Assembly: GCA_022788085.1 (NCBI GenBank)
Contig: JALEWA010000050.1
Location: 1-41,367 of the forward strand
Direction: 5' to 3'
Source: Lachnospiraceae bacterium
GTDB lineage: Bacteria > Bacillota > Clostridia > Lachnospirales > Lachnospiraceae
DNA length: 41,367 nucleotides
This document shows positions 1 through 41,367 of this stretch, one piece after another. Made by a program: the position numbers and the translations under genes. Every line of letters starts with the position of its first letter. Positions within the stretch are counted from its first letter, which is position 1. The notes under the pieces were generated by a model. The model had not been told where the DNA came from. It saw nothing but the letters and a program-made list of their open reading frames with translations, and ran no database searches.

Positions 1-434
1 CCCATAGCCCTGTAAAAAGCAATCGTCTCTTCTGAAGAACAGGCAGATATGTATAATTCCTTAGCACCTGCTTTCTTAGCCTCTTCCTTTCCCAAGTCAA
101 AGAGCTGTCTCCCTATTCCTTTGCCCCGGCATTGACTCGAAACATGCATCATGTCTAAAATCATGTAATTATCTACCAGCTTCTTTTTTAATCCAATAAA
201 GCCAACTACCCTATTCTCATCCAGTGCAAGGTAAGTGATATAATCTTCACTACTAATATCCCTAGCCACTTCACGTTTTTTTTCAAGATTCCAGTCCTCT
301 GTGTATGGACATTCCACAAGTACATATTCTTCCCCTTGCTTACGGTATACTTTTTTCACTTCATGTGTTCTGATGTAAGAATCCAACGCATTCTCGCTAA
401 AATTTTCTTCTGATAATCGTTCAATTATAATCAT
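1..434 (-). CDS. GNAT-family N-acetyltransferase, 3' end outside window
   Basis: This gene starts at an ATG at 434 and runs off the left edge, leaving 144 visible codons. The visible protein has the acetyl-CoA binding motif QCRGKGIGRQLF near residue 110, then the helix rich in Lys/Ala (KEEAKKAGAKELY) and the FYRAMG strand typical of GNAT enzymes. Such enzymes move an acetyl group from acetyl-CoA to an amine; the substrate cannot be told. The start is fixed by a ribosome binding site GAGGTGA a few bases upstream. That site overlaps the stop of the broken GNAT gene at 438-630, so the two were probably transcribed together. The C-terminal end is not visible. Confidence 0.85.
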   Translation of the reverse strand, partial: MIIIERLSEENFSENALDSYIRTHEVKKVYRKQGEEYVLVECPYTEDWNLEKKREVARDISSEDYITYLALDENRVVGFIGLKKKLVDNYMILDMMHVSSQCRGKGIGRQLFDLGKEEAKKAGAKELYISACSSEETIAFYRAM

Positions 435-437
435 TTT

Positions 438-630
438 TCACCTCAACATTTTAAACATTCCAGGACCTTCCCACTCATATGATCTGGTCTCAAATCCTAT
501 TTTTTCATAAAATTTCTTAACTTCGATTGTGCTGAACAGTTCTAATCTCAATGCCCAATCCTTTTCAATATGCTCTTTTATATAATTCTAAAAAAAGTTC
601 TGGTGTTAATTTATTAATCTCTACGTTCAT
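438..630 (-). pseudogene. Broken GNAT acetyltransferase remnant
   Basis: A good ribosome binding site (GGGGAGGG) precedes an ATG at 630. The reading frame starts MNVEINKLTPELFLE, like the N-terminus of GNAT proteins, and stops at 565-567 after 21 residues. A second frame then continues with WALRLELFSTIEVKKFYEKI and ends WEGPGMFKML at a stop at 438-440, which looks like the C-terminal end of a GNAT enzyme. The central acetyl-CoA domain is missing, so this is an internal deletion plus frameshift. The intact ribosome binding site suggests that the loss is recent. Confidence 0.7.
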
Positions 631-658
631 ACGCATTCCCTCCCCTGATATATGTTTC

Positions 659-1225
659 TTATTTTCTAAAAGAATTCATTCCCTTAAGTAACACGTCAAG
701 TGAAATCTCAAAGCTCTCCGAAATGGAGATGGGATTTCCAAATGAATGATGAATCTCTAACATAATGAATCCTTCTAAAAACGACCTGTAAGTTCTAAGA
801 AAATGGTTTGCCAAGCTTTTTTCTATTCCCAGTCTCTCCGTCTGTTCAAAGAAAAATTTATAAAGTCCTTCTGTTGCTGTCGATAGATCTTCACTTTCAT
901 ATTTGTTGTACCAGAGCATCGCCTCAAATACACCTGGATTATCAATCGCAAATCTATAAAAAGCTTTCGCATAATTCTTCAAATTCTCTCCCGGATCTTC
1001 ATCGGATATTCCGACAATGATATCTTCCGATACGCATCTCCAACCATAAATCATTATGCTCCTGACAACATCATCTATTGTTTTCATGTGATTATATAGA
1101 GATGGTTTTTTAATCCCCAGGTAATCCGAAAGCGTTGTTACCGTTACATATGACAACCCCTTCTCATTAGCAAGCTGAGCAGCCTTTTGAATAATCTCTT
1201 CTTTTGATAAACCTGTTCTTGGCAT
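659..1225 (-). CDS. TetR/AcrR-family transcriptional regulator
   Basis: The 188-residue protein has an N-terminal helix-turn-helix (about residues 14-55, ending KKPSLYNHMKTID) of the TetR type and a C-terminal ligand domain of the TetR_C_33/WHG kind. These proteins bind palindromic operators as dimers and are released by a small ligand. Two copies of a palindrome ACTAA-N5-TTAGT lie in its own promoter (1243-1257 and 1267-1281), so it very likely represses itself. No divergent or adjacent efflux pump or enzyme is visible; the flanking genes are fragments. The ATG at 1225 follows a weak AGGA-type site. The regulated partner gene may have been lost. Confidence 0.9.
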   Translation of the reverse strand: MPRTGLSKEEIIQKAAQLANEKGLSYVTVTTLSDYLGIKKPSLYNHMKTIDDVVRSIMIYGWRCVSEDIIVGISDEDPGENLKNYAKAFYRFAIDNPGVFEAMLWYNKYESEDLSTATEGLYKFFFEQTERLGIEKSLANHFLRTYRSFLEGFIMLEIHHSFGNPISISESFEISLDVLLKGMNSFRK

Positions 1226-1242
1226 AGTGAAATCCTCTTTAA

Positions 1243-1257
1243 ACTAATATCGTTAGT
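1243..1257. promoter_or_regulatory. Probable TetR operator 1
   Basis: The 15-base palindrome has arms ACTAA and TTAGT around a 5-base centre, and extends to perfect 7-base arms AAACTAA/TTAGTTT at 1241-1259. It lies just downstream of the -10 box of the TetR gene. It shares its arms and length with operator 2, which is 24 bases away start to start. Confidence 0.7.
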
Positions 1258-1261
1258 TTAT

Positions 1262-1290
1262 ATAATACTAACTTTGTTAGTTTTTGTCAA
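1262..1290 (-). promoter_or_regulatory. Sigma-A promoter of the TetR gene with operator 2
   Basis: The -35 box TTGACA (1285-1290) and -10 box TATTAT (1262-1267) are 17 bases apart on the minus strand. The spacer contains the second palindrome ACTAA-N5-TTAGT (1267-1281). Binding there would block RNA polymerase directly, which fits autorepression. Confidence 0.75.
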
Positions 1291-1326
1291 TAAAAAAAAC
1301 AGGCAGCTTTTTCTCGCCACCTGCTT
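1291..1326 (-). terminator. Rho-independent terminator
   Basis: Read on the minus strand, CAGGTGGC pairs with GCTGCCTG (two wobble pairs) and is followed by eight T residues. It ends transcripts coming from the SCP2-like gene and the DUF2200 remnant, and insulates the TetR promoter. Confidence 0.7.
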
Positions 1327-1352
1327 CACTTTTGTTAGAAAATATATTAAAT

Positions 1353-1547
1353 CTATGAGTCATAGTTACCCATAAAACAGGAACTTACTACCTCATCAAA
1401 GAACTGTTTGTAAGTAACATTGGACGAAATTCTATTTTCAAGTTCTTTCTCTGAATATCCGGTAAGCCAGCAGATAATTTCATTTTCCATATATTCTATT
1501 TGTTCCGTTTCACTCTCAATATGCCTCTGTTTCTCGCATCGGTTGTC
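1353..1547 (-). pseudogene. DUF2200-family remnant
   Basis: An open frame on the minus strand contains ENEIICWLTGYSEKELEN and the stretch TYKQFFDE, which match the central part of DUF2200 proteins (family pattern: WLTGY, then E-L, then F--FF-EAP). The conserved N-terminus and the C-terminal half are missing. The only internal ATG, at 1490, would give 45 residues and has no convincing ribosome binding site. The last codons include the sequence GTAACTATGA, which matches half of the 27-base palindrome found elsewhere in this window, so a repeat may have interrupted the gene. Confidence 0.55.
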
Positions 1548-1553
1548 CTATTC

Positions 1554-1892
1554 CTACCAGAATATTTTTCTCTTAAAAACAATCTTTCTTAACATCTTTA
1601 GCTTTTCCCTGTTACCTGACAGTTTCATTAATCCCTTTTCCAATGCTTCTTCTGTAGTCATAGTTCCCTTAGATAAAGCCATCAATGTTTCCGAAGAAAT
1701 AACAACCAACGCATCTTTATCATAATAATCATATGGTTCTACACAGACCTTTCTGTCTGCTACCTCAATATAAAAGATTCCAGAACCTTCTCCCTCGATA
1801 TTAAACTGCACTGCAATATGTTCAAAAATAGCTCTGGCATCCGCATTCTCATAATCTTCCCGTACTCTATCTACAATTTCTTCATATGTCAT
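1554..1892 (-). CDS. SCP2 sterol-binding-like domain protein
   Basis: From the ATG at 1892 the protein has 112 residues, starting MTYEEIVDRVREDYENADA. It has the single-domain SCP-2-like pattern: an amphipathic N-terminal helix, the strand pair GSGIFYIEVADRKVCVEP, and a final helical part TTEEALEKGLMKLSGN. SCP2 domains bind lipids or other hydrophobic molecules in the cytoplasm; the bacterial role is unknown. A start further upstream at 1964 is possible by frame, but AGGAGG lies eight bases before 1892 and a sigma-A promoter covers 1920-1948. The downstream neighbour is the DUF2200 remnant. Confidence 0.8.
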   Translation of the reverse strand: MTYEEIVDRVREDYENADARAIFEHIAVQFNIEGEGSGIFYIEVADRKVCVEPYDYYDKDALVVISSETLMALSKGTMTTEEALEKGLMKLSGNREKLKMLRKIVFKRKIFW

Positions 1893-1919
1893 AACAAAAT
1901 CCTCCTCTCTATTAATAAT

Positions 1920-1948
1920 AGCATAAACTATTCTGTGATTTGTGTCAA
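1920..1948 (-). promoter_or_regulatory. Sigma-A promoter of the SCP2-like gene
   Basis: TTGACA (1943-1948) and TATGCT (1920-1925) are separated by 17 bases on the minus strand. This supports the start at 1892. Confidence 0.7.
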
Positions 1949-2039
1949 ATGCGCTATATTGCACGACCTTACTGTTATGTGAAATGATAAGACTTTTAAG
2001 CGATATTCCTCTTCCTTTTCCTCTAAATTATTTTTCTAA

Positions 2040-2975
2040 AAATGTTTTGCGTGTGCTACAGAAGTCGCCCATTCTATTTTCTATGCCCCACTTTACGTTG
2101 CCATTGAAGAGGGCTATTTTGCCGAGGAAGGCATTGACATGGAATTAGTGACAGGCTATGGTGCTGACAAAACCATGACTGCATTATTAAGTGGAGAAGC
2201 CGATATCGGTTTTATGGGCTCTGAGGCTTCTATTTACACCTATTTGCAGGGAGCAGAGGACTATGCTGTTAATTTTGCGCAGCTTACTCAGCGTGCAGGC
2301 AATTTTCTGGTAAGTCGTGAACCAATTGAAGATTTTGACTGGAGTATGCTAGAAGGTTCTTATGTTCTTGGTGGAAGAAAGGGCGGCATGCCTCAAATGG
2401 TATTTGAATACATTCTGAAAAAGAATAATATCAATCCGGACACTGACCTTACGATTGATACCAGTATCGACTTTGGTTCCACTGCTGCCGCTTTCTCCGG
2501 TGCCAAGGAAGGCGACTCCGGCTATGCGCAATTCACGGTTGAATTCGAACCTCATGCTACTTCCCTTGAACAGCAGGGCAAAGGCTATATAGTAGCCTCT
2601 CTTGGTGTAGATTCCGGATATGTGCCTTACACTGCATTTTGTGCAAGGAAGAGCTATTTTGCTGAACACAATGATATATTACTTGCGTTTACCAGGGCAT
2701 TGCAAAATGGCATGGACTATGTCAATTCCCACAGTGCTGATGAAATAGCAAGAGCCATGAAACCACAATTTCCTGAAACAGACTTAGAAACCATTACCAC
2801 CATTGTTTCAAGATACCAATCCCAGGAAACCTGGAAAACAGATTTGATTTTTTCCAAAGAAAGCTTTGAGCTCCTTGAGAATATCTTAATGGAAGCCGGG
2901 GAACTGGAAGACTTTGTTCCTTATGAAGACCTTGTTGACAATACCTTCTCTACTATGGTAGCAACGAAAAAATAA
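2040..2975 (+). pseudogene. 5'-truncated ABC transporter substrate-binding protein (NMT1/SsuA type)
   Basis: The frame opens only after an in-frame TAA at 2037-2039. Recognisable protein begins near 2061 (EVAHSIFYAPLYVAIEEGYF) and runs to the stop at 2973-2975. It has the features of NMT1/SsuA-like binding proteins: AIEEGYFAEEGID, the GEADIGFMGSEAS ligand region, SIDFGSTAAAF and a C-terminal helical part. The signal peptide, lipobox Cys and any ribosome binding site with start codon are missing; the first in-frame ATG (2139) lies well inside the mature domain. No permease or ATPase gene is adjacent. It is probably an inactive remnant of a transporter for a small organic nutrient, such as a thiamine precursor or sulfonate. 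Confidence 0.8.
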
Positions 2976-2981
2976 TATTGT

Positions 2982-3020
2982 AAAAAGGGATGACTCATAT
3001 CTAAACAAGCCATCCCTTTT
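2982..3020. terminator. Bidirectional terminator
   Basis: AAAAGGGATG (2983-2992) pairs perfectly with CATCCCTTTT (3011-3020). It lies between the convergent binding-protein remnant and the L,D-transpeptidase gene and has A/T runs on both sides. Confidence 0.85.
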
Positions 3021-3028
3021 ATCTTTCT

Positions 3029-3916
3029 TTACATATATACAACTGCAAGAATCATTTCCTGCTCTACCATCTGACCTATTGCATCCTTACCTGTTACCCA
3101 TACCCTGTATGCGCCAAAGGTATTCAAATCATAATTACCAGTCACATAAATCTCATAATCTGTTCCGCCATAGGAAAGTCCTTCCGCATTACGTAATCCA
3201 AGAGCAGCCTTTAATTCATCCTGTGTAGCACCTACCGGAACATAGATTACACCGTCTCCCATGTCTCTTGTTAAATATAAGGAAGGTATTGCGTTTTTCC
3301 ATGGATTCTCTTCCTTTGTAACATCTGTCGGATCCCAATTGCCATATGGATGTGCTTCCATAATCTTCATTGCTTCCGGCTTTCCAAGCGGTCCCGGATT
3401 CATAGCATCATCATAAACGATTACCGTAGTTCCTTTCTCACAATTATCATAAATCCATTTGGAATCCTTTACGGATAATCTGACACATCCGTGTGATGCA
3501 TCCTCTCCCAGCTTATTATATTCCTCTGTCAGAAGTGTATCTGCCGAATCCTTCACATATGGTACAGAATGAAACAGAATCCGATTTACAAAACGAACTG
3601 CATATTGTCCATAAGTGTTATCTACCATCAATCTCCAGTCATAGTAATCACTTGTTGAGAAAGTTCCCAGTGGAGTAGAACCTTCCTCCAAACCACAAGA
3701 ACATGCCATTGCTTTTATAGGGATCGCATAGCTTCCCGTCTCATCTTTTTCATATACGGTCACACAATTAGCAGCCCTGTTAACTCTTATCTCATACCGA
3801 GGCGTCTCCTCCTCTGCATTTACTGTCACACTCATTCCAAGACTAAGCATTACCCCCATTACCAAACCAAGTCCAGACAAAACTACTTTTTTAGCCACTT
3901 TTGCTATCTTGTACAT
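3029..3916 (-). CDS. Secreted L,D-transpeptidase (YkuD domain)
   Basis: The 295-residue protein has a signal peptide or anchor (about residues 1-35, hydrophobic LGLVMGVMLSLGMSV then VNAEE). A YkuD catalytic domain follows with FHSVPY and the active-site motif SHGCVRLS, whose Cys attacks the peptidoglycan stem peptide. The enzyme forms 3-3 cross-links or attaches proteins outside the membrane. The C-terminal 80 residues resemble a small Ig-like domain (GATQDELKAALG, YEIYVTGNYDLNTFGAYRV). The start at 3916 is preferred over 3931 because GGAGG lies eight bases before it. A promoter is visible at 4013-4041. Confidence 0.9.
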   Translation of the reverse strand: MYKIAKVAKKVVLSGLGLVMGVMLSLGMSVTVNAEEETPRYEIRVNRAANCVTVYEKDETGSYAIPIKAMACSCGLEEGSTPLGTFSTSDYYDWRLMVDNTYGQYAVRFVNRILFHSVPYVKDSADTLLTEEYNKLGEDASHGCVRLSVKDSKWIYDNCEKGTTVIVYDDAMNPGPLGKPEAMKIMEAHPYGNWDPTDVTKEENPWKNAIPSLYLTRDMGDGVIYVPVGATQDELKAALGLRNAEGLSYGGTDYEIYVTGNYDLNTFGAYRVWVTGKDAIGQMVEQEMILAVVYM

Positions 3917-4012
3917 CCTGTTGTCCTCCATCCACTTTTTCTACATGTTTTCCTGCCCACTCTCTACTCAAGCCACGAACCATGTGTCACGAGTAAAGAG
4001 GCAACAATGTTC

Positions 4013-4041
4013 ATTGTACTGAAAAAAGACTCTCTTGTAAA
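4013..4041 (-). promoter_or_regulatory. Sigma-A promoter of the L,D-transpeptidase gene
   Basis: TTTACA (4036-4041) and TACAAT (4013-4018) lie 17 bases apart on the minus strand, directly after the terminator at 4044-4072. The gene is therefore its own transcription unit with a leader of about 90 bases. Confidence 0.7.
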
Positions 4042-4043
4042 GA

Positions 4044-4075
4044 GAAAAAGACCACAGCCCCGTGGTCTTTTCGTA
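4044..4075 (-). terminator. Terminator of a possible small RNA
   Basis: AAGACCAC pairs with GTGGTCTT around AGCCCC, followed on the minus strand by a T run. No gene ends here: the upstream gene already has its own terminator at 4256-4292, so this one must end another short transcript (see the promoter at 4192-4220). Confidence 0.7.
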
Positions 4076-4186
4076 AAGATGCTACTCCGAATTCCCTTTT
4101 ACACAATAAATGAAAGTTGCGCACATTTCATATACAAATTAATTATACCTTGACTCCCCAATCAAAGATTACATAATTAATCGTTA
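4045..4186 (-). ncRNA. Candidate small RNA between two terminators
   Basis: A promoter-like pair (TTTACA 4215-4220, TAAAAT 4192-4197, spacer 17) points leftwards and the next strong hairpin with T run is at 4044-4075, giving a transcript of about 140 bases. No open frame with a ribosome binding site is apparent in it. The stretch is AT-rich and I recognise no known RNA family. Promoter-like pairs are common by chance in AT-rich DNA, so confidence is low. Confidence 0.3.
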
Positions 4187-4255
4187 TAATTATTTTATCA
4201 AATCAAGTTATTAATGTAAATAGTCTGAATATTATTTTTCTAGCATTATATTGCG

Positions 4256-4293
4256 CAAAAGAAGCACAGAGTTGCTTTCTCTCTGTGCTTTCT
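4256..4293 (-). terminator. Terminator of the ABC/DUF4340 operon
   Basis: AGAAAGCACAGAG and CTCTGTGCTTCTT form a long stem on the minus strand, followed by TTTTG. It lies 16 bases after the stop of the DUF4340 gene. Confidence 0.8.
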
Positions 4294-4308
4294 CTAATAA
4301 CATCATGA

Positions 4309-4884
4309 TTACCGGATTTCTGTCGATGATACCTGCGTTTCAGATTCTGTTTCCTCTTCCTCTACGATGAGATTTTCTATACCATCCATAAAGGAAGATA
4401 TATTATAAGACGTAGTCGTATAAACTGTTTTCATATCATCTTCCAGACATAAATAATACGTACAGGTCATGTTATTATAATCGCCAACAAGCAATGTATA
4501 ACTGTTTTTTCCATCTGATACAAGAATTGTTACAATTGGTTCATCCAAACCATATATAGAAGAATCCTCTACCTGTTCGATGCGATTTTCTGATGTCAAT
4601 GCAGCCACCTTGCTTACCAGATTATCAACAGCATCTTCGTCCATATCAAGAGTCTTATCACCCTCATATACCCACGAATCTTCCTGCTTTTTCAACGTAA
4701 AGGTTCCATTATCATTAGTAAAAGAAAGCTTACATACTTTTTCCGTGTCCAGGCTTGTCACGGAATAGCTCTGTGTTTCCTCTGCTTCTTCCCCACTTGG
4801 TATCTGTGATACAAGCAGGAATGCTGCGATCGCTAATATTAGTATAAATATCAATAATAGCAATTGTTTTTTCTGTTTATTCAT
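4309..4884 (-). CDS. DUF4340-domain membrane-anchored protein
   Basis: The 191-residue protein has an N-terminal membrane anchor (about residues 7-26) and an outside DUF4340 domain of repeated beta segments (SFTNDNGTFTLKKQEDSWVYEG; IYGLDEPIVTILV). DUF4340 genes regularly follow GldG-type genes, as here, ten bases after the permease fusion, and the protein is presumed to be a partner of that ABC complex. The tail is rich in Glu/Ser/Thr. The molecular role is unknown. The start is set by a GGAG site before the ATG at 4884. Confidence 0.8.
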   Translation of the reverse strand: MNKQKKQLLLLIFILILAIAAFLLVSQIPSGEEAEETQSYSVTSLDTEKVCKLSFTNDNGTFTLKKQEDSWVYEGDKTLDMDEDAVDNLVSKVAALTSENRIEQVEDSSIYGLDEPIVTILVSDGKNSYTLLVGDYNNMTCTYYLCLEDDMKTVYTTTSYNISSFMDGIENLIVEEEETESETQVSSTEIR

Positions 4885-4894
4885 ATTTCGCTCC

Positions 4895-7009
4895 TTACTT
4901 CGATCTCCTATTCAACCAGATAATCAAGCCCGCCGCAAGCAACGCTAATGGAAGGATAACCACAGCAATAATTCCAAAAACTGCCAGATCACTTGCTGAT
5001 ACAATAAGACTATCCATCTCATAGCTTTTTACCGGAACAGACACACTTGTCTCATGGTTTGCTAAGGTACTCATAATATTAGAAAACAACTGTTTGTTAT
5101 TTCCTGATACTGCATTGTCAATACTGTCCGTAAACATCTGTGCACTGGCAAACAAATAAATCGTAGAAGTTCCACTGTCTAATGTTTTTTCTGCCTTGAC
5201 GCCGATACATACCGGTCCCTCTATATCTCCTTCCTCCTTTTCATAAGTAGAAGCATTCGTAATATTTGTTTTCACAATAGAATTTTCAGAACCATTGAGC
5301 AGCTTTGTATAAGTAATATCTTCTATTTCCTCATCCGGCACATCAATTCCCTGTGCATACGGTGCAATCAGATACGTATAAGCACCTGTCAAACCGTTGG
5401 TTTCATCTGCATATTCTACATTAGGTAACAGAAAAATCGGTTTCTGATAATAATTACCTGCACTAGTGTCAACCGCATACCCCATTTGGATAGTCATTCC
5501 AAATTCAGATAATATCCTTTCAAAATTCGGCAGCTCGGTTCCAACATATTCAACTGTAATAAAAGCCTTTCCTCCCTGATTCAGATAAGCAATCACTTTA
5601 TCTGCATCATCCGAAGAAAAATCCTTTTCCGGTGCATGAATGATAATGCACTCTGCATCCTCCGGAACAGCCTCATAATCCATCAGGTTGATGGTTTCAT
5701 ATTCTATATTCTCTTTCTCAATAGCTGTCTGGAAGCCGGAATCCAGTGTATATTCGTTATGTCCTGCAATCATATAAATCTTTGGCATATCCTCACTTGT
5801 ACAATAAGCGATTGCACTAGTCAGCTGGCCTTCTGCATCATAGCCTGTAACATTCTGCTGATATGTTGAATAATCTGTCTGCGTTTCATAGATATCATTA
5901 TAAGAAATCAGCTGATATCTCTTCGCACTTTCCACAACTATACTGTTCTGTGCGATACTACTGGTTGTGTACTGGCTCACAAACTGCGGATTTACCAGCG
6001 GATCTATATAAGTAACCTTTATATGAGAAGAACTATCTTCATAGTATTTTAAGGTCTGATTCAAGGTTGTATCTGCACTATCCTCTGAATTAATCACAAA
6101 GATGTTGATATCCTCTGTCAGATTCTCCAGCAATTTCTTTGTCTGATCTGTAATGGTATAAAGCTTATTGGAAGTCACATCAATATTGGTATATTTTGAT
6201 GGAACCTTTCCTGCAATCAGGTTCACGATTACGGTAAGTGCAACTACAATAACAATCGTTATAGAACTATATGCTCCCATAGAGAAATTTCGTACAGATA
6301 CACTGTATCTTCTCTTCTGAATCGATTGTGTTGTCAGGAACAATAATAATCCTATCACGCTAATAAAATATACAACAGCTGTTATATCAAGGATTCCATT
6401 TGTCATATTTGCAAATCTTGTCTGGAAATCGAAAATTCCTAAGAACTTTGTTAAAAGATTTCCTGTTGAAGAAATAATATTTTGAATGCCGGACATCATA
6501 TATGTCAGGAATAAAATGCCAAAAGACAATACTGCTGCAATGACCTGGCTTTCCGTAATACTTGAGATAAACAGACCAACTGCAATACAGGTTAATCCAT
6601 ACAATGCAAATGCCAAAATTGCTACATAGGTTTCTCCCATTGAAATTGTTCCGAACTTTTGTAAATACAATGGGAATACGCACATAAGCAAAACAGGAAT
6701 CATGAAAATAGCAGCCATGGCAAAGAATTTTCCAAGTACTATCTTTCCAACAGATACCGGTGCTGTCAGTATCAACTGATCTGTTCTCTGTTTTCTTTCC
6801 TCTGCAAGAATTCGCATAGACAAAATTGGTATTGCCAACAAAAATAAGAAGATAATTGCACTCAATGTATAAGATACATATGGATAACCTGATAACAGAT
6901 TATATACCGTTGCATACAATGCAAAGAAAAAAATAGTTACTGCCATGAACAGGAATCCTACTACCGAATGCATGTAGGATAAAAATTCTTTCTTAAATAT
7001 CGCCTTCAT
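4895..7009 (-). CDS. Fused ABC-2 permease and GldG-type protein
   Basis: The 704-residue protein joins two families that are separate genes in Bacteroidetes. Residues 1-240 form an ABC-2 permease of about six membrane segments (start MKAIFKKEFLSYMHS, motif LILTAPVS). Residues 270-660 form an extracellular GldG-like domain (KLYTITDQTKKLLENL; IYMIAGHNEYTL; NQGGKAFITVEY). The last 30 residues are a further membrane helix. The fusion is usual in Clostridia. With the ATPase encoded just upstream (17-base overlap) it should form an exporter or envelope-remodelling complex; the substrate is unknown. In Flavobacterium the equivalent genes are needed for gliding, but that role should not be carried over. 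Confidence 0.88.
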   Translation of the reverse strand: MKAIFKKEFLSYMHSVVGFLFMAVTIFFFALYATVYNLLSGYPYVSYTLSAIIFLFLLAIPILSMRILAEERKQRTDQLILTAPVSVGKIVLGKFFAMAAIFMIPVLLMCVFPLYLQKFGTISMGETYVAILAFALYGLTCIAVGLFISSITESQVIAAVLSFGILFLTYMMSGIQNIISSTGNLLTKFLGIFDFQTRFANMTNGILDITAVVYFISVIGLLLFLTTQSIQKRRYSVSVRNFSMGAYSSITIVIVVALTVIVNLIAGKVPSKYTNIDVTSNKLYTITDQTKKLLENLTEDINIFVINSEDSADTTLNQTLKYYEDSSSHIKVTYIDPLVNPQFVSQYTTSSIAQNSIVVESAKRYQLISYNDIYETQTDYSTYQQNVTGYDAEGQLTSAIAYCTSEDMPKIYMIAGHNEYTLDSGFQTAIEKENIEYETINLMDYEAVPEDAECIIIHAPEKDFSSDDADKVIAYLNQGGKAFITVEYVGTELPNFERILSEFGMTIQMGYAVDTSAGNYYQKPIFLLPNVEYADETNGLTGAYTYLIAPYAQGIDVPDEEIEDITYTKLLNGSENSIVKTNITNASTYEKEEGDIEGPVCIGVKAEKTLDSGTSTIYLFASAQMFTDSIDNAVSGNNKQLFSNIMSTLANHETSVSVPVKSYEMDSLIVSASDLAVFGIIAVVILPLALLAAGLIIWLNRRSK

Positions 7010-8018
7010 CCTTCTTATCCTCCTCTTTGCTTTCTGTTTCAGCTTCTTCTAAACCAGACTCTTTATTCTGTTCTTCTTCCTTCTTCTCCTCTCCTGTCAG
7101 TTCAAGGAATACATCCTCCAAGGTTCTCTCTGCAGGTACAAGCTCCATAATCGGCATTTTTTCTTCGCAAAGGCGATAAAACAGCTTTTCTCTGATATCT
7201 TCTTCACCCTCTATACTTAAGGTAGTGAATATGCATCCTTCTTCCTTAGCTTCCTCAAAACGATAGTCTGTAATTTGAGGACATTCTTTCAATACAGCCT
7301 CTAAGCTTTCTTTTCTGCCTTTTACGCTGAGCATCAGCTGCCTGCCACCTTTCATCATGGCCATAAGTCCTTCCGGAGTATCACTGGCTACAAGCTTTCC
7401 CTTCGAAATAATCATAATATGATCACATACTGCACTTACCTCAGACAAAATGTGTGAACTAAGAATTACCGTATGTTTCCGGGCAAGCTCCTTAATTAAT
7501 TCCCTGATTTCAATAATCTGCTTTGGGTCAAGTCCTACAGTCGGCTCGTCAAGAATGATAACCTCTGGATAACCGATGATTGCCTGAGCCAGACCCACTC
7601 GTTGCTTATAACCCTTTGACAGATTCTTAATCAGTCTGTCTTTTACATCATAGACTCTTGTCTGCTCCATGATATCTTCGATCTGCTCTTTACGTTCTTC
7701 CCTTGGAACCTTTTTTAGTTCTGCCACGAATTTGAGATATTCATATACTGTCATATCAGGGTAAACTGGCGGTATTTCCGGCAAATACCCGATGGATTTT
7801 TTTGCCTTTTCCGGCTCCTTCAAAATATCATAACCATTGATTTTTACGGTTCCTTCTGTTGCTGCAATATACCCTGTCATAATATTCATCGTGGTACTCT
7901 TACCTGCTCCATTCGGCCCAAGAAATCCGTATATCATTCCCCTGTCTATACGAAAAGACAGATGGTCGACCGCAACATGGTCACCATACTTCTTTGTCAG
8001 ATTTTCAATTTCAATCAC
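6993..8018 (-). CDS. ABC transporter ATP-binding protein (GldA/EcsA-like)
   Basis: Starting at the GTG at 8018 the protein has 341 residues. Walker A GPNGAGKST is at about 34-42, the signature is NLSKGYKQRVG, Walker B is VIILDEPTVGLDP and the switch His is in SSHILSEV. A C-terminal regulatory part ends in a strongly acidic, Lys/Glu-rich tail. It powers the ABC-2 permease encoded next. The longer frame from 8048 has no ribosome binding site, whereas AAGGAGG lies nine bases before the GTG. The end overlaps the permease gene by 17 bases, so translation is probably coupled. Confidence 0.92.
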   Translation of the reverse strand: MIEIENLTKKYGDHVAVDHLSFRIDRGMIYGFLGPNGAGKSTTMNIMTGYIAATEGTVKINGYDILKEPEKAKKSIGYLPEIPPVYPDMTVYEYLKFVAELKKVPREERKEQIEDIMEQTRVYDVKDRLIKNLSKGYKQRVGLAQAIIGYPEVIILDEPTVGLDPKQIIEIRELIKELARKHTVILSSHILSEVSAVCDHIMIISKGKLVASDTPEGLMAMMKGGRQLMLSVKGRKESLEAVLKECPQITDYRFEEAKEEGCIFTTLSIEGEEDIREKLFYRLCEEKMPIMELVPAERTLEDVFLELTGEEKKEEEQNKESGLEEAETESKEEDKKDEGDI

Positions 8019-8144
8019 TTTTTCAGTCCTCCTTTTTATGCATGGCATACCGTTCCTTTTTCAAGGCTTCGTTACACCCTACAAAACATTGTATGAATAA
8101 AGTATGAAAAAAGTATGGTAAAAATGTGATAAAAGTGTGTTCAA

Positions 8145-8178
8145 AAAAAACACGATACATGATTTGTACCGTGTTCTT
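8145..8178 (-). terminator. Terminator after the 127-residue protein gene
   Basis: On the minus strand AACACGGTACA pairs with TGTATCGTGTT, followed by eight T residues. It lies just after the stop at 8204. Confidence 0.85.
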
Positions 8179-8203
8179 TGTCATTTCTTATATGAATATA
8201 ATC

Positions 8204-8587
8204 TTACTCAAATGGAACGAAACCTATACCATTCAGTTGATCCCTTAAACGATTCTGAAAGCCCATCATGCCTATCGCATCGTTCAGATATTCTGCATAG
8301 TCAGTAGACTGCTCCTCTTCCAGACTCTGCGTCATGGAAGTTTCCTGAAGTTCAAGGATCTCTGCAAAATCTCCTATTGCCGTACTTCTGGTATCCTTCA
8401 GTTCTCCATAATCTTTTACGTATAAATCTTCCTTCTTCTCCGGAGTCGCAATAACAAGAGCTTTCCCGTTATCTGCTGACGAATCCCCAATCTTCTGAAT
8501 CGGACTCATACTATAAGGATTCCCGTGGATAGATGATATTCTATACTGCTCCATTCCTGTAATTGCTCCAATACCTGATATAGCCAT
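8204..8587 (-). CDS. Conserved hypothetical protein, 127 residues
   Basis: I do not recognise a named family. The protein begins MAISGIGAITGMEQYRISSI, has a Lys/Asp-rich middle (KKEDLYVKDYGELKD), a Glu-rich segment and a C-terminal helix (DYAEYLNDAIGMMGFQNRLR). It has no signal peptide or membrane segment. A full AGGAGG site precedes the ATG, and TTGAAA-17-TATACT (8620-8648) is its promoter, with a terminator directly after. It is thus a real single-gene unit. The style resembles small uncharacterised proteins of motile Lachnospiraceae, but that is only an impression. Confidence 0.75.
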   Translation of the reverse strand: MAISGIGAITGMEQYRISSIHGNPYSMSPIQKIGDSSADNGKALVIATPEKKEDLYVKDYGELKDTRSTAIGDFAEILELQETSMTQSLEEEQSTDYAEYLNDAIGMMGFQNRLRDQLNGIGFVPFE

Positions 8588-8619
8588 AGAATGCCTCCTT
8601 TCCCGTTTACATCACCTAC

Positions 8620-8648
8620 AGTATAATATAATTAACAGATTATTTCAA
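8620..8648 (-). promoter_or_regulatory. Sigma-A promoter
   Basis: TTGAAA-like box (read from 8643-8648) and TATACT (8620-8625) with a 17-base spacer on the minus strand, ahead of the gene starting at 8587. Confidence 0.65.
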
Positions 8649-8658
8649 CCATTATCAG

Positions 8659-9267
8659 TTATTTTTCATCTTTTTTATGATCACGCATATCATCAATCAG
8701 TTTTTCAATCAGCATCTTCTTCATATATACATCAAAGCTCAAAAGACAAATAAAAGAGAACTTCTGAAGAAATTCCTGATCCTCTTCGGGCGCTTCTTTA
8801 AAAGTATCTGCTGCCTTCTCATATTTTTCCATGACATCCTTTTTCAGTATCTCGACTTCTTCCGCCTGCATACTGAAAACTTCTTCATAAATATTTTCTA
8901 TTGTAAACTTCTCTTCCGTCTGGAAAAACTTTTCCGTAATTGGCTTTAATAAAGTCTCAATATCTCCAATAGAAAGAAAACCTTTATAATAATAAATAAA
9001 AATCAGAACAAGTATATGCTCCTTAGAATACTTCTTCTTCTTAGGTGGAGGAAGCAAATCATTCTTCGCATAATTATTGATCATGGTCTTTGTCATGACC
9101 TTGTCCTGCTCCGGATATCTTGAGGTTTTTCTAAGCCTGTTATCCATAAAGGTTGTTACCTGATCCATATATAAATCGATATTTGGAACATCGATTGCCT
9201 TTATATAATCTACTCTGTCAAAGCTTGACAATATGCTGTTTATTAAGTCCTTTGTATCTATATGCAT
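8659..9267 (-). CDS. DUF1836 domain-containing protein
   Basis: From the ATG at 9267 the protein has 202 residues, starting MHIDTKDLINSILSSFDRVD. The DUF1836 core includes the segment IDLYMDQVTTFMD, the motif LLPPPKKKKYSKEHI and the helical part FLSIGDIETLLKP. The family resembles MerR-like winged-helix proteins and may be regulatory, but its function is unknown. The frame is open up to 9321, yet the extra 18 residues would be encoded by the 27-base palindrome at 9301-9327, which is non-coding in two other places. A weak AAAGG site lies before 9267. The start is therefore the least certain part. Confidence 0.8.
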   Translation of the reverse strand: MHIDTKDLINSILSSFDRVDYIKAIDVPNIDLYMDQVTTFMDNRLRKTSRYPEQDKVMTKTMINNYAKNDLLPPPKKKKYSKEHILVLIFIYYYKGFLSIGDIETLLKPITEKFFQTEEKFTIENIYEEVFSMQAEEVEILKKDVMEKYEKAADTFKEAPEEDQEFLQKFSFICLLSFDVYMKKMLIEKLIDDMRDHKKDEK

Positions 9268-9300
9268 ACAACTCTCGACCTTTCCCTTCATAGATATCTC

Positions 9301-9327
9301 GTAACTATTCAGTACCTTCATAGTTAC
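9301..9327. repeat. 27-base palindromic repeat, copy A
   Basis: Arms GTAACTAT and ATAGTTAC surround the centre TCAGTACCTTC. It lies in the 5' leader of the DUF1836 gene, 34 bases before the start. It matches copies B (10537-10563) and C (15561-15587). Confidence 0.85.
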
Positions 9328-9345
9328 GCTTTATTCATAATTCAT

Positions 9346-9374
9346 AGTATATAGTATTCAAAACTACATATCAA
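9346..9374 (-). promoter_or_regulatory. Sigma-A promoter of the DUF1836 gene
   Basis: TTGATA (9369-9374) and TATACT (9346-9351), spacer 17, on the minus strand. Transcription would begin about a dozen bases before palindrome copy A, which would therefore be in the leader RNA. Confidence 0.65.
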
Positions 9375-9398
9375 GTCTCAAGATTATTTTTTTATCCG

Positions 9399-9427
9399 TT
9401 TACTTTTTCACTGTATTATGCTAATAT
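9399..9427 (+). promoter_or_regulatory. Sigma-A promoter of the YerC-type gene
   Basis: TTTACT (9399-9404) and TAATAT (9422-9427) with a 17-base spacer, about 70 bases before the start codon. It is divergent from the DUF1836 promoter. Confidence 0.6.
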
Positions 9428-9502
9428 ATTTATAACTGTAAAGTTTTACCGTGTGAAAGTAAATGATTTTTATTTAATCATAGAAAGGCTTGGATATCAG
9501 AA

Positions 9503-9814
9503 ATGAATAAGAAGATAAAAACAGCAGCTGTGGATCATCTCTTAGAAGCTATCCTCTGCTTAGAAACAAAAGAAGAATGTTATAACTTTTTCGAAGATTT
9601 GTGTACGGTCAATGAATTATTATCTTTATCTCAGCGTTTTGAAGTTGCGACTATGTTAAGAGATCATAAGACTTATCTTGAAATTGCTGAAAAGACAGGG
9701 GCTTCTACTGCTACCATCAGTCGTGTGAACCGTTCCCTTAATTATGGAAGTGACGGCTATGAATTAATTTTTGAACGCCTCGCTTCGAAAGCTAAGGATG
9801 TTGATACTGAATAA
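9503..9814 (+). CDS. TrpR-like regulator, YerC/YecD family
   Basis: The 103-residue protein matches the small all-helical YerC/YecD group of TrpR-related repressors. The N-terminal half (AILCLETKEECYNFFEDLCTV) forms the dimer core. The helix-turn-helix lies at about residues 55-80 (YLEIAEKTGASTATISRVNR). Its DNA target is unknown. It is transcribed alone from its own promoter and ends at a shared terminator. The start follows a GAAAGG site. Confidence 0.9.
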   Translation: MNKKIKTAAVDHLLEAILCLETKEECYNFFEDLCTVNELLSLSQRFEVATMLRDHKTYLEIAEKTGASTATISRVNRSLNYGSDGYELIFERLASKAKDVDTE

Positions 9815-9827
9815 AACGCAAAAACTG

Positions 9828-9858
9828 TATTCCCCTAAAAAAGGAATACAGTTTTTTA
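9828..9858. terminator. Bidirectional terminator
   Basis: AAACTGTATTCC pairs with GGAATACAGTTT around a short A-rich loop, with T runs on both strands. It serves the convergent YerC-type and M23-like genes. Confidence 0.88.
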
Positions 9859-10515
9859 TTATCCATTGATTTCTATCAAACTCATCGGATCAATATATGT
9901 GTTATTTTCAATAATCTGATAGCTGAGTTTTTCATGACCCCTTTGAATTACAAAGAGTTCCGTAGTAGTAGTCACCTCTGTTCCTACCTCAACCTTAGGC
10001 TTTGAACCGTTTCTATATACAGAAAAATATCCATTTCCATGATCAACCATAATAATATATCCGGCTGTTGAATCTCCGGCAATAGAAGCCACTGTTCCTT
10101 CTGCGGTAGCAATTATACTGGTTCCCTCTGCTGCCTGGAATTCAGCCACGGGTTCACCATCCAATGTTGTATTTTCTTCATTATAGGTTACGGCTCCCTT
10201 AATTGGAAAACCTGTAGGAATATGAGCCTTGGCTATTTCTGCCTCCCTCTCCTCTTCCTGTTTCACCTTACTATTTACGGTATCACTCAGAATAGAAACC
10301 TTTTCCTGCAATTCTTCATTCTCACTAGCCAACAAATCCCTTTCTTCTGTTACCGTTTCCAGTTCGGTTCGCAAGGATTTGATTGTATTGTTCGCTGAAA
10401 GTACATGATTTGTCAAATAGTAGCAATAAATAAGCATCGCCAGAAACAGTAAACCGATACCTATCCCAATTGCTGTAAGCATTTTCTTTTTATCAATCTT
10501 CTTTAATTGTTCCAA
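9859..10515 (-). CDS. Membrane-anchored, degenerate M23 (LytM-like) protein
   Basis: The 218-residue protein has a short cytoplasmic start, one membrane helix (about 15-35), a coiled coil (about 42-90, ELETVTEERDLLASENEELQEK) and a C-terminal LytM/M23 fold (FPIKGAVTY; GYIIMVDHGNGYFSVYR). The zinc ligands of active M23 peptidases are altered: the usual Y-H-L is YRN and the L-H-F-E motif is LSYQI. It is probably a non-catalytic scaffold or activator of wall hydrolases, as with EnvC. The start is best placed at the TTG at 10515, eight bases after GGGAGG; the ATGs at 10520 and 10557 are too close to or upstream of that site. Confidence 0.85.
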   Translation of the reverse strand: MEQLKKIDKKKMLTAIGIGIGLLFLAMLIYCYYLTNHVLSANNTIKSLRTELETVTEERDLLASENEELQEKVSILSDTVNSKVKQEEEREAEIAKAHIPTGFPIKGAVTYNEENTTLDGEPVAEFQAAEGTSIIATAEGTVASIAGDSTAGYIIMVDHGNGYFSVYRNGSKPKVEVGTEVTTTTELFVIQRGHEKLSYQIIENNTYIDPMSLIEING

Positions 10516-10536
10516 CCCATACACCTCCCAGATCTT

Positions 10537-10563
10537 ATAACTATTCATTACATTCATAGTTAC
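10537..10563. repeat. 27-base palindromic repeat, copy B
   Basis: Arms ATAACTAT and ATAGTTAC surround the centre TCATTACATTC. It differs from copy A at three positions. It lies in the leader of the M23-like gene, 22 bases before the start. Confidence 0.8.
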
Positions 10564-10572
10564 ATAGCTATT

Positions 10573-10602
10573 ATTCTACCACATAATGTAACAATGGTAC
10601 AA
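10573..10602 (-). promoter_or_regulatory. Sigma-A promoter of the M23-like gene
   Basis: TTGTAC (10597-10602) and TAGAAT (10573-10578), spacer 18. The predicted start of transcription falls within a few bases of palindrome copy B. Confidence 0.55.
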
Positions 10603-10682
10603 TGTTTTCTTAATGTTATTGTAATAAAAACTCTACATAAATTAAAAATTTGCAGAAAAGTTTGAAAAGTTAACATAATATA

Positions 10683-10711
10683 TTTACTTTTCTGATACTC
10701 TGTGGTATTCT
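10683..10711 (+). promoter_or_regulatory. Sigma-A promoter of the cold-shock gene
   Basis: TTTACT (10683-10688) and TATTCT (10706-10711), spacer 17, about 50 bases before the start codon. Confidence 0.55.
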
Positions 10712-10760
10712 ATATGTGTTGTGGTACACACAATATTTAATATATTTTGGAGGTAGCAAA

Positions 10761-10961
10761 ATGAACAAAGGTACAGTAAAGTGGTTTAATAACCAGAAGG
10801 GTTACGGCTTTATCTCTGACGAAGCAGGAAATGATGTATTCGTACATTATTCAGGACTTCTTATGGATGGCTTCAAATCTTTAGACGAAGGTGCTAATGT
10901 TGAATTTGAAGTTGTTAACGGAGAAAAAGGTCCTCAGGCAGTTAACGTAACCAAGTTATAA
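10761..10961 (+). CDS. csp: Cold-shock protein (CspA family)
   Basis: The 66-residue protein is a single cold-shock OB fold. The RNA-binding motifs are both present: RNP1 as KGYGFISDE and RNP2 as VFVHY. These proteins bind single-stranded RNA or DNA and act as RNA chaperones. The ATG at 10761 follows GGAGG by seven bases; a longer open frame from 10716 has no such site. The gene stands alone, ends at the terminator at 11071 and is likely strongly expressed. Confidence 0.96.
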
Positions 10962-11070
10962 GACCTGCTTGTAGCTCATTTAATCTAGTTTCGATGTGCC
11001 TTTCTTTATATTATAAATAGAAATCAGCTATTGTTTTACGGGATTAAGATGTACTATGAGGGGAATAGAA

Positions 11071-11106
11071 AAGAGGCTTGCACTAATCTGTGCCGCCTCT
11101 TTTTTA
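11071..11106. terminator. Terminator between csp and hisA
   Basis: AAGAGGC pairs with GCCTCTT with a second inner stem GCAC/GTGC, followed by T6. It serves csp and probably also hisA on the other strand. The 110 bases between the csp stop and this hairpin hold no frame that I can support. Confidence 0.8.
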
Positions 11107-11116
11107 TTGCATATAT

Positions 11117-11893
11117 TTATTCTGCTATTCTCTTCATTACCTTGTCAAAATCAAGCTTTCCGCCAAAAATATCAAGTGCACTTCCAATTGTAACATGAAT
11201 CTTGCCATTTCCAAGTCTTTTTAACTCATCAATATCTTCATAAGAATGAACACCACCTGCATAGGTAATCGGAAGCTTATTCCATTTACCAAGCTGTTCT
11301 ACCAGGCGCCCTTCAATTCCCTGTGCTTTTCCTTCCACATCTACCGCATGAATCAGGAATTCATCACAGTAATTCATCAGCATATCAAGAGTTTTTTCAT
11401 CGATTTTCTCATCGGTATATTTCTGCCAACGGTCTGTTACGATATAATAGGCACCATCACGATACCTGCAGCTTAAATCAAGTACTAAATGTTCCTTTCC
11501 CACTACATCATACAGCTTCTTCAAGTTCTCCATATGAATTCTGCCATCACGAAAGACAAATGAAGTCACAATAACGTGCGATGCACCTGCCTCCAGATAT
11601 TCTCTTGCATTGGCATCATTGATTCCACCACCAATCTGCATTCCACCAGGGTATGCGCCAAGCGCCTTCAATGCCTGTTTCTTAGTAGCCTCATAATATT
11701 CACTTGTTACAGGATTTAGAAGAATAATATGGCCACCCTTGATTCCCTTTTGTTGATACAGCTTTGCATAATAATCTGCATCTTTTGTTGCAACGAAATT
11801 TTCCTTGACCTGATCATTCTGATCCGTTAGAGAGCCTCCAACAATCTGTTTTACCTGTCCATTATGAATATCAATACATGGTCGAAATTCCAT
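11117..11893 (-). CDS. hisA: Phosphoribosylformimino-AICAR-ribotide isomerase, eukaryotic HIS6 type
   Basis: The 258-residue TIM-barrel protein catalyses the fourth step of histidine synthesis, opening the ribose of ProFAR to PRFAR. The two catalytic Asp residues are in FRPCIDIHNGQ and HLVLDLSCR; the phosphate-binding loops are QIGGGIND and YAGGVHSYED. The sequence is of the HIS6 (fungal/plant) subtype, not the usual bacterial HisA. The start at 11893 has AAAGGAGG; the frame extends to 11926 without support. It follows dapB by 59 bases, with no other his gene nearby. A weak hairpin sits in the gap, so it may be read from the dap promoter or its own. Confidence 0.9.
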   Translation of the reverse strand: MEFRPCIDIHNGQVKQIVGGSLTDQNDQVKENFVATKDADYYAKLYQQKGIKGGHIILLNPVTSEYYEATKKQALKALGAYPGGMQIGGGINDANAREYLEAGASHVIVTSFVFRDGRIHMENLKKLYDVVGKEHLVLDLSCRYRDGAYYIVTDRWQKYTDEKIDEKTLDMLMNYCDEFLIHAVDVEGKAQGIEGRLVEQLGKWNKLPITYAGGVHSYEDIDELKRLGNGKIHVTIGSALDIFGGKLDFDKVMKRIAE

Positions 11894-11952
11894 GACTCCT
11901 CCTTTATTGAAAGACGCCACCAGCAAAATGCCAATGACGTCTGTTTCATTTC

Positions 11953-12708
11953 TTATCCGATTACATCGCTCATTTCATATCTTCCTGCCGGCTTTCCTGC
12001 AAGGAACTTAGCTGCCTGAACTGCTCCCTTGGCAAACACTGCCTTGGAATAAGCTCTATGTGAAAATGTAACCACTTCATCAATTCCTGCAAAGATTACA
12101 TCATGGTCACCAACAATCGTACCGCCCCTGACAGAGCTGATACCGATTTCCTTTGCATCACGTTTCTTGCGCACCTGACTTCTGTCATATACATATTCAT
12201 AAGAATTGTCACATTCTTCATTGATTGCATCTGCCAGTGCCAGTGCTGTTCCACTTGGTGCATCGACCTTCTGATTATGATGTTTCTCTACAATTTCAAT
12301 ATCAAATCCTGCCGGAGCAAAAACAACTGCTGCTTCCTTCAAAAGCTTTAATAATGTATTAACTCCTAAAGACATATTGGCAGATTTTAAGATTGCTACC
12401 TTTTTGGAAGCTTCCTCTACCGCTTCGAGTTGCTCATTGGATAATCCTGTTGTACATAATACGCATGGAACCTGCTTTTCAACACAATACTCCAGTAATC
12501 CGTCTACTGCTGCTGTTACGCAAAAGTCAATGACAACATCAGCCTCCACATCACATTCCTTAATCGTAGGAAATACCGGATATGTATTCTGAATATGATT
12601 GGAAACATCAATACCGGCAACAATTTCCATTTCTGCATCTTCAGCAATGATACCGGTAATAATCTGTCCCATCTTTCCATTGCAGCCATGCATAATAACC
12701 TTTATCAT
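11953..12708 (-). CDS. dapB: 4-hydroxy-tetrahydrodipicolinate reductase
   Basis: The 251-residue protein carries the N-terminal nucleotide-binding motif GCNGKMGQ and the catalytic segment EIVEKHHNQKVDAPSGTA with its His pair and Lys. It reduces the DapA product with NAD(P)H in the lysine/diaminopimelate pathway, which supplies both lysine and peptidoglycan cross-links. It follows dapA by 21 bases with AGGAGG before the ATG. Expression should be switched off by lysine through the riboswitch upstream of dapA. Confidence 0.96.
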   Translation of the reverse strand: MIKVIMHGCNGKMGQIITGIIAEDAEMEIVAGIDVSNHIQNTYPVFPTIKECDVEADVVIDFCVTAAVDGLLEYCVEKQVPCVLCTTGLSNEQLEAVEEASKKVAILKSANMSLGVNTLLKLLKEAAVVFAPAGFDIEIVEKHHNQKVDAPSGTALALADAINEECDNSYEYVYDRSQVRKKRDAKEIGISSVRGGTIVGDHDVIFAGIDEVVTFSHRAYSKAVFAKGAVQAAKFLAGKPAGRYEMSDVIG

Positions 12709-12729
12709 ACTGTACCTCCTTAAGAATCA

Positions 12730-13614
12730 CTATAAAATGCCGTACTCCTTCATTGCCTTCTCTAATTTGGCAGCGTTCGCATCTTCCATCTCGGTAAGAG
12801 GTCTTCTAAGAGGACCTGCCTGAACTCCCATAAGATTCATTGCTTTCTTAACAGGGATTGGATTTACTTCGCAGAATAATGCATCACATAAGCTGATTGC
12901 TCTTAACTGCTCCTGCATGCTCTTCTGTGTCTCACCCTTGAAATAATACTCACAGATATCATGTGTCTGCTGTGGTGCAACATTGGAAAGAACAGAGATA
13001 ACACCTTTACCGCCAAGTGAAAGGATTGGTACAATCTGGTCATCATTTCCGGAATACAGGTCAACACAACCGTCAGCCAAAGCCATAAGTCTTGCAACCT
13101 GAGAAATATTTCCACTGGCTTCCTTCACACCTACAATATTCTCCACATTTCTGCAAAGACGCACTACTGTTTCTGGGGCGATATTACAACCTGTTCTGCT
13201 GGGAACATTATACAGAATAACAGGAATCTTAACAGAATCTGCAATCATTTTAAAATGCTCATACAGACCATTCTGTGTAGCCTTATTATAATATGGAGTA
13301 ACAACAAGTAATCCATCTACTCCATATTTCTCTGCTTCCTGTGATAAATAAATTGCTGTTTCTGTGCAATTAGAACCTGTTCCTGCAATAACAGGGATTC
13401 TTCCTGCAACCTTTTCCACACAGTACTTAATGACATCCAAATGCTCCTCATGTGTTAAAGTAGAAGCCTCACCTGTTGTACCACATACAATAATTGCATC
13501 TGTATGGTTCTCAATCTGATATTCAATTGTCTTTGCAAACTCTTCATAATTAACATCTCCGTTTGCCTTCATTGGTGTAACAATAGCAACACCGGCACCT
13601 GTAAAAACAGCCAT
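12730..13614 (-). CDS. dapA: 4-hydroxy-tetrahydrodipicolinate synthase
   Basis: The 294-residue TIM-barrel enzyme condenses pyruvate with aspartate semialdehyde, the first committed step to lysine. Visible landmarks are GTTGEASTLTHEEH, the catalytic Tyr region LYNVPSRTG and the Schiff-base Lys in GVKEASGN. The ATG at 13614 follows AAAGGAGG. It is the first gene after the lysine riboswitch and terminator at 13645-13867. Confidence 0.97.
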   Translation of the reverse strand: MAVFTGAGVAIVTPMKANGDVNYEEFAKTIEYQIENHTDAIIVCGTTGEASTLTHEEHLDVIKYCVEKVAGRIPVIAGTGSNCTETAIYLSQEAEKYGVDGLLVVTPYYNKATQNGLYEHFKMIADSVKIPVILYNVPSRTGCNIAPETVVRLCRNVENIVGVKEASGNISQVARLMALADGCVDLYSGNDDQIVPILSLGGKGVISVLSNVAPQQTHDICEYYFKGETQKSMQEQLRAISLCDALFCEVNPIPVKKAMNLMGVQAGPLRRPLTEMEDANAAKLEKAMKEYGIL

Positions 13615-13644
13615 TCCTTTTTCCTCCTTTTAAGTAAGTGGCAT

Positions 13645-13672
13645 CAAAAAACCGACCGTTTTGAATGGTCGG
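13645..13672 (-). terminator. Riboswitch-controlled terminator
   Basis: CCGACC pairs with GGTCGG, followed on the minus strand by six to seven T residues, 30 bases before the dapA start. It is the expression platform of the lysine riboswitch: with lysine bound this hairpin should form and stop transcription. Confidence 0.9.
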
Positions 13673-13705
13673 CGTACAATCCTGCATATGCTTCATGCAT
13701 TTACT

Positions 13706-13867
13706 GATAGCTCCCCATCGAAACGATGACAGTCATATAGCTCTTAACTATATGCCCAAGACAAAGACCTGTAGGAAATCTTCTCTTTCGGCGTCTTTTC
13801 CTTTCCCTTTTAGTCATCAGTGCCTACCACCTCGTAAAAAGTACTAATAAAAAACGCGACCTCTATC
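13706..13867 (-). ncRNA. Lysine riboswitch (L box) aptamer
   Basis: The minus strand carries the conserved L-box pieces in order: GATAGAGGTCGC at the 5' side, TTAGTAC, GAGGTGGTAGGC, the AAGGGAAAGG segment, GCCGAAAG, TGTCTTGGGCATA, ACTGTCAT and the closing GGGGAGCTATC. P1 is GATAG (13863-13867) with CTATC (13706-13710). This pattern and its place before dapA identify it clearly. A promoter lies at 13895-13924 and a terminator at 13645-13672. Confidence 0.95.
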
Positions 13868-13894
13868 CTTACTAACTATTTATGATGTTAACTA

Positions 13895-13924
13895 ATCATA
13901 GCACTATGCTGTATACTATGTCAA
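13895..13924 (-). promoter_or_regulatory. Sigma-A promoter of the dap unit
   Basis: TTGACA (13919-13924) and TATGAT (13895-13900) with an 18-base spacer, about 20 bases before the lysine aptamer. Confidence 0.8.
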
Positions 13925-13942
13925 GCACAAAAAAAGTACTAT

Positions 13943-14443
13943 TTATTTTTCACAGAATACCTTATAATTCATCGCGTCAATTCTTGATATTTCGTCTGCT
14001 ATTTCACATACTTTATCATTTAGATGAATTCCTGTCATGATAATACTGACATCATCTGACTTTGCTTCCACAATATGCTTCAGGTCTTCCACGGAAATGA
14101 TTCCATTATCAATTAATCCTAAGACCTCATCCAGAATAAGAAGACTGCATTCTCCCGTCGTTAATACCTTTTTGGCAAAATTCAGACCATTCTTAATATT
14201 GTGAATCTCTTCCTGCTGTCTCTCCTCTGAAAGCTGGGCAAATTCTTCTTCACTTTTTTCAAAGCGGAAAATCTTAATCTCAGGCTCTAATCGCTTTAGG
14301 AATTCTTCATTTTGTGTTCCCTTGAGGAAATTAATGATAACAACATTTTTTCCACTGCTGGCTACCTGAATTGCTCTGCCTAGTGCTGCTGCTGATTTTC
14401 CATGTCCTTCACCACTATATATCTGTACCAGTCCCTGTTCCAT
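13943..14443 (-). CDS. cobO: Corrinoid (cob(I)alamin) adenosyltransferase, CobA/CobO type
   Basis: The 166-residue protein has the P-loop YSGEGHGKSAAALGRA near its start and the Walker-B-like segment LLILDEVLGLIDNG, both typical of the CobA/CobO/BtuR family. It adds the adenosyl group from ATP to reduced corrinoids to make coenzyme B12. No other cobalamin gene is adjacent, so it may serve salvage. The ATG at 14443 follows GGAGGAG; the frame to 14464 is open but unsupported. I see no strong terminator after its stop; the dap promoter begins right there. Confidence 0.9.
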   Translation of the reverse strand: MEQGLVQIYSGEGHGKSAAALGRAIQVASSGKNVVIINFLKGTQNEEFLKRLEPEIKIFRFEKSEEEFAQLSEERQQEEIHNIKNGLNFAKKVLTTGECSLLILDEVLGLIDNGIISVEDLKHIVEAKSDDVSIIMTGIHLNDKVCEIADEISRIDAMNYKVFCEK

Positions 14444-14458
14444 GTTTCTCCTCCATCC

Positions 14459-14501
14459 GTGCACATGCCTGCGTAGCTTATGTACGCAAACATGATAGCA
14501 C
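14459..14501. other. Long hairpin between the SSB-like gene and cobO
   Basis: Arms CATGCCTGCGTA (14464-14475) and TACGCAAACATG (14483-14494) form a 12-pair stem with two G-U pairs and a 7-base loop; GTGC/GCAC extend it. There is no T run after it on the minus strand, so it is not a simple terminator. It ends a few bases before the cobO ribosome binding site and could affect cobO expression or RNA processing. It matches no cobalamin riboswitch that I know. Confidence 0.5.
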
Positions 14502-14521
14502 AGAGTCTTTTATTATGCAAC

Positions 14522-15157
14522 TTATATGTTTTCCTCCGGAAGTTCAAGCTTGCTGACGGATACCTCGTAAGCAATCCTTTTCTCCAGATCCTCTTCTGAG
14601 ATTTTCTTCATATATTCTCTGGACTGGATTCTTCCCCACACCAGACATCTTTCCCCTACCTCAAAGCCTGATGCATACCTTGCATTTCTTCCCCAGCAGA
14701 TACAGGGAATATAATCGGATTTACCATATGGTCTGTTCACTGCAAGCAAAAGATCGGCTATTTCTCTTCCAAGAGGAGTCTTTCGATAAACCGGCTCCTT
14801 GCAGATATAACCGTCTAAGAATATCTGATTGGTCTTAACGCTGTCACTAATCTCATCCACGAATTCAATTTCCCTTGCGAAAACAGACAGCACCAGCTTA
14901 TTCTTCCTCTCCTCATGCCTGTTGTAAGAACGGAATTGTCCGCTGATTACAACCATATAGCCCTTATAGTCCTCCGTTACATCAATCAGCCTTTCAGAAA
15001 CCATGACCGGAATAGTATCCATTGATTCAGAAAGCCTTGCTACACGGATATCTACCATATAGAAGCCTTCACCAAATATTTCATGGCTGAAAGAAAAATC
15101 GCTTACGATTTCTCCCATTACTGTTACCTGATTGTTTTCAATAACCTTATCTGTCAT
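14522..15157 (-). CDS. SSB-like protein with two OB folds
   Basis: The 211-residue protein contains two tandem single-stranded-DNA-binding-like OB folds. The first is about residues 8-100 (NNQVTVMGEIVSDFSFSHE... KGYMVVISGQFRSYN) and the second about 110-205 (FLDGYICKEPVYRKTPLGREIADLLLAVNR... YIPCICWGRNARYA). The second has the clear SSB signature. It lacks the acidic C-terminal tip of housekeeping SSB, so it is an accessory form, known in Clostridia, with unknown function. GGGAG precedes the ATG at 15157; the extension to 15181 is unsupported. Confidence 0.82.
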   Translation of the reverse strand: MTDKVIENNQVTVMGEIVSDFSFSHEIFGEGFYMVDIRVARLSESMDTIPVMVSERLIDVTEDYKGYMVVISGQFRSYNRHEERKNKLVLSVFAREIEFVDEISDSVKTNQIFLDGYICKEPVYRKTPLGREIADLLLAVNRPYGKSDYIPCICWGRNARYASGFEVGERCLVWGRIQSREYMKKISEEDLEKRIAYEVSVSKLELPEENI

Positions 15158-15367
15158 AATATGTTCTCCCTTCTTATGCATACACTAAGAATTTTTTCTA
15201 GTATGTATTAACATTTATATTCTTTTCCACCCAACTTATTCCTGAATTGATCACTTTTTTCCAGGAACCGTTCGTGCTTTTTACCCCTTTTCGTTATCTT
15301 TCCAACTTTTCTCCCATTTTTTTTTCAAATTTCTACATATTTACACCAACACATTTTCATCACGCCA

Positions 15368-15396
15368 TTGCAAAAAGAAAGGGCTGATGCTATAAT
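15368..15396 (+). promoter_or_regulatory. Sigma-A promoter of typA
   Basis: TTGCAA (15368-15373) and TATAAT (15391-15396), spacer 17, with an extended TGC before the -10 box. The predicted transcription start, near 15403, falls at the left end of the 143-base palindromic element. The 170 bases to the left, up to 15190, are pyrimidine-rich and hold nothing that I recognise except a short TTCCTG/CAGGAA inverted repeat. Confidence 0.8.
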
Positions 15397-15399
15397 GTG

Positions 15400-15542
15400 T
15401 AACGGTTCAGAGCCAAGCAGAATTACTGAGAAATGCATATTGAATGCTTGCATTCGGATATGTATTTCTCAGGGATTCTATTTGGCGGATACGCCACAGC
15501 CGGAAAATGCTTTGCATTTTCCGGCTTGGCTCTGAACAGTTA
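15400..15542 (+). repeat. 143-base multibranched palindromic element in the typA leader
   Basis: The ends are 19-base inverted repeats with one mismatch (15400-15418 and 15524-15542; core GTTCAGAGCCAAGC). Inside are three hairpins. Hairpin 1 (15419-15479) is a long stem with arms AGAAT, CTGAGAAATGCATAT and GAATG pairing to CATTC, ATATGTATTTCTCAG and ATTCT. Hairpin 2 (15484-15495) is GGCG-GATA-CGCC. Hairpin 3 (15499-15525) is a perfect 12-pair stem GCCGGAAAATGC/GCATTTTCCGGC. Together they fold as a closed junction. TA dinucleotides bound the element, as expected for a non-autonomous mobile element with TA target sites. It encodes no protein and would be transcribed as the start of the typA mRNA. 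Confidence 0.85.
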
Positions 15543-15560
15543 TTTACTGTATGTGTGCTC

Positions 15561-15587
15561 GTAACTATGAGAGTACTGAATAGTTAC
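15561..15587. repeat. 27-base palindromic repeat, copy C
   Basis: Arms GTAACTAT and ATAGTTAC surround the centre GAGAGTACTGA, which is the reverse complement of TCAGTACTCTC, so this copy is oriented opposite to A and B in window coordinates, but the same way relative to its gene. It lies 30 bases before the typA start. Confidence 0.85.
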
Positions 15588-15616
15588 GTACGTGTATCAA
15601 ATATTTGGAGGTTCGT

Positions 15617-17446
15617 ATGAAACAAAAAAGAGAAGACGTCAGAAACGTAGCCATTATTGCCCATGTTGACCATGGTAAGACAACTCTTGTTGATGAGCTG
15701 TTGAAGCAAAGTGGTGTATTCCGTGAGAACCAGGAAGTAGCAGAACGTGTCATGGACTCTAATGACATCGAACGTGAGCGTGGCATTACCATTCTGTCTA
15801 AGAATACAGCCGTAATGTACAAAGGAACAAAGATCAACATCATAGATACTCCGGGTCATGCTGATTTTGGTGGTGAGGTTGAACGAGTATTGAAAATGGT
15901 TAACGGCGTTATCCTTGTTGTTGACGCATTCGAGGGTGCTATGCCCCAGACAAAGTTCGTATTAAGAAAAGCATTAGAGCTGAAGCTCCCTGTCATCGTA
16001 TGTATTAATAAGATTGACCGTCCTGAAGCAAGAGCCAATGAAGTTGTCGATGAAGTTCTTGAGCTTTTCCTTGAGCTTGATGCTGATGATTCACAGCTTG
16101 ACTGCCCATTCGTATTCGCATCCGCCAAGGCTGGCGTTGCTTCTCTTGATGAGGGTGAAATGGGAAGTGACATGACACCACTATTTGAAACTATCCTTGA
16201 CTATATTCCTGCTCCCGAAGGAGATCCTGATGCGGGTACACAGGTATTAATCAGTACAATCGACTATAATGAATATGTTGGTCGTATTGGCGTTGGTAAG
16301 GTTGATAACGGAACCATCAAGATAAATCAGGATGTTATCATCTGTAACCATCATGAGCCTGATAAACAGAAAAAGGTTAAGGTCAGCAAGCTGTATGAAT
16401 TCGATGGTCTGAACAAAGTTGAGGTTAAGGAAGCAGGAATTGGTTCTATTGTTGCCATTTCCGGTATCGCAGACATCCATATCGGTGATACGCTCTGCTC
16501 TCCTGAAAATGTTGTTCCTATTCCATTCCAGAAGATTAGCGAGCCTACCATCGCTATGCACTTTATGGTAAATGACTCTCCTCTTGCAGGACAGGAAGGA
16601 AAGTTCGTAACCAGCCGTCATCTTCGTGACAGACTCTTCCGCGAGCTTAATACTGACGTATCCCTTCGTGTGGAAGAAACAGAAAATGCAGATTCCTTTA
16701 AGGTATCCGGCCGTGGTGAGCTTCATTTATCTGTACTAATCGAAAATATGAGACGTGAGGGCTTTGAATTTGCGGTAAGTAAGGCTGAAGTTTTATATAA
16801 GACTGATGAAAACGGCAAAAAGCTTGAGCCAATGGAGCTTGCTTATATTGATGTACCGGAAGAATTCTCAGGTGCCGTTATCGAGAAGTTAAGCCAGCGA
16901 AAGGGTGAGCTTCAGAATATGGGTAAAGCAAGTGGTGGCTATGCAAGACTCGAGTTCTCTATTCCTTCCAGAGGTCTGATTGGATATCGTGGCGAATTCA
17001 TGACCGATACCAAGGGAAATGGCATCTTAAATACAAGCTTTGATGGCTACGGACCTTTCAAGGGAGAAATTCAGTACCGTAAGCAGGGTTCTCTGATTGC
17101 ATTCGAAGCAGGCGAGGCAATTACTTATGGTCTCTACAATGCGCAGGAACGTGGTACCCTCTTCATTGGACCGGGTGAAAAGGTTTATTCCGGTATGGTT
17201 GTTGGACAGACAGGTAAGAGTGAGGATATCGAAATCAATGTCTGCAAGAAGAAACAGCTTACCAATACCCGTTCTTCCAGTGCAGACGAAGCTTTAAGAT
17301 TAACACCACCAAGAATCTTAAGTCTTGAGCAGGCACTTGACTTTATTGATACGGATGAGCTTCTTGAGGTTACACCTACCAACTTAAGAATCCGTAAGAA
17401 AATTCTTGACCCTACTCTTAGAAAGAGAGCAAGCTTTAAGAAATAA
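15617..17446 (+). CDS. typA: Ribosome-associated translational GTPase TypA/BipA
   Basis: The 609-residue protein is full length for the family. It has G1 AHVDHGKTT, the switch region ERERGITI, G3 [15 protein letters not shown]4 NKIDR and G5 SAKAG, then EF-G-like domains III and V and the BipA-specific C-terminal domain ([18 protein letters not shown]). It binds the 70S ribosome near the EF-G site and helps 50S assembly and growth under stress. The ATG at 15617 follows GGAGG by five bases; an in-frame TTG at 15605 is not used. The unusual leader carries the 143-base element and palindrome copy C. Confidence 0.97.
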
Positions 17447-17448
17447 GC

Positions 17449-17495
17449 AAAAAACATCAGCTGTGAGACTATTCTCAACGGCTGATGTTTTTTCT
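17449..17495. terminator. Terminator of typA
   Basis: AAAAAACATCAGC pairs with GCTGATGTTTTTT, with an inner TGAGA/TCTCA stem. It has A and T runs on both sides, so it also serves the remnant gene on the minus strand. Confidence 0.9.
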
Positions 17496-17498
17496 TAT

Positions 17499-17785
17499 TC
17501 ACTCCCCTGTCAAAAGTTCACCATCTACGATTTTCACGATTCTTTTTGCTGACTTTGCAACATTCAGATCATGTGTAATCATAACAATGGTATTTCCCAT
17601 ATCATTTAGCTCGCAAAAGAGCTTCAATACCTCCTGTCCGCTTGCAGTATCAAGTGCCCCTGTCGGTTCATCTGCAAGCAAAAGAGCAGGCTTAGAAGCA
17701 AGTGCCCTTGCAATGGATACACGCTGATTCTGACCACCTGACAATTCATTTGGTCGATGGTCAAGTCTATTGCCCTTTCCCCTGC
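17499..17785 (-). pseudogene. Truncated ABC ATPase (LolD/MacB type)
   Basis: The minus strand encodes the C-terminal third of a MacB/LolD-type ATPase: [18 protein letters not shown], the signature, Walker [13 protein letters not shown] and the switch His MITHD. The Walker A part is absent. Upstream, a GGAGG site and an ATG at about 17823 lead into only 19 out-of-frame codons, so the 5' half has probably been deleted and the frame shifted. No cognate FtsX-like permease is nearby. Products from the ATG at 17744 (81 residues) could not bind ATP by themselves. Confidence 0.75.
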
Positions 17786-17973
17786 GACGTCTCTTCCTGT
17801 TCTGTTGCAGTCCCCTTGCGTGTCATAAAAAATGCATATAAGCTTCCTCCATATCATATTTATAAAAAATCTATAAACAGCATAGGAAAAATTTGTTATG
17901 AAAAATTGTTTAAACTGTGAAATTTCTGTGTTTTTAAGAAGTGAAAATAAATAACTTATTTCTTTTTGTACTC

Positions 17974-18000
17974 TAATGTTTTTTCGATTTGTGCCGATAT
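17974..18000 (+). promoter_or_regulatory. Sigma-28 (SigD/FliA) promoter
   Basis: TAATGTTT (17974-17981), an 11-base spacer, then GCCGATAT (17993-18000). The -10 box equals the sigma-28 consensus in all eight positions and the -35 box in seven of eight (TAAAGTTT). It lies 71 bases before the start of the 140-residue protein gene. This places that gene in the flagellar/motility regulon. Confidence 0.75.
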
Positions 18001-18070
18001 GATATATGAAAACCAAATTTGTACTCAGAAGGATCTGGTATTTTTATACATAATCAAAGGAGTGATTCAT

Positions 18071-18493
18071 ATGGCAAATATTTCATGGACATCCAGTTCC
18101 ATTAATAGTTTTTTCAATACTTCACTTGGCAATCCAAGCTCCAGCTTCAGTGGGATATACAGCTCACTTGGCGATGCTTCCTTAATAAAGCGTGGTGTAT
18201 ACCATAAGCTTATGGATTCTTACTATTCCTCTATTAAATCTTCGGATGCCGCTTCCTCTGACAAGACCTCTTCCGATAAAAAAGCAGATACTACAGATAC
18301 GAAGAAGCTCAAACATGCAAACGCCTATACCTATGACAGTACTGCTAAGAAAACCTCATCAATCACGAATAAGGTATTAGATGAGCTTTTAAGTAATGAG
18401 AAAAAGGAATCTACAGATTCGGCTGCATGTACCTATAACAGTACAGGAACGAAGACACAAACGAGCGAATCTACAATAGATCAGTCTATTTAA
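18071..18493 (+). CDS. Ser/Thr-rich protein of unknown function, sigma-28 controlled
   Basis: The 140-residue protein starts MANISWTSSSINSFFNTSLG. It is rich in Ser, Thr, Lys and Asp, has no signal peptide or membrane segment, and is probably largely disordered after residue 55 (SSDAASSDKTSSDKK). A repeated Tyr motif occurs: YTYDSTAKK and CTYNSTGTK. I recognise no family. The ATG at 18071 follows AAAGGAGTG; the frame from 17966 lacks such a site. The sigma-28 promoter upstream suggests a flagellum-related job, possibly an exported or hook/filament-associated protein. A hairpin at 18510-18542 follows. Confidence 0.75.
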   Translation: MANISWTSSSINSFFNTSLGNPSSSFSGIYSSLGDASLIKRGVYHKLMDSYYSSIKSSDAASSDKTSSDKKADTTDTKKLKHANAYTYDSTAKKTSSITNKVLDELLSNEKKESTDSAACTYNSTGTKTQTSESTIDQSI

Positions 18494-18509
18494 TGCACCA
18501 AAAAAACTT

Positions 18510-18549
18510 CCCCGCATATATTATAAAAAAATATATACGGGGATTTTCT
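18510..18549 (+). terminator. Hairpin that both follows gene 18071 and covers the next ribosome binding site
   Basis: Arms CCCCGCATATATT (18510-18522) and AATATATACGGGG (18530-18542) pair with one C-A mismatch around a 7-base loop, followed by ATTTTCT. It may act as a weak terminator. The GGGG of the right arm is the only candidate ribosome binding site for the ATG at 18550, so the hairpin may also control translation. Confidence 0.6.
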
Positions 18550-19815
18550 ATGTCCAAACCTCATATTTCAATTGCTCAGAACACAAACCTTCCATATACC
18601 GGCAATCTTACTGTTAATGTAACCTCAACACAGGGTTTGATTCCTATTCAGAATGCTACCATAACGATAAGTCTTACCGGTGATCCTGAAAGTGTCGTTG
18701 AAAGAATAACTACAAATAATTCCGGACAGACAGAGAGCATTGCCCTGCCTTCGCCCAGCCCTTCCTATAGTGCAGAACCGGATCAGCCAATGCCTTATTC
18801 AGAATATGACGTTTCTGTCAGTGCTCCCGGCTATGAACCGGTTACAGTCTCCGGTACCGAAATTCTCCCTGACGTAACCGCTGTTCAGCCAATCTCTATG
18901 CGTCCTCTTGAAATTGCCAAAGAAGAAGGACCTATTATCATTCCCGACCATACGCTGTATGGTGAATATCCACCTAAAATCCCGGAGGATGAAATCAAAC
19001 CAATGGATGAGTCCGGTGAAATCGTCTTAAGCCGTGTTGTGCTTCCTGAATATGTTATCGTTCACGATGGTGTCCCTCAGGATCCTACTGCACCAAATTA
19101 TTATGTACGTTATACGGACTATATCAAAAATGTCGTGTCTTCTGAGATATATGCAACATGGCCGGAATCTACCATCTATGCTAATACCCTTGCAATCATG
19201 AGTTTTACACTGAACAGAGTATATACGGAGTGGTACCGGAATCAGGGCTATGACTTTACGATTACCTCATCCACTGCCTATGACCAGAAATTCATTTACG
19301 GTCGCAATGTCTATGAGAACATCAGCCGTATCGTAGACTCTATTTTTGCAAATTATCTGTCACGTCCCGGTGTCAGACAGCCAATCTTCACTTCCTACTG
19401 TGATGGACACAGGGTAACCTGTACCGGTTTATCACAATGGGGAAGTAAATACCTTGGTGAGCAGGGATACACTCCTATCGAAATCATTCATTACTATTAT
19501 GGAAGTGATATGTATATTAATTCTACACAATACATCTCTGGTGTCCCTTCATCATGGCCCGGAAATGATCTGATGATAGGCTCCTCAGGGCCAAAGGTTC
19601 TCCAGCTACAGGAACAGTTAAACCGCATTGCTGAAAATTACCCTGCCCTTCCTACCGTGACCGAGGACGGAATCTATGGAAGTGCCACAGCGAACGCAGT
19701 GCGTGCTTTCCAGCGTATCTTTGGATTGCCCGCTACCGGTGTTGTAGATTTTCCGACATGGTACAAAATTTCAGCTATTTATGTTGGTGTTACCAGAATA
19801 GCAGAACCGGATTAA
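18550..19815 (+). CDS. SpoIID-like domain protein with C-terminal peptidoglycan-binding domain
   Basis: The 421-residue protein has three parts. Residues 1-120 are Ig/carboxypeptidase-regulatory-like (GNLTVNVTSTQGLIPIQNAT). About 180-340 resemble the SpoIID/LytB amidase-enhancer fold (YIKNVVSSEIYATWPES; STAYDQKF; GLSQWGSKYLGEQGYTPIEI; YYYG). About 345-415 are a PG_binding_1 domain (LMIGSSGPKVLQLQEQLN; DGIYGSATANAVRAFQ). It should act on or bind peptidoglycan glycan strands, perhaps in sporulation. Oddly there is no signal peptide, even in the longer frame from 18493. The start at 18550 is supported only by the GGGG inside the hairpin. Confidence 0.82.
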   Translation: MSKPHISIAQNTNLPYTGNLTVNVTSTQGLIPIQNATITISLTGDPESVVERITTNNSGQTESIALPSPSPSYSAEPDQPMPYSEYDVSVSAPGYEPVTVSGTEILPDVTAVQPISMRPLEIAKEEGPIIIPDHTLYGEYPPKIPEDEIKPMDESGEIVLSRVVLPEYVIVHDGVPQDPTAPNYYVRYTDYIKNVVSSEIYATWPESTIYANTLAIMSFTLNRVYTEWYRNQGYDFTITSSTAYDQKFIYGRNVYENISRIVDSIFANYLSRPGVRQPIFTSYCDGHRVTCTGLSQWGSKYLGEQGYTPIEIIHYYYGSDMYINSTQYISGVPSSWPGNDLMIGSSGPKVLQLQEQLNRIAENYPALPTVTEDGIYGSATANAVRAFQRIFGLPATGVVDFPTWYKISAIYVGVTRIAEPD

Positions 19816-19819
19816 AATG

Positions 19820-19858
19820 AACTGCTGCGCTAATGATTTCATTCATTAACGCAGCATC
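19820..19858. terminator. Probable terminator between convergent genes
   Basis: TGCTGCG pairs with CGCAGCA with an inner TAATGA/TCATTA stem. T runs are weak on both strands, but the place between two convergent stops fits. Confidence 0.6.
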
Positions 19859-19859
19859 T

Positions 19860-20498
19860 CTATTCCATATAATATAACCTCTCCAGCTCTTCCAATCCTG
19901 CCCTTGCGCTGGTTGCTTCCACTAGCTCTTTACACAGTCTGTCATATTCTTCTATCGGTACAAGCACAGTCATCTCCACATCTGCCGCATAGACAGAATC
20001 CTGTATGGCTATTCCCTTACTTCCTAACAGATATTGAATCTTTCCTACACCATTATAGTCCGTCCTGATTTTTAACTTCACGCCATAACGCTTTCTTGCC
20101 GTCTCACATTCCTCCAGTGCCGCCTTAACAGCCTGTGTATATGCTCTGACAAGACCTCCGGTACCCAGAAGAACACCTCCAAAATATCTTGTTACAACAA
20201 CAGCAATGTTTCTGATTTCGGAACCTAACAGTACCTCAAGCATCGGCCTTCCCGCCGTTCCGCTTGGTTCCCCGTCATCACTGCTTCTGGTAAGTTGCCC
20301 CCGCTCACCTATCACGAAGGCAGAACAATTATGCCTTGCATCATAATATTTTTTCTTCATTTCATCTATAAAGGCAATTGCTTCCTCTTCCGTGGAAACC
20401 GGTCTTATGGTAGCAATAAACCTTGATTTCTTCTCTACGATTTCTGCCTCAGCTCCCTTAATGAGCACACAATAATTATCGAATTCTGTATTTTCCAT
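19860..20498 (-). CDS. YigZ/IMPACT-family protein
   Basis: The 212-residue protein has the UPF0029 N-terminal domain with the family motifs KKKYYDARHNCSAFVIG and DDGEPSGTAGRPML, then VVVTRYFGGVLLGTGGLVRAY, and the small ferredoxin-like C-terminal domain (MTVLVPIEEYDRLC). Family members bind nucleic acid or the ribosome; the bacterial role is not settled. The ATG at 20498 follows GGAAGG; the frame to 20558 is unsupported. A promoter is at 20589-20618. Confidence 0.93.
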   Translation of the reverse strand: MENTEFDNYCVLIKGAEAEIVEKKSRFIATIRPVSTEEEAIAFIDEMKKKYYDARHNCSAFVIGERGQLTRSSDDGEPSGTAGRPMLEVLLGSEIRNIAVVVTRYFGGVLLGTGGLVRAYTQAVKAALEECETARKRYGVKLKIRTDYNGVGKIQYLLGSKGIAIQDSVYAADVEMTVLVPIEEYDRLCKELVEATSARAGLEELERLYYME

Positions 20499-20588
20499 GG
20501 CAAATCCTTCCTGTCTGGTATTTTCTGTCAACCGTTCATGCTGTAAACATACTCCCATCCCTTGAAATAAATAGGATTTTACCCCTAG

Positions 20589-20618
20589 ATTGTATCATAC
20601 CCCCGCATAAAAGGTAAA
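20589..20618 (-). promoter_or_regulatory. Sigma-A promoter of the YigZ-type gene
   Basis: TTTACC (20613-20618) and TACAAT (20589-20594), spacer 18, on the minus strand. Confidence 0.55.
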
Positions 20619-20657
20619 GAATATGTCAACAATTAACAGTAATAACGAGAAAAAGCC

Positions 20658-20686
20658 TTTATAAAAGTTATGTAATTTGTTATAAT
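20658..20686 (+). promoter_or_regulatory. Sigma-A promoter of the class A PBP gene
   Basis: TTTATA (20658-20663) and TATAAT (20681-20686), spacer 17, with an extended TGT before the -10 box. The leader then contains the inverted repeat GCTAATG/CATTAGC (20693-20724), a stem of about seven pairs with an inner GAAAA/TTTTC. Confidence 0.7.
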
Positions 20687-20765
20687 AAAAAAGCTAATGC
20701 CCATTGAAAAGAATTTTCATTAGCATAAATGATAAACAGGTAACTAAATATGCGGAGGTGACACT

Positions 20766-23480
20766 ATGAATTATGGGAAAAGAGGAATCCACAAGATTCA
20801 GAAATCCCTGACTTCTAAATCAGTTAAGCTCAAAAAGATGTGTTGTATTTCTGCTTTGAAGCTGATTCTTATTGCGTTGCTTGCATTGTGTATTTCTGGT
20901 GCATGTCTTGGTATTGGTATGTTTAAGGGCATCCTGTACTCAGCTCCTTCCAGTGACAATGTAAATGTTATTCCTACAGGCTACGCAACGGTTGTATATG
21001 ATTCAGAAGGAAACGAGATGACCAAACTGGTTGCTGCAGACTCCAATCGTAGCTGGGAGAAAATGAGCAAGATTCCTGAAGACCTTGCCCATGCCTTTGT
21101 TGCAATTGAGGATGAACGTTTCTATGAACATAATGGTATTGACATCAAAGGTATATTTCGTGCCGGTGTAGAATGTATTAAAGCCGGTAAACTGACACAG
21201 GGTGCTTCTACCATTACACAGCAGCTCATTAAAAATAATGTTTTTGATGATTGGGTAAATGAAAGTCCAATTCAAAGTATAAAGCGTAAAATCCAAGAGC
21301 AATATCTTGCTATTGAGCTTGAAAAGAGAATGACCAAGGATGAGATTCTGGAAATCTACATGAACTCTATCAATCTCGGTCAGAATACTCTTGGTGTTAA
21401 GGCTGCTGCACAGCGTTATTTCAACAAGCCAACTTATCAGTTAACTTTGTCTGAATGTGCTGTTATTGCAAGCATTACACAGAATCCATCCAAGTATAAC
21501 CCAATTTCCCATCCTGAGGAAAACATTATAAGACGTACTAAGGTACTTAATAAAATGCTGGAACATGGCTATATTACACAGGAAGAATATGATGAAGCAA
21601 TGGCTGATGATGTATATAGCCGAATTGCAACTGTAAATGAAGAAACAAAGAGCAATTCCGTCTATACATATTTCGTAGACGAAGTAACAGAACAAGTATT
21701 AGCCGATTTAATGGAAATAAAGGGATATGATGAAAGACAAGCTTATAATCTTCTTTATAGCGGTGGTTTGAGTATATACACAACGCAGGATCCTGAAATT
21801 CAGGCAATCTGCGATGAAGTATTCAATAATGAAGAAAATTATCCCGAAAATACAAAATGGTATCTTAATTATGTACTGACAATCAAAAAAGCAAATGGGG
21901 AAAAAGAAAACCACAGCACAGAAATGTTCCGTTCCTATTTCAAGCAGTTTAATTCTTCTTTCAATCTGCTCTACTCTTCTAAAGAGGATGCTTATGCAGC
22001 AATTGAAGAATATAAGGCTGCTGTTATGCAGGAAGGTGACAGCGTAGATGGTGAACGCGTTACTCTTACCCCACAGCCGCAGGTTTCTATCACTGTGGAA
22101 GACCAGTCAACCGGTTATATTGTTGCAATGGTCGGTGGACGAGGAACTAAGGAAGCCAGCAGAACCTTGAATCGTGCTTCTAACACTACAAGACAGCCCG
22201 GTTCAACCTTTAAGGTATTATCCACTTATGCTCCTGCGCTTGATAGTGCAGGTCTTACCCTGGCAGATGTCCAAAATGATGCACCTTACAATTATGCAAG
22301 CGGCAGACCAGTTTCAAACTGGTGGAGTAATGGTTATCGCGGACTTCTTACCTTAAGATATGGTATTGCGCAATCTGCAAATATTGTGGCAGTAAAGACC
22401 CTGACACAGATATCTCCACAGCTTGGCTTTGACTATCTGCTTAACTTCGGTTTCACTACTCTTGTTGACAGACGTGTAGAAAGCGACGGAACCGTAGTAT
22501 CTGATATCGGTCAGCCGTTAGCACTTGGTGGTATCACGGATGGTGTAACTAACATGGAACTGAATGCAGCTTATGCCGCCATTGCTAACCACGGTACTTA
22601 CGTCAAACCTAAGCTTTATACAAAAATCGTTGACCACAATGGCAATGTTTTAATTGATAATACTCAACCAGTTACCACACAGGTTATTAAGGAAACCATT
22701 GCATGGCTTTTAACAGATGCCATGGAGGATGTTGTAAACGGAAACGGTACAGGTGGCTCTGCTAACTTTGGTAATATGGCTATTGCAGGAAAAACCGGTA
22801 CAACTTCTGATTACAAGGATGTTTGGTTTTCAGGCTTTACACCATATTATACAGCCACAACCTGGACGGGATATGACAATAATGTCAGCATGACAAGCTC
22901 TGCCGAAAAGAATCTGTCTAAAACACTTTGGCGTAAGGTTATGGAACAAATTCATGCAGAATTGCCTTATGAATCCTTCCAGATGCCAAGTGGAATTGTA
23001 ACAGCTTCTGTTTGTTCTAAATCCGGCAAGCTTCCTATTGAAGGAGTTTGTGATGGTTGCGTTATAACAGAGTATTTTGCAGAAGGAACTGTGCCGACTA
23101 CTACCTGTGATGTACATTATTATTCTAATATTTGTGCTTATACAGGGCTTACTGCTACAGAGGAATGTCCATTTAAACAGGCATCCATTGTGGAAAAGAT
23201 TCCTGATCGTTTACAGGATACCTCTCTTGCCAGCAGTTTGCTGACCGATGTCCAAAATCAGGATTCTCTTGCAAACGGTAATTCCAATACCGAGATCACA
23301 ATTGGCCCTGACGGCCTTCCTGTTGAACAGGCAACTTCAACGGATGTGACTCAGATGTGTCCACATAACAGCGCATTCTTTGCTGCTCCAAATGCAGAAG
23401 CAGTTATCGAATTACAGCGACAACAATTATTACAAATGCAGGCAGGTTTGATTCCTCAAACAACACAGCCTACAGAATAA
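20766..23480 (+). CDS. Class A penicillin-binding protein (glycosyltransferase plus transpeptidase)
   Basis: The 904-residue protein has one N-terminal membrane helix (about 28-55), a GT51 glycosyltransferase domain (motifs EDERFYEHNGID and GASTITQQLIKN, then LEIYMNSINLG) and a transpeptidase domain with SxxK in RQPGSTFK, SxN in AQSAN and KTG in IAGKTGTTSDYKD. It polymerises and cross-links peptidoglycan outside the membrane. The C-terminal tail of about 170 residues contains several Cys residues (SVCSKSGKLPIEGVCDGCV) and ends Gln/Ala-rich. The ATG follows GGAGGTGA. It is a single-gene unit with its own promoter and terminator. Confidence 0.97.
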   Translation: MNYGKRGIHKIQKSLTSKSVKLKKMCCISALKLILIALLALCISGACLGIGMFKGILYSAPSSDNVNVIPTGYATVVYDSEGNEMTKLVAADSNRSWEKMSKIPEDLAHAFVAIEDERFYEHNGIDIKGIFRAGVECIKAGKLTQGASTITQQLIKNNVFDDWVNESPIQSIKRKIQEQYLAIELEKRMTKDEILEIYMNSINLGQNTLGVKAAAQRYFNKPTYQLTLSECAVIASITQNPSKYNPISHPEENIIRRTKVLNKMLEHGYITQEEYDEAMADDVYSRIATVNEETKSNSVYTYFVDEVTEQVLADLMEIKGYDERQAYNLLYSGGLSIYTTQDPEIQAICDEVFNNEENYPENTKWYLNYVLTIKKANGEKENHSTEMFRSYFKQFNSSFNLLYSSKEDAYAAIEEYKAAVMQEGDSVDGERVTLTPQPQVSITVEDQSTGYIVAMVGGRGTKEASRTLNRASNTTRQPGSTFKVLSTYAPALDSAGLTLADVQNDAPYNYASGRPVSNWWSNGYRGLLTLRYGIAQSANIVAVKTLTQISPQLGFDYLLNFGFTTLVDRRVESDGTVVSDIGQPLALGGITDGVTNMELNAAYAAIANHGTYVKPKLYTKIVDHNGNVLIDNTQPVTTQVIKETIAWLLTDAMEDVVNGNGTGGSANFGNMAIAGKTGTTSDYKDVWFSGFTPYYTATTWTGYDNNVSMTSSAEKNLSKTLWRKVMEQIHAELPYESFQMPSGIVTASVCSKSGKLPIEGVCDGCVITEYFAEGTVPTTTCDVHYYSNICAYTGLTATEECPFKQASIVEKIPDRLQDTSLASSLLTDVQNQDSLANGNSNTEITIGPDGLPVEQATSTDVTQMCPHNSAFFAAPNAEAVIELQRQQLLQMQAGLIPQTTQPTE

Positions 23481-23481
23481 C

Positions 23482-23510
23482 AAAAAGCTCCTGAATCAGG
23501 AGCTTTTTTC
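23482..23510 (+). terminator. Terminator of the PBP gene
   Basis: AAAAGCTCCTGA pairs with TCAGGAGCTTTT, followed by more T residues, right after the stop codon. Confidence 0.9.
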
Positions 23511-23526
23511 ATATGTAACACAGAAA

Positions 23527-23558
23527 AGAAAAACCCTTGAAAAATCAAGGGTTTTCGT
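23527..23558 (-). terminator. Terminator of tRNA-Thr
   Basis: AAAACCCTTGA pairs with TCAAGGGTTTT, with a T run on the minus strand, two bases after the tRNA 3' end. Confidence 0.85.
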
Positions 23559-23559
23559 A

Positions 23560-23632
23560 AGCTGATAACGGGAATCGAACCCGTGGCCTCCGCCTTACCA
23601 AGGCGACGCTCTACCGACTGAGCCATATCAGC
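23560..23632 (-). tRNA. tRNA-Thr (anticodon GGT)
   Basis: The minus strand folds as a complete cloverleaf: acceptor GCTGATA/TATCAGC, D arm with GGTAGAGC, anticodon loop TTGGTAA with anticodon GGT, and T arm with GGTTCGATTCC. The CCA end is not encoded. The gene has its own promoter and terminator. Confidence 0.96.
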
Positions 23633-23665
23633 TTGTATCAGCGACTACCGCTGTCAACGAATAAT

Positions 23666-23695
23666 ATAATATCATAAGGCTATCTGTTTTGTCAA
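23666..23695 (-). promoter_or_regulatory. Sigma-A promoter of tRNA-Thr
   Basis: TTGACA (23690-23695) and TATTAT (23666-23671), spacer 18, about 30 bases before the tRNA. Confidence 0.7.
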
Positions 23696-23717
23696 TTCTT
23701 TTTTCAAAACTTCGTGT

Positions 23718-24800
23718 TCATTCCACTGCCTTTTTATATAATCTACTCTCATTGCGACCATTCGAATATGTTTTATAAAATCGTTCCTTATCACGATACA
23801 TTTTAGCATCTGCTATCTTTACCATTTCATGTATATCCATATTCTTGTCTCGCCATTCCATTCCACATGCAACATAAATTCTATTTGCTTTCATCTGTGC
23901 CTGAAATTTTTTTAATTCTTCCATCTGTGATTCGAAATTACTATCTTCCATAAATACAATAAATTCGTCACCACCTATACGATACTGCTTATCACTCTGA
24001 AAACAATCCTTCATAACCGTTGCTACTTTTTTCAGCATCTTATCACCGGCCTGATGTCCATATGTATTGTTATATTCATGTAATCCATTCACGTCAATAT
24101 AAATACAACAGATGCTGGAATGCTCCTTTGATTTATATTTCATCAAATATGCATTATATGCATTTCTATTCAATAAACCTGTTGTCGTATCAATGATAGA
24201 ATCCTCATAGAACTTCTTATTACGCTTATTCTCTTCATGCAGACTGCTACAAACATAAGCATACTGGAATGTAACAGAACTATTGACCATATAAGCCGAT
24301 ATTCCAAACAAAGTGCATATGAAAAGTACTAAAAAAAAGTCTCTCCATGACTGTATGGATATATCTTCCTGACTGATCATCTGTATCAAACAAATTGCCG
24401 CATTTGCCCCCCAAACACCATACATGATATTCAGAAATTTTCTATTCATATACAAAATACACATCAGTACCATCGGCAACAAAACAATCAAAACAATACT
24501 ACCATCAAAGACTACATTTGCCATGGTAAACAATATTGATGCGAGAATCATTGTAAAGCATCCATAACAGGAGGAACATTTTAACCTGTCCAACGCAATA
24601 ATCTGTCCAAATATGGCAAGCACAACACCAGCCAATAAAACCAAGTCCCATGCTGTTTTTCCTATCCAAAAGCACTTTATTAATATCCCCATCAGAGAAA
24701 ATGCATAATTAATCATGCTAAAGCGAAAAATAATGCAATTTGAATTCTCTATTCTTTCGTGTTTTCTGCGCCTTCCCATACTCATATCTGCTTTCTTCAT
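23718..24800 (-). CDS. Membrane GGDEF-domain protein (putative diguanylate cyclase)
   Basis: The 360-residue protein has about six membrane helices (residues 25-185) and a cytoplasmic GGDEF domain (about 195-345) with DTTTGLLNRNAY, IYIDVNGLHEYNNTYGH and the intact active site RIGGDEFIVF. It should make cyclic di-GMP from two GTP in answer to a signal sensed by the membrane part. The inhibitory RxxD site normally five residues before GGDEF is absent (SDKQY there). No EAL or PilZ partner is nearby. The ATG follows GGGGGAAG. I see no strong terminator between it and the tRNA-Thr promoter. Confidence 0.92.
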   Translation of the reverse strand: MKKADMSMGRRRKHERIENSNCIIFRFSMINYAFSLMGILIKCFWIGKTAWDLVLLAGVVLAIFGQIIALDRLKCSSCYGCFTMILASILFTMANVVFDGSIVLIVLLPMVLMCILYMNRKFLNIMYGVWGANAAICLIQMISQEDISIQSWRDFFLVLFICTLFGISAYMVNSSVTFQYAYVCSSLHEENKRNKKFYEDSIIDTTTGLLNRNAYNAYLMKYKSKEHSSICCIYIDVNGLHEYNNTYGHQAGDKMLKKVATVMKDCFQSDKQYRIGGDEFIVFMEDSNFESQMEELKKFQAQMKANRIYVACGMEWRDKNMDIHEMVKIADAKMYRDKERFYKTYSNGRNESRLYKKAVE

Positions 24801-25010
24801 TCGCTTCCCCCTTACACCATAGTGTTATACTCATCTACGGTACTTACGAACTATATGTTAACACACCACCATTTTTTTCACAAGTAGATTAACTTTTGCC
24901 TATTTTGTATAATTATATTATTTACGCACCTTTTTGCACACTATTTTTATCATTTTATGTGCAGATATATTAAGATATTGTTACAGTATTATTAGCTTTT
25001 CCCCGATTTC

Positions 25011-25039
25011 TTGCTTATTCACATAATGTTCGCTATAAT
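25011..25039 (+). promoter_or_regulatory. Sigma-A promoter of the SH3 protein gene
   Basis: TTGCTT (25011-25016) and TATAAT (25034-25039), spacer 17, 38 bases before the start codon. The AT-rich 200 bases to the left, up to the GGDEF gene, hold nothing else that I recognise. Confidence 0.65.
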
Positions 25040-25076
25040 GAAGCATATCAATGTAATAAGCTATAAAGAGGTTCAT

Positions 25077-25487
25077 ATGAAAAAACGAACAATCAACAGG
25101 ATTTTATTAGGTATTATTGCCTTTCTTACTGTAGCTATCTGTATCTTGATTGTCCAGATTTTGAATAGACCAAGATATACAGCAAACAATGAACTTGAAA
25201 CTGCAACCATTACAGAAATCACACAAAGTGAAGCGATTCCGAATATTCAGGAAACACAGACAACCGAACCTGAAACAGTTGCAAATACTACTGTTTTGCG
25301 TGGCAAAGCATCAGCTAAAGTAAACATAAGAGAGCTGCCAAGTACAGATTCCAGAGTATTAGATACAGTAGAAGAAGGTGTAGAATTTAATATTATTGAA
25401 ATTCTTGACTCAGGATGGACAAAAATCCAGTACAATGACCAGGAAGCCTATATCTCATCCTCCTATGTTATTTTGATTCAATCATGA
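25077..25487 (+). CDS. Membrane-anchored bacterial SH3 domain protein
   Basis: The 136-residue protein has an N-terminal membrane helix (about 8-28), a Thr/Glu-rich linker, and a C-terminal SH3_3 domain (KASAKVNIRELPSTDSRVLDTVEEG... GWTKIQYNDQEAYISSSYV). Such domains bind peptidoglycan peptides or other wall parts. The ATG at 25077 follows AAAGAGG and agrees with the promoter just upstream; the frame from 25011 overlaps the -35 box and is not used. Confidence 0.87.
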   Translation: MKKRTINRILLGIIAFLTVAICILIVQILNRPRYTANNELETATITEITQSEAIPNIQETQTTEPETVANTTVLRGKASAKVNIRELPSTDSRVLDTVEEGVEFNIIEILDSGWTKIQYNDQEAYISSSYVILIQS

Positions 25488-25490
25488 TGC

Positions 25491-25529
25491 AAATAAAAAT
25501 CGGGCAGTAAGCTCGATTTTTTATTTGCC
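25491..25529. terminator. Bidirectional terminator
   Basis: CAAATAAAAA-TCG pairs with CGA-TTTTTTATTTG. It separates the SH3 gene from the convergent GH43-like gene and includes the latter's stop codon. Confidence 0.75.
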
Positions 25530-26444
25530 ATAATAGTCTTTTAGCCTTTGATATTCTTCAGCGGTAAGCTTCATAACACCACCATGGCGTTTTCGATTAC
25601 TTCCCATATCAAATTCATCCTCTGATAAGACTCGGAAATCCCCTTTTTCAAGATGATCCGTTACCAATGGCAGATAACCTTTCCCTTCCATGAAGCGATC
25701 CACGATAAGGCACCACTTTCCCTCTTCCGGTAATGGATAGATCTCCGGTCCTTCCACACCATATAGTTGTGCCAAAGTTTCAGATTCAATCGGTCTAAAT
25801 TCCTCCGCCTCTAAATCATCCGCCACGTCAATATCTATATGCTTTGTTGTTTCATTCTTAGAAAAGCGATAGTATAAGTCTCCATACTCCACAATCGTTG
25901 TATCTATAACATCATTTTCTCGCTCTATATATTTCTTTGCTTTGCTAAAATGCACAAAATCCCTGGTTCTGGTAAAGTATATTCTTTGCTTTGCTTCCTT
26001 ATCATCTGCTTCTTTTACATTAGATGCAAAAAAAATGAAATAATCCTCTCTTTTCCTATCATATATAGCTTCCGGTGCCCATACACATCCAGCTTCCGGA
26101 ATTCCGATTTCCGCAAGCCTTGGATTACTCCAGTGTATCAAATCCGCTGATTCCCATATATGAATAGAATGGCTTCCATTCGTAACTGCATCTGCCCAGC
26201 CTTTTCCGGTTGCAATTCTTGCATCTGTAGCAATTAAATAATACCCTTTTCCATGTACATCCCTGATAATAAAGGGATCTCTTGCTCCCTTCTCCCCCAG
26301 TTCTGTGCGCAATACAGGCTGTTCTCCTTCTGTACAGTCTGTCCAGTGTAGTCCGTCCTCACTGATTGCAAAATAAATCTGTTCACCCAGAGGTGTATTT
26401 TCTCCTGTAAAATGGACAAATAAATATCCTTCCTGTTGACTCAT
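25521..26444 (-). CDS. Glycoside hydrolase family 43-like protein
   Basis: The 307-residue protein has the five-bladed propeller pattern of GH43-like enzymes: an early GARDPFIIRD with an Asp, CVWAPEAIYDRKREDYFIFF, DVIDTTIVEYGDLYYRFSKN with an Asp, and EGPEIYPLPEEGKW with a Glu. These fit the Asp/Asp/Glu set of arabinanases and xylosidases, though the exact substrate cannot be told. There is no signal peptide, so it acts in the cytoplasm on short imported sugars. It lies 38 bases after the small Cys-rich gene, with no terminator between, so it may belong to the operon starting at 27873. Confidence 0.85.
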   Translation of the reverse strand: MSQQEGYLFVHFTGENTPLGEQIYFAISEDGLHWTDCTEGEQPVLRTELGEKGARDPFIIRDVHGKGYYLIATDARIATGKGWADAVTNGSHSIHIWESADLIHWSNPRLAEIGIPEAGCVWAPEAIYDRKREDYFIFFASNVKEADDKEAKQRIYFTRTRDFVHFSKAKKYIERENDVIDTTIVEYGDLYYRFSKNETTKHIDIDVADDLEAEEFRPIESETLAQLYGVEGPEIYPLPEEGKWCLIVDRFMEGKGYLPLVTDHLEKGDFRVLSEDEFDMGSNRKRHGGVMKLTAEEYQRLKDYYGK

Positions 26445-26482
26445 CCTTTTCTACCGCCTTTATTCTAAATAATGCCTATAGA

Positions 26483-26680
26483 CTATCCAACATTTCGTCC
26501 CTGTTCCATTGTCATCTTCTCTTCAAACCGTCTTTCTGATTCGCCCAAAAGCTCATCAAGCTCAATCGCTTCGTCAAGAACATAATCATCATATCCACAT
26601 TTTACCCATTCCTGCTCCAGTTCTTCATCTGTGAGCTTGTCCCAGCACTTTCCCCTATTGCCGCAAAATACACACATCAT
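26483..26680 (-). CDS. Small Cys-containing hypothetical protein
   Basis: The 65-residue protein begins MMCVFCGNRGKCWDKLTDEE, with CxxC and two more Cys residues (positions 3, 6, 12 and about 28) that could bind a metal. The rest is acidic and helical. I recognise no family. GGGGG lies ten bases before the ATG. It follows the CheC-type gene by 35 bases in the same direction. Confidence 0.65.
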   Translation of the reverse strand: MMCVFCGNRGKCWDKLTDEELEQEWVKCGYDDYVLDEAIELDELLGESERRFEEKMTMEQGRNVG

Positions 26681-26715
26681 ATACTTTTTTCCCCCTTATA
26701 TATTATATACTGTTT

Positions 26716-27336
26716 CTATTCGTTCTCCTTTTCCTTTGCTTTCTTTATCAGGAATAAATCACTGATTGCTTTTCCCAAATTATGTGGATAAAGCTGTACA
26801 ATCGGACTATCAATGACACCTTCAACTGTCATTCTAAATCCTACCTTTACAAATTTATCGTCATTTGGGAACACATGAGCCATATATTGGCCATTATCCA
26901 TATACTGAGTTTCAGGCGTTGAAATATCAGTCTTTCGATCCAGCATAATACTCATTGATGTTGCTGCTGCTCCCATCATTTGATTCATGGCCTCTGATAC
27001 TGCACTTAAATGAAGCTCGCCTAATTCCATTTTCGCAAAATCACCATGTCCATCACTTCCCATCATTAAGTCCGCAATAGCCTTGGCATCCTGCTCCTCC
27101 AACATCAAAATGCTACATCCCTGAAGTCCCTCTACATAATTTACTTTTACAAAAACCTTCTTAGAAGATACACTTTTAATATATTCGCTTTTTTCTATAA
27201 TTTCAACTCTTGGTGGGGTAATATCTACCTGCTGTCTGACTAGCATACTAAGGGTGGATGCCGAACTTCCTAAACAGATATTTGAAATCTCACCAATCGC
27301 ATCAATTTCCATTTCTGTAAAAATATATTCGCTCAT
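26716..27336 (-). CDS. CheC/FliY-type chemotaxis phosphatase
   Basis: The 206-residue protein has two CheC-type phosphatase motifs: DAIGEISNICLGSSAS followed by a Pro about 22 residues on, and SAVSEAMNQMMGAAATS with its Pro. These remove phosphate from CheY-P in B. subtilis CheC and FliY. Its length equals CheC; the FliN-like C-terminus of FliY is absent. It suggests a chemotactic, motile cell, but no other che or fli gene is in the window. GGAGGATT precedes the ATG. Confidence 0.85.
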   Translation of the reverse strand: MSEYIFTEMEIDAIGEISNICLGSSASTLSMLVRQQVDITPPRVEIIEKSEYIKSVSSKKVFVKVNYVEGLQGCSILMLEEQDAKAIADLMMGSDGHGDFAKMELGELHLSAVSEAMNQMMGAAATSMSIMLDRKTDISTPETQYMDNGQYMAHVFPNDDKFVKVGFRMTVEGVIDSPIVQLYPHNLGKAISDLFLIKKAKEKENE

Positions 27337-27369
27337 GTTAATCCTCCGCTTTCTATAATATTTGCATTA

Positions 27370-27873
27370 CTAAACAATGATATCCTCTGGTTCACATTCC
27401 AGCGCCCTTGCCAGCTTATACACCAGTTCTTCCGGCTGTCTCTTCAAATCGCAGAAGAATTCTTCACAGTTCTTTACTGTTGATGTCTGATATCCCATGC
27501 GCTCCGCAATCTGCTTTTGTGACTTGCCTAACTCAATCCTTCTCATCTTAGCTGGTGAAATCTTTGCAAAATGAAGATACAGATTCTTTCCATCATAGTT
27601 CACTGAACTTACCAATTCAATAAGTTCTCCATAATTACTCACCGTGTCCTTATCGAGCTTATAGATGGAAACTAATGCCGTCATCATCTTTTGCATAAGC
27701 TTTTTTTCATCATAATGTTCCAGTGTTTCTTCAGGAATATACAATTTAATATATAAGTCCATCAATTCCTTTACCTGTTCTTCATTCAGCTTCAGGATGT
27801 AATTATTTTCACGTGCCATAGGATACATTTCCAGTATCTTTAGCCATAATTCGTTTCTATCAAACCCCGGCAT
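27370..27873 (-). CDS. XRE-type helix-turn-helix protein
   Basis: The 167-residue protein has an all-helical N-terminal part of about 105 residues with no family that I recognise, and a C-terminal XRE helix-turn-helix (about 112-165: ELGKSQKQIAERMGYQTSTVKN... LARALECEPEDIIV). It is first in a possible operon with the CheC-type gene (33 bases apart) and has a perfect-spacing sigma-A promoter. GGGGG precedes the ATG. It could regulate its own operon. Confidence 0.8.
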   Translation of the reverse strand: MPGFDRNELWLKILEMYPMARENNYILKLNEEQVKELMDLYIKLYIPEETLEHYDEKKLMQKMMTALVSIYKLDKDTVSNYGELIELVSSVNYDGKNLYLHFAKISPAKMRRIELGKSQKQIAERMGYQTSTVKNCEEFFCDLKRQPEELVYKLARALECEPEDIIV

Positions 27874-27924
27874 GATATGCCCCCTTTAATACACCTTATT
27901 TTTCCCGTGGCATTATATACTATT

Positions 27925-27953
27925 ATTATACGCTTGCACTACTTTATTGTCAA
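27925..27953 (-). promoter_or_regulatory. Sigma-A promoter of the HTH-CheC unit
   Basis: TTGACA (27948-27953) and TATAAT (27925-27930), both consensus, spacer 17. It is the strongest promoter by sequence in the window. Between here and tRNA-Trp (27954-28195) I see AT-rich sequence with only a weak terminator-like hairpin near 28145-28175. Confidence 0.85.
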
Positions 27954-28195
27954 TCAACTCAAGGTATATCAATTTATTTTCAAAATATACATCTTAAAAG
28001 GGTCTAAAAACCATTTTATATTGGAATAATCGGTATTTTCATAAATCCCACATTCTAATACATCGATTTCTAAATAACTATCCCATATAACTTGCCTGTT
28101 TTTCCAATTGCACTATTCCAAAAGCCTCAACGTAGGAAAACAAAAAAAGACCATATTTCAAGGCTTTTCCTTAAAATATAATCTTTATAAAATAG

Positions 28196-28266
28196 CAGGG
28201 GCAGAAGGAATCGAACCCTCGTTAACGGTTTTGGAGACCGCTGTTCTACCGCTGAACTATGCCCCT
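28196..28266 (-). tRNA. tRNA-Trp (anticodon CCA)
   Basis: The minus strand gives a cloverleaf: acceptor AGGGGCA/TGCCCCT, D arm GTTC-AGCGGTA-GAAC, anticodon loop CTCCAAA with anticodon CCA, T arm with GGTTCGATTCC. The CCA tail is not encoded. Confidence 0.96.
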
Positions 28267-28309
28267 AAGTCTTGTATTATGTAACTCAGGTTTCTCACTG
28301 ACGAAGACT

Positions 28310-28338
28310 ATAATATCATACCCTCTACGAAAATGCAA
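28310..28338 (-). promoter_or_regulatory. Sigma-A promoter of tRNA-Trp
   Basis: TTGCAT (28333-28338) and TATTAT (28310-28315), spacer 17, about 44 bases before the tRNA. Confidence 0.65.
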
Positions 28339-28398
28339 GCATTATTTTTATATATTTTTCTTTTATTTGTCAACCAACCAATATTCTTTTGATATCAA

Positions 28399-28623
28399 TT
28401 AAGACTTATCCTTATTCGCAGCCTTTTTAAGCTGATCTTGTACAATATATCTTCTTACGACACGCTCTGTATGGGAAAACAGGACATACATAATCTCATC
28501 AAGATTCATTCCCTTTTCGAAAGCCTGCTGAATTGCACTATCCATCTCACTCTTTGTAATTTTCTCGTCTAATGCCATTGCATCATCATTTAATGTAGCT
28601 CTATCCTCATTAAAAATACTCAT
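28399..28623 (-). CDS. Small hypothetical protein, 74 residues
   Basis: The protein begins MSIFNEDRATLNDDAMALDE and is acidic and helical, with a Lys-rich end. I recognise no named family. It has no membrane segment. GGTGGG precedes the ATG, and a near-consensus promoter TTGACG-17-TATAAT lies at 28662-28690, so it is expressed as its own unit. Confidence 0.7.
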   Translation of the reverse strand: MSIFNEDRATLNDDAMALDEKITKSEMDSAIQQAFEKGMNLDEIMYVLFSHTERVVRRYIVQDQLKKAANKDKS

Positions 28624-28661
28624 CGTTTTCCCACCCTTTCCATATAGATATATCCAAAAAC

Positions 28662-28690
28662 ATTATATCAAGAACAAGCACTACCGTCAA
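28662..28690 (-). promoter_or_regulatory. Sigma-A promoter
   Basis: TTGACG (28685-28690) and TATAAT (28662-28667), spacer 17, before the 74-residue protein gene. Confidence 0.75.
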
Positions 28691-28697
28691 TCACACA

Positions 28698-28732
28698 AAA
28701 AAATCACCAGACCTTTATCTGGTGATTTTAGG
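28698..28732 (-). terminator. Terminator of the SleB-type gene
   Basis: AAAATCACCAGA pairs with TCTGGTGATTTT, followed on the minus strand by a T run, two bases after the gene's stop. Confidence 0.9.
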
Positions 28733-28733
28733 G

Positions 28734-29378
28734 CTAAGCCGCTGAAAAATACATTTTCCCAATTTGAAATGCCGGATTATGGAATGAGTGATAATGTTCA
28801 CTTCGAAACCATAATACATTTAAATCCAGTGTATTATTATCCAAAGCCTTTGCTACTGACTGTTTAACACTTTCTGTAATTGGAACATTGTTGATGATTC
28901 CATTTCCAACACAGGTGAACTGACCGCTCTGCCTTACTACTTCCTCTAAGGTATCAGGAAAGATTGATGACTCTATCCTGTTCAAAATGACACAAGCTAC
29001 TGTATATTGTGTCTCCGGACTCTCACCTCGTGACTCAGCAGATACTACCTTTTGCATAAGCAGCAGTTCTTCTGCTGTTAATGCTGTTTTCCTCTTACCT
29101 GCTTCCACAACACTGGAAACCAATGGTATCGGTGTATCCTGAATCTTTGCCTGCGTATCAGCTATCGCCTCAACGCTTCGTGCTCCCTGCGTCTGTACTG
29201 CTACCACGTCCTTTTGCGTTGCATGTATTCCTTCCATCAGCAACTCTGTGGCTTGCGTTGTATCCAGCACTTTCGCAATTTCCTCTGTTCGAGTTTCGTT
29301 TTCCTGTGGGTATCCCATACCAAGTGCACTAAATGTAACTGTCATCACGGTTACGGCACCCACGATTCTTTTAAACAT
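28734..29378 (-). CDS. Secreted cell wall hydrolase, SleB family (Hydrolase_2)
   Basis: The 214-residue protein has a signal peptide (about 1-22), a linker with helical repeats, and a C-terminal SleB-like domain (about 100-214) with LLLMQKVVSAESRGESPETQ containing the catalytic Glu, TVACVILNRI, SGQFTCVGNG and the end WFRSEHYHSF... FQIGKMYF. Such enzymes are lytic transglycosylases acting on peptidoglycan, used in spore germination or wall turnover. GGAGG precedes the ATG. The leader of about 160 bases contains two hairpins (see 29388-29440). Confidence 0.88.
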   Translation of the reverse strand: MFKRIVGAVTVMTVTFSALGMGYPQENETRTEEIAKVLDTTQATELLMEGIHATQKDVVAVQTQGARSVEAIADTQAKIQDTPIPLVSSVVEAGKRKTALTAEELLLMQKVVSAESRGESPETQYTVACVILNRIESSIFPDTLEEVVRQSGQFTCVGNGIINNVPITESVKQSVAKALDNNTLDLNVLWFRSEHYHSFHNPAFQIGKMYFSAA

Positions 29379-29387
29379 ATTACTATT

Positions 29388-29440
29388 TACCTCCGTCTAC
29401 CGATTGTGTTTCATACACACTCGGTGGCTAAAAGCCTCTG
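29388..29440 (-). other. Structured leader of the SleB-type gene
   Basis: On the minus strand ACCGA-TGTGT pairs with ACACA-TCGGT around a short loop (about 29397-29425), preceded by the small stem GGCT/AGCC. They lie just before the ribosome binding site. I compared them from memory with c-di-AMP (ydaO) and c-di-GMP riboswitches and could not match the conserved pieces, so they are left unassigned. Confidence 0.45.
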
Positions 29441-29546
29441 CTTCATTGACGCCTACTTTTACCAACTCATATAGAAATATATATGAATTAAACAATTTTG
29501 AAATCATCGCTTAACAAAGTAGTAACATTTTCAAGTACAAGAACCT

Positions 29547-29574
29547 ATTATATCAGCGAGCCTTTAAAAATCAA
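29547..29574 (-). promoter_or_regulatory. Sigma-A promoter of the SleB-type gene
   Basis: TTGATT (29569-29574) and TATAAT (29547-29552), spacer 16, with an extended TGA. An inverted repeat AAGTACAA/TTGTACTT (29534-29541 and 29583-29590) brackets the promoter and could be an operator. Confidence 0.6.
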
Positions 29575-29686
29575 CCCATTTTTTGTACTTAATCGCATGC
29601 AACGTCAGACTATTTCGTATATTAGTACTATGTTTTTTCATTTGAACACGATATTGTATCATTATTGCTTCATTTTTCACTCAATT

Positions 29687-30979
29687 TTACACAAAGAATT
29701 CTTTTACTAGCATCACCAAATACCCTATATCCTTCACACCTGCTGTTTCATAAGCAGAATGCATGGCAAGCTGTGGTAAACCGATATCTGCTGCCGGCAT
29801 GGATACCTGCGCCATTGCCAGATTTCCTAATGTAGATCCCCCTGCAATATCAGAACGATTTGCATAGGTCTGTACCGGAACATTACACTTCTCGCACAAC
29901 AGCTTAACAAATGCCGCTGAATATGCATCTGTCGCATACTTCTGACTGCCATGATATTTCAGTACAATACCCTGATTCAAAAATGGCTTATTCGTGGGAT
30001 CTGCCTTGCCTGACTGATTTGGATGGCAAGCATGTGCATTATCTGCGCTGAGCATAAAGCTTTCTGCTATCCAGTTTCTAAGAACTGCTGATGAAATCTG
30101 TAATCCTGCTCCTATATTCTCCAACGTATCCCTTAATAATGTTGAATCAGCTCCTTGCCTGGTCAGACTTCCAACCTCTTCATTATCAAATATTGCTAAT
30201 ATATCGATATATTGTGATGCTTTTGCCTGAATTATCCCCTTTAAGCCCCCATATACGCATGCAAGATCATCATATCTTGGAGCCATGATAAATTCCTGTT
30301 CTGCTCCTGCAAGAACAGCTTTCTCACAGTTTTCAACAAAAAGATCACCCGCAAGGATATCGTTCTCTTCTATCTGTTCACCCGTTTCCTTGCTTAATGC
30401 TTCTGCTACCAACCTTTTGATCGTCTTATGGTCTTGCTGCATGGATAAGAGTGGCAGCATATCAATCTGCGGATTCAATGCCACTCCATTATTCATATCA
30501 CGGTTCATATGAATTGCCAGATTCGGTATCATGCAAATATTATCTGCCAGTCTTACCGGATAGGAAACAATTTCTCCATTCTTTGCAAGGCATACTCTTC
30601 CTGCAATAGTTAAAGGTCTGTCCATCCATGTAGATAATATCATTCCGCCATATTTTTCTGTATTAAGAACAACATATGCTCCCTCCCGTTCCATTTCCGG
30701 GTTTTCTTTTATTTTGAAAGCAGGTGAATCCGTATGAGCTGCATATATATGGAATCCCTTTATTTTGGCAAGCTCACAATCAGGAATCCGAAATGCCATA
30801 AGTGATGAGTCGTTTCGAACCACATAGTATGACTTTCCAGGCTCCAGATTCCATAGCTTCTTCTCGCTAAGTTCTTCAAAACCTGCCTTTTCCAATTGTT
30901 TTCGGACTTCATATACAGCATGGTAGCTCGTTAAACTATTATCTAAAAATTGCATCATTTCCTGCATTTCATTCATCAT
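29687..30979 (-). CDS. apeB: M18 family aminopeptidase
   Basis: The 430-residue protein is full length for bacterial M18 enzymes. Zinc ligands and catalytic residues are visible in AAHTDSPAFK, AIFDNEEVGSLTRQGA, the SADNAHACHPN loop, and QLAMHSAYETAGVKD. It removes N-terminal acidic or other residues from peptides in the cytoplasm. The ATG follows GAGGGATAA. It lies downstream of radA by 83 bases in the same direction; I see no clear terminator in between, so shared transcription is possible. Confidence 0.95.
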   Translation of the reverse strand: MMNEMQEMMQFLDNSLTSYHAVYEVRKQLEKAGFEELSEKKLWNLEPGKSYYVVRNDSSLMAFRIPDCELAKIKGFHIYAAHTDSPAFKIKENPEMEREGAYVVLNTEKYGGMILSTWMDRPLTIAGRVCLAKNGEIVSYPVRLADNICMIPNLAIHMNRDMNNGVALNPQIDMLPLLSMQQDHKTIKRLVAEALSKETGEQIEENDILAGDLFVENCEKAVLAGAEQEFIMAPRYDDLACVYGGLKGIIQAKASQYIDILAIFDNEEVGSLTRQGADSTLLRDTLENIGAGLQISSAVLRNWIAESFMLSADNAHACHPNQSGKADPTNKPFLNQGIVLKYHGSQKYATDAYSAAFVKLLCEKCNVPVQTYANRSDIAGGSTLGNLAMAQVSMPAADIGLPQLAMHSAYETAGVKDIGYLVMLVKEFFV

Positions 30980-31062
30980 TTATCCCTCTCTTTCTTCATT
31001 TCTATCAGGAATTATTCATATACTTCTATATTAAATAACACCCTTACTGCTAAAAACACCTG

Positions 31063-32439
31063 TTATATTAAGTCAATTGCCTCGCCAATCCCGGATATTC
31101 CTATCATACGTATACCTGAAATATTTTCCAGTCCCTCCATAGATACCTTAGGTAAAACAACCGTTTCATATCCTAGCTTCTTTGCCTCTAATACGCGTTG
31201 TTCTGCCTGACTGACAGCTCTTACTTCTCCACTTAATCCTACTTCGCCAAAACAAATTGTTTTTTCATCAATTGGTCTGTTCTTAAAGCTTGAAACAATC
31301 GCAAGTATAATTCCCAAATCCAGCGCAGGTTCATTAATCTTTAAACCACCTGTGATATTTACATATGCATCACAGTCCCCAATCTGCATCCCTGCCCTCT
31401 TTTCAAGAACTGCCATTAGCAAATTCACTCTGTTAAAATCTGTTCCGGTTGTCTGACGCCTTGGAATTCCAAAATTAGTTCTGCATACAAGAGCCTGAAT
31501 CTCTATCAATATCGGTCTTGTCCCTTCCATAGAGCATACAACAACAGAACCACTTGCTCCTACAGGTCTTCCATTCAACATAAATTCAGAAGGATTGGCA
31601 ACCTCTACTAATCCCTCTTTGCGCATTTCAAACACACCAATTTCATTCGTAGAGCCAAATCTGTTTTTTACCCCACGAAGAATTCGGTACGAAGCATGTC
31701 TGTCACCCTCAAAGTATAAAACAGTATCTACCATATGCTCCAATACTCTTGGACCCGCAACTGTTCCCTCCTTTGTAACATGCCCCACAATAAAAATAGA
31801 AATACCCAGTCCCTTTGCAAGTTGCATGAATACATTCGTCGCTTCTCTTACCTGTGATACACTTCCCGGCGCAGAGCCAACCTCCTCCTGATACATAGTC
31901 TGTATGGAGTCAATAATTACTACTTCAGGATCAGCGCGTTTTATTGCTTCTTCAATCAGTCCAAGGTTTGTTTCACACAGCAGAAGCATGTTGCTCTTAA
32001 ATTCACCTATTCGATTCGCACGCAGCTTAATCTGCTTCAAGGATTCCTCACCTGATATATACAATACCTTGTGACCATCGCCTGATAAATTCCTGCACAC
32101 CTGTAACAAAAGAGTAGATTTACCAATTCCCGGATCACCGCCTACCAAAGTCAAGGAGCCTTGGATAATACCACCTCCCAGAACCCTGTCAAGCTCTTTG
32201 ATATCTGTTGATATTCTGTCACTCTCCTCCATGGAAACAGAGCTTATCTCAACAGGCTTTGGTGCATCCTTATGAGCAAGTGTTTTTGCACTTCCTCCCA
32301 TTCCACTTCCTGTAACACTTACTTTCTCCTCTACCAAGGTATTCCACTGTTTACATCCCGGGCACTGTCCCATCCATTTTGAGGATTCATATCCGCACTC
32401 CTGACAGTAGAATACCGTCGTCACTTTTCCCTTTGCCAT
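31063..32439 (-). CDS. radA: DNA repair protein RadA (Sms)
   Basis: The 458-residue protein has the N-terminal zinc finger CQECGYESSKWMGQCPGC, a RecA-like ATPase core with Walker A GGDPGIGKST and Walker B VVIIDSIQT, the RadA motif KNRFGSTNE, and the C-terminal Lon-like domain (RVNLLMAVLEKRAG; GEVGLSGEVRAVSQAE). It moves along DNA and helps branch migration in recombination. The closeness to clpC is conserved in Firmicutes. A terminator stands only 28 bases before its start, so radA either has a hidden promoter or depends on read-through. Confidence 0.97.
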   Translation of the reverse strand: MAKGKVTTVFYCQECGYESSKWMGQCPGCKQWNTLVEEKVSVTGSGMGGSAKTLAHKDAPKPVEISSVSMEESDRISTDIKELDRVLGGGIIQGSLTLVGGDPGIGKSTLLLQVCRNLSGDGHKVLYISGEESLKQIKLRANRIGEFKSNMLLLCETNLGLIEEAIKRADPEVVIIDSIQTMYQEEVGSAPGSVSQVREATNVFMQLAKGLGISIFIVGHVTKEGTVAGPRVLEHMVDTVLYFEGDRHASYRILRGVKNRFGSTNEIGVFEMRKEGLVEVANPSEFMLNGRPVGASGSVVVCSMEGTRPILIEIQALVCRTNFGIPRRQTTGTDFNRVNLLMAVLEKRAGMQIGDCDAYVNITGGLKINEPALDLGIILAIVSSFKNRPIDEKTICFGEVGLSGEVRAVSQAEQRVLEAKKLGYETVVLPKVSMEGLENISGIRMIGISGIGEAIDLI

Positions 32440-32466
32440 ACTCTTATTATTCCCTTTCTCATGGGA

Positions 32467-32502
32467 AGAAAAATGCCTTCTCTTATCGAGAAGGCATTTT
32501 TA
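32467..32502 (-). terminator. Terminator between the beta-rich protein gene and radA
   Basis: AAAATGCCTTCTC pairs with GAGAAGGCATTTT around a 5-base loop, with a T run on the minus strand. Because radA starts 28 bases later, read-through may set radA levels. Confidence 0.88.
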
Positions 32503-32541
32503 ACTTCCTACCAATCAAGTATTTATTCTTCTAAGGTTTCA

Positions 32542-32958
32542 TTATGCTTTCTTTACAAGCTTTACATCAACCTCGCCGATTCCTTCCAGCTCAACACTTA
32601 AATTCAGCTTTCCGGAAAGATTTGTCTTCATTGTTCCGACACTCTCACCAGCAACAATCACTTCATATTCGGAGTCATCCTCAAGCCCAATGGTTATCTG
32701 AGCATCCTGATCTCCTTCTACCGTAAATGAAATTCCCTCTGCGGTTTCAGCAAAATTAAGAACAGAAGTTCCCGGAACAGATTCATATAAAAACAATCCG
32801 TTCTTTTCCAGCTTTGTCATTGCCTGAAAGGTCTTTACCTTGTAAATATCCCCTCCATGCTCATAATCTTCCTTCTTAGCCTTCTGTGCTAACTGATGAT
32901 TTCCAAAGCTGATAGCACCATTGCTCTCGGAGCGTAGTAATTCTTCAACTACTGCCAT
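32542..32958 (-). CDS. Beta-rich conserved hypothetical protein
   Basis: From the ATG at 32958 (AGGAGG nine bases before) the protein has 138 residues, starting MAVVEELLRSESNGAISFGN. Most of it is predicted beta strand (AITIGLEDDSEYEVIVAGES-like pieces; GKLNLSVELEGIGEVDVKLV). Close relatives in Lachnospiraceae are sometimes labelled endosialidase, but I see no glycosidase motif and would not use that name. It has its own promoter (32993-33020) with an overlapping palindrome TTGTAAA/TTTACAA, and sits between clpC and radA. Confidence 0.75.
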   Translation of the reverse strand: MAVVEELLRSESNGAISFGNHQLAQKAKKEDYEHGGDIYKVKTFQAMTKLEKNGLFLYESVPGTSVLNFAETAEGISFTVEGDQDAQITIGLEDDSEYEVIVAGESVGTMKTNLSGKLNLSVELEGIGEVDVKLVKKA

Positions 32959-32992
32959 TTCTTTCGTCCTCCTAAAACTTAACTCTATTGTC

Positions 32993-33029
32993 ATTCTAAT
33001 ATGCAATTGTCTTTTGTAAAAATTTACAA
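32993..33029 (-). promoter_or_regulatory. Promoter with overlapping palindrome
   Basis: TTTACA (33015-33020) and TAGAAT (32993-32998), spacer 16. The -35 box is part of the inverted repeat TTGTAAA-AA-TTTACAA (33014-33029), which could be a repressor site. Confidence 0.55.
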
Positions 33030-33097
33030 GCCATCTCTTCGTTCATGAGATTATCTAAAGTATATACTAAAATATCGACTTTTTCCACTGAAAAAAT

Positions 33098-35545
33098 TTA
33101 ATTTTTTACAGTAAATGTTACCTTTTCATTTTTGATGCCTGCCTGAACAATATCACCGCGTTTTACCCTGCCTTCCAGGATTGCCGTAGCAAGCTCATCC
33201 TCTACGACATTCTGCACTGCACGCTTCAAAGGTCTTGCGCCCATCTTAAGATCAGAATATTTACGTACAAGATATTCCTTCAATGAGTTTGTAAAGGTCA
33301 ATTCTATATCCATTTGTGTCCTGCATCTGTCACAAAGGTTCTTAGATAACAGCGTGATAATCTGTTTCATATCCTTTTCTGTCAATGGATGGAATACCAT
33401 GATCTCGTCAATTCGGTTAATGAATTCCGGCTTGAATAAACGCTTTACTTCTTCCATAACATTGGATTTCATCTTGTTATAATCGGCTTTCTCATCCTTC
33501 TTGGAAGCAAATCCAAGATTCTTCGGATCAATAATTCTCTGTGCGCCGGCATTGGAAGTCATGATAAGAACGGTATTCTTAAAACTTACCTTACGCCCCT
33601 TTGAATCTGTAATATGCCCATCATCCAACACCTGTAACAACATATTAAATACATCAGGATGAGCCTTTTCAATCTCATCAAAGAGTACAACGGAATAAGG
33701 ATTACGTCTGACCTTTTCACTTAGCTGGCCACCTTCTTCAAATCCTACATATCCTGGCGGTGAGCCAATCATCTTAGAAACAGAATGAGACTCCATATAT
33801 TCTGACATATCTACACGAATCAAGGCATTCTCAGAGCCAAACATTGCTTCCGCCAATGCTTTTGACAGCTCGGTTTTACCTACACCTGTCGGTCCTAAGA
33901 AAAGGAACGAGCCAATTGGTCTGTTTGGATCCTGCAAGCCCACACGACCACGCTTCATAGCTCTTGCAACCGCACTGACAGCCTCCTCCTGTCCAATTAC
34001 ACGTTTGTGTAAAATAGACTCCAGCTTGAGCAGTCTTTCGCTTTCCTGCTGTGCCAGCTTCTGTACCGGAATCTTAGTCCAGTTTGATACCACCTCTGCA
34101 ATATCATTTTCTGTTACAATCAGATTCTTCTGCGCCTGATTCTTCTCGTATTTATTAACAGCTTTCTGATATTTCTTAATCAGCTCCTCCTGATTCTGTC
34201 GGAGCTCTGCTGCCTGTGTAAATGCTTCTATTTTAATAGAACGCTCTATCTGAAGCTCCATTTTCTTAATTTCTTCAGACATGGATTTCAGATTCTCCGG
34301 GACATTCATATTCTTGAGCCTGATTGCTGCGGAAGCTTCATCAATCAGGTCAATTGCTTTATCCGGCAGGTTTCTATCATTGATGTAACGTTCTGAAAGC
34401 TTAACTGCCGCCTCAATTGCTTCCTTTGTAATCGTAACCTTATGATGTTCCTCATATTTATGAGCAATTCCCTGTAAAATACCAATCGCTTCCTCCTGCG
34501 TCGGTTCTTCTACCATGACAGGCTGAAAACGTCGTTCAAGTGCTGCATCCTTTTCAATATATTTACGGTATTCTGCAATTGTTGTTGCACCAATCAGCTG
34601 AATTTCACCTCTTGACAAGGATGGCTTTAAAATATTAGAAGCGTCAATAGCACCTTCTGCACCGCCTGCACCGATCAGAGTATGAAGTTCATCAAGAAAC
34701 AGATATATATTTCCTGCTTCAATAACTTCCCTGATTACTTTCTTAATTCTCTCTTCAAATTCACCACGGTATTTAGAACCCGCTACCATACCTGATAAAT
34801 CCAAGGTTACTACTCTCTTGTTCTTCACCGTATCAGGTACTTCTCCTCTCACAATACGAAGGGCAAGTCCTTCTGCAATTGCTGTTTTACCTACACCCGG
34901 TTCACCAATCAGACATGGGTTATTCTTTGTTCTTCTTGAAAGGATCTGCACAACACGCATGATTTCTGTTTCTCTGCCAATAACAGGATCAAGTTTTCCT
35001 TCCCTTGCCAGTTCAGTCAAATCTCTACTATACTGATTCAGCGTCGTTGTTGTTCCTTCTTTTTTCTTTTTATTTCGACTCTTTGCAAGATCATCCTTAT
35101 GCTGTGACACGTCCTCACCCATAGCAATTAACGTATCCATATACAATTTCTGAATATTAATTCCTATGGTATTCAGCAGCCGTAATCCTACATTCTCGCC
35201 TTCGCGTATTAAAGCCAACAAAATATGCTCAGTTCCCGTCATTGTACTGTGATACTTTTCTGCCAGCTTATGACTATCCTCCAGGATTCTGGCTGCTCTT
35301 GGGGAATATCCATCCCGTTCCTCTACTGCCAGATTTCCTTCCGGTGCAATCAGATCTTTAATCATACTGTTAAGCTGAATCTCATCTACACCATTTTCCA
35401 TAAGAACCTTTGCTGCTACACCGGTTTTCTCTTTTGCCAGACCTACAAGCAAATGCTCACTGCCAACATAATTCTGATGCAGATCCTTTGCTGCCTTTGA
35501 TGCCAAATTCAGCGCAGTTTTTGCTTTATCTGTAAATTGCATCAT
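33098..35545 (-). CDS. clpC: ATP-dependent Clp protease ATP-binding subunit ClpC
   Basis: The 815-residue protein has a double Clp_N domain (about 1-145), a first AAA+ domain with GEPGVGKTAIAEGLA and FLDELHTLIGAGGAEG, a middle coiled segment with a UVR motif (about 415-460), and a second AAA+ domain with LGPTGVGKTELSKAL and FDEIEKAHPDVF. It unfolds proteins for ClpP. In many Firmicutes ctsR-mcsA-mcsB precede clpC; here a GntR gene does, with a 4-base ATGA overlap, so translation is coupled and control must differ. It is full length. Confidence 0.97.
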   Translation of the reverse strand: MMQFTDKAKTALNLASKAAKDLHQNYVGSEHLLVGLAKEKTGVAAKVLMENGVDEIQLNSMIKDLIAPEGNLAVEERDGYSPRAARILEDSHKLAEKYHSTMTGTEHILLALIREGENVGLRLLNTIGINIQKLYMDTLIAMGEDVSQHKDDLAKSRNKKKKEGTTTTLNQYSRDLTELAREGKLDPVIGRETEIMRVVQILSRRTKNNPCLIGEPGVGKTAIAEGLALRIVRGEVPDTVKNKRVVTLDLSGMVAGSKYRGEFEERIKKVIREVIEAGNIYLFLDELHTLIGAGGAEGAIDASNILKPSLSRGEIQLIGATTIAEYRKYIEKDAALERRFQPVMVEEPTQEEAIGILQGIAHKYEEHHKVTITKEAIEAAVKLSERYINDRNLPDKAIDLIDEASAAIRLKNMNVPENLKSMSEEIKKMELQIERSIKIEAFTQAAELRQNQEELIKKYQKAVNKYEKNQAQKNLIVTENDIAEVVSNWTKIPVQKLAQQESERLLKLESILHKRVIGQEEAVSAVARAMKRGRVGLQDPNRPIGSFLFLGPTGVGKTELSKALAEAMFGSENALIRVDMSEYMESHSVSKMIGSPPGYVGFEEGGQLSEKVRRNPYSVVLFDEIEKAHPDVFNMLLQVLDDGHITDSKGRKVSFKNTVLIMTSNAGAQRIIDPKNLGFASKKDEKADYNKMKSNVMEEVKRLFKPEFINRIDEIMVFHPLTEKDMKQIITLLSKNLCDRCRTQMDIELTFTNSLKEYLVRKYSDLKMGARPLKRAVQNVVEDELATAILEGRVKRGDIVQAGIKNEKVTFTVKN

Positions 35546-35928
35546 TCTATGCCTCCATTATCATCATAATTTTGATAGATTTCATCGATTAATGCATGTA
35601 CTTCTTCCTTCGATATCTTCTTACATCGACTCTTGGCAAGTAATACCTGCATATCCTTTTTCAGCTCTTCCATCGCCTGCAGTTTATCAATATCGATGGC
35701 GATTACTGCACCCCTTCTACGGTCAACCTTAACGAAGCCTTCCTGTCGTAAGACAGAATAAGCCTTATTTACTGTATGCATGTTAATTCCTATCGTATCT
35801 GCAAGCTGTCTCACGGAAGGAAGTGCATCTCCTTCCTGATACTGAGACGTAGCAATTCCGATTATAATCTGATTCCTTAGCTGTAGATACAATGCCTCAT
35901 CACTATTAAAATCAATTTCTATAAACAT
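35542..35928 (-). CDS. GntR-family regulator, YtrA subfamily
   Basis: The 128-residue protein has an N-terminal winged helix (about 10-75: YLQLRNQIIIGIATSQ... LPSVRQLADTIGINMHTVNKAYSVLRQEGFV) and a short C-terminal part, the layout of YtrA-type regulators, which usually sit first in ABC-transporter operons. Here it is first in an operon with clpC, replacing ctsR. Its effector is unknown. The promoter is at 35972-36000. Confidence 0.92.
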   Translation of the reverse strand: MFIEIDFNSDEALYLQLRNQIIIGIATSQYQEGDALPSVRQLADTIGINMHTVNKAYSVLRQEGFVKVDRRRGAVIAIDIDKLQAMEELKKDMQVLLAKSRCKKISKEEVHALIDEIYQNYDDNGGIE

Positions 35929-35971
35929 TTTATAACCGTACCTTTCCTACATCCTTTTGGCTGTTATATAA

Positions 35972-36000
35972 ATTCTAGCACACTGCTATGTGGTATACAA
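35972..36000 (-). promoter_or_regulatory. Sigma-A promoter of gntR-clpC
   Basis: TTGTAT (35995-36000) and TAGAAT (35972-35977), spacer 17. I see no CtsR or CIRCE heat-shock site around it; the GntR protein itself is the likely regulator. Confidence 0.7.
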
Positions 36001-36012
36001 GTGAATATTTTA

Positions 36013-36048
36013 TAAAGAGCTTTACCAGTTTCCTGATAAAGCTCTTCT
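36013..36048. terminator. Probable terminator of the SH3 membrane protein gene
   Basis: AAGAGCTTTA pairs with TAAAGCTCTT around a 13-base loop; the T run on the minus strand is broken (TTTATAAAAT). It lies after the stop at 36064. Confidence 0.65.
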
Positions 36049-36063
36049 TCATTTTCATTTTAT

Positions 36064-37740
36064 TTAGATGTCAATAAATTCCATATCATCATCTTCAGCC
36101 TCTAAGAAGTTCTTAGCCCTGCGACCATTCTGTAGCTGCTGATTCTGATTACCCTTATTAGGACGATTCTGTTGAGGTGCCGGTCTTCTTGCTGGTCCCT
36201 CTCCCGGCTGACGCCTTGGTGCCTGCCCATTTCCCGGCTGCGGTTGGCGTCTTGGTGCCTGTCCGTTTTCCGGTTGTGGTTGACGTCTTGGTACCTGTCC
36301 ATTTTCCGGTTGTGGCTGACGTCTTGGTGCCTGTCCATTTTCCGGTTGTGGCTGACGTCTTGGTGTCTGTCCACTTTCCGGCTGTGGCTGACGTCTTGGT
36401 GCCTGTCCGCTTTCCGGTTGCTGTGGTCTCTCCGGACGTCTTTGTGGTTGAGGTCTTTCAGGACGTCTTACCGGCTGCTGAACCGGTTCTTCTTCCTCTT
36501 CTAATTCCTCTTCCTCAAGTTCTTCGTCATCTTCGTCATAATTTTCTTCACCATCATCGTCATCATCATACTCATCATAATAGTCGGATGTATATTCTCT
36601 AAGCTTTAAGAACATTAACGCAATGATTACAAGCAGGATAACAATGACTACAACAAGAATAATAATTGGGAACAGATTGCCTGCTCCTGCTTTTCCGTCA
36701 GGAATCACAGCATCTGCGGTATCGTACACATATCTCTGATATATACCATTTTCTGAATCATATAAGAACCAGCCGGTTTCACCGTTCTGCTTCTGTGCAT
36801 AGAAAAGATAGAACTTACCATTCTTATATGCATTGATATCCTGATCTTCCCACTTCAGAATAATCGGTGTAAATTCAGGAAGTACATATACTTGCTGATC
36901 CACATTCATCAGAATGATATTGGCATTTTCATCCTGTGGTTCTGATGCCTGCTCCTGTGGCTGTTCTTCCTCAACAGGTTCTGTACTAACTTCTGTCGGG
37001 ATTTCCTCAGGTGTTTCCTCTGTACCTGTAATCTCTGACACTGCTGTATCAGGTGAAACACTATCAAAGGTAACAAGGTCTGCACGAATAAAACCTGTTA
37101 TCTGCTTATTATTGTAAGAAAAAGATACCTGATACCACTTCTTACCATCCGGTGCCGTTGCCTCACCGTTTACCGTTAAGACCATACCTTTATTAGCAGT
37201 TGCAACTACATCATGCTGTGTAGAAGCTCCTTTTCTAATTCTTACATTGCTTGTCACTACTGTTCCTGTTTTCTGCTCCACTGCAGTGACCTGTGTTTCA
37301 GAAGTATCCACTGTAGTAGTTGTTGTATTTGCTGTCGTTGTTGTACTTGCATTTTCGTTTGGAACAGTTGCAATCGTTCCATCTGTTTTCTTCTGGACTA
37401 AGTCAGAACGAATAAATCCCTTTGTCTCAGAATTTACATACACCTGATACCAAATATTTCCGTCTGCTCCCGTTGTCTGTCCACAGATAGATAAGGTATC
37501 TCCACTCTTTACGCCTGCCAATGCTTCACTGGAGGTATCTGCTGTTGCTCGAATCTTTGCACCTGCCACAATTACAGTTGCCGGTACTTCATCTGCAAAA
37601 ACTACTGTTCCTATGCTTAAAACCATGCAGAAAAGCATTACTGCAAATATATGAATCCATGATTTAAAAGCTTTTCCAGCTTTCCTACACATGGTATTTT
37701 CTACTTTTTCTGCCTTATTGTTATGTCTAAAATTGCTCAT
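36064..37740 (-). CDS. Membrane protein with two SH3 domains and a Pro/Arg/Gln repeat tail
   Basis: The 558-residue protein has a signal or anchor helix (about 28-50), SH3b domain 1 (about 54-115), a Thr-rich linker, SH3b domain 2 (about 155-228), an Asp/Glu/Pro-rich part, a second membrane helix (about 355-380, LFPIIILVVVIVILLVIIALM), a strongly acidic stretch, then repeats of about 12 residues with the core PENGQAPRRQPQ. By topology the SH3 domains face the wall and the charged tail faces the cytoplasm. The tail is coded by a 36-base minisatellite (36210-36425). It begins 34 bases after purD and may be co-transcribed. Its role is unknown; a link between wall sensing and the cytoplasm is a guess. 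Confidence 0.88.
   Translation of the reverse strand: MSNFRHNNKAEKVENTMCRKAGKAFKSWIHIFAVMLFCMVLSIGTVVFADEVPATVIVAGAKIRATADTSSEALAGVKSGDTLSICGQTTGADGNIWYQVYVNSETKGFIRSDLVQKKTDGTIATVPNENASTTTTANTTTTTVDTSETQVTAVEQKTGTVVTSNVRIRKGASTQHDVVATANKGMVLTVNGEATAPDGKKWYQVSFSYNNKQITGFIRADLVTFDSVSPDTAVSEITGTEETPEEIPTEVSTEPVEEEQPQEQASEPQDENANIILMNVDQQVYVLPEFTPIILKWEDQDINAYKNGKFYLFYAQKQNGETGWFLYDSENGIYQRYVYDTADAVIPDGKAGAGNLFPIIILVVVIVILLVIIALMFLKLREYTSDYYDEYDDDDDGEENYDEDDEELEEEELEEEEEPVQQPVRRPERPQPQRRPERPQQPESGQAPRRQPQPESGQTPRRQPQPENGQAPRRQPQPENGQVPRRQPQPENGQAPRRQPQPGNGQAPRRQPGEGPARRPAPQQNRPNKGNQNQQLQNGRRAKNFLEAEDDDMEFIDI
36210..36425 (-). repeat. 36-base coding minisatellite, six units
   Basis: Units start near 36210, 36246, 36282, 36318, 36354 and 36390, each 36 bases (12 codons). 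The central four differ at only a few bases; the outer ones are more diverged. The unit length keeps the frame, so copy number can change without breaking the protein. Confidence 0.9.
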
Positions 37741-37774
37741 TCTCCTTCTCCTATGCTTCCCCTGATAGATTATG

Positions 37775-39046
37775 CTATGCTTCGTCTATCGCTTTTCCTA
37801 TATCATGACGCATATACTTGTTGTCAAAATCAATCCATTCTGTTGCCGCATATGCGTTTGCCCTTGCTTCCTTAAGGTTTGCACCCTTAGCAGTAACACC
37901 AAGTACGCGTCCGCCATTTGTAACTATTTTACCATTCTTAAGTGTTGTTCCTGCATGGAAGCAATAATATCCATCCTTACCTTCAAAGTTCTCAAGTCCT
38001 CTGATCTCTAATCCTTTATCATATTTTACCGGATAACCCTCTGAAGCCAAAACAACACAAACCGCTGCATTATCTTCGAACTGAAGATCTATTTCATCAA
38101 GCCTTCCATCAATACATGCTTCCATTACCTCAATAATGTCATTCTTCATACGTGGAAGTACAACCTGTGCCTCAGGATCGCCAAATCTGGCATTGTATTC
38201 CAGTACCTTTGGTCCCTTTTCAGTCAGCATCAGGCCAAAGAAGATAATGCCCTTGAATTCTCTTCCTTCAGCAGCCATTGCATCAACCGTTGCCTGGTAA
38301 ATGTACTTCTTACAGAACTCATCAACTTCTGCTGTATAGAACGGACTTGGTGAAAAGGTTCCCATACCACCTGTATTAAGTCCCTGATCTCCATCCTTAG
38401 CTCTCTTGTGATCCTGAGCAGATGTCATAGTTTTAATGGTCTTACCATCAACATAGGATAATACAGACACTTCACGGCCAGTCATAAATTCTTCGATTAC
38501 CATACGATTGCCGGCCGTACCAAACTGCTTATCAAGCATAATGCTCTTTACGCCTTTCCTGGCTTCCTCTAACGTATTGCAGATTAGTACACCCTTTCCA
38601 AGAGCAAGTCCATCCGCTTTCAAAACGATAGGGAATTGTGATGTTTCCAGATACCCAATCGCATCCTCAGCATTATCAAAATTCTCATACGCTGCTGTCG
38701 GAATATTGTATTTCTTCATCAAATCCTTGGAAAATGCTTTCGATCCTTCCAGAATCGCTGCATTCTTTCTAGGACCAAATGCTCTTAAGCCTGCCTTTTC
38801 CAATTCATCAATCAAGCCTCCAACCAATGGATCATCCATTCCTACGATAGTAAGGTCAATTGCCTTTTCCTTGGCAAATGCTACAATTTTATCGAATTCC
38901 ATAGCACCGATTGGAACACATTCTGCTATCATACCAATACCGGCATTTCCCGGTGCACAGTATATCTTATCAACCTTAGGGCTTTTTGCCACACTTGTTG
39001 CAATTGCATGCTCTCTTCCGCCGCTTCCAACAATTAGTACTTTCAT
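37775..39046 (-). CDS. purD: Phosphoribosylamine-glycine ligase
   Basis: The 423-residue ATP-grasp enzyme joins glycine to phosphoribosylamine in purine synthesis. Landmarks are the N-terminal GSGGREHAIA, the LALGKGV segment, the GGMGTFSPSPFYT loop and the EYNARFGDPEAQVVLP motif with metal ligands. GGAGG precedes the ATG at 39046; the open frame up to 39058 is unsupported. It is the last pur gene visible, 47 bases after purN. Confidence 0.97.
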   Translation of the reverse strand: MKVLIVGSGGREHAIATSVAKSPKVDKIYCAPGNAGIGMIAECVPIGAMEFDKIVAFAKEKAIDLTIVGMDDPLVGGLIDELEKAGLRAFGPRKNAAILEGSKAFSKDLMKKYNIPTAAYENFDNAEDAIGYLETSQFPIVLKADGLALGKGVLICNTLEEARKGVKSIMLDKQFGTAGNRMVIEEFMTGREVSVLSYVDGKTIKTMTSAQDHKRAKDGDQGLNTGGMGTFSPSPFYTAEVDEFCKKYIYQATVDAMAAEGREFKGIIFFGLMLTEKGPKVLEYNARFGDPEAQVVLPRMKNDIIEVMEACIDGRLDEIDLQFEDNAAVCVVLASEGYPVKYDKGLEIRGLENFEGKDGYYCFHAGTTLKNGKIVTNGGRVLGVTAKGANLKEARANAYAATEWIDFDNKYMRHDIGKAIDEA

Positions 39047-39093
39047 TTCTGCCTCCAAATTTTCTATAATGATTCATCCTGTAAATAAGAAAA

Positions 39094-39696
39094 TCACTGC
39101 AATGAAATTTCACCGTTTGCAATCATATTAATTGCCTGCGGCAATATCTTCCATTCAGCCTCTTCCATAACTCTTTGCTGTAAGGATTTTGGTGTATCAT
39201 CCGGCAATACTTCTACCGCCTTTTGTAAGATAATGGGACCTGTATCCGTACCCTCATCAACAAAATGTACCGTTGCACCTGTTACTTTTACGCCTCTTTC
39301 CAATGCTGCTTCATGAACCTTTAATCCATAATATCCGGTTCCGCAGAAGGAAGGAATCAGGGATGGATGAATGTTGATGATACGGTTGCGATACTTCTGA
39401 ATCATTTGAGCTGGAATAACCACCAGGAAGCCTGCAAGCACAACCAAATCCGGTTCCACTTCATCAATTGCAGCAAGAAATGCTTCATTAAACTGATCTC
39501 TTGACTCAAAATCTTTCGGTGAAACTGCAAGTGCATCAATGCCATGCTTCTGTGCTCTTTCTAAAGCGAAGGCATTCTTATTGTTACTGAAAACTCTTAC
39601 GATTTCTGTATTCTTTATGGTTCCTGCATCTATGGCATCCATGATTGCCTGTAAATTCGTACCACCACCTGATACGCACACGCATATCCTTAGCAT
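39094..39696 (-). CDS. purN: Phosphoribosylglycinamide formyltransferase
   Basis: The 200-residue protein transfers a formyl group from 10-formyl-THF to GAR. It has SGGGTNLQAIMDA near the N-terminus, the catalytic NIHPSLIPSFCG with its Asn and His, and VHFVDEGTDTGPII with the catalytic Asp. AAGGAG precedes the ATG, and the start overlaps the end of purM by seven bases, suggesting coupled translation. Confidence 0.97.
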   Translation of the reverse strand: MLRICVCVSGGGTNLQAIMDAIDAGTIKNTEIVRVFSNNKNAFALERAQKHGIDALAVSPKDFESRDQFNEAFLAAIDEVEPDLVVLAGFLVVIPAQMIQKYRNRIINIHPSLIPSFCGTGYYGLKVHEAALERGVKVTGATVHFVDEGTDTGPIILQKAVEVLPDDTPKSLQQRVMEEAEWKILPQAINMIANGEISLQ

Positions 39697-40715
39697 AATG
39701 TTACTCCTTTTTCTCCGACCTTGGTCTCACCAACAATGTATGGTGTTTCTCCGGCAGCCTTAATTGCCTCCATTGTTTTATCTACATCAGCAGGGTTCAC
39801 TGCAACAATCATTCCAAGTCCCATATTGAAGGTATTGTACATCATCTGTTCCTCAATGTTACCCTTCTTCTGCATCAGTTTAAAGATTGCTGGTACTTCA
39901 TAGCTGTCCTTCTTTACAACTGCATGAATACCTTCCGGAAGCATTCTTGGAATATTCTCATAGAAACCGCCACCTGTGATATGGCTGCAAGCTTTAATGC
40001 GAACGCCTGCATCCTTAACACTCTTAAGAGCCTTCACATAAATCCTGGTAGGTGCAAGCAATGTCTCACCAAGAGTCTTTCCTAATTCATCATAGTATGT
40101 ATCAAGACTTTCCTTGGTCATTTCAAATACTTTTCTAACTAAAGAAAATCCATTGCTGTGTACACCGCTGGATGCAATACCAATCAGAACGTCTCCTGCC
40201 TTTAAGTCTGCTCCGGTGATAAGATCCTTCTCATCTACAACACCAACTGCAAAGCCTGCAAGATCATATTCATCTTCAGGCATTAATCCGGGATGTTCTG
40301 CCGTCTCACCGCCTACTAAAGCTGCACCTGACTGCTTACAGCCCTCAGCCACACCGGCTACGATAGTAGCAATCTTCTCCGGATAATTCTTGCCACATGC
40401 AATATAATCAAGGAAGAATAATGGCTCACCACCTGCACACGCAACATCATTCACGCACATTGCCACACAGTCAATACCAATGGTATCATGCTTATCCATC
40501 AGGAATGCAAGCTTTACTTTTGTACCACAGCCATCTGTTCCTGACAATAAAATAGGATTCTCCATATCCTTAATCTTTGCTAAGGAAAAAGCTCCTGAGA
40601 AACCACCGATTCCGCCAAGTACCTCCGGTCTCATGGTCTCCTTTACATGCTTCTTCATTAACTCTACTGACTTGTATCCAGCTTCAATATCAACACCAGC
40701 GTTCTTATAATCCAT
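39690..40715 (-). CDS. purM: Phosphoribosylformylglycinamidine cyclo-ligase (AIR synthetase)
   Basis: The 341-residue protein has the PurM fold signatures: DYKNAGVDIEAGYK at the start, GTDGCGTKVKLA, the VALVGGETAEHPG-like loop (GAALVGGETAEHPGLM) and GLVRKVFE-type region SNGFSLVRKV. It closes the imidazole ring using ATP. GGAGG precedes the ATG at 40715; the frame to 40727 is unsupported. It follows purE by 11 bases. Confidence 0.97.
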   Translation of the reverse strand: MDYKNAGVDIEAGYKSVELMKKHVKETMRPEVLGGIGGFSGAFSLAKIKDMENPILLSGTDGCGTKVKLAFLMDKHDTIGIDCVAMCVNDVACAGGEPLFFLDYIACGKNYPEKIATIVAGVAEGCKQSGAALVGGETAEHPGLMPEDEYDLAGFAVGVVDEKDLITGADLKAGDVLIGIASSGVHSNGFSLVRKVFEMTKESLDTYYDELGKTLGETLLAPTRIYVKALKSVKDAGVRIKACSHITGGGFYENIPRMLPEGIHAVVKKDSYEVPAIFKLMQKKGNIEEQMMYNTFNMGLGMIVAVNPADVDKTMEAIKAAGETPYIVGETKVGEKGVTLC

Positions 40716-40726
40716 AATATCCTCCA

Positions 40727-41236
40727 CTATTTCTCTAAGTACTTCTTATATCCGATTTCCTGTAACTTTGCATCCTTTGCTTCTACCTGGCTCTTAAGCT
40801 TTGCGGAATAATCCTTTAGCTTCTGCAGTAAATCAGCATCACTTGTAGCAAGAATCTTTGCTGCAAGAAGACCTGCATTTGCACCGCCATTGATTGCTAC
40901 TGTTGCAACCGGAATTCCTGAAGGCATCTGTACGATTGAATATAAGGAATCGCGGCCTCCAAGGGAAGTTGTATGCATTGGAATACCAATTACCGGCATA
41001 GGAAAGATTGCTGCACACATTCCCGGCAAATGCGCTGCCATTCCTGCCCCTGCAATAATAACCTTAAAGCCTTTGCTTTCTGCAGACTTTGCATACTCAA
41101 AAAATACATCCGGCTCTCTATGTGCTGAGATAATTGTCATTTCATAGGAAATTCCAAGTTCCTCCAGAATATCAGCGGCTTTCGCCATAACAGGCATATC
41201 TGAATCAGAGCCCATTACAATACCAACCTGTGCCAT
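40727..41236 (-). CDS. purE: 5-(carboxyamino)imidazole ribonucleotide mutase
   Basis: The 169-residue protein has the class I PurE motifs MGSDSDMPVM, IISAHREPD with the catalytic His, IAGAGMAAHLPGM and the SLGGRDSLYSIVQMPSGIPVAT loop. It moves the carboxyl group of N5-CAIR to C4. It is the first gene of the purine unit in the window; AGGAGG precedes the ATG. The usual partner purK is not visible. Confidence 0.97.
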   Translation of the reverse strand: MAQVGIVMGSDSDMPVMAKAADILEELGISYEMTIISAHREPDVFFEYAKSAESKGFKVIIAGAGMAAHLPGMCAAIFPMPVIGIPMHTTSLGGRDSLYSIVQMPSGIPVATVAINGGANAGLLAAKILATSDADLLQKLKDYSAKLKSQVEAKDAKLQEIGYKKYLEK

Positions 41237-41309
41237 AATAATCCTCCTAAAATTTTATCTTTTCCTCATAGCATGCCGCACCACGCAACACACCTAATTC
41301 TACCTATAC

Positions 41310-41338
41310 AGTTTACAAATAATCCTCTCATACGTCAA
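41310..41338 (-). promoter_or_regulatory. Sigma-A promoter of the purE operon
   Basis: TTGACG (41333-41338) and TAAACT (41310-41315), spacer 17, on the minus strand, about 75 bases before purE. No purine riboswitch is visible in the short leader; sequence beyond 41367 is not available. Confidence 0.6.
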
Positions 41339-41367
41339 CTCAAATGTTGATTTTTTCGACAAGAATC

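What the first reader, a model, noticed from the sequence alone, without database searches (positions are those of the whole stretch)
15400..15542. A 143-base, three-hairpin element forms the 5' end of the typA mRNA
The sequence shows 19-base terminal inverted repeats (one mismatch) enclosing three strong hairpins, so the RNA would fold as a closed multi-way junction. The best promoter in the region (TTGCAA-17-TATAAT) ends four bases before the element, so transcription should start at its edge. The ends are bounded by TA, as for non-autonomous elements moved by IS630/Tc1-type transposases. It could be a mobile repeat that became a leader, or a structured regulatory RNA. I do not know a described family with this architecture.
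Basis: partly seen in the sequence, partly recalled or inferred. Interest (0 to 1): 0.75.

Follow-up and report, generated by a model that had tools for sequence, protein, structure and literature searches.

The report
Jumping cloverleaf element in typA leader
A short mobile DNA element that folds into a three-hairpin cloverleaf has jumped into the promoter of a ribosome-associated gene (typA) in a gut bacterium, so that the gene's messenger RNA now probably starts with the folded element.

Summary
The structure is real: window 15396-15546 folds at -83.4 kcal/mol, z -12.6. It is a dispersed mobile element, not a typA riboswitch. A covariance model hits 14 of 38 genus genomes; a DNA pattern hits many Lachnospiraceae. 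Of 65 pattern-selected copies with a facing end, 29 have perfect 8-bp flanking duplications, 0.07 expected. A 1,817-bp single-ORF IS66 transposon with matching ends and 8-bp duplications lies in a genome that also holds a short copy. So it is an IS66 (ISBst12-type) MITE, not IS630/Tc1.

At typA it apparently inserted into the -10 box. A typA promoter of this type stands in 29 of 30 genus loci, -10 TATACT in 24; the window reads TATAATGT[element]TTTACTGT, a diverged duplication of TATACTGT. Transcription should then start inside the left end.

The fold covaries strongly (27 pairs with two-sided changes, 0 of 500 shuffles). Some sister subtypes score just below cut-off to Rfam Clostridiales-1. 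Any effect on typA is inferred; 29 of 31 leaders examined lack the element.

The parts
15368..15396 (+). typA promoter TTGCAA-N17-TATAAT (TG before the -10)
   Evidence: TTGC(A/C)A-N16-18-TAT(A/T)NT found upstream of typA in 29 of 30 genus loci, -10 TATACT in 24 of them
15391..15398 (+). left target-site duplication TATAATGT (contains the -10 box)
   Evidence: relatives without the element, such as G014, G023 and G001, have TATACTGT here
15399..15542 (+). the MITE: 144 bases, left end GTAACGGTTCAG, right end CTGAACAGTTA with the terminal C missing
15399..15415 (+). left terminal inverted repeat, outer helix 5' strand (pairs with 15527-15543)
   Evidence: helix 1
15419..15479 (+). hairpin 1, GCUUGC apical sequence (CUUG-type tetraloop, label recalled)
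   Evidence: 19 of 26 pairs have two-sided changes (helix 2)
15483..15496 (+). hairpin 2, TGGCGGATACGCCA
   Evidence: 97.7% of cells paired (helix 3)
15498..15526 (+). hairpin 3; fully paired here and in 3 other aligned copies, whereas 22 of 26 lack standard pairs at two consecutive positions (mostly G.A then A.G, read from the alignment)
   Evidence: helix 4, columns 103/125 and 104/124; alignment A4
15527..15543 (+). right terminal inverted repeat, outer helix 3' strand; 15543 is also the first base of the right duplication
   Evidence: helix 1
15543..15550 (+). right target-site duplication TTTACTGT (6 of 8 equal to the left copy; each copy one substitution from TATACTGT)
15557..15587 (+). 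probable remnant of a second MITE family: right end CGTAACTATGAGAGTACTGAATAGTTAC (28 bases, 15560-15587) plus three bases; flanks GTATGTGT / GTACGTGT match 7 of 8 (chosen by eye)
   Evidence: 28-mer present 28 times, up to 2 mismatches, in this genome; 11 of 27 copies examined have a facing end 132-149 bp away with a perfect 8-bp duplication, the window copy has none; segments printed
15607..15611 (+). ribosome-binding site GGAGG of typA, outside the element
   Evidence: read
15617..17446 (+). typA/bipA
   Evidence: TIGR01394, 929.7 bits, cut-off 757.3

Best explanation
The element is a non-autonomous mobile element (MITE) moved by a single-ORF IS66-family transposase of the ISBst12 type. It inserted into the AT-rich -10 box of the typA promoter and duplicated 8 bases, so one -10 stayed upstream with its -35. 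Transcription then starts a few bases inside the left terminal repeat, and the whole element becomes the 5' leader of the typA mRNA; it ends 74 bases ahead of the start codon. There it folds into a closed three-hairpin junction with the 5' end buried in the outer helix. The likely effect, inferred and not shown, is on mRNA 5'-end stability and leader length, not ligand sensing. SHOWN by sequence: dispersed family, termini, 8-bp duplications, matching IS66 element in another genome that also holds a copy, covarying structure, conserved promoter, flanks one change each from the relatives' -10. INFERRED: mobilisation by IS66, the transcription start, folding in the cell, any effect on typA. Whether the fold is kept by selection on the RNA, by copying between palindrome arms, or by both is open.
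For: Dispersed copies. 8-bp duplication: 29 of 65 exact at length 8, none at lengths 9-14; shuffled flanks expect 0.07. IS66 element of 1,817 bp, two identical copies in GAM79, ends GTAACTATTCAGAACC / GTAACTATTCAGCACC, perfect 8-bp duplications; its 485-aa protein is PF03050 and NF033517 IS66 transposase; the same genome has a 143-bp copy with a perfect duplication whose right end shares GTAACTATTCAGAACC. Within the window's genus, a 69-aa PF03050 tail in G034 is followed by the end GTAACTATTCAGAACTCCC. An ISBst12-group element seen to transpose, ISDge4, is reported with ends GTGACTACTCAGCA / GTAACTGCTCAGCA, one ORF and an 8-base direct repeat (PMC12898284, passages). Promoter in 29 of 30 typA loci, -10 TATACT in 24; G014 and G023 have TATACTGT and no element. 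Covariation: 90.1% of cells paired, 27 pairs and 172 cells with two-sided change, 0 of 500 shuffles as high, slid controls 34.8-44.6% paired. Fold better on the + strand in 33 of 34 copies, mean -7.7 kcal/mol.
Against: The window copy's own duplication is only 6 of 8, after moving the right end by one base; with the end at 15543 it is 1 of 8, and shuffled flanks reach 6 or more of 8 in about 6 of 65 cases, so it rests on the relatives' TATACTGT. No intact IS66 partner was seen in the window genome: one 252-aa PF03050 frame covering profile positions 90-278 and a fragment matching 38 of a 39-residue tail with a GTATCTGTTCAGAACCCC end; that tail itself had no Pfam hit. PF03050 was not found in 3 of 5 genus genomes (window genome among the 5) nor in 5 of 10 other copy-bearing genomes. 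15 of the 80 pattern matches have no facing end within 400 bp; left ends were chosen by the pattern. Only 6 of 70 covariance-model hits in the genus have perfect duplications, and many lack GTAAC ends. No expression data were seen for any copy.
Confidence: 0.85

Rival explanations
1. The element is a structured RNA with its own function (Clostridiales-1-like) that acquired IS66 ends and spreads as a transposon; its fold, CUUG-type loop and tandem G.A step are selected as RNA, for example to bind a protein or to protect the 5' end of host mRNAs.
For: Covariation; G.U 120 versus A.C 26 cells on the + strand structure; 33 of 34 copies fold better on that strand; copies with GTAAC ends score up to 44.4 bits to Clostridiales-1, sharing the ACAUGAGCA / UGCGAAUGU arm, and several relatives without such ends score 30-38; some relatives without GTAAC ends look orthologous in several species (by eye).
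Against: The G.U excess shrinks to 21:11 on a structure chosen without G.U; the other strand folded on its own gives 69 G.U to 45 A.C; copies are related, so cells are not independent. Orientation to flanking genes is only weakly biased (++ 19, -- 9, +- 10, -+ 9 of 65). The window copy lacks the tandem G.A step.
Confidence: 0.3
2. The fold is kept by DNA processes only: palindrome arms are copied onto each other by template switching, and the cloverleaf has no role as RNA.
For: In 4 of 26 aligned copies (window, L194, L251, L007) hairpin 3 is fully paired where the other 22 keep two unpaired positions; in L194 the 5' arm has changed to the exact complement of an otherwise usual 3' arm (by eye).
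Against: The unpaired tandem step and G.U cells persist in most of the 26 copies, which arm copying would erase; + strand asymmetry.
Confidence: 0.35
3. A cis-regulator dedicated to typA (riboswitch, thermosensor or similar).
For: Position at the 5' end of typA; a second species (G011) also has a copy in its typA leader.
Against: Absent from 29 of 31 typA leaders examined; the second copy is inverted, sits elsewhere in the leader and has its own near-duplication ATATTTTT/ATATAGTT; copies occur at many other loci.
Confidence: 0.04
4. IS630/Tc1-type MITE with TA target duplication.
For: TA dinucleotides happen to bound 15400-15542.
Against: Intact copies end GTAAC..GTTAC and are flanked by 8-bp duplications.
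Confidence: 0.01

Closest known systems
IS66 family, ISBst12 group (single ORF; e.g. ISDge4, PMC12898284, passages)
   Same: Ends GTAACTGCTCAGCA vs GTAACTGTTCAGAGCC; 8-bp direct repeat; one transposase gene in the GAM79 partner
   Different: The element here has no transposase gene and a structured interior
Rfam RF01699 Clostridiales-1 RNA (PMC2864571, passages)
   Same: Outer stem enclosing hairpins, a hairpin with a GCUUGC apex, an arm ACAUGAGCA / UGCGAAUGU shared with the 152-154-base MITE subtype
   Different: Window copy has no Clostridiales-1 hit at E<=10; the GTAAC-ended copies seen stay under the 48-bit cut-off; 30 Clostridiales-1 loci examined (one, L332, probably misplaced) had other ends and no 8-bp duplications
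BOX, RUP and SPRITE repeats of pneumococcus (PMC3049150, abstract and passages)
   Same: Short, dispersed, strongly folded repeats proposed to be non-autonomous mobile elements; BOX can be transcribed as 5' and 3' extensions of operons
   Different: Not compared by sequence here; other host
Correia, ERIC and Nezha repeats (named in PMC3049150 passages)
   Same: Small repeats with inverted repeats or strong folds, some proposed to be MITEs
   Different: Other hosts; not compared by sequence here

Membership tests
MITE of the IS66 family (ISBst12 type) | terminal inverted repeats matching an IS66 element | tested here: met
   16 identical end bases between the IS66 element and a short copy in GAM79; window left end GTAACGGTTCAGAGCC
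MITE of the IS66 family (ISBst12 type) | 8-bp target-site duplication | tested here: met
   family: 29 of 65 perfect, 49 of 65 at least 6 of 8; window copy itself 6 of 8, each side one change from the relatives' TATACTGT
MITE of the IS66 family (ISBst12 type) | no transposase gene, small size | tested here: met
   144 bases; 52 of 65 facing ends lie 139-156 bases apart
MITE of the IS66 family (ISBst12 type) | autonomous partner in the same genome | tested here: inconclusive
   met in GAM79; in the window genome only fragments seen; none by PF03050 in 3 of 5 and 5 of 10 genomes
MITE of the IS66 family (ISBst12 type) | mobilised by the IS66 transposase | not testable with these tools
   needs an experiment
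IS630/Tc1 MITE | TA target duplication | tested here: not met
   duplications are 8 bp
Rfam Clostridiales-1 | score at or above 48 bits | tested here: not met
   window copy: none at E<=10; best GTAAC-ended copy seen 44.4 bits (with more sequence and so stricter filters, did not list that copy)
typA riboswitch or leader regulator | conserved position upstream of typA orthologues | tested here: not met
   2 of 31 leaders, in opposite orientations

The most novel reading that the evidence does not exclude
A structured RNA domain of the Clostridiales-1 kind and IS66 ends form one mobile unit that tends to land on -10 boxes and, by duplicating them, turns itself into the 5' leader of host mRNAs: a transposon-borne RNA module, selected as RNA, that installs folded leaders genome-wide. 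Rfam's orphan Clostridiales-1 RNAs would then belong to a larger clan of dispersed cloverleaf elements. Support: 13 of 48 reconstructed insertion sites overlap a promoter-like -10 with a -35, against 15 of 336 nearby windows; in AT-rich windows only, 12 of 37 against 64 of 427 (overlapping windows), with -10-like hexamers alone 23 of 37 against 222 of 427, so much of the effect is AT preference.
Probability: 0.25. Interest if true: 0.75.

Novelty: new variant of a known kind. Interest (0 to 1): 0.5.

Why it matters
It explains an orphan structured leader as a MITE, gives a concrete case in which target-site duplication can keep a promoter alive while replacing the mRNA 5' end, and links a curated but unexplained RNA family (Clostridiales-1) to dispersed elements in Lachnospiraceae. 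Leaders predicted to be riboswitches in these gut bacteria could be checked for GTAACTRTTCAG ends and 8-bp duplications.

Tried and rejected
Rfam at gathering score on the whole window (lysine riboswitch and two tRNAs only) and at E<=10 on 15340-15620 (5 weak unrelated hits). The typA-riboregulator idea was tested on genus typA leaders and dropped. IS630/Tc1 was dropped on the duplication length. G.U versus A.C asymmetry as proof of RNA selection is suggestive (120:26) but not decisive: without G.U in the structure it is 21:11, and the other strand's own structure gives 69:45. Promoter targeting is strong against nearby sequence and weak after matching AT content; the background windows overlap or come from the same loci. 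Mobility of Clostridiales-1 itself: 30 loci gave no 8-bp duplications at any offset tried, up to 6 bases (L332 probably misplaced). Literature: 'IS66' + 'MITE' + 'miniature inverted-repeat' listed 8 papers, none on Lachnospiraceae by title; 'miniature inverted-repeat transposable' + 'Lachnospiraceae' listed 3, unrelated by title; 'Clostridiales-1 RNA' listed 2, not opened, unrelated by title; 'Clostridiales-1' + 'structured RNA' + 'motif' listed 1, the original survey; 'ISBst12' + 'IS66 family' + 'tnpC' none; two of 'IS66 family', 'target site duplication', 'ISBst12' listed 8, one opened for passages. Rows dropped: of 75 hit rows, 3 were the opposite strand of the same place and 2 places (G030:C76, G023:C159) were not fetched, leaving 70. 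Of 118 stretches only the 80 listed were used. Of 72 hit rows, searches used the 25 best plus 10 genus copies (34 distinct); one search used 26 sequences chosen by me as the window's subtype, and its structure is the window's own fold. Gene context is from simple ORF calls: 47 of 65 copies had a called gene on both sides, 11 fell mostly inside a called ORF, 7 lacked a neighbour.

Full report
What is there. Window 15399-15542 is a 144-base element with near-perfect terminal inverted repeats around three hairpins. The RNA fold of 15396-15546 is -83.4 kcal/mol, 12.6 sd below shuffles. TTGCAA-17-TATAAT (15368-15396) is the one promoter-like site found in 15180-15620, a number no higher than chance, and no terminator-like site is found there. 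The downstream gene is typA/bipA (TIGR01394, 929.7 bits).

It is a dispersed family. DNA search finds one more copy in the window genome and copies in 4 other same-genus genomes (5 of 60 genomes matched, the window genome included). A covariance model built from 7 copies has hits in 14 of 38 genus genomes, most in G023 (20 rows), G011 (18), G000 (9) and G014 (8); many of the weaker hits lack GTAAC ends. One listed contig (JAFSCH010000039.1, L227) has the length and insertion flank of G023:C32, so G023 is probably that goat-rectum Lachnospiraceae assembly.

How it moves. Of the 80 pattern matches (left ends fixed by the pattern), 65 have a facing end within 400 bp, 52 of them 139-156 bases away. 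The 8 bases on either side agree 8 of 8 in 29, 7 of 8 in 9, 6 of 8 in 11 and fewer in 16. Exact flank repeats peak at length 8 (29 cases, against 4 at length 7, 0 at length 6 and 0 at lengths 9-14); shuffled flanks predict 0.07 perfect cases. In the genus set 6 of 70 hits have perfect duplications. In GAM79 (AP018536, complete genome) two identical 1,817-bp elements have ends GTAACTATTCAGAACC / GTAACTATTCAGCACC with perfect 8-bp duplications and one 485-aa IS66 transposase (PF03050 146.7 bits; NF033517 263.2 bits, cut-off 180). The same genome carries a 143-bp copy with a perfect duplication whose right end shares 16 bases with the transposon end. In the window's genus, G034 has a 69-aa PF03050 tail next to the end GTAACTATTCAGAACTCCC, and G023 has repeated contig ends with a related tail and the end GTATCTGTTCAGAACC. 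PF03050 was found in only 2 of 5 genus genomes and 5 of 10 other copy-bearing genomes, so many hosts keep copies without a detected partner. A paper reports transposition of an ISBst12-group element with ends GTGACTACTCAGCA / GTAACTGCTCAGCA, a single ORF and an 8-base direct repeat (PMC12898284, passages).

The typA insertion. TTGC(A/C)A-N16-18-TAT(A/T)NT promoters stand upstream of typA in 29 of 30 genus loci; the -10 is TATACT in 24 and TATAAT only in the window. Relatives such as G014 and G023 read TATACTGTTAAAG with no element. The window reads TATAATGT, element, TTTACTGT: each flank is one substitution from TATACTGT, as expected of an old 8-bp duplication of the -10 box plus loss of the element's last C. 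Taken alone, a 6 of 8 match is weak (shuffled flanks reach 6 or more in about 6 of 65); the relatives' sequence carries the argument. With +1 some seven bases after the -10 (general knowledge), transcription would begin at about 15401-15404, inside the left repeat. G011 has an independent copy in its typA leader, inverted, with flanks ATATTTTT / ATATAGTT. So 2 of 31 leaders examined carry a copy. A probable remnant of a second, more abundant MITE family lies at 15557-15587 with flanks matching 7 of 8 by eye; its 28-base end occurs 28 times in this genome, and 11 of 27 copies examined have a facing end with a perfect duplication, the window copy not among them.

Structure and selection. On 26 copies the window's structure forms standard pairs in 90.1% of cells; 27 pairs and 172 cells have two-sided changes (0 of 500 shuffles as high; further pair types 3 of 500), and slid controls pair 34.8-44.6%. 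In hairpin 3, 22 of 26 copies lack standard pairs at two consecutive positions, mostly a G.A then A.G step, beside a pair that is C-G in 12 and G-C in 11; the window copy and 3 others are fully paired there. Strand tests lean to RNA (33 of 34 copies fold better on the + strand; G.U 120 vs A.C 26) but weaken to 21:11 with a structure chosen without G.U, and the other strand's own structure gives 69:45. Gene context shows weak co-orientation (++ 19, -- 9, +- 10, -+ 9 of 65 copies, the rest inside a called ORF or without a neighbour). Insertion sites look promoter-like more often than neighbouring windows (13 of 48 vs 15 of 336), less so after AT matching (12 of 37 vs 64 of 427).

Relation to known RNA families. 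The window copy has no Clostridiales-1 hit. Sister copies do, below the 48-bit cut-off: the perfect-duplication copy G000:C29 scores 44.4 (not listed), and 6 of 8 loci of the 152-154-base subtype score 31.6-43.9, with the same ACAUGAGCA / UGCGAAUGU arm. Clostridiales-1 proper is above cut-off in 30 of 246 genomes sampled from the order, with at least 11 matches in several (11 was the number scored), but 30 loci examined showed no 8-bp duplications. The original survey marks it as probably an RNA and probably not cis-regulatory (PMC2864571, passages). I read this as shared ancestry of a cloverleaf module, parts of which carry IS66 ends; the direction of descent is not shown.

Verdict. An IS66-type MITE with a covarying cloverleaf interior, inserted at and duplicating the typA -10 box. 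Identity is well supported (about 0.85); the leader role is likely (about 0.75, inferred); an effect on mRNA stability is a guess (about 0.4).

Noticed in passing
window 15557-15587; 28-mer CGTAACTATGARRGTACTGAATAGTTAC: Second MITE family with GTAACTRTTCAG-type ends, full copies 132-149 bp, abundant in the genus (end matches with up to 2 mismatches: 56 in G023, 49 in G030, 30 in G008, 28 in the window genome; matches in 18 of 38 genomes); probable remnant in the typA leader.
   Followed up: partly
L091/L104/L111, L122/L124, L117/L123: Cloverleaf elements without GTAAC ends whose flanks look alike between G000, G014 and G023 (two or three of them per set), as if orthologous and kept in place (by eye).
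   Followed up: no
L311-L335, L166-L170: Clostridiales-1 is a multi-copy dispersed element in many genomes of the order, with variable outer stems; several copies are flanked by TA on both sides (by eye).
   Followed up: partly
window 13700-13873 (-): Lysine riboswitch (RF00168, 124.6 bits) upstream of a dapA-like gene on the minus strand (gene name recalled from its sequence).
   Followed up: no
G030 loci L074, L085, L093, L126: Set of 116-base cloverleaf elements with shared outer sequence GCAGTGCC..CACTGC and similar flanks in one genome.
   Followed up: no
G000:C61:6492-7043 (L054): Truncated IS66-like reading frame (PF03050) in the window genome, with the near-end GTTACTGTTCAGTGG about 80 bases beyond it.
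   Followed up: no
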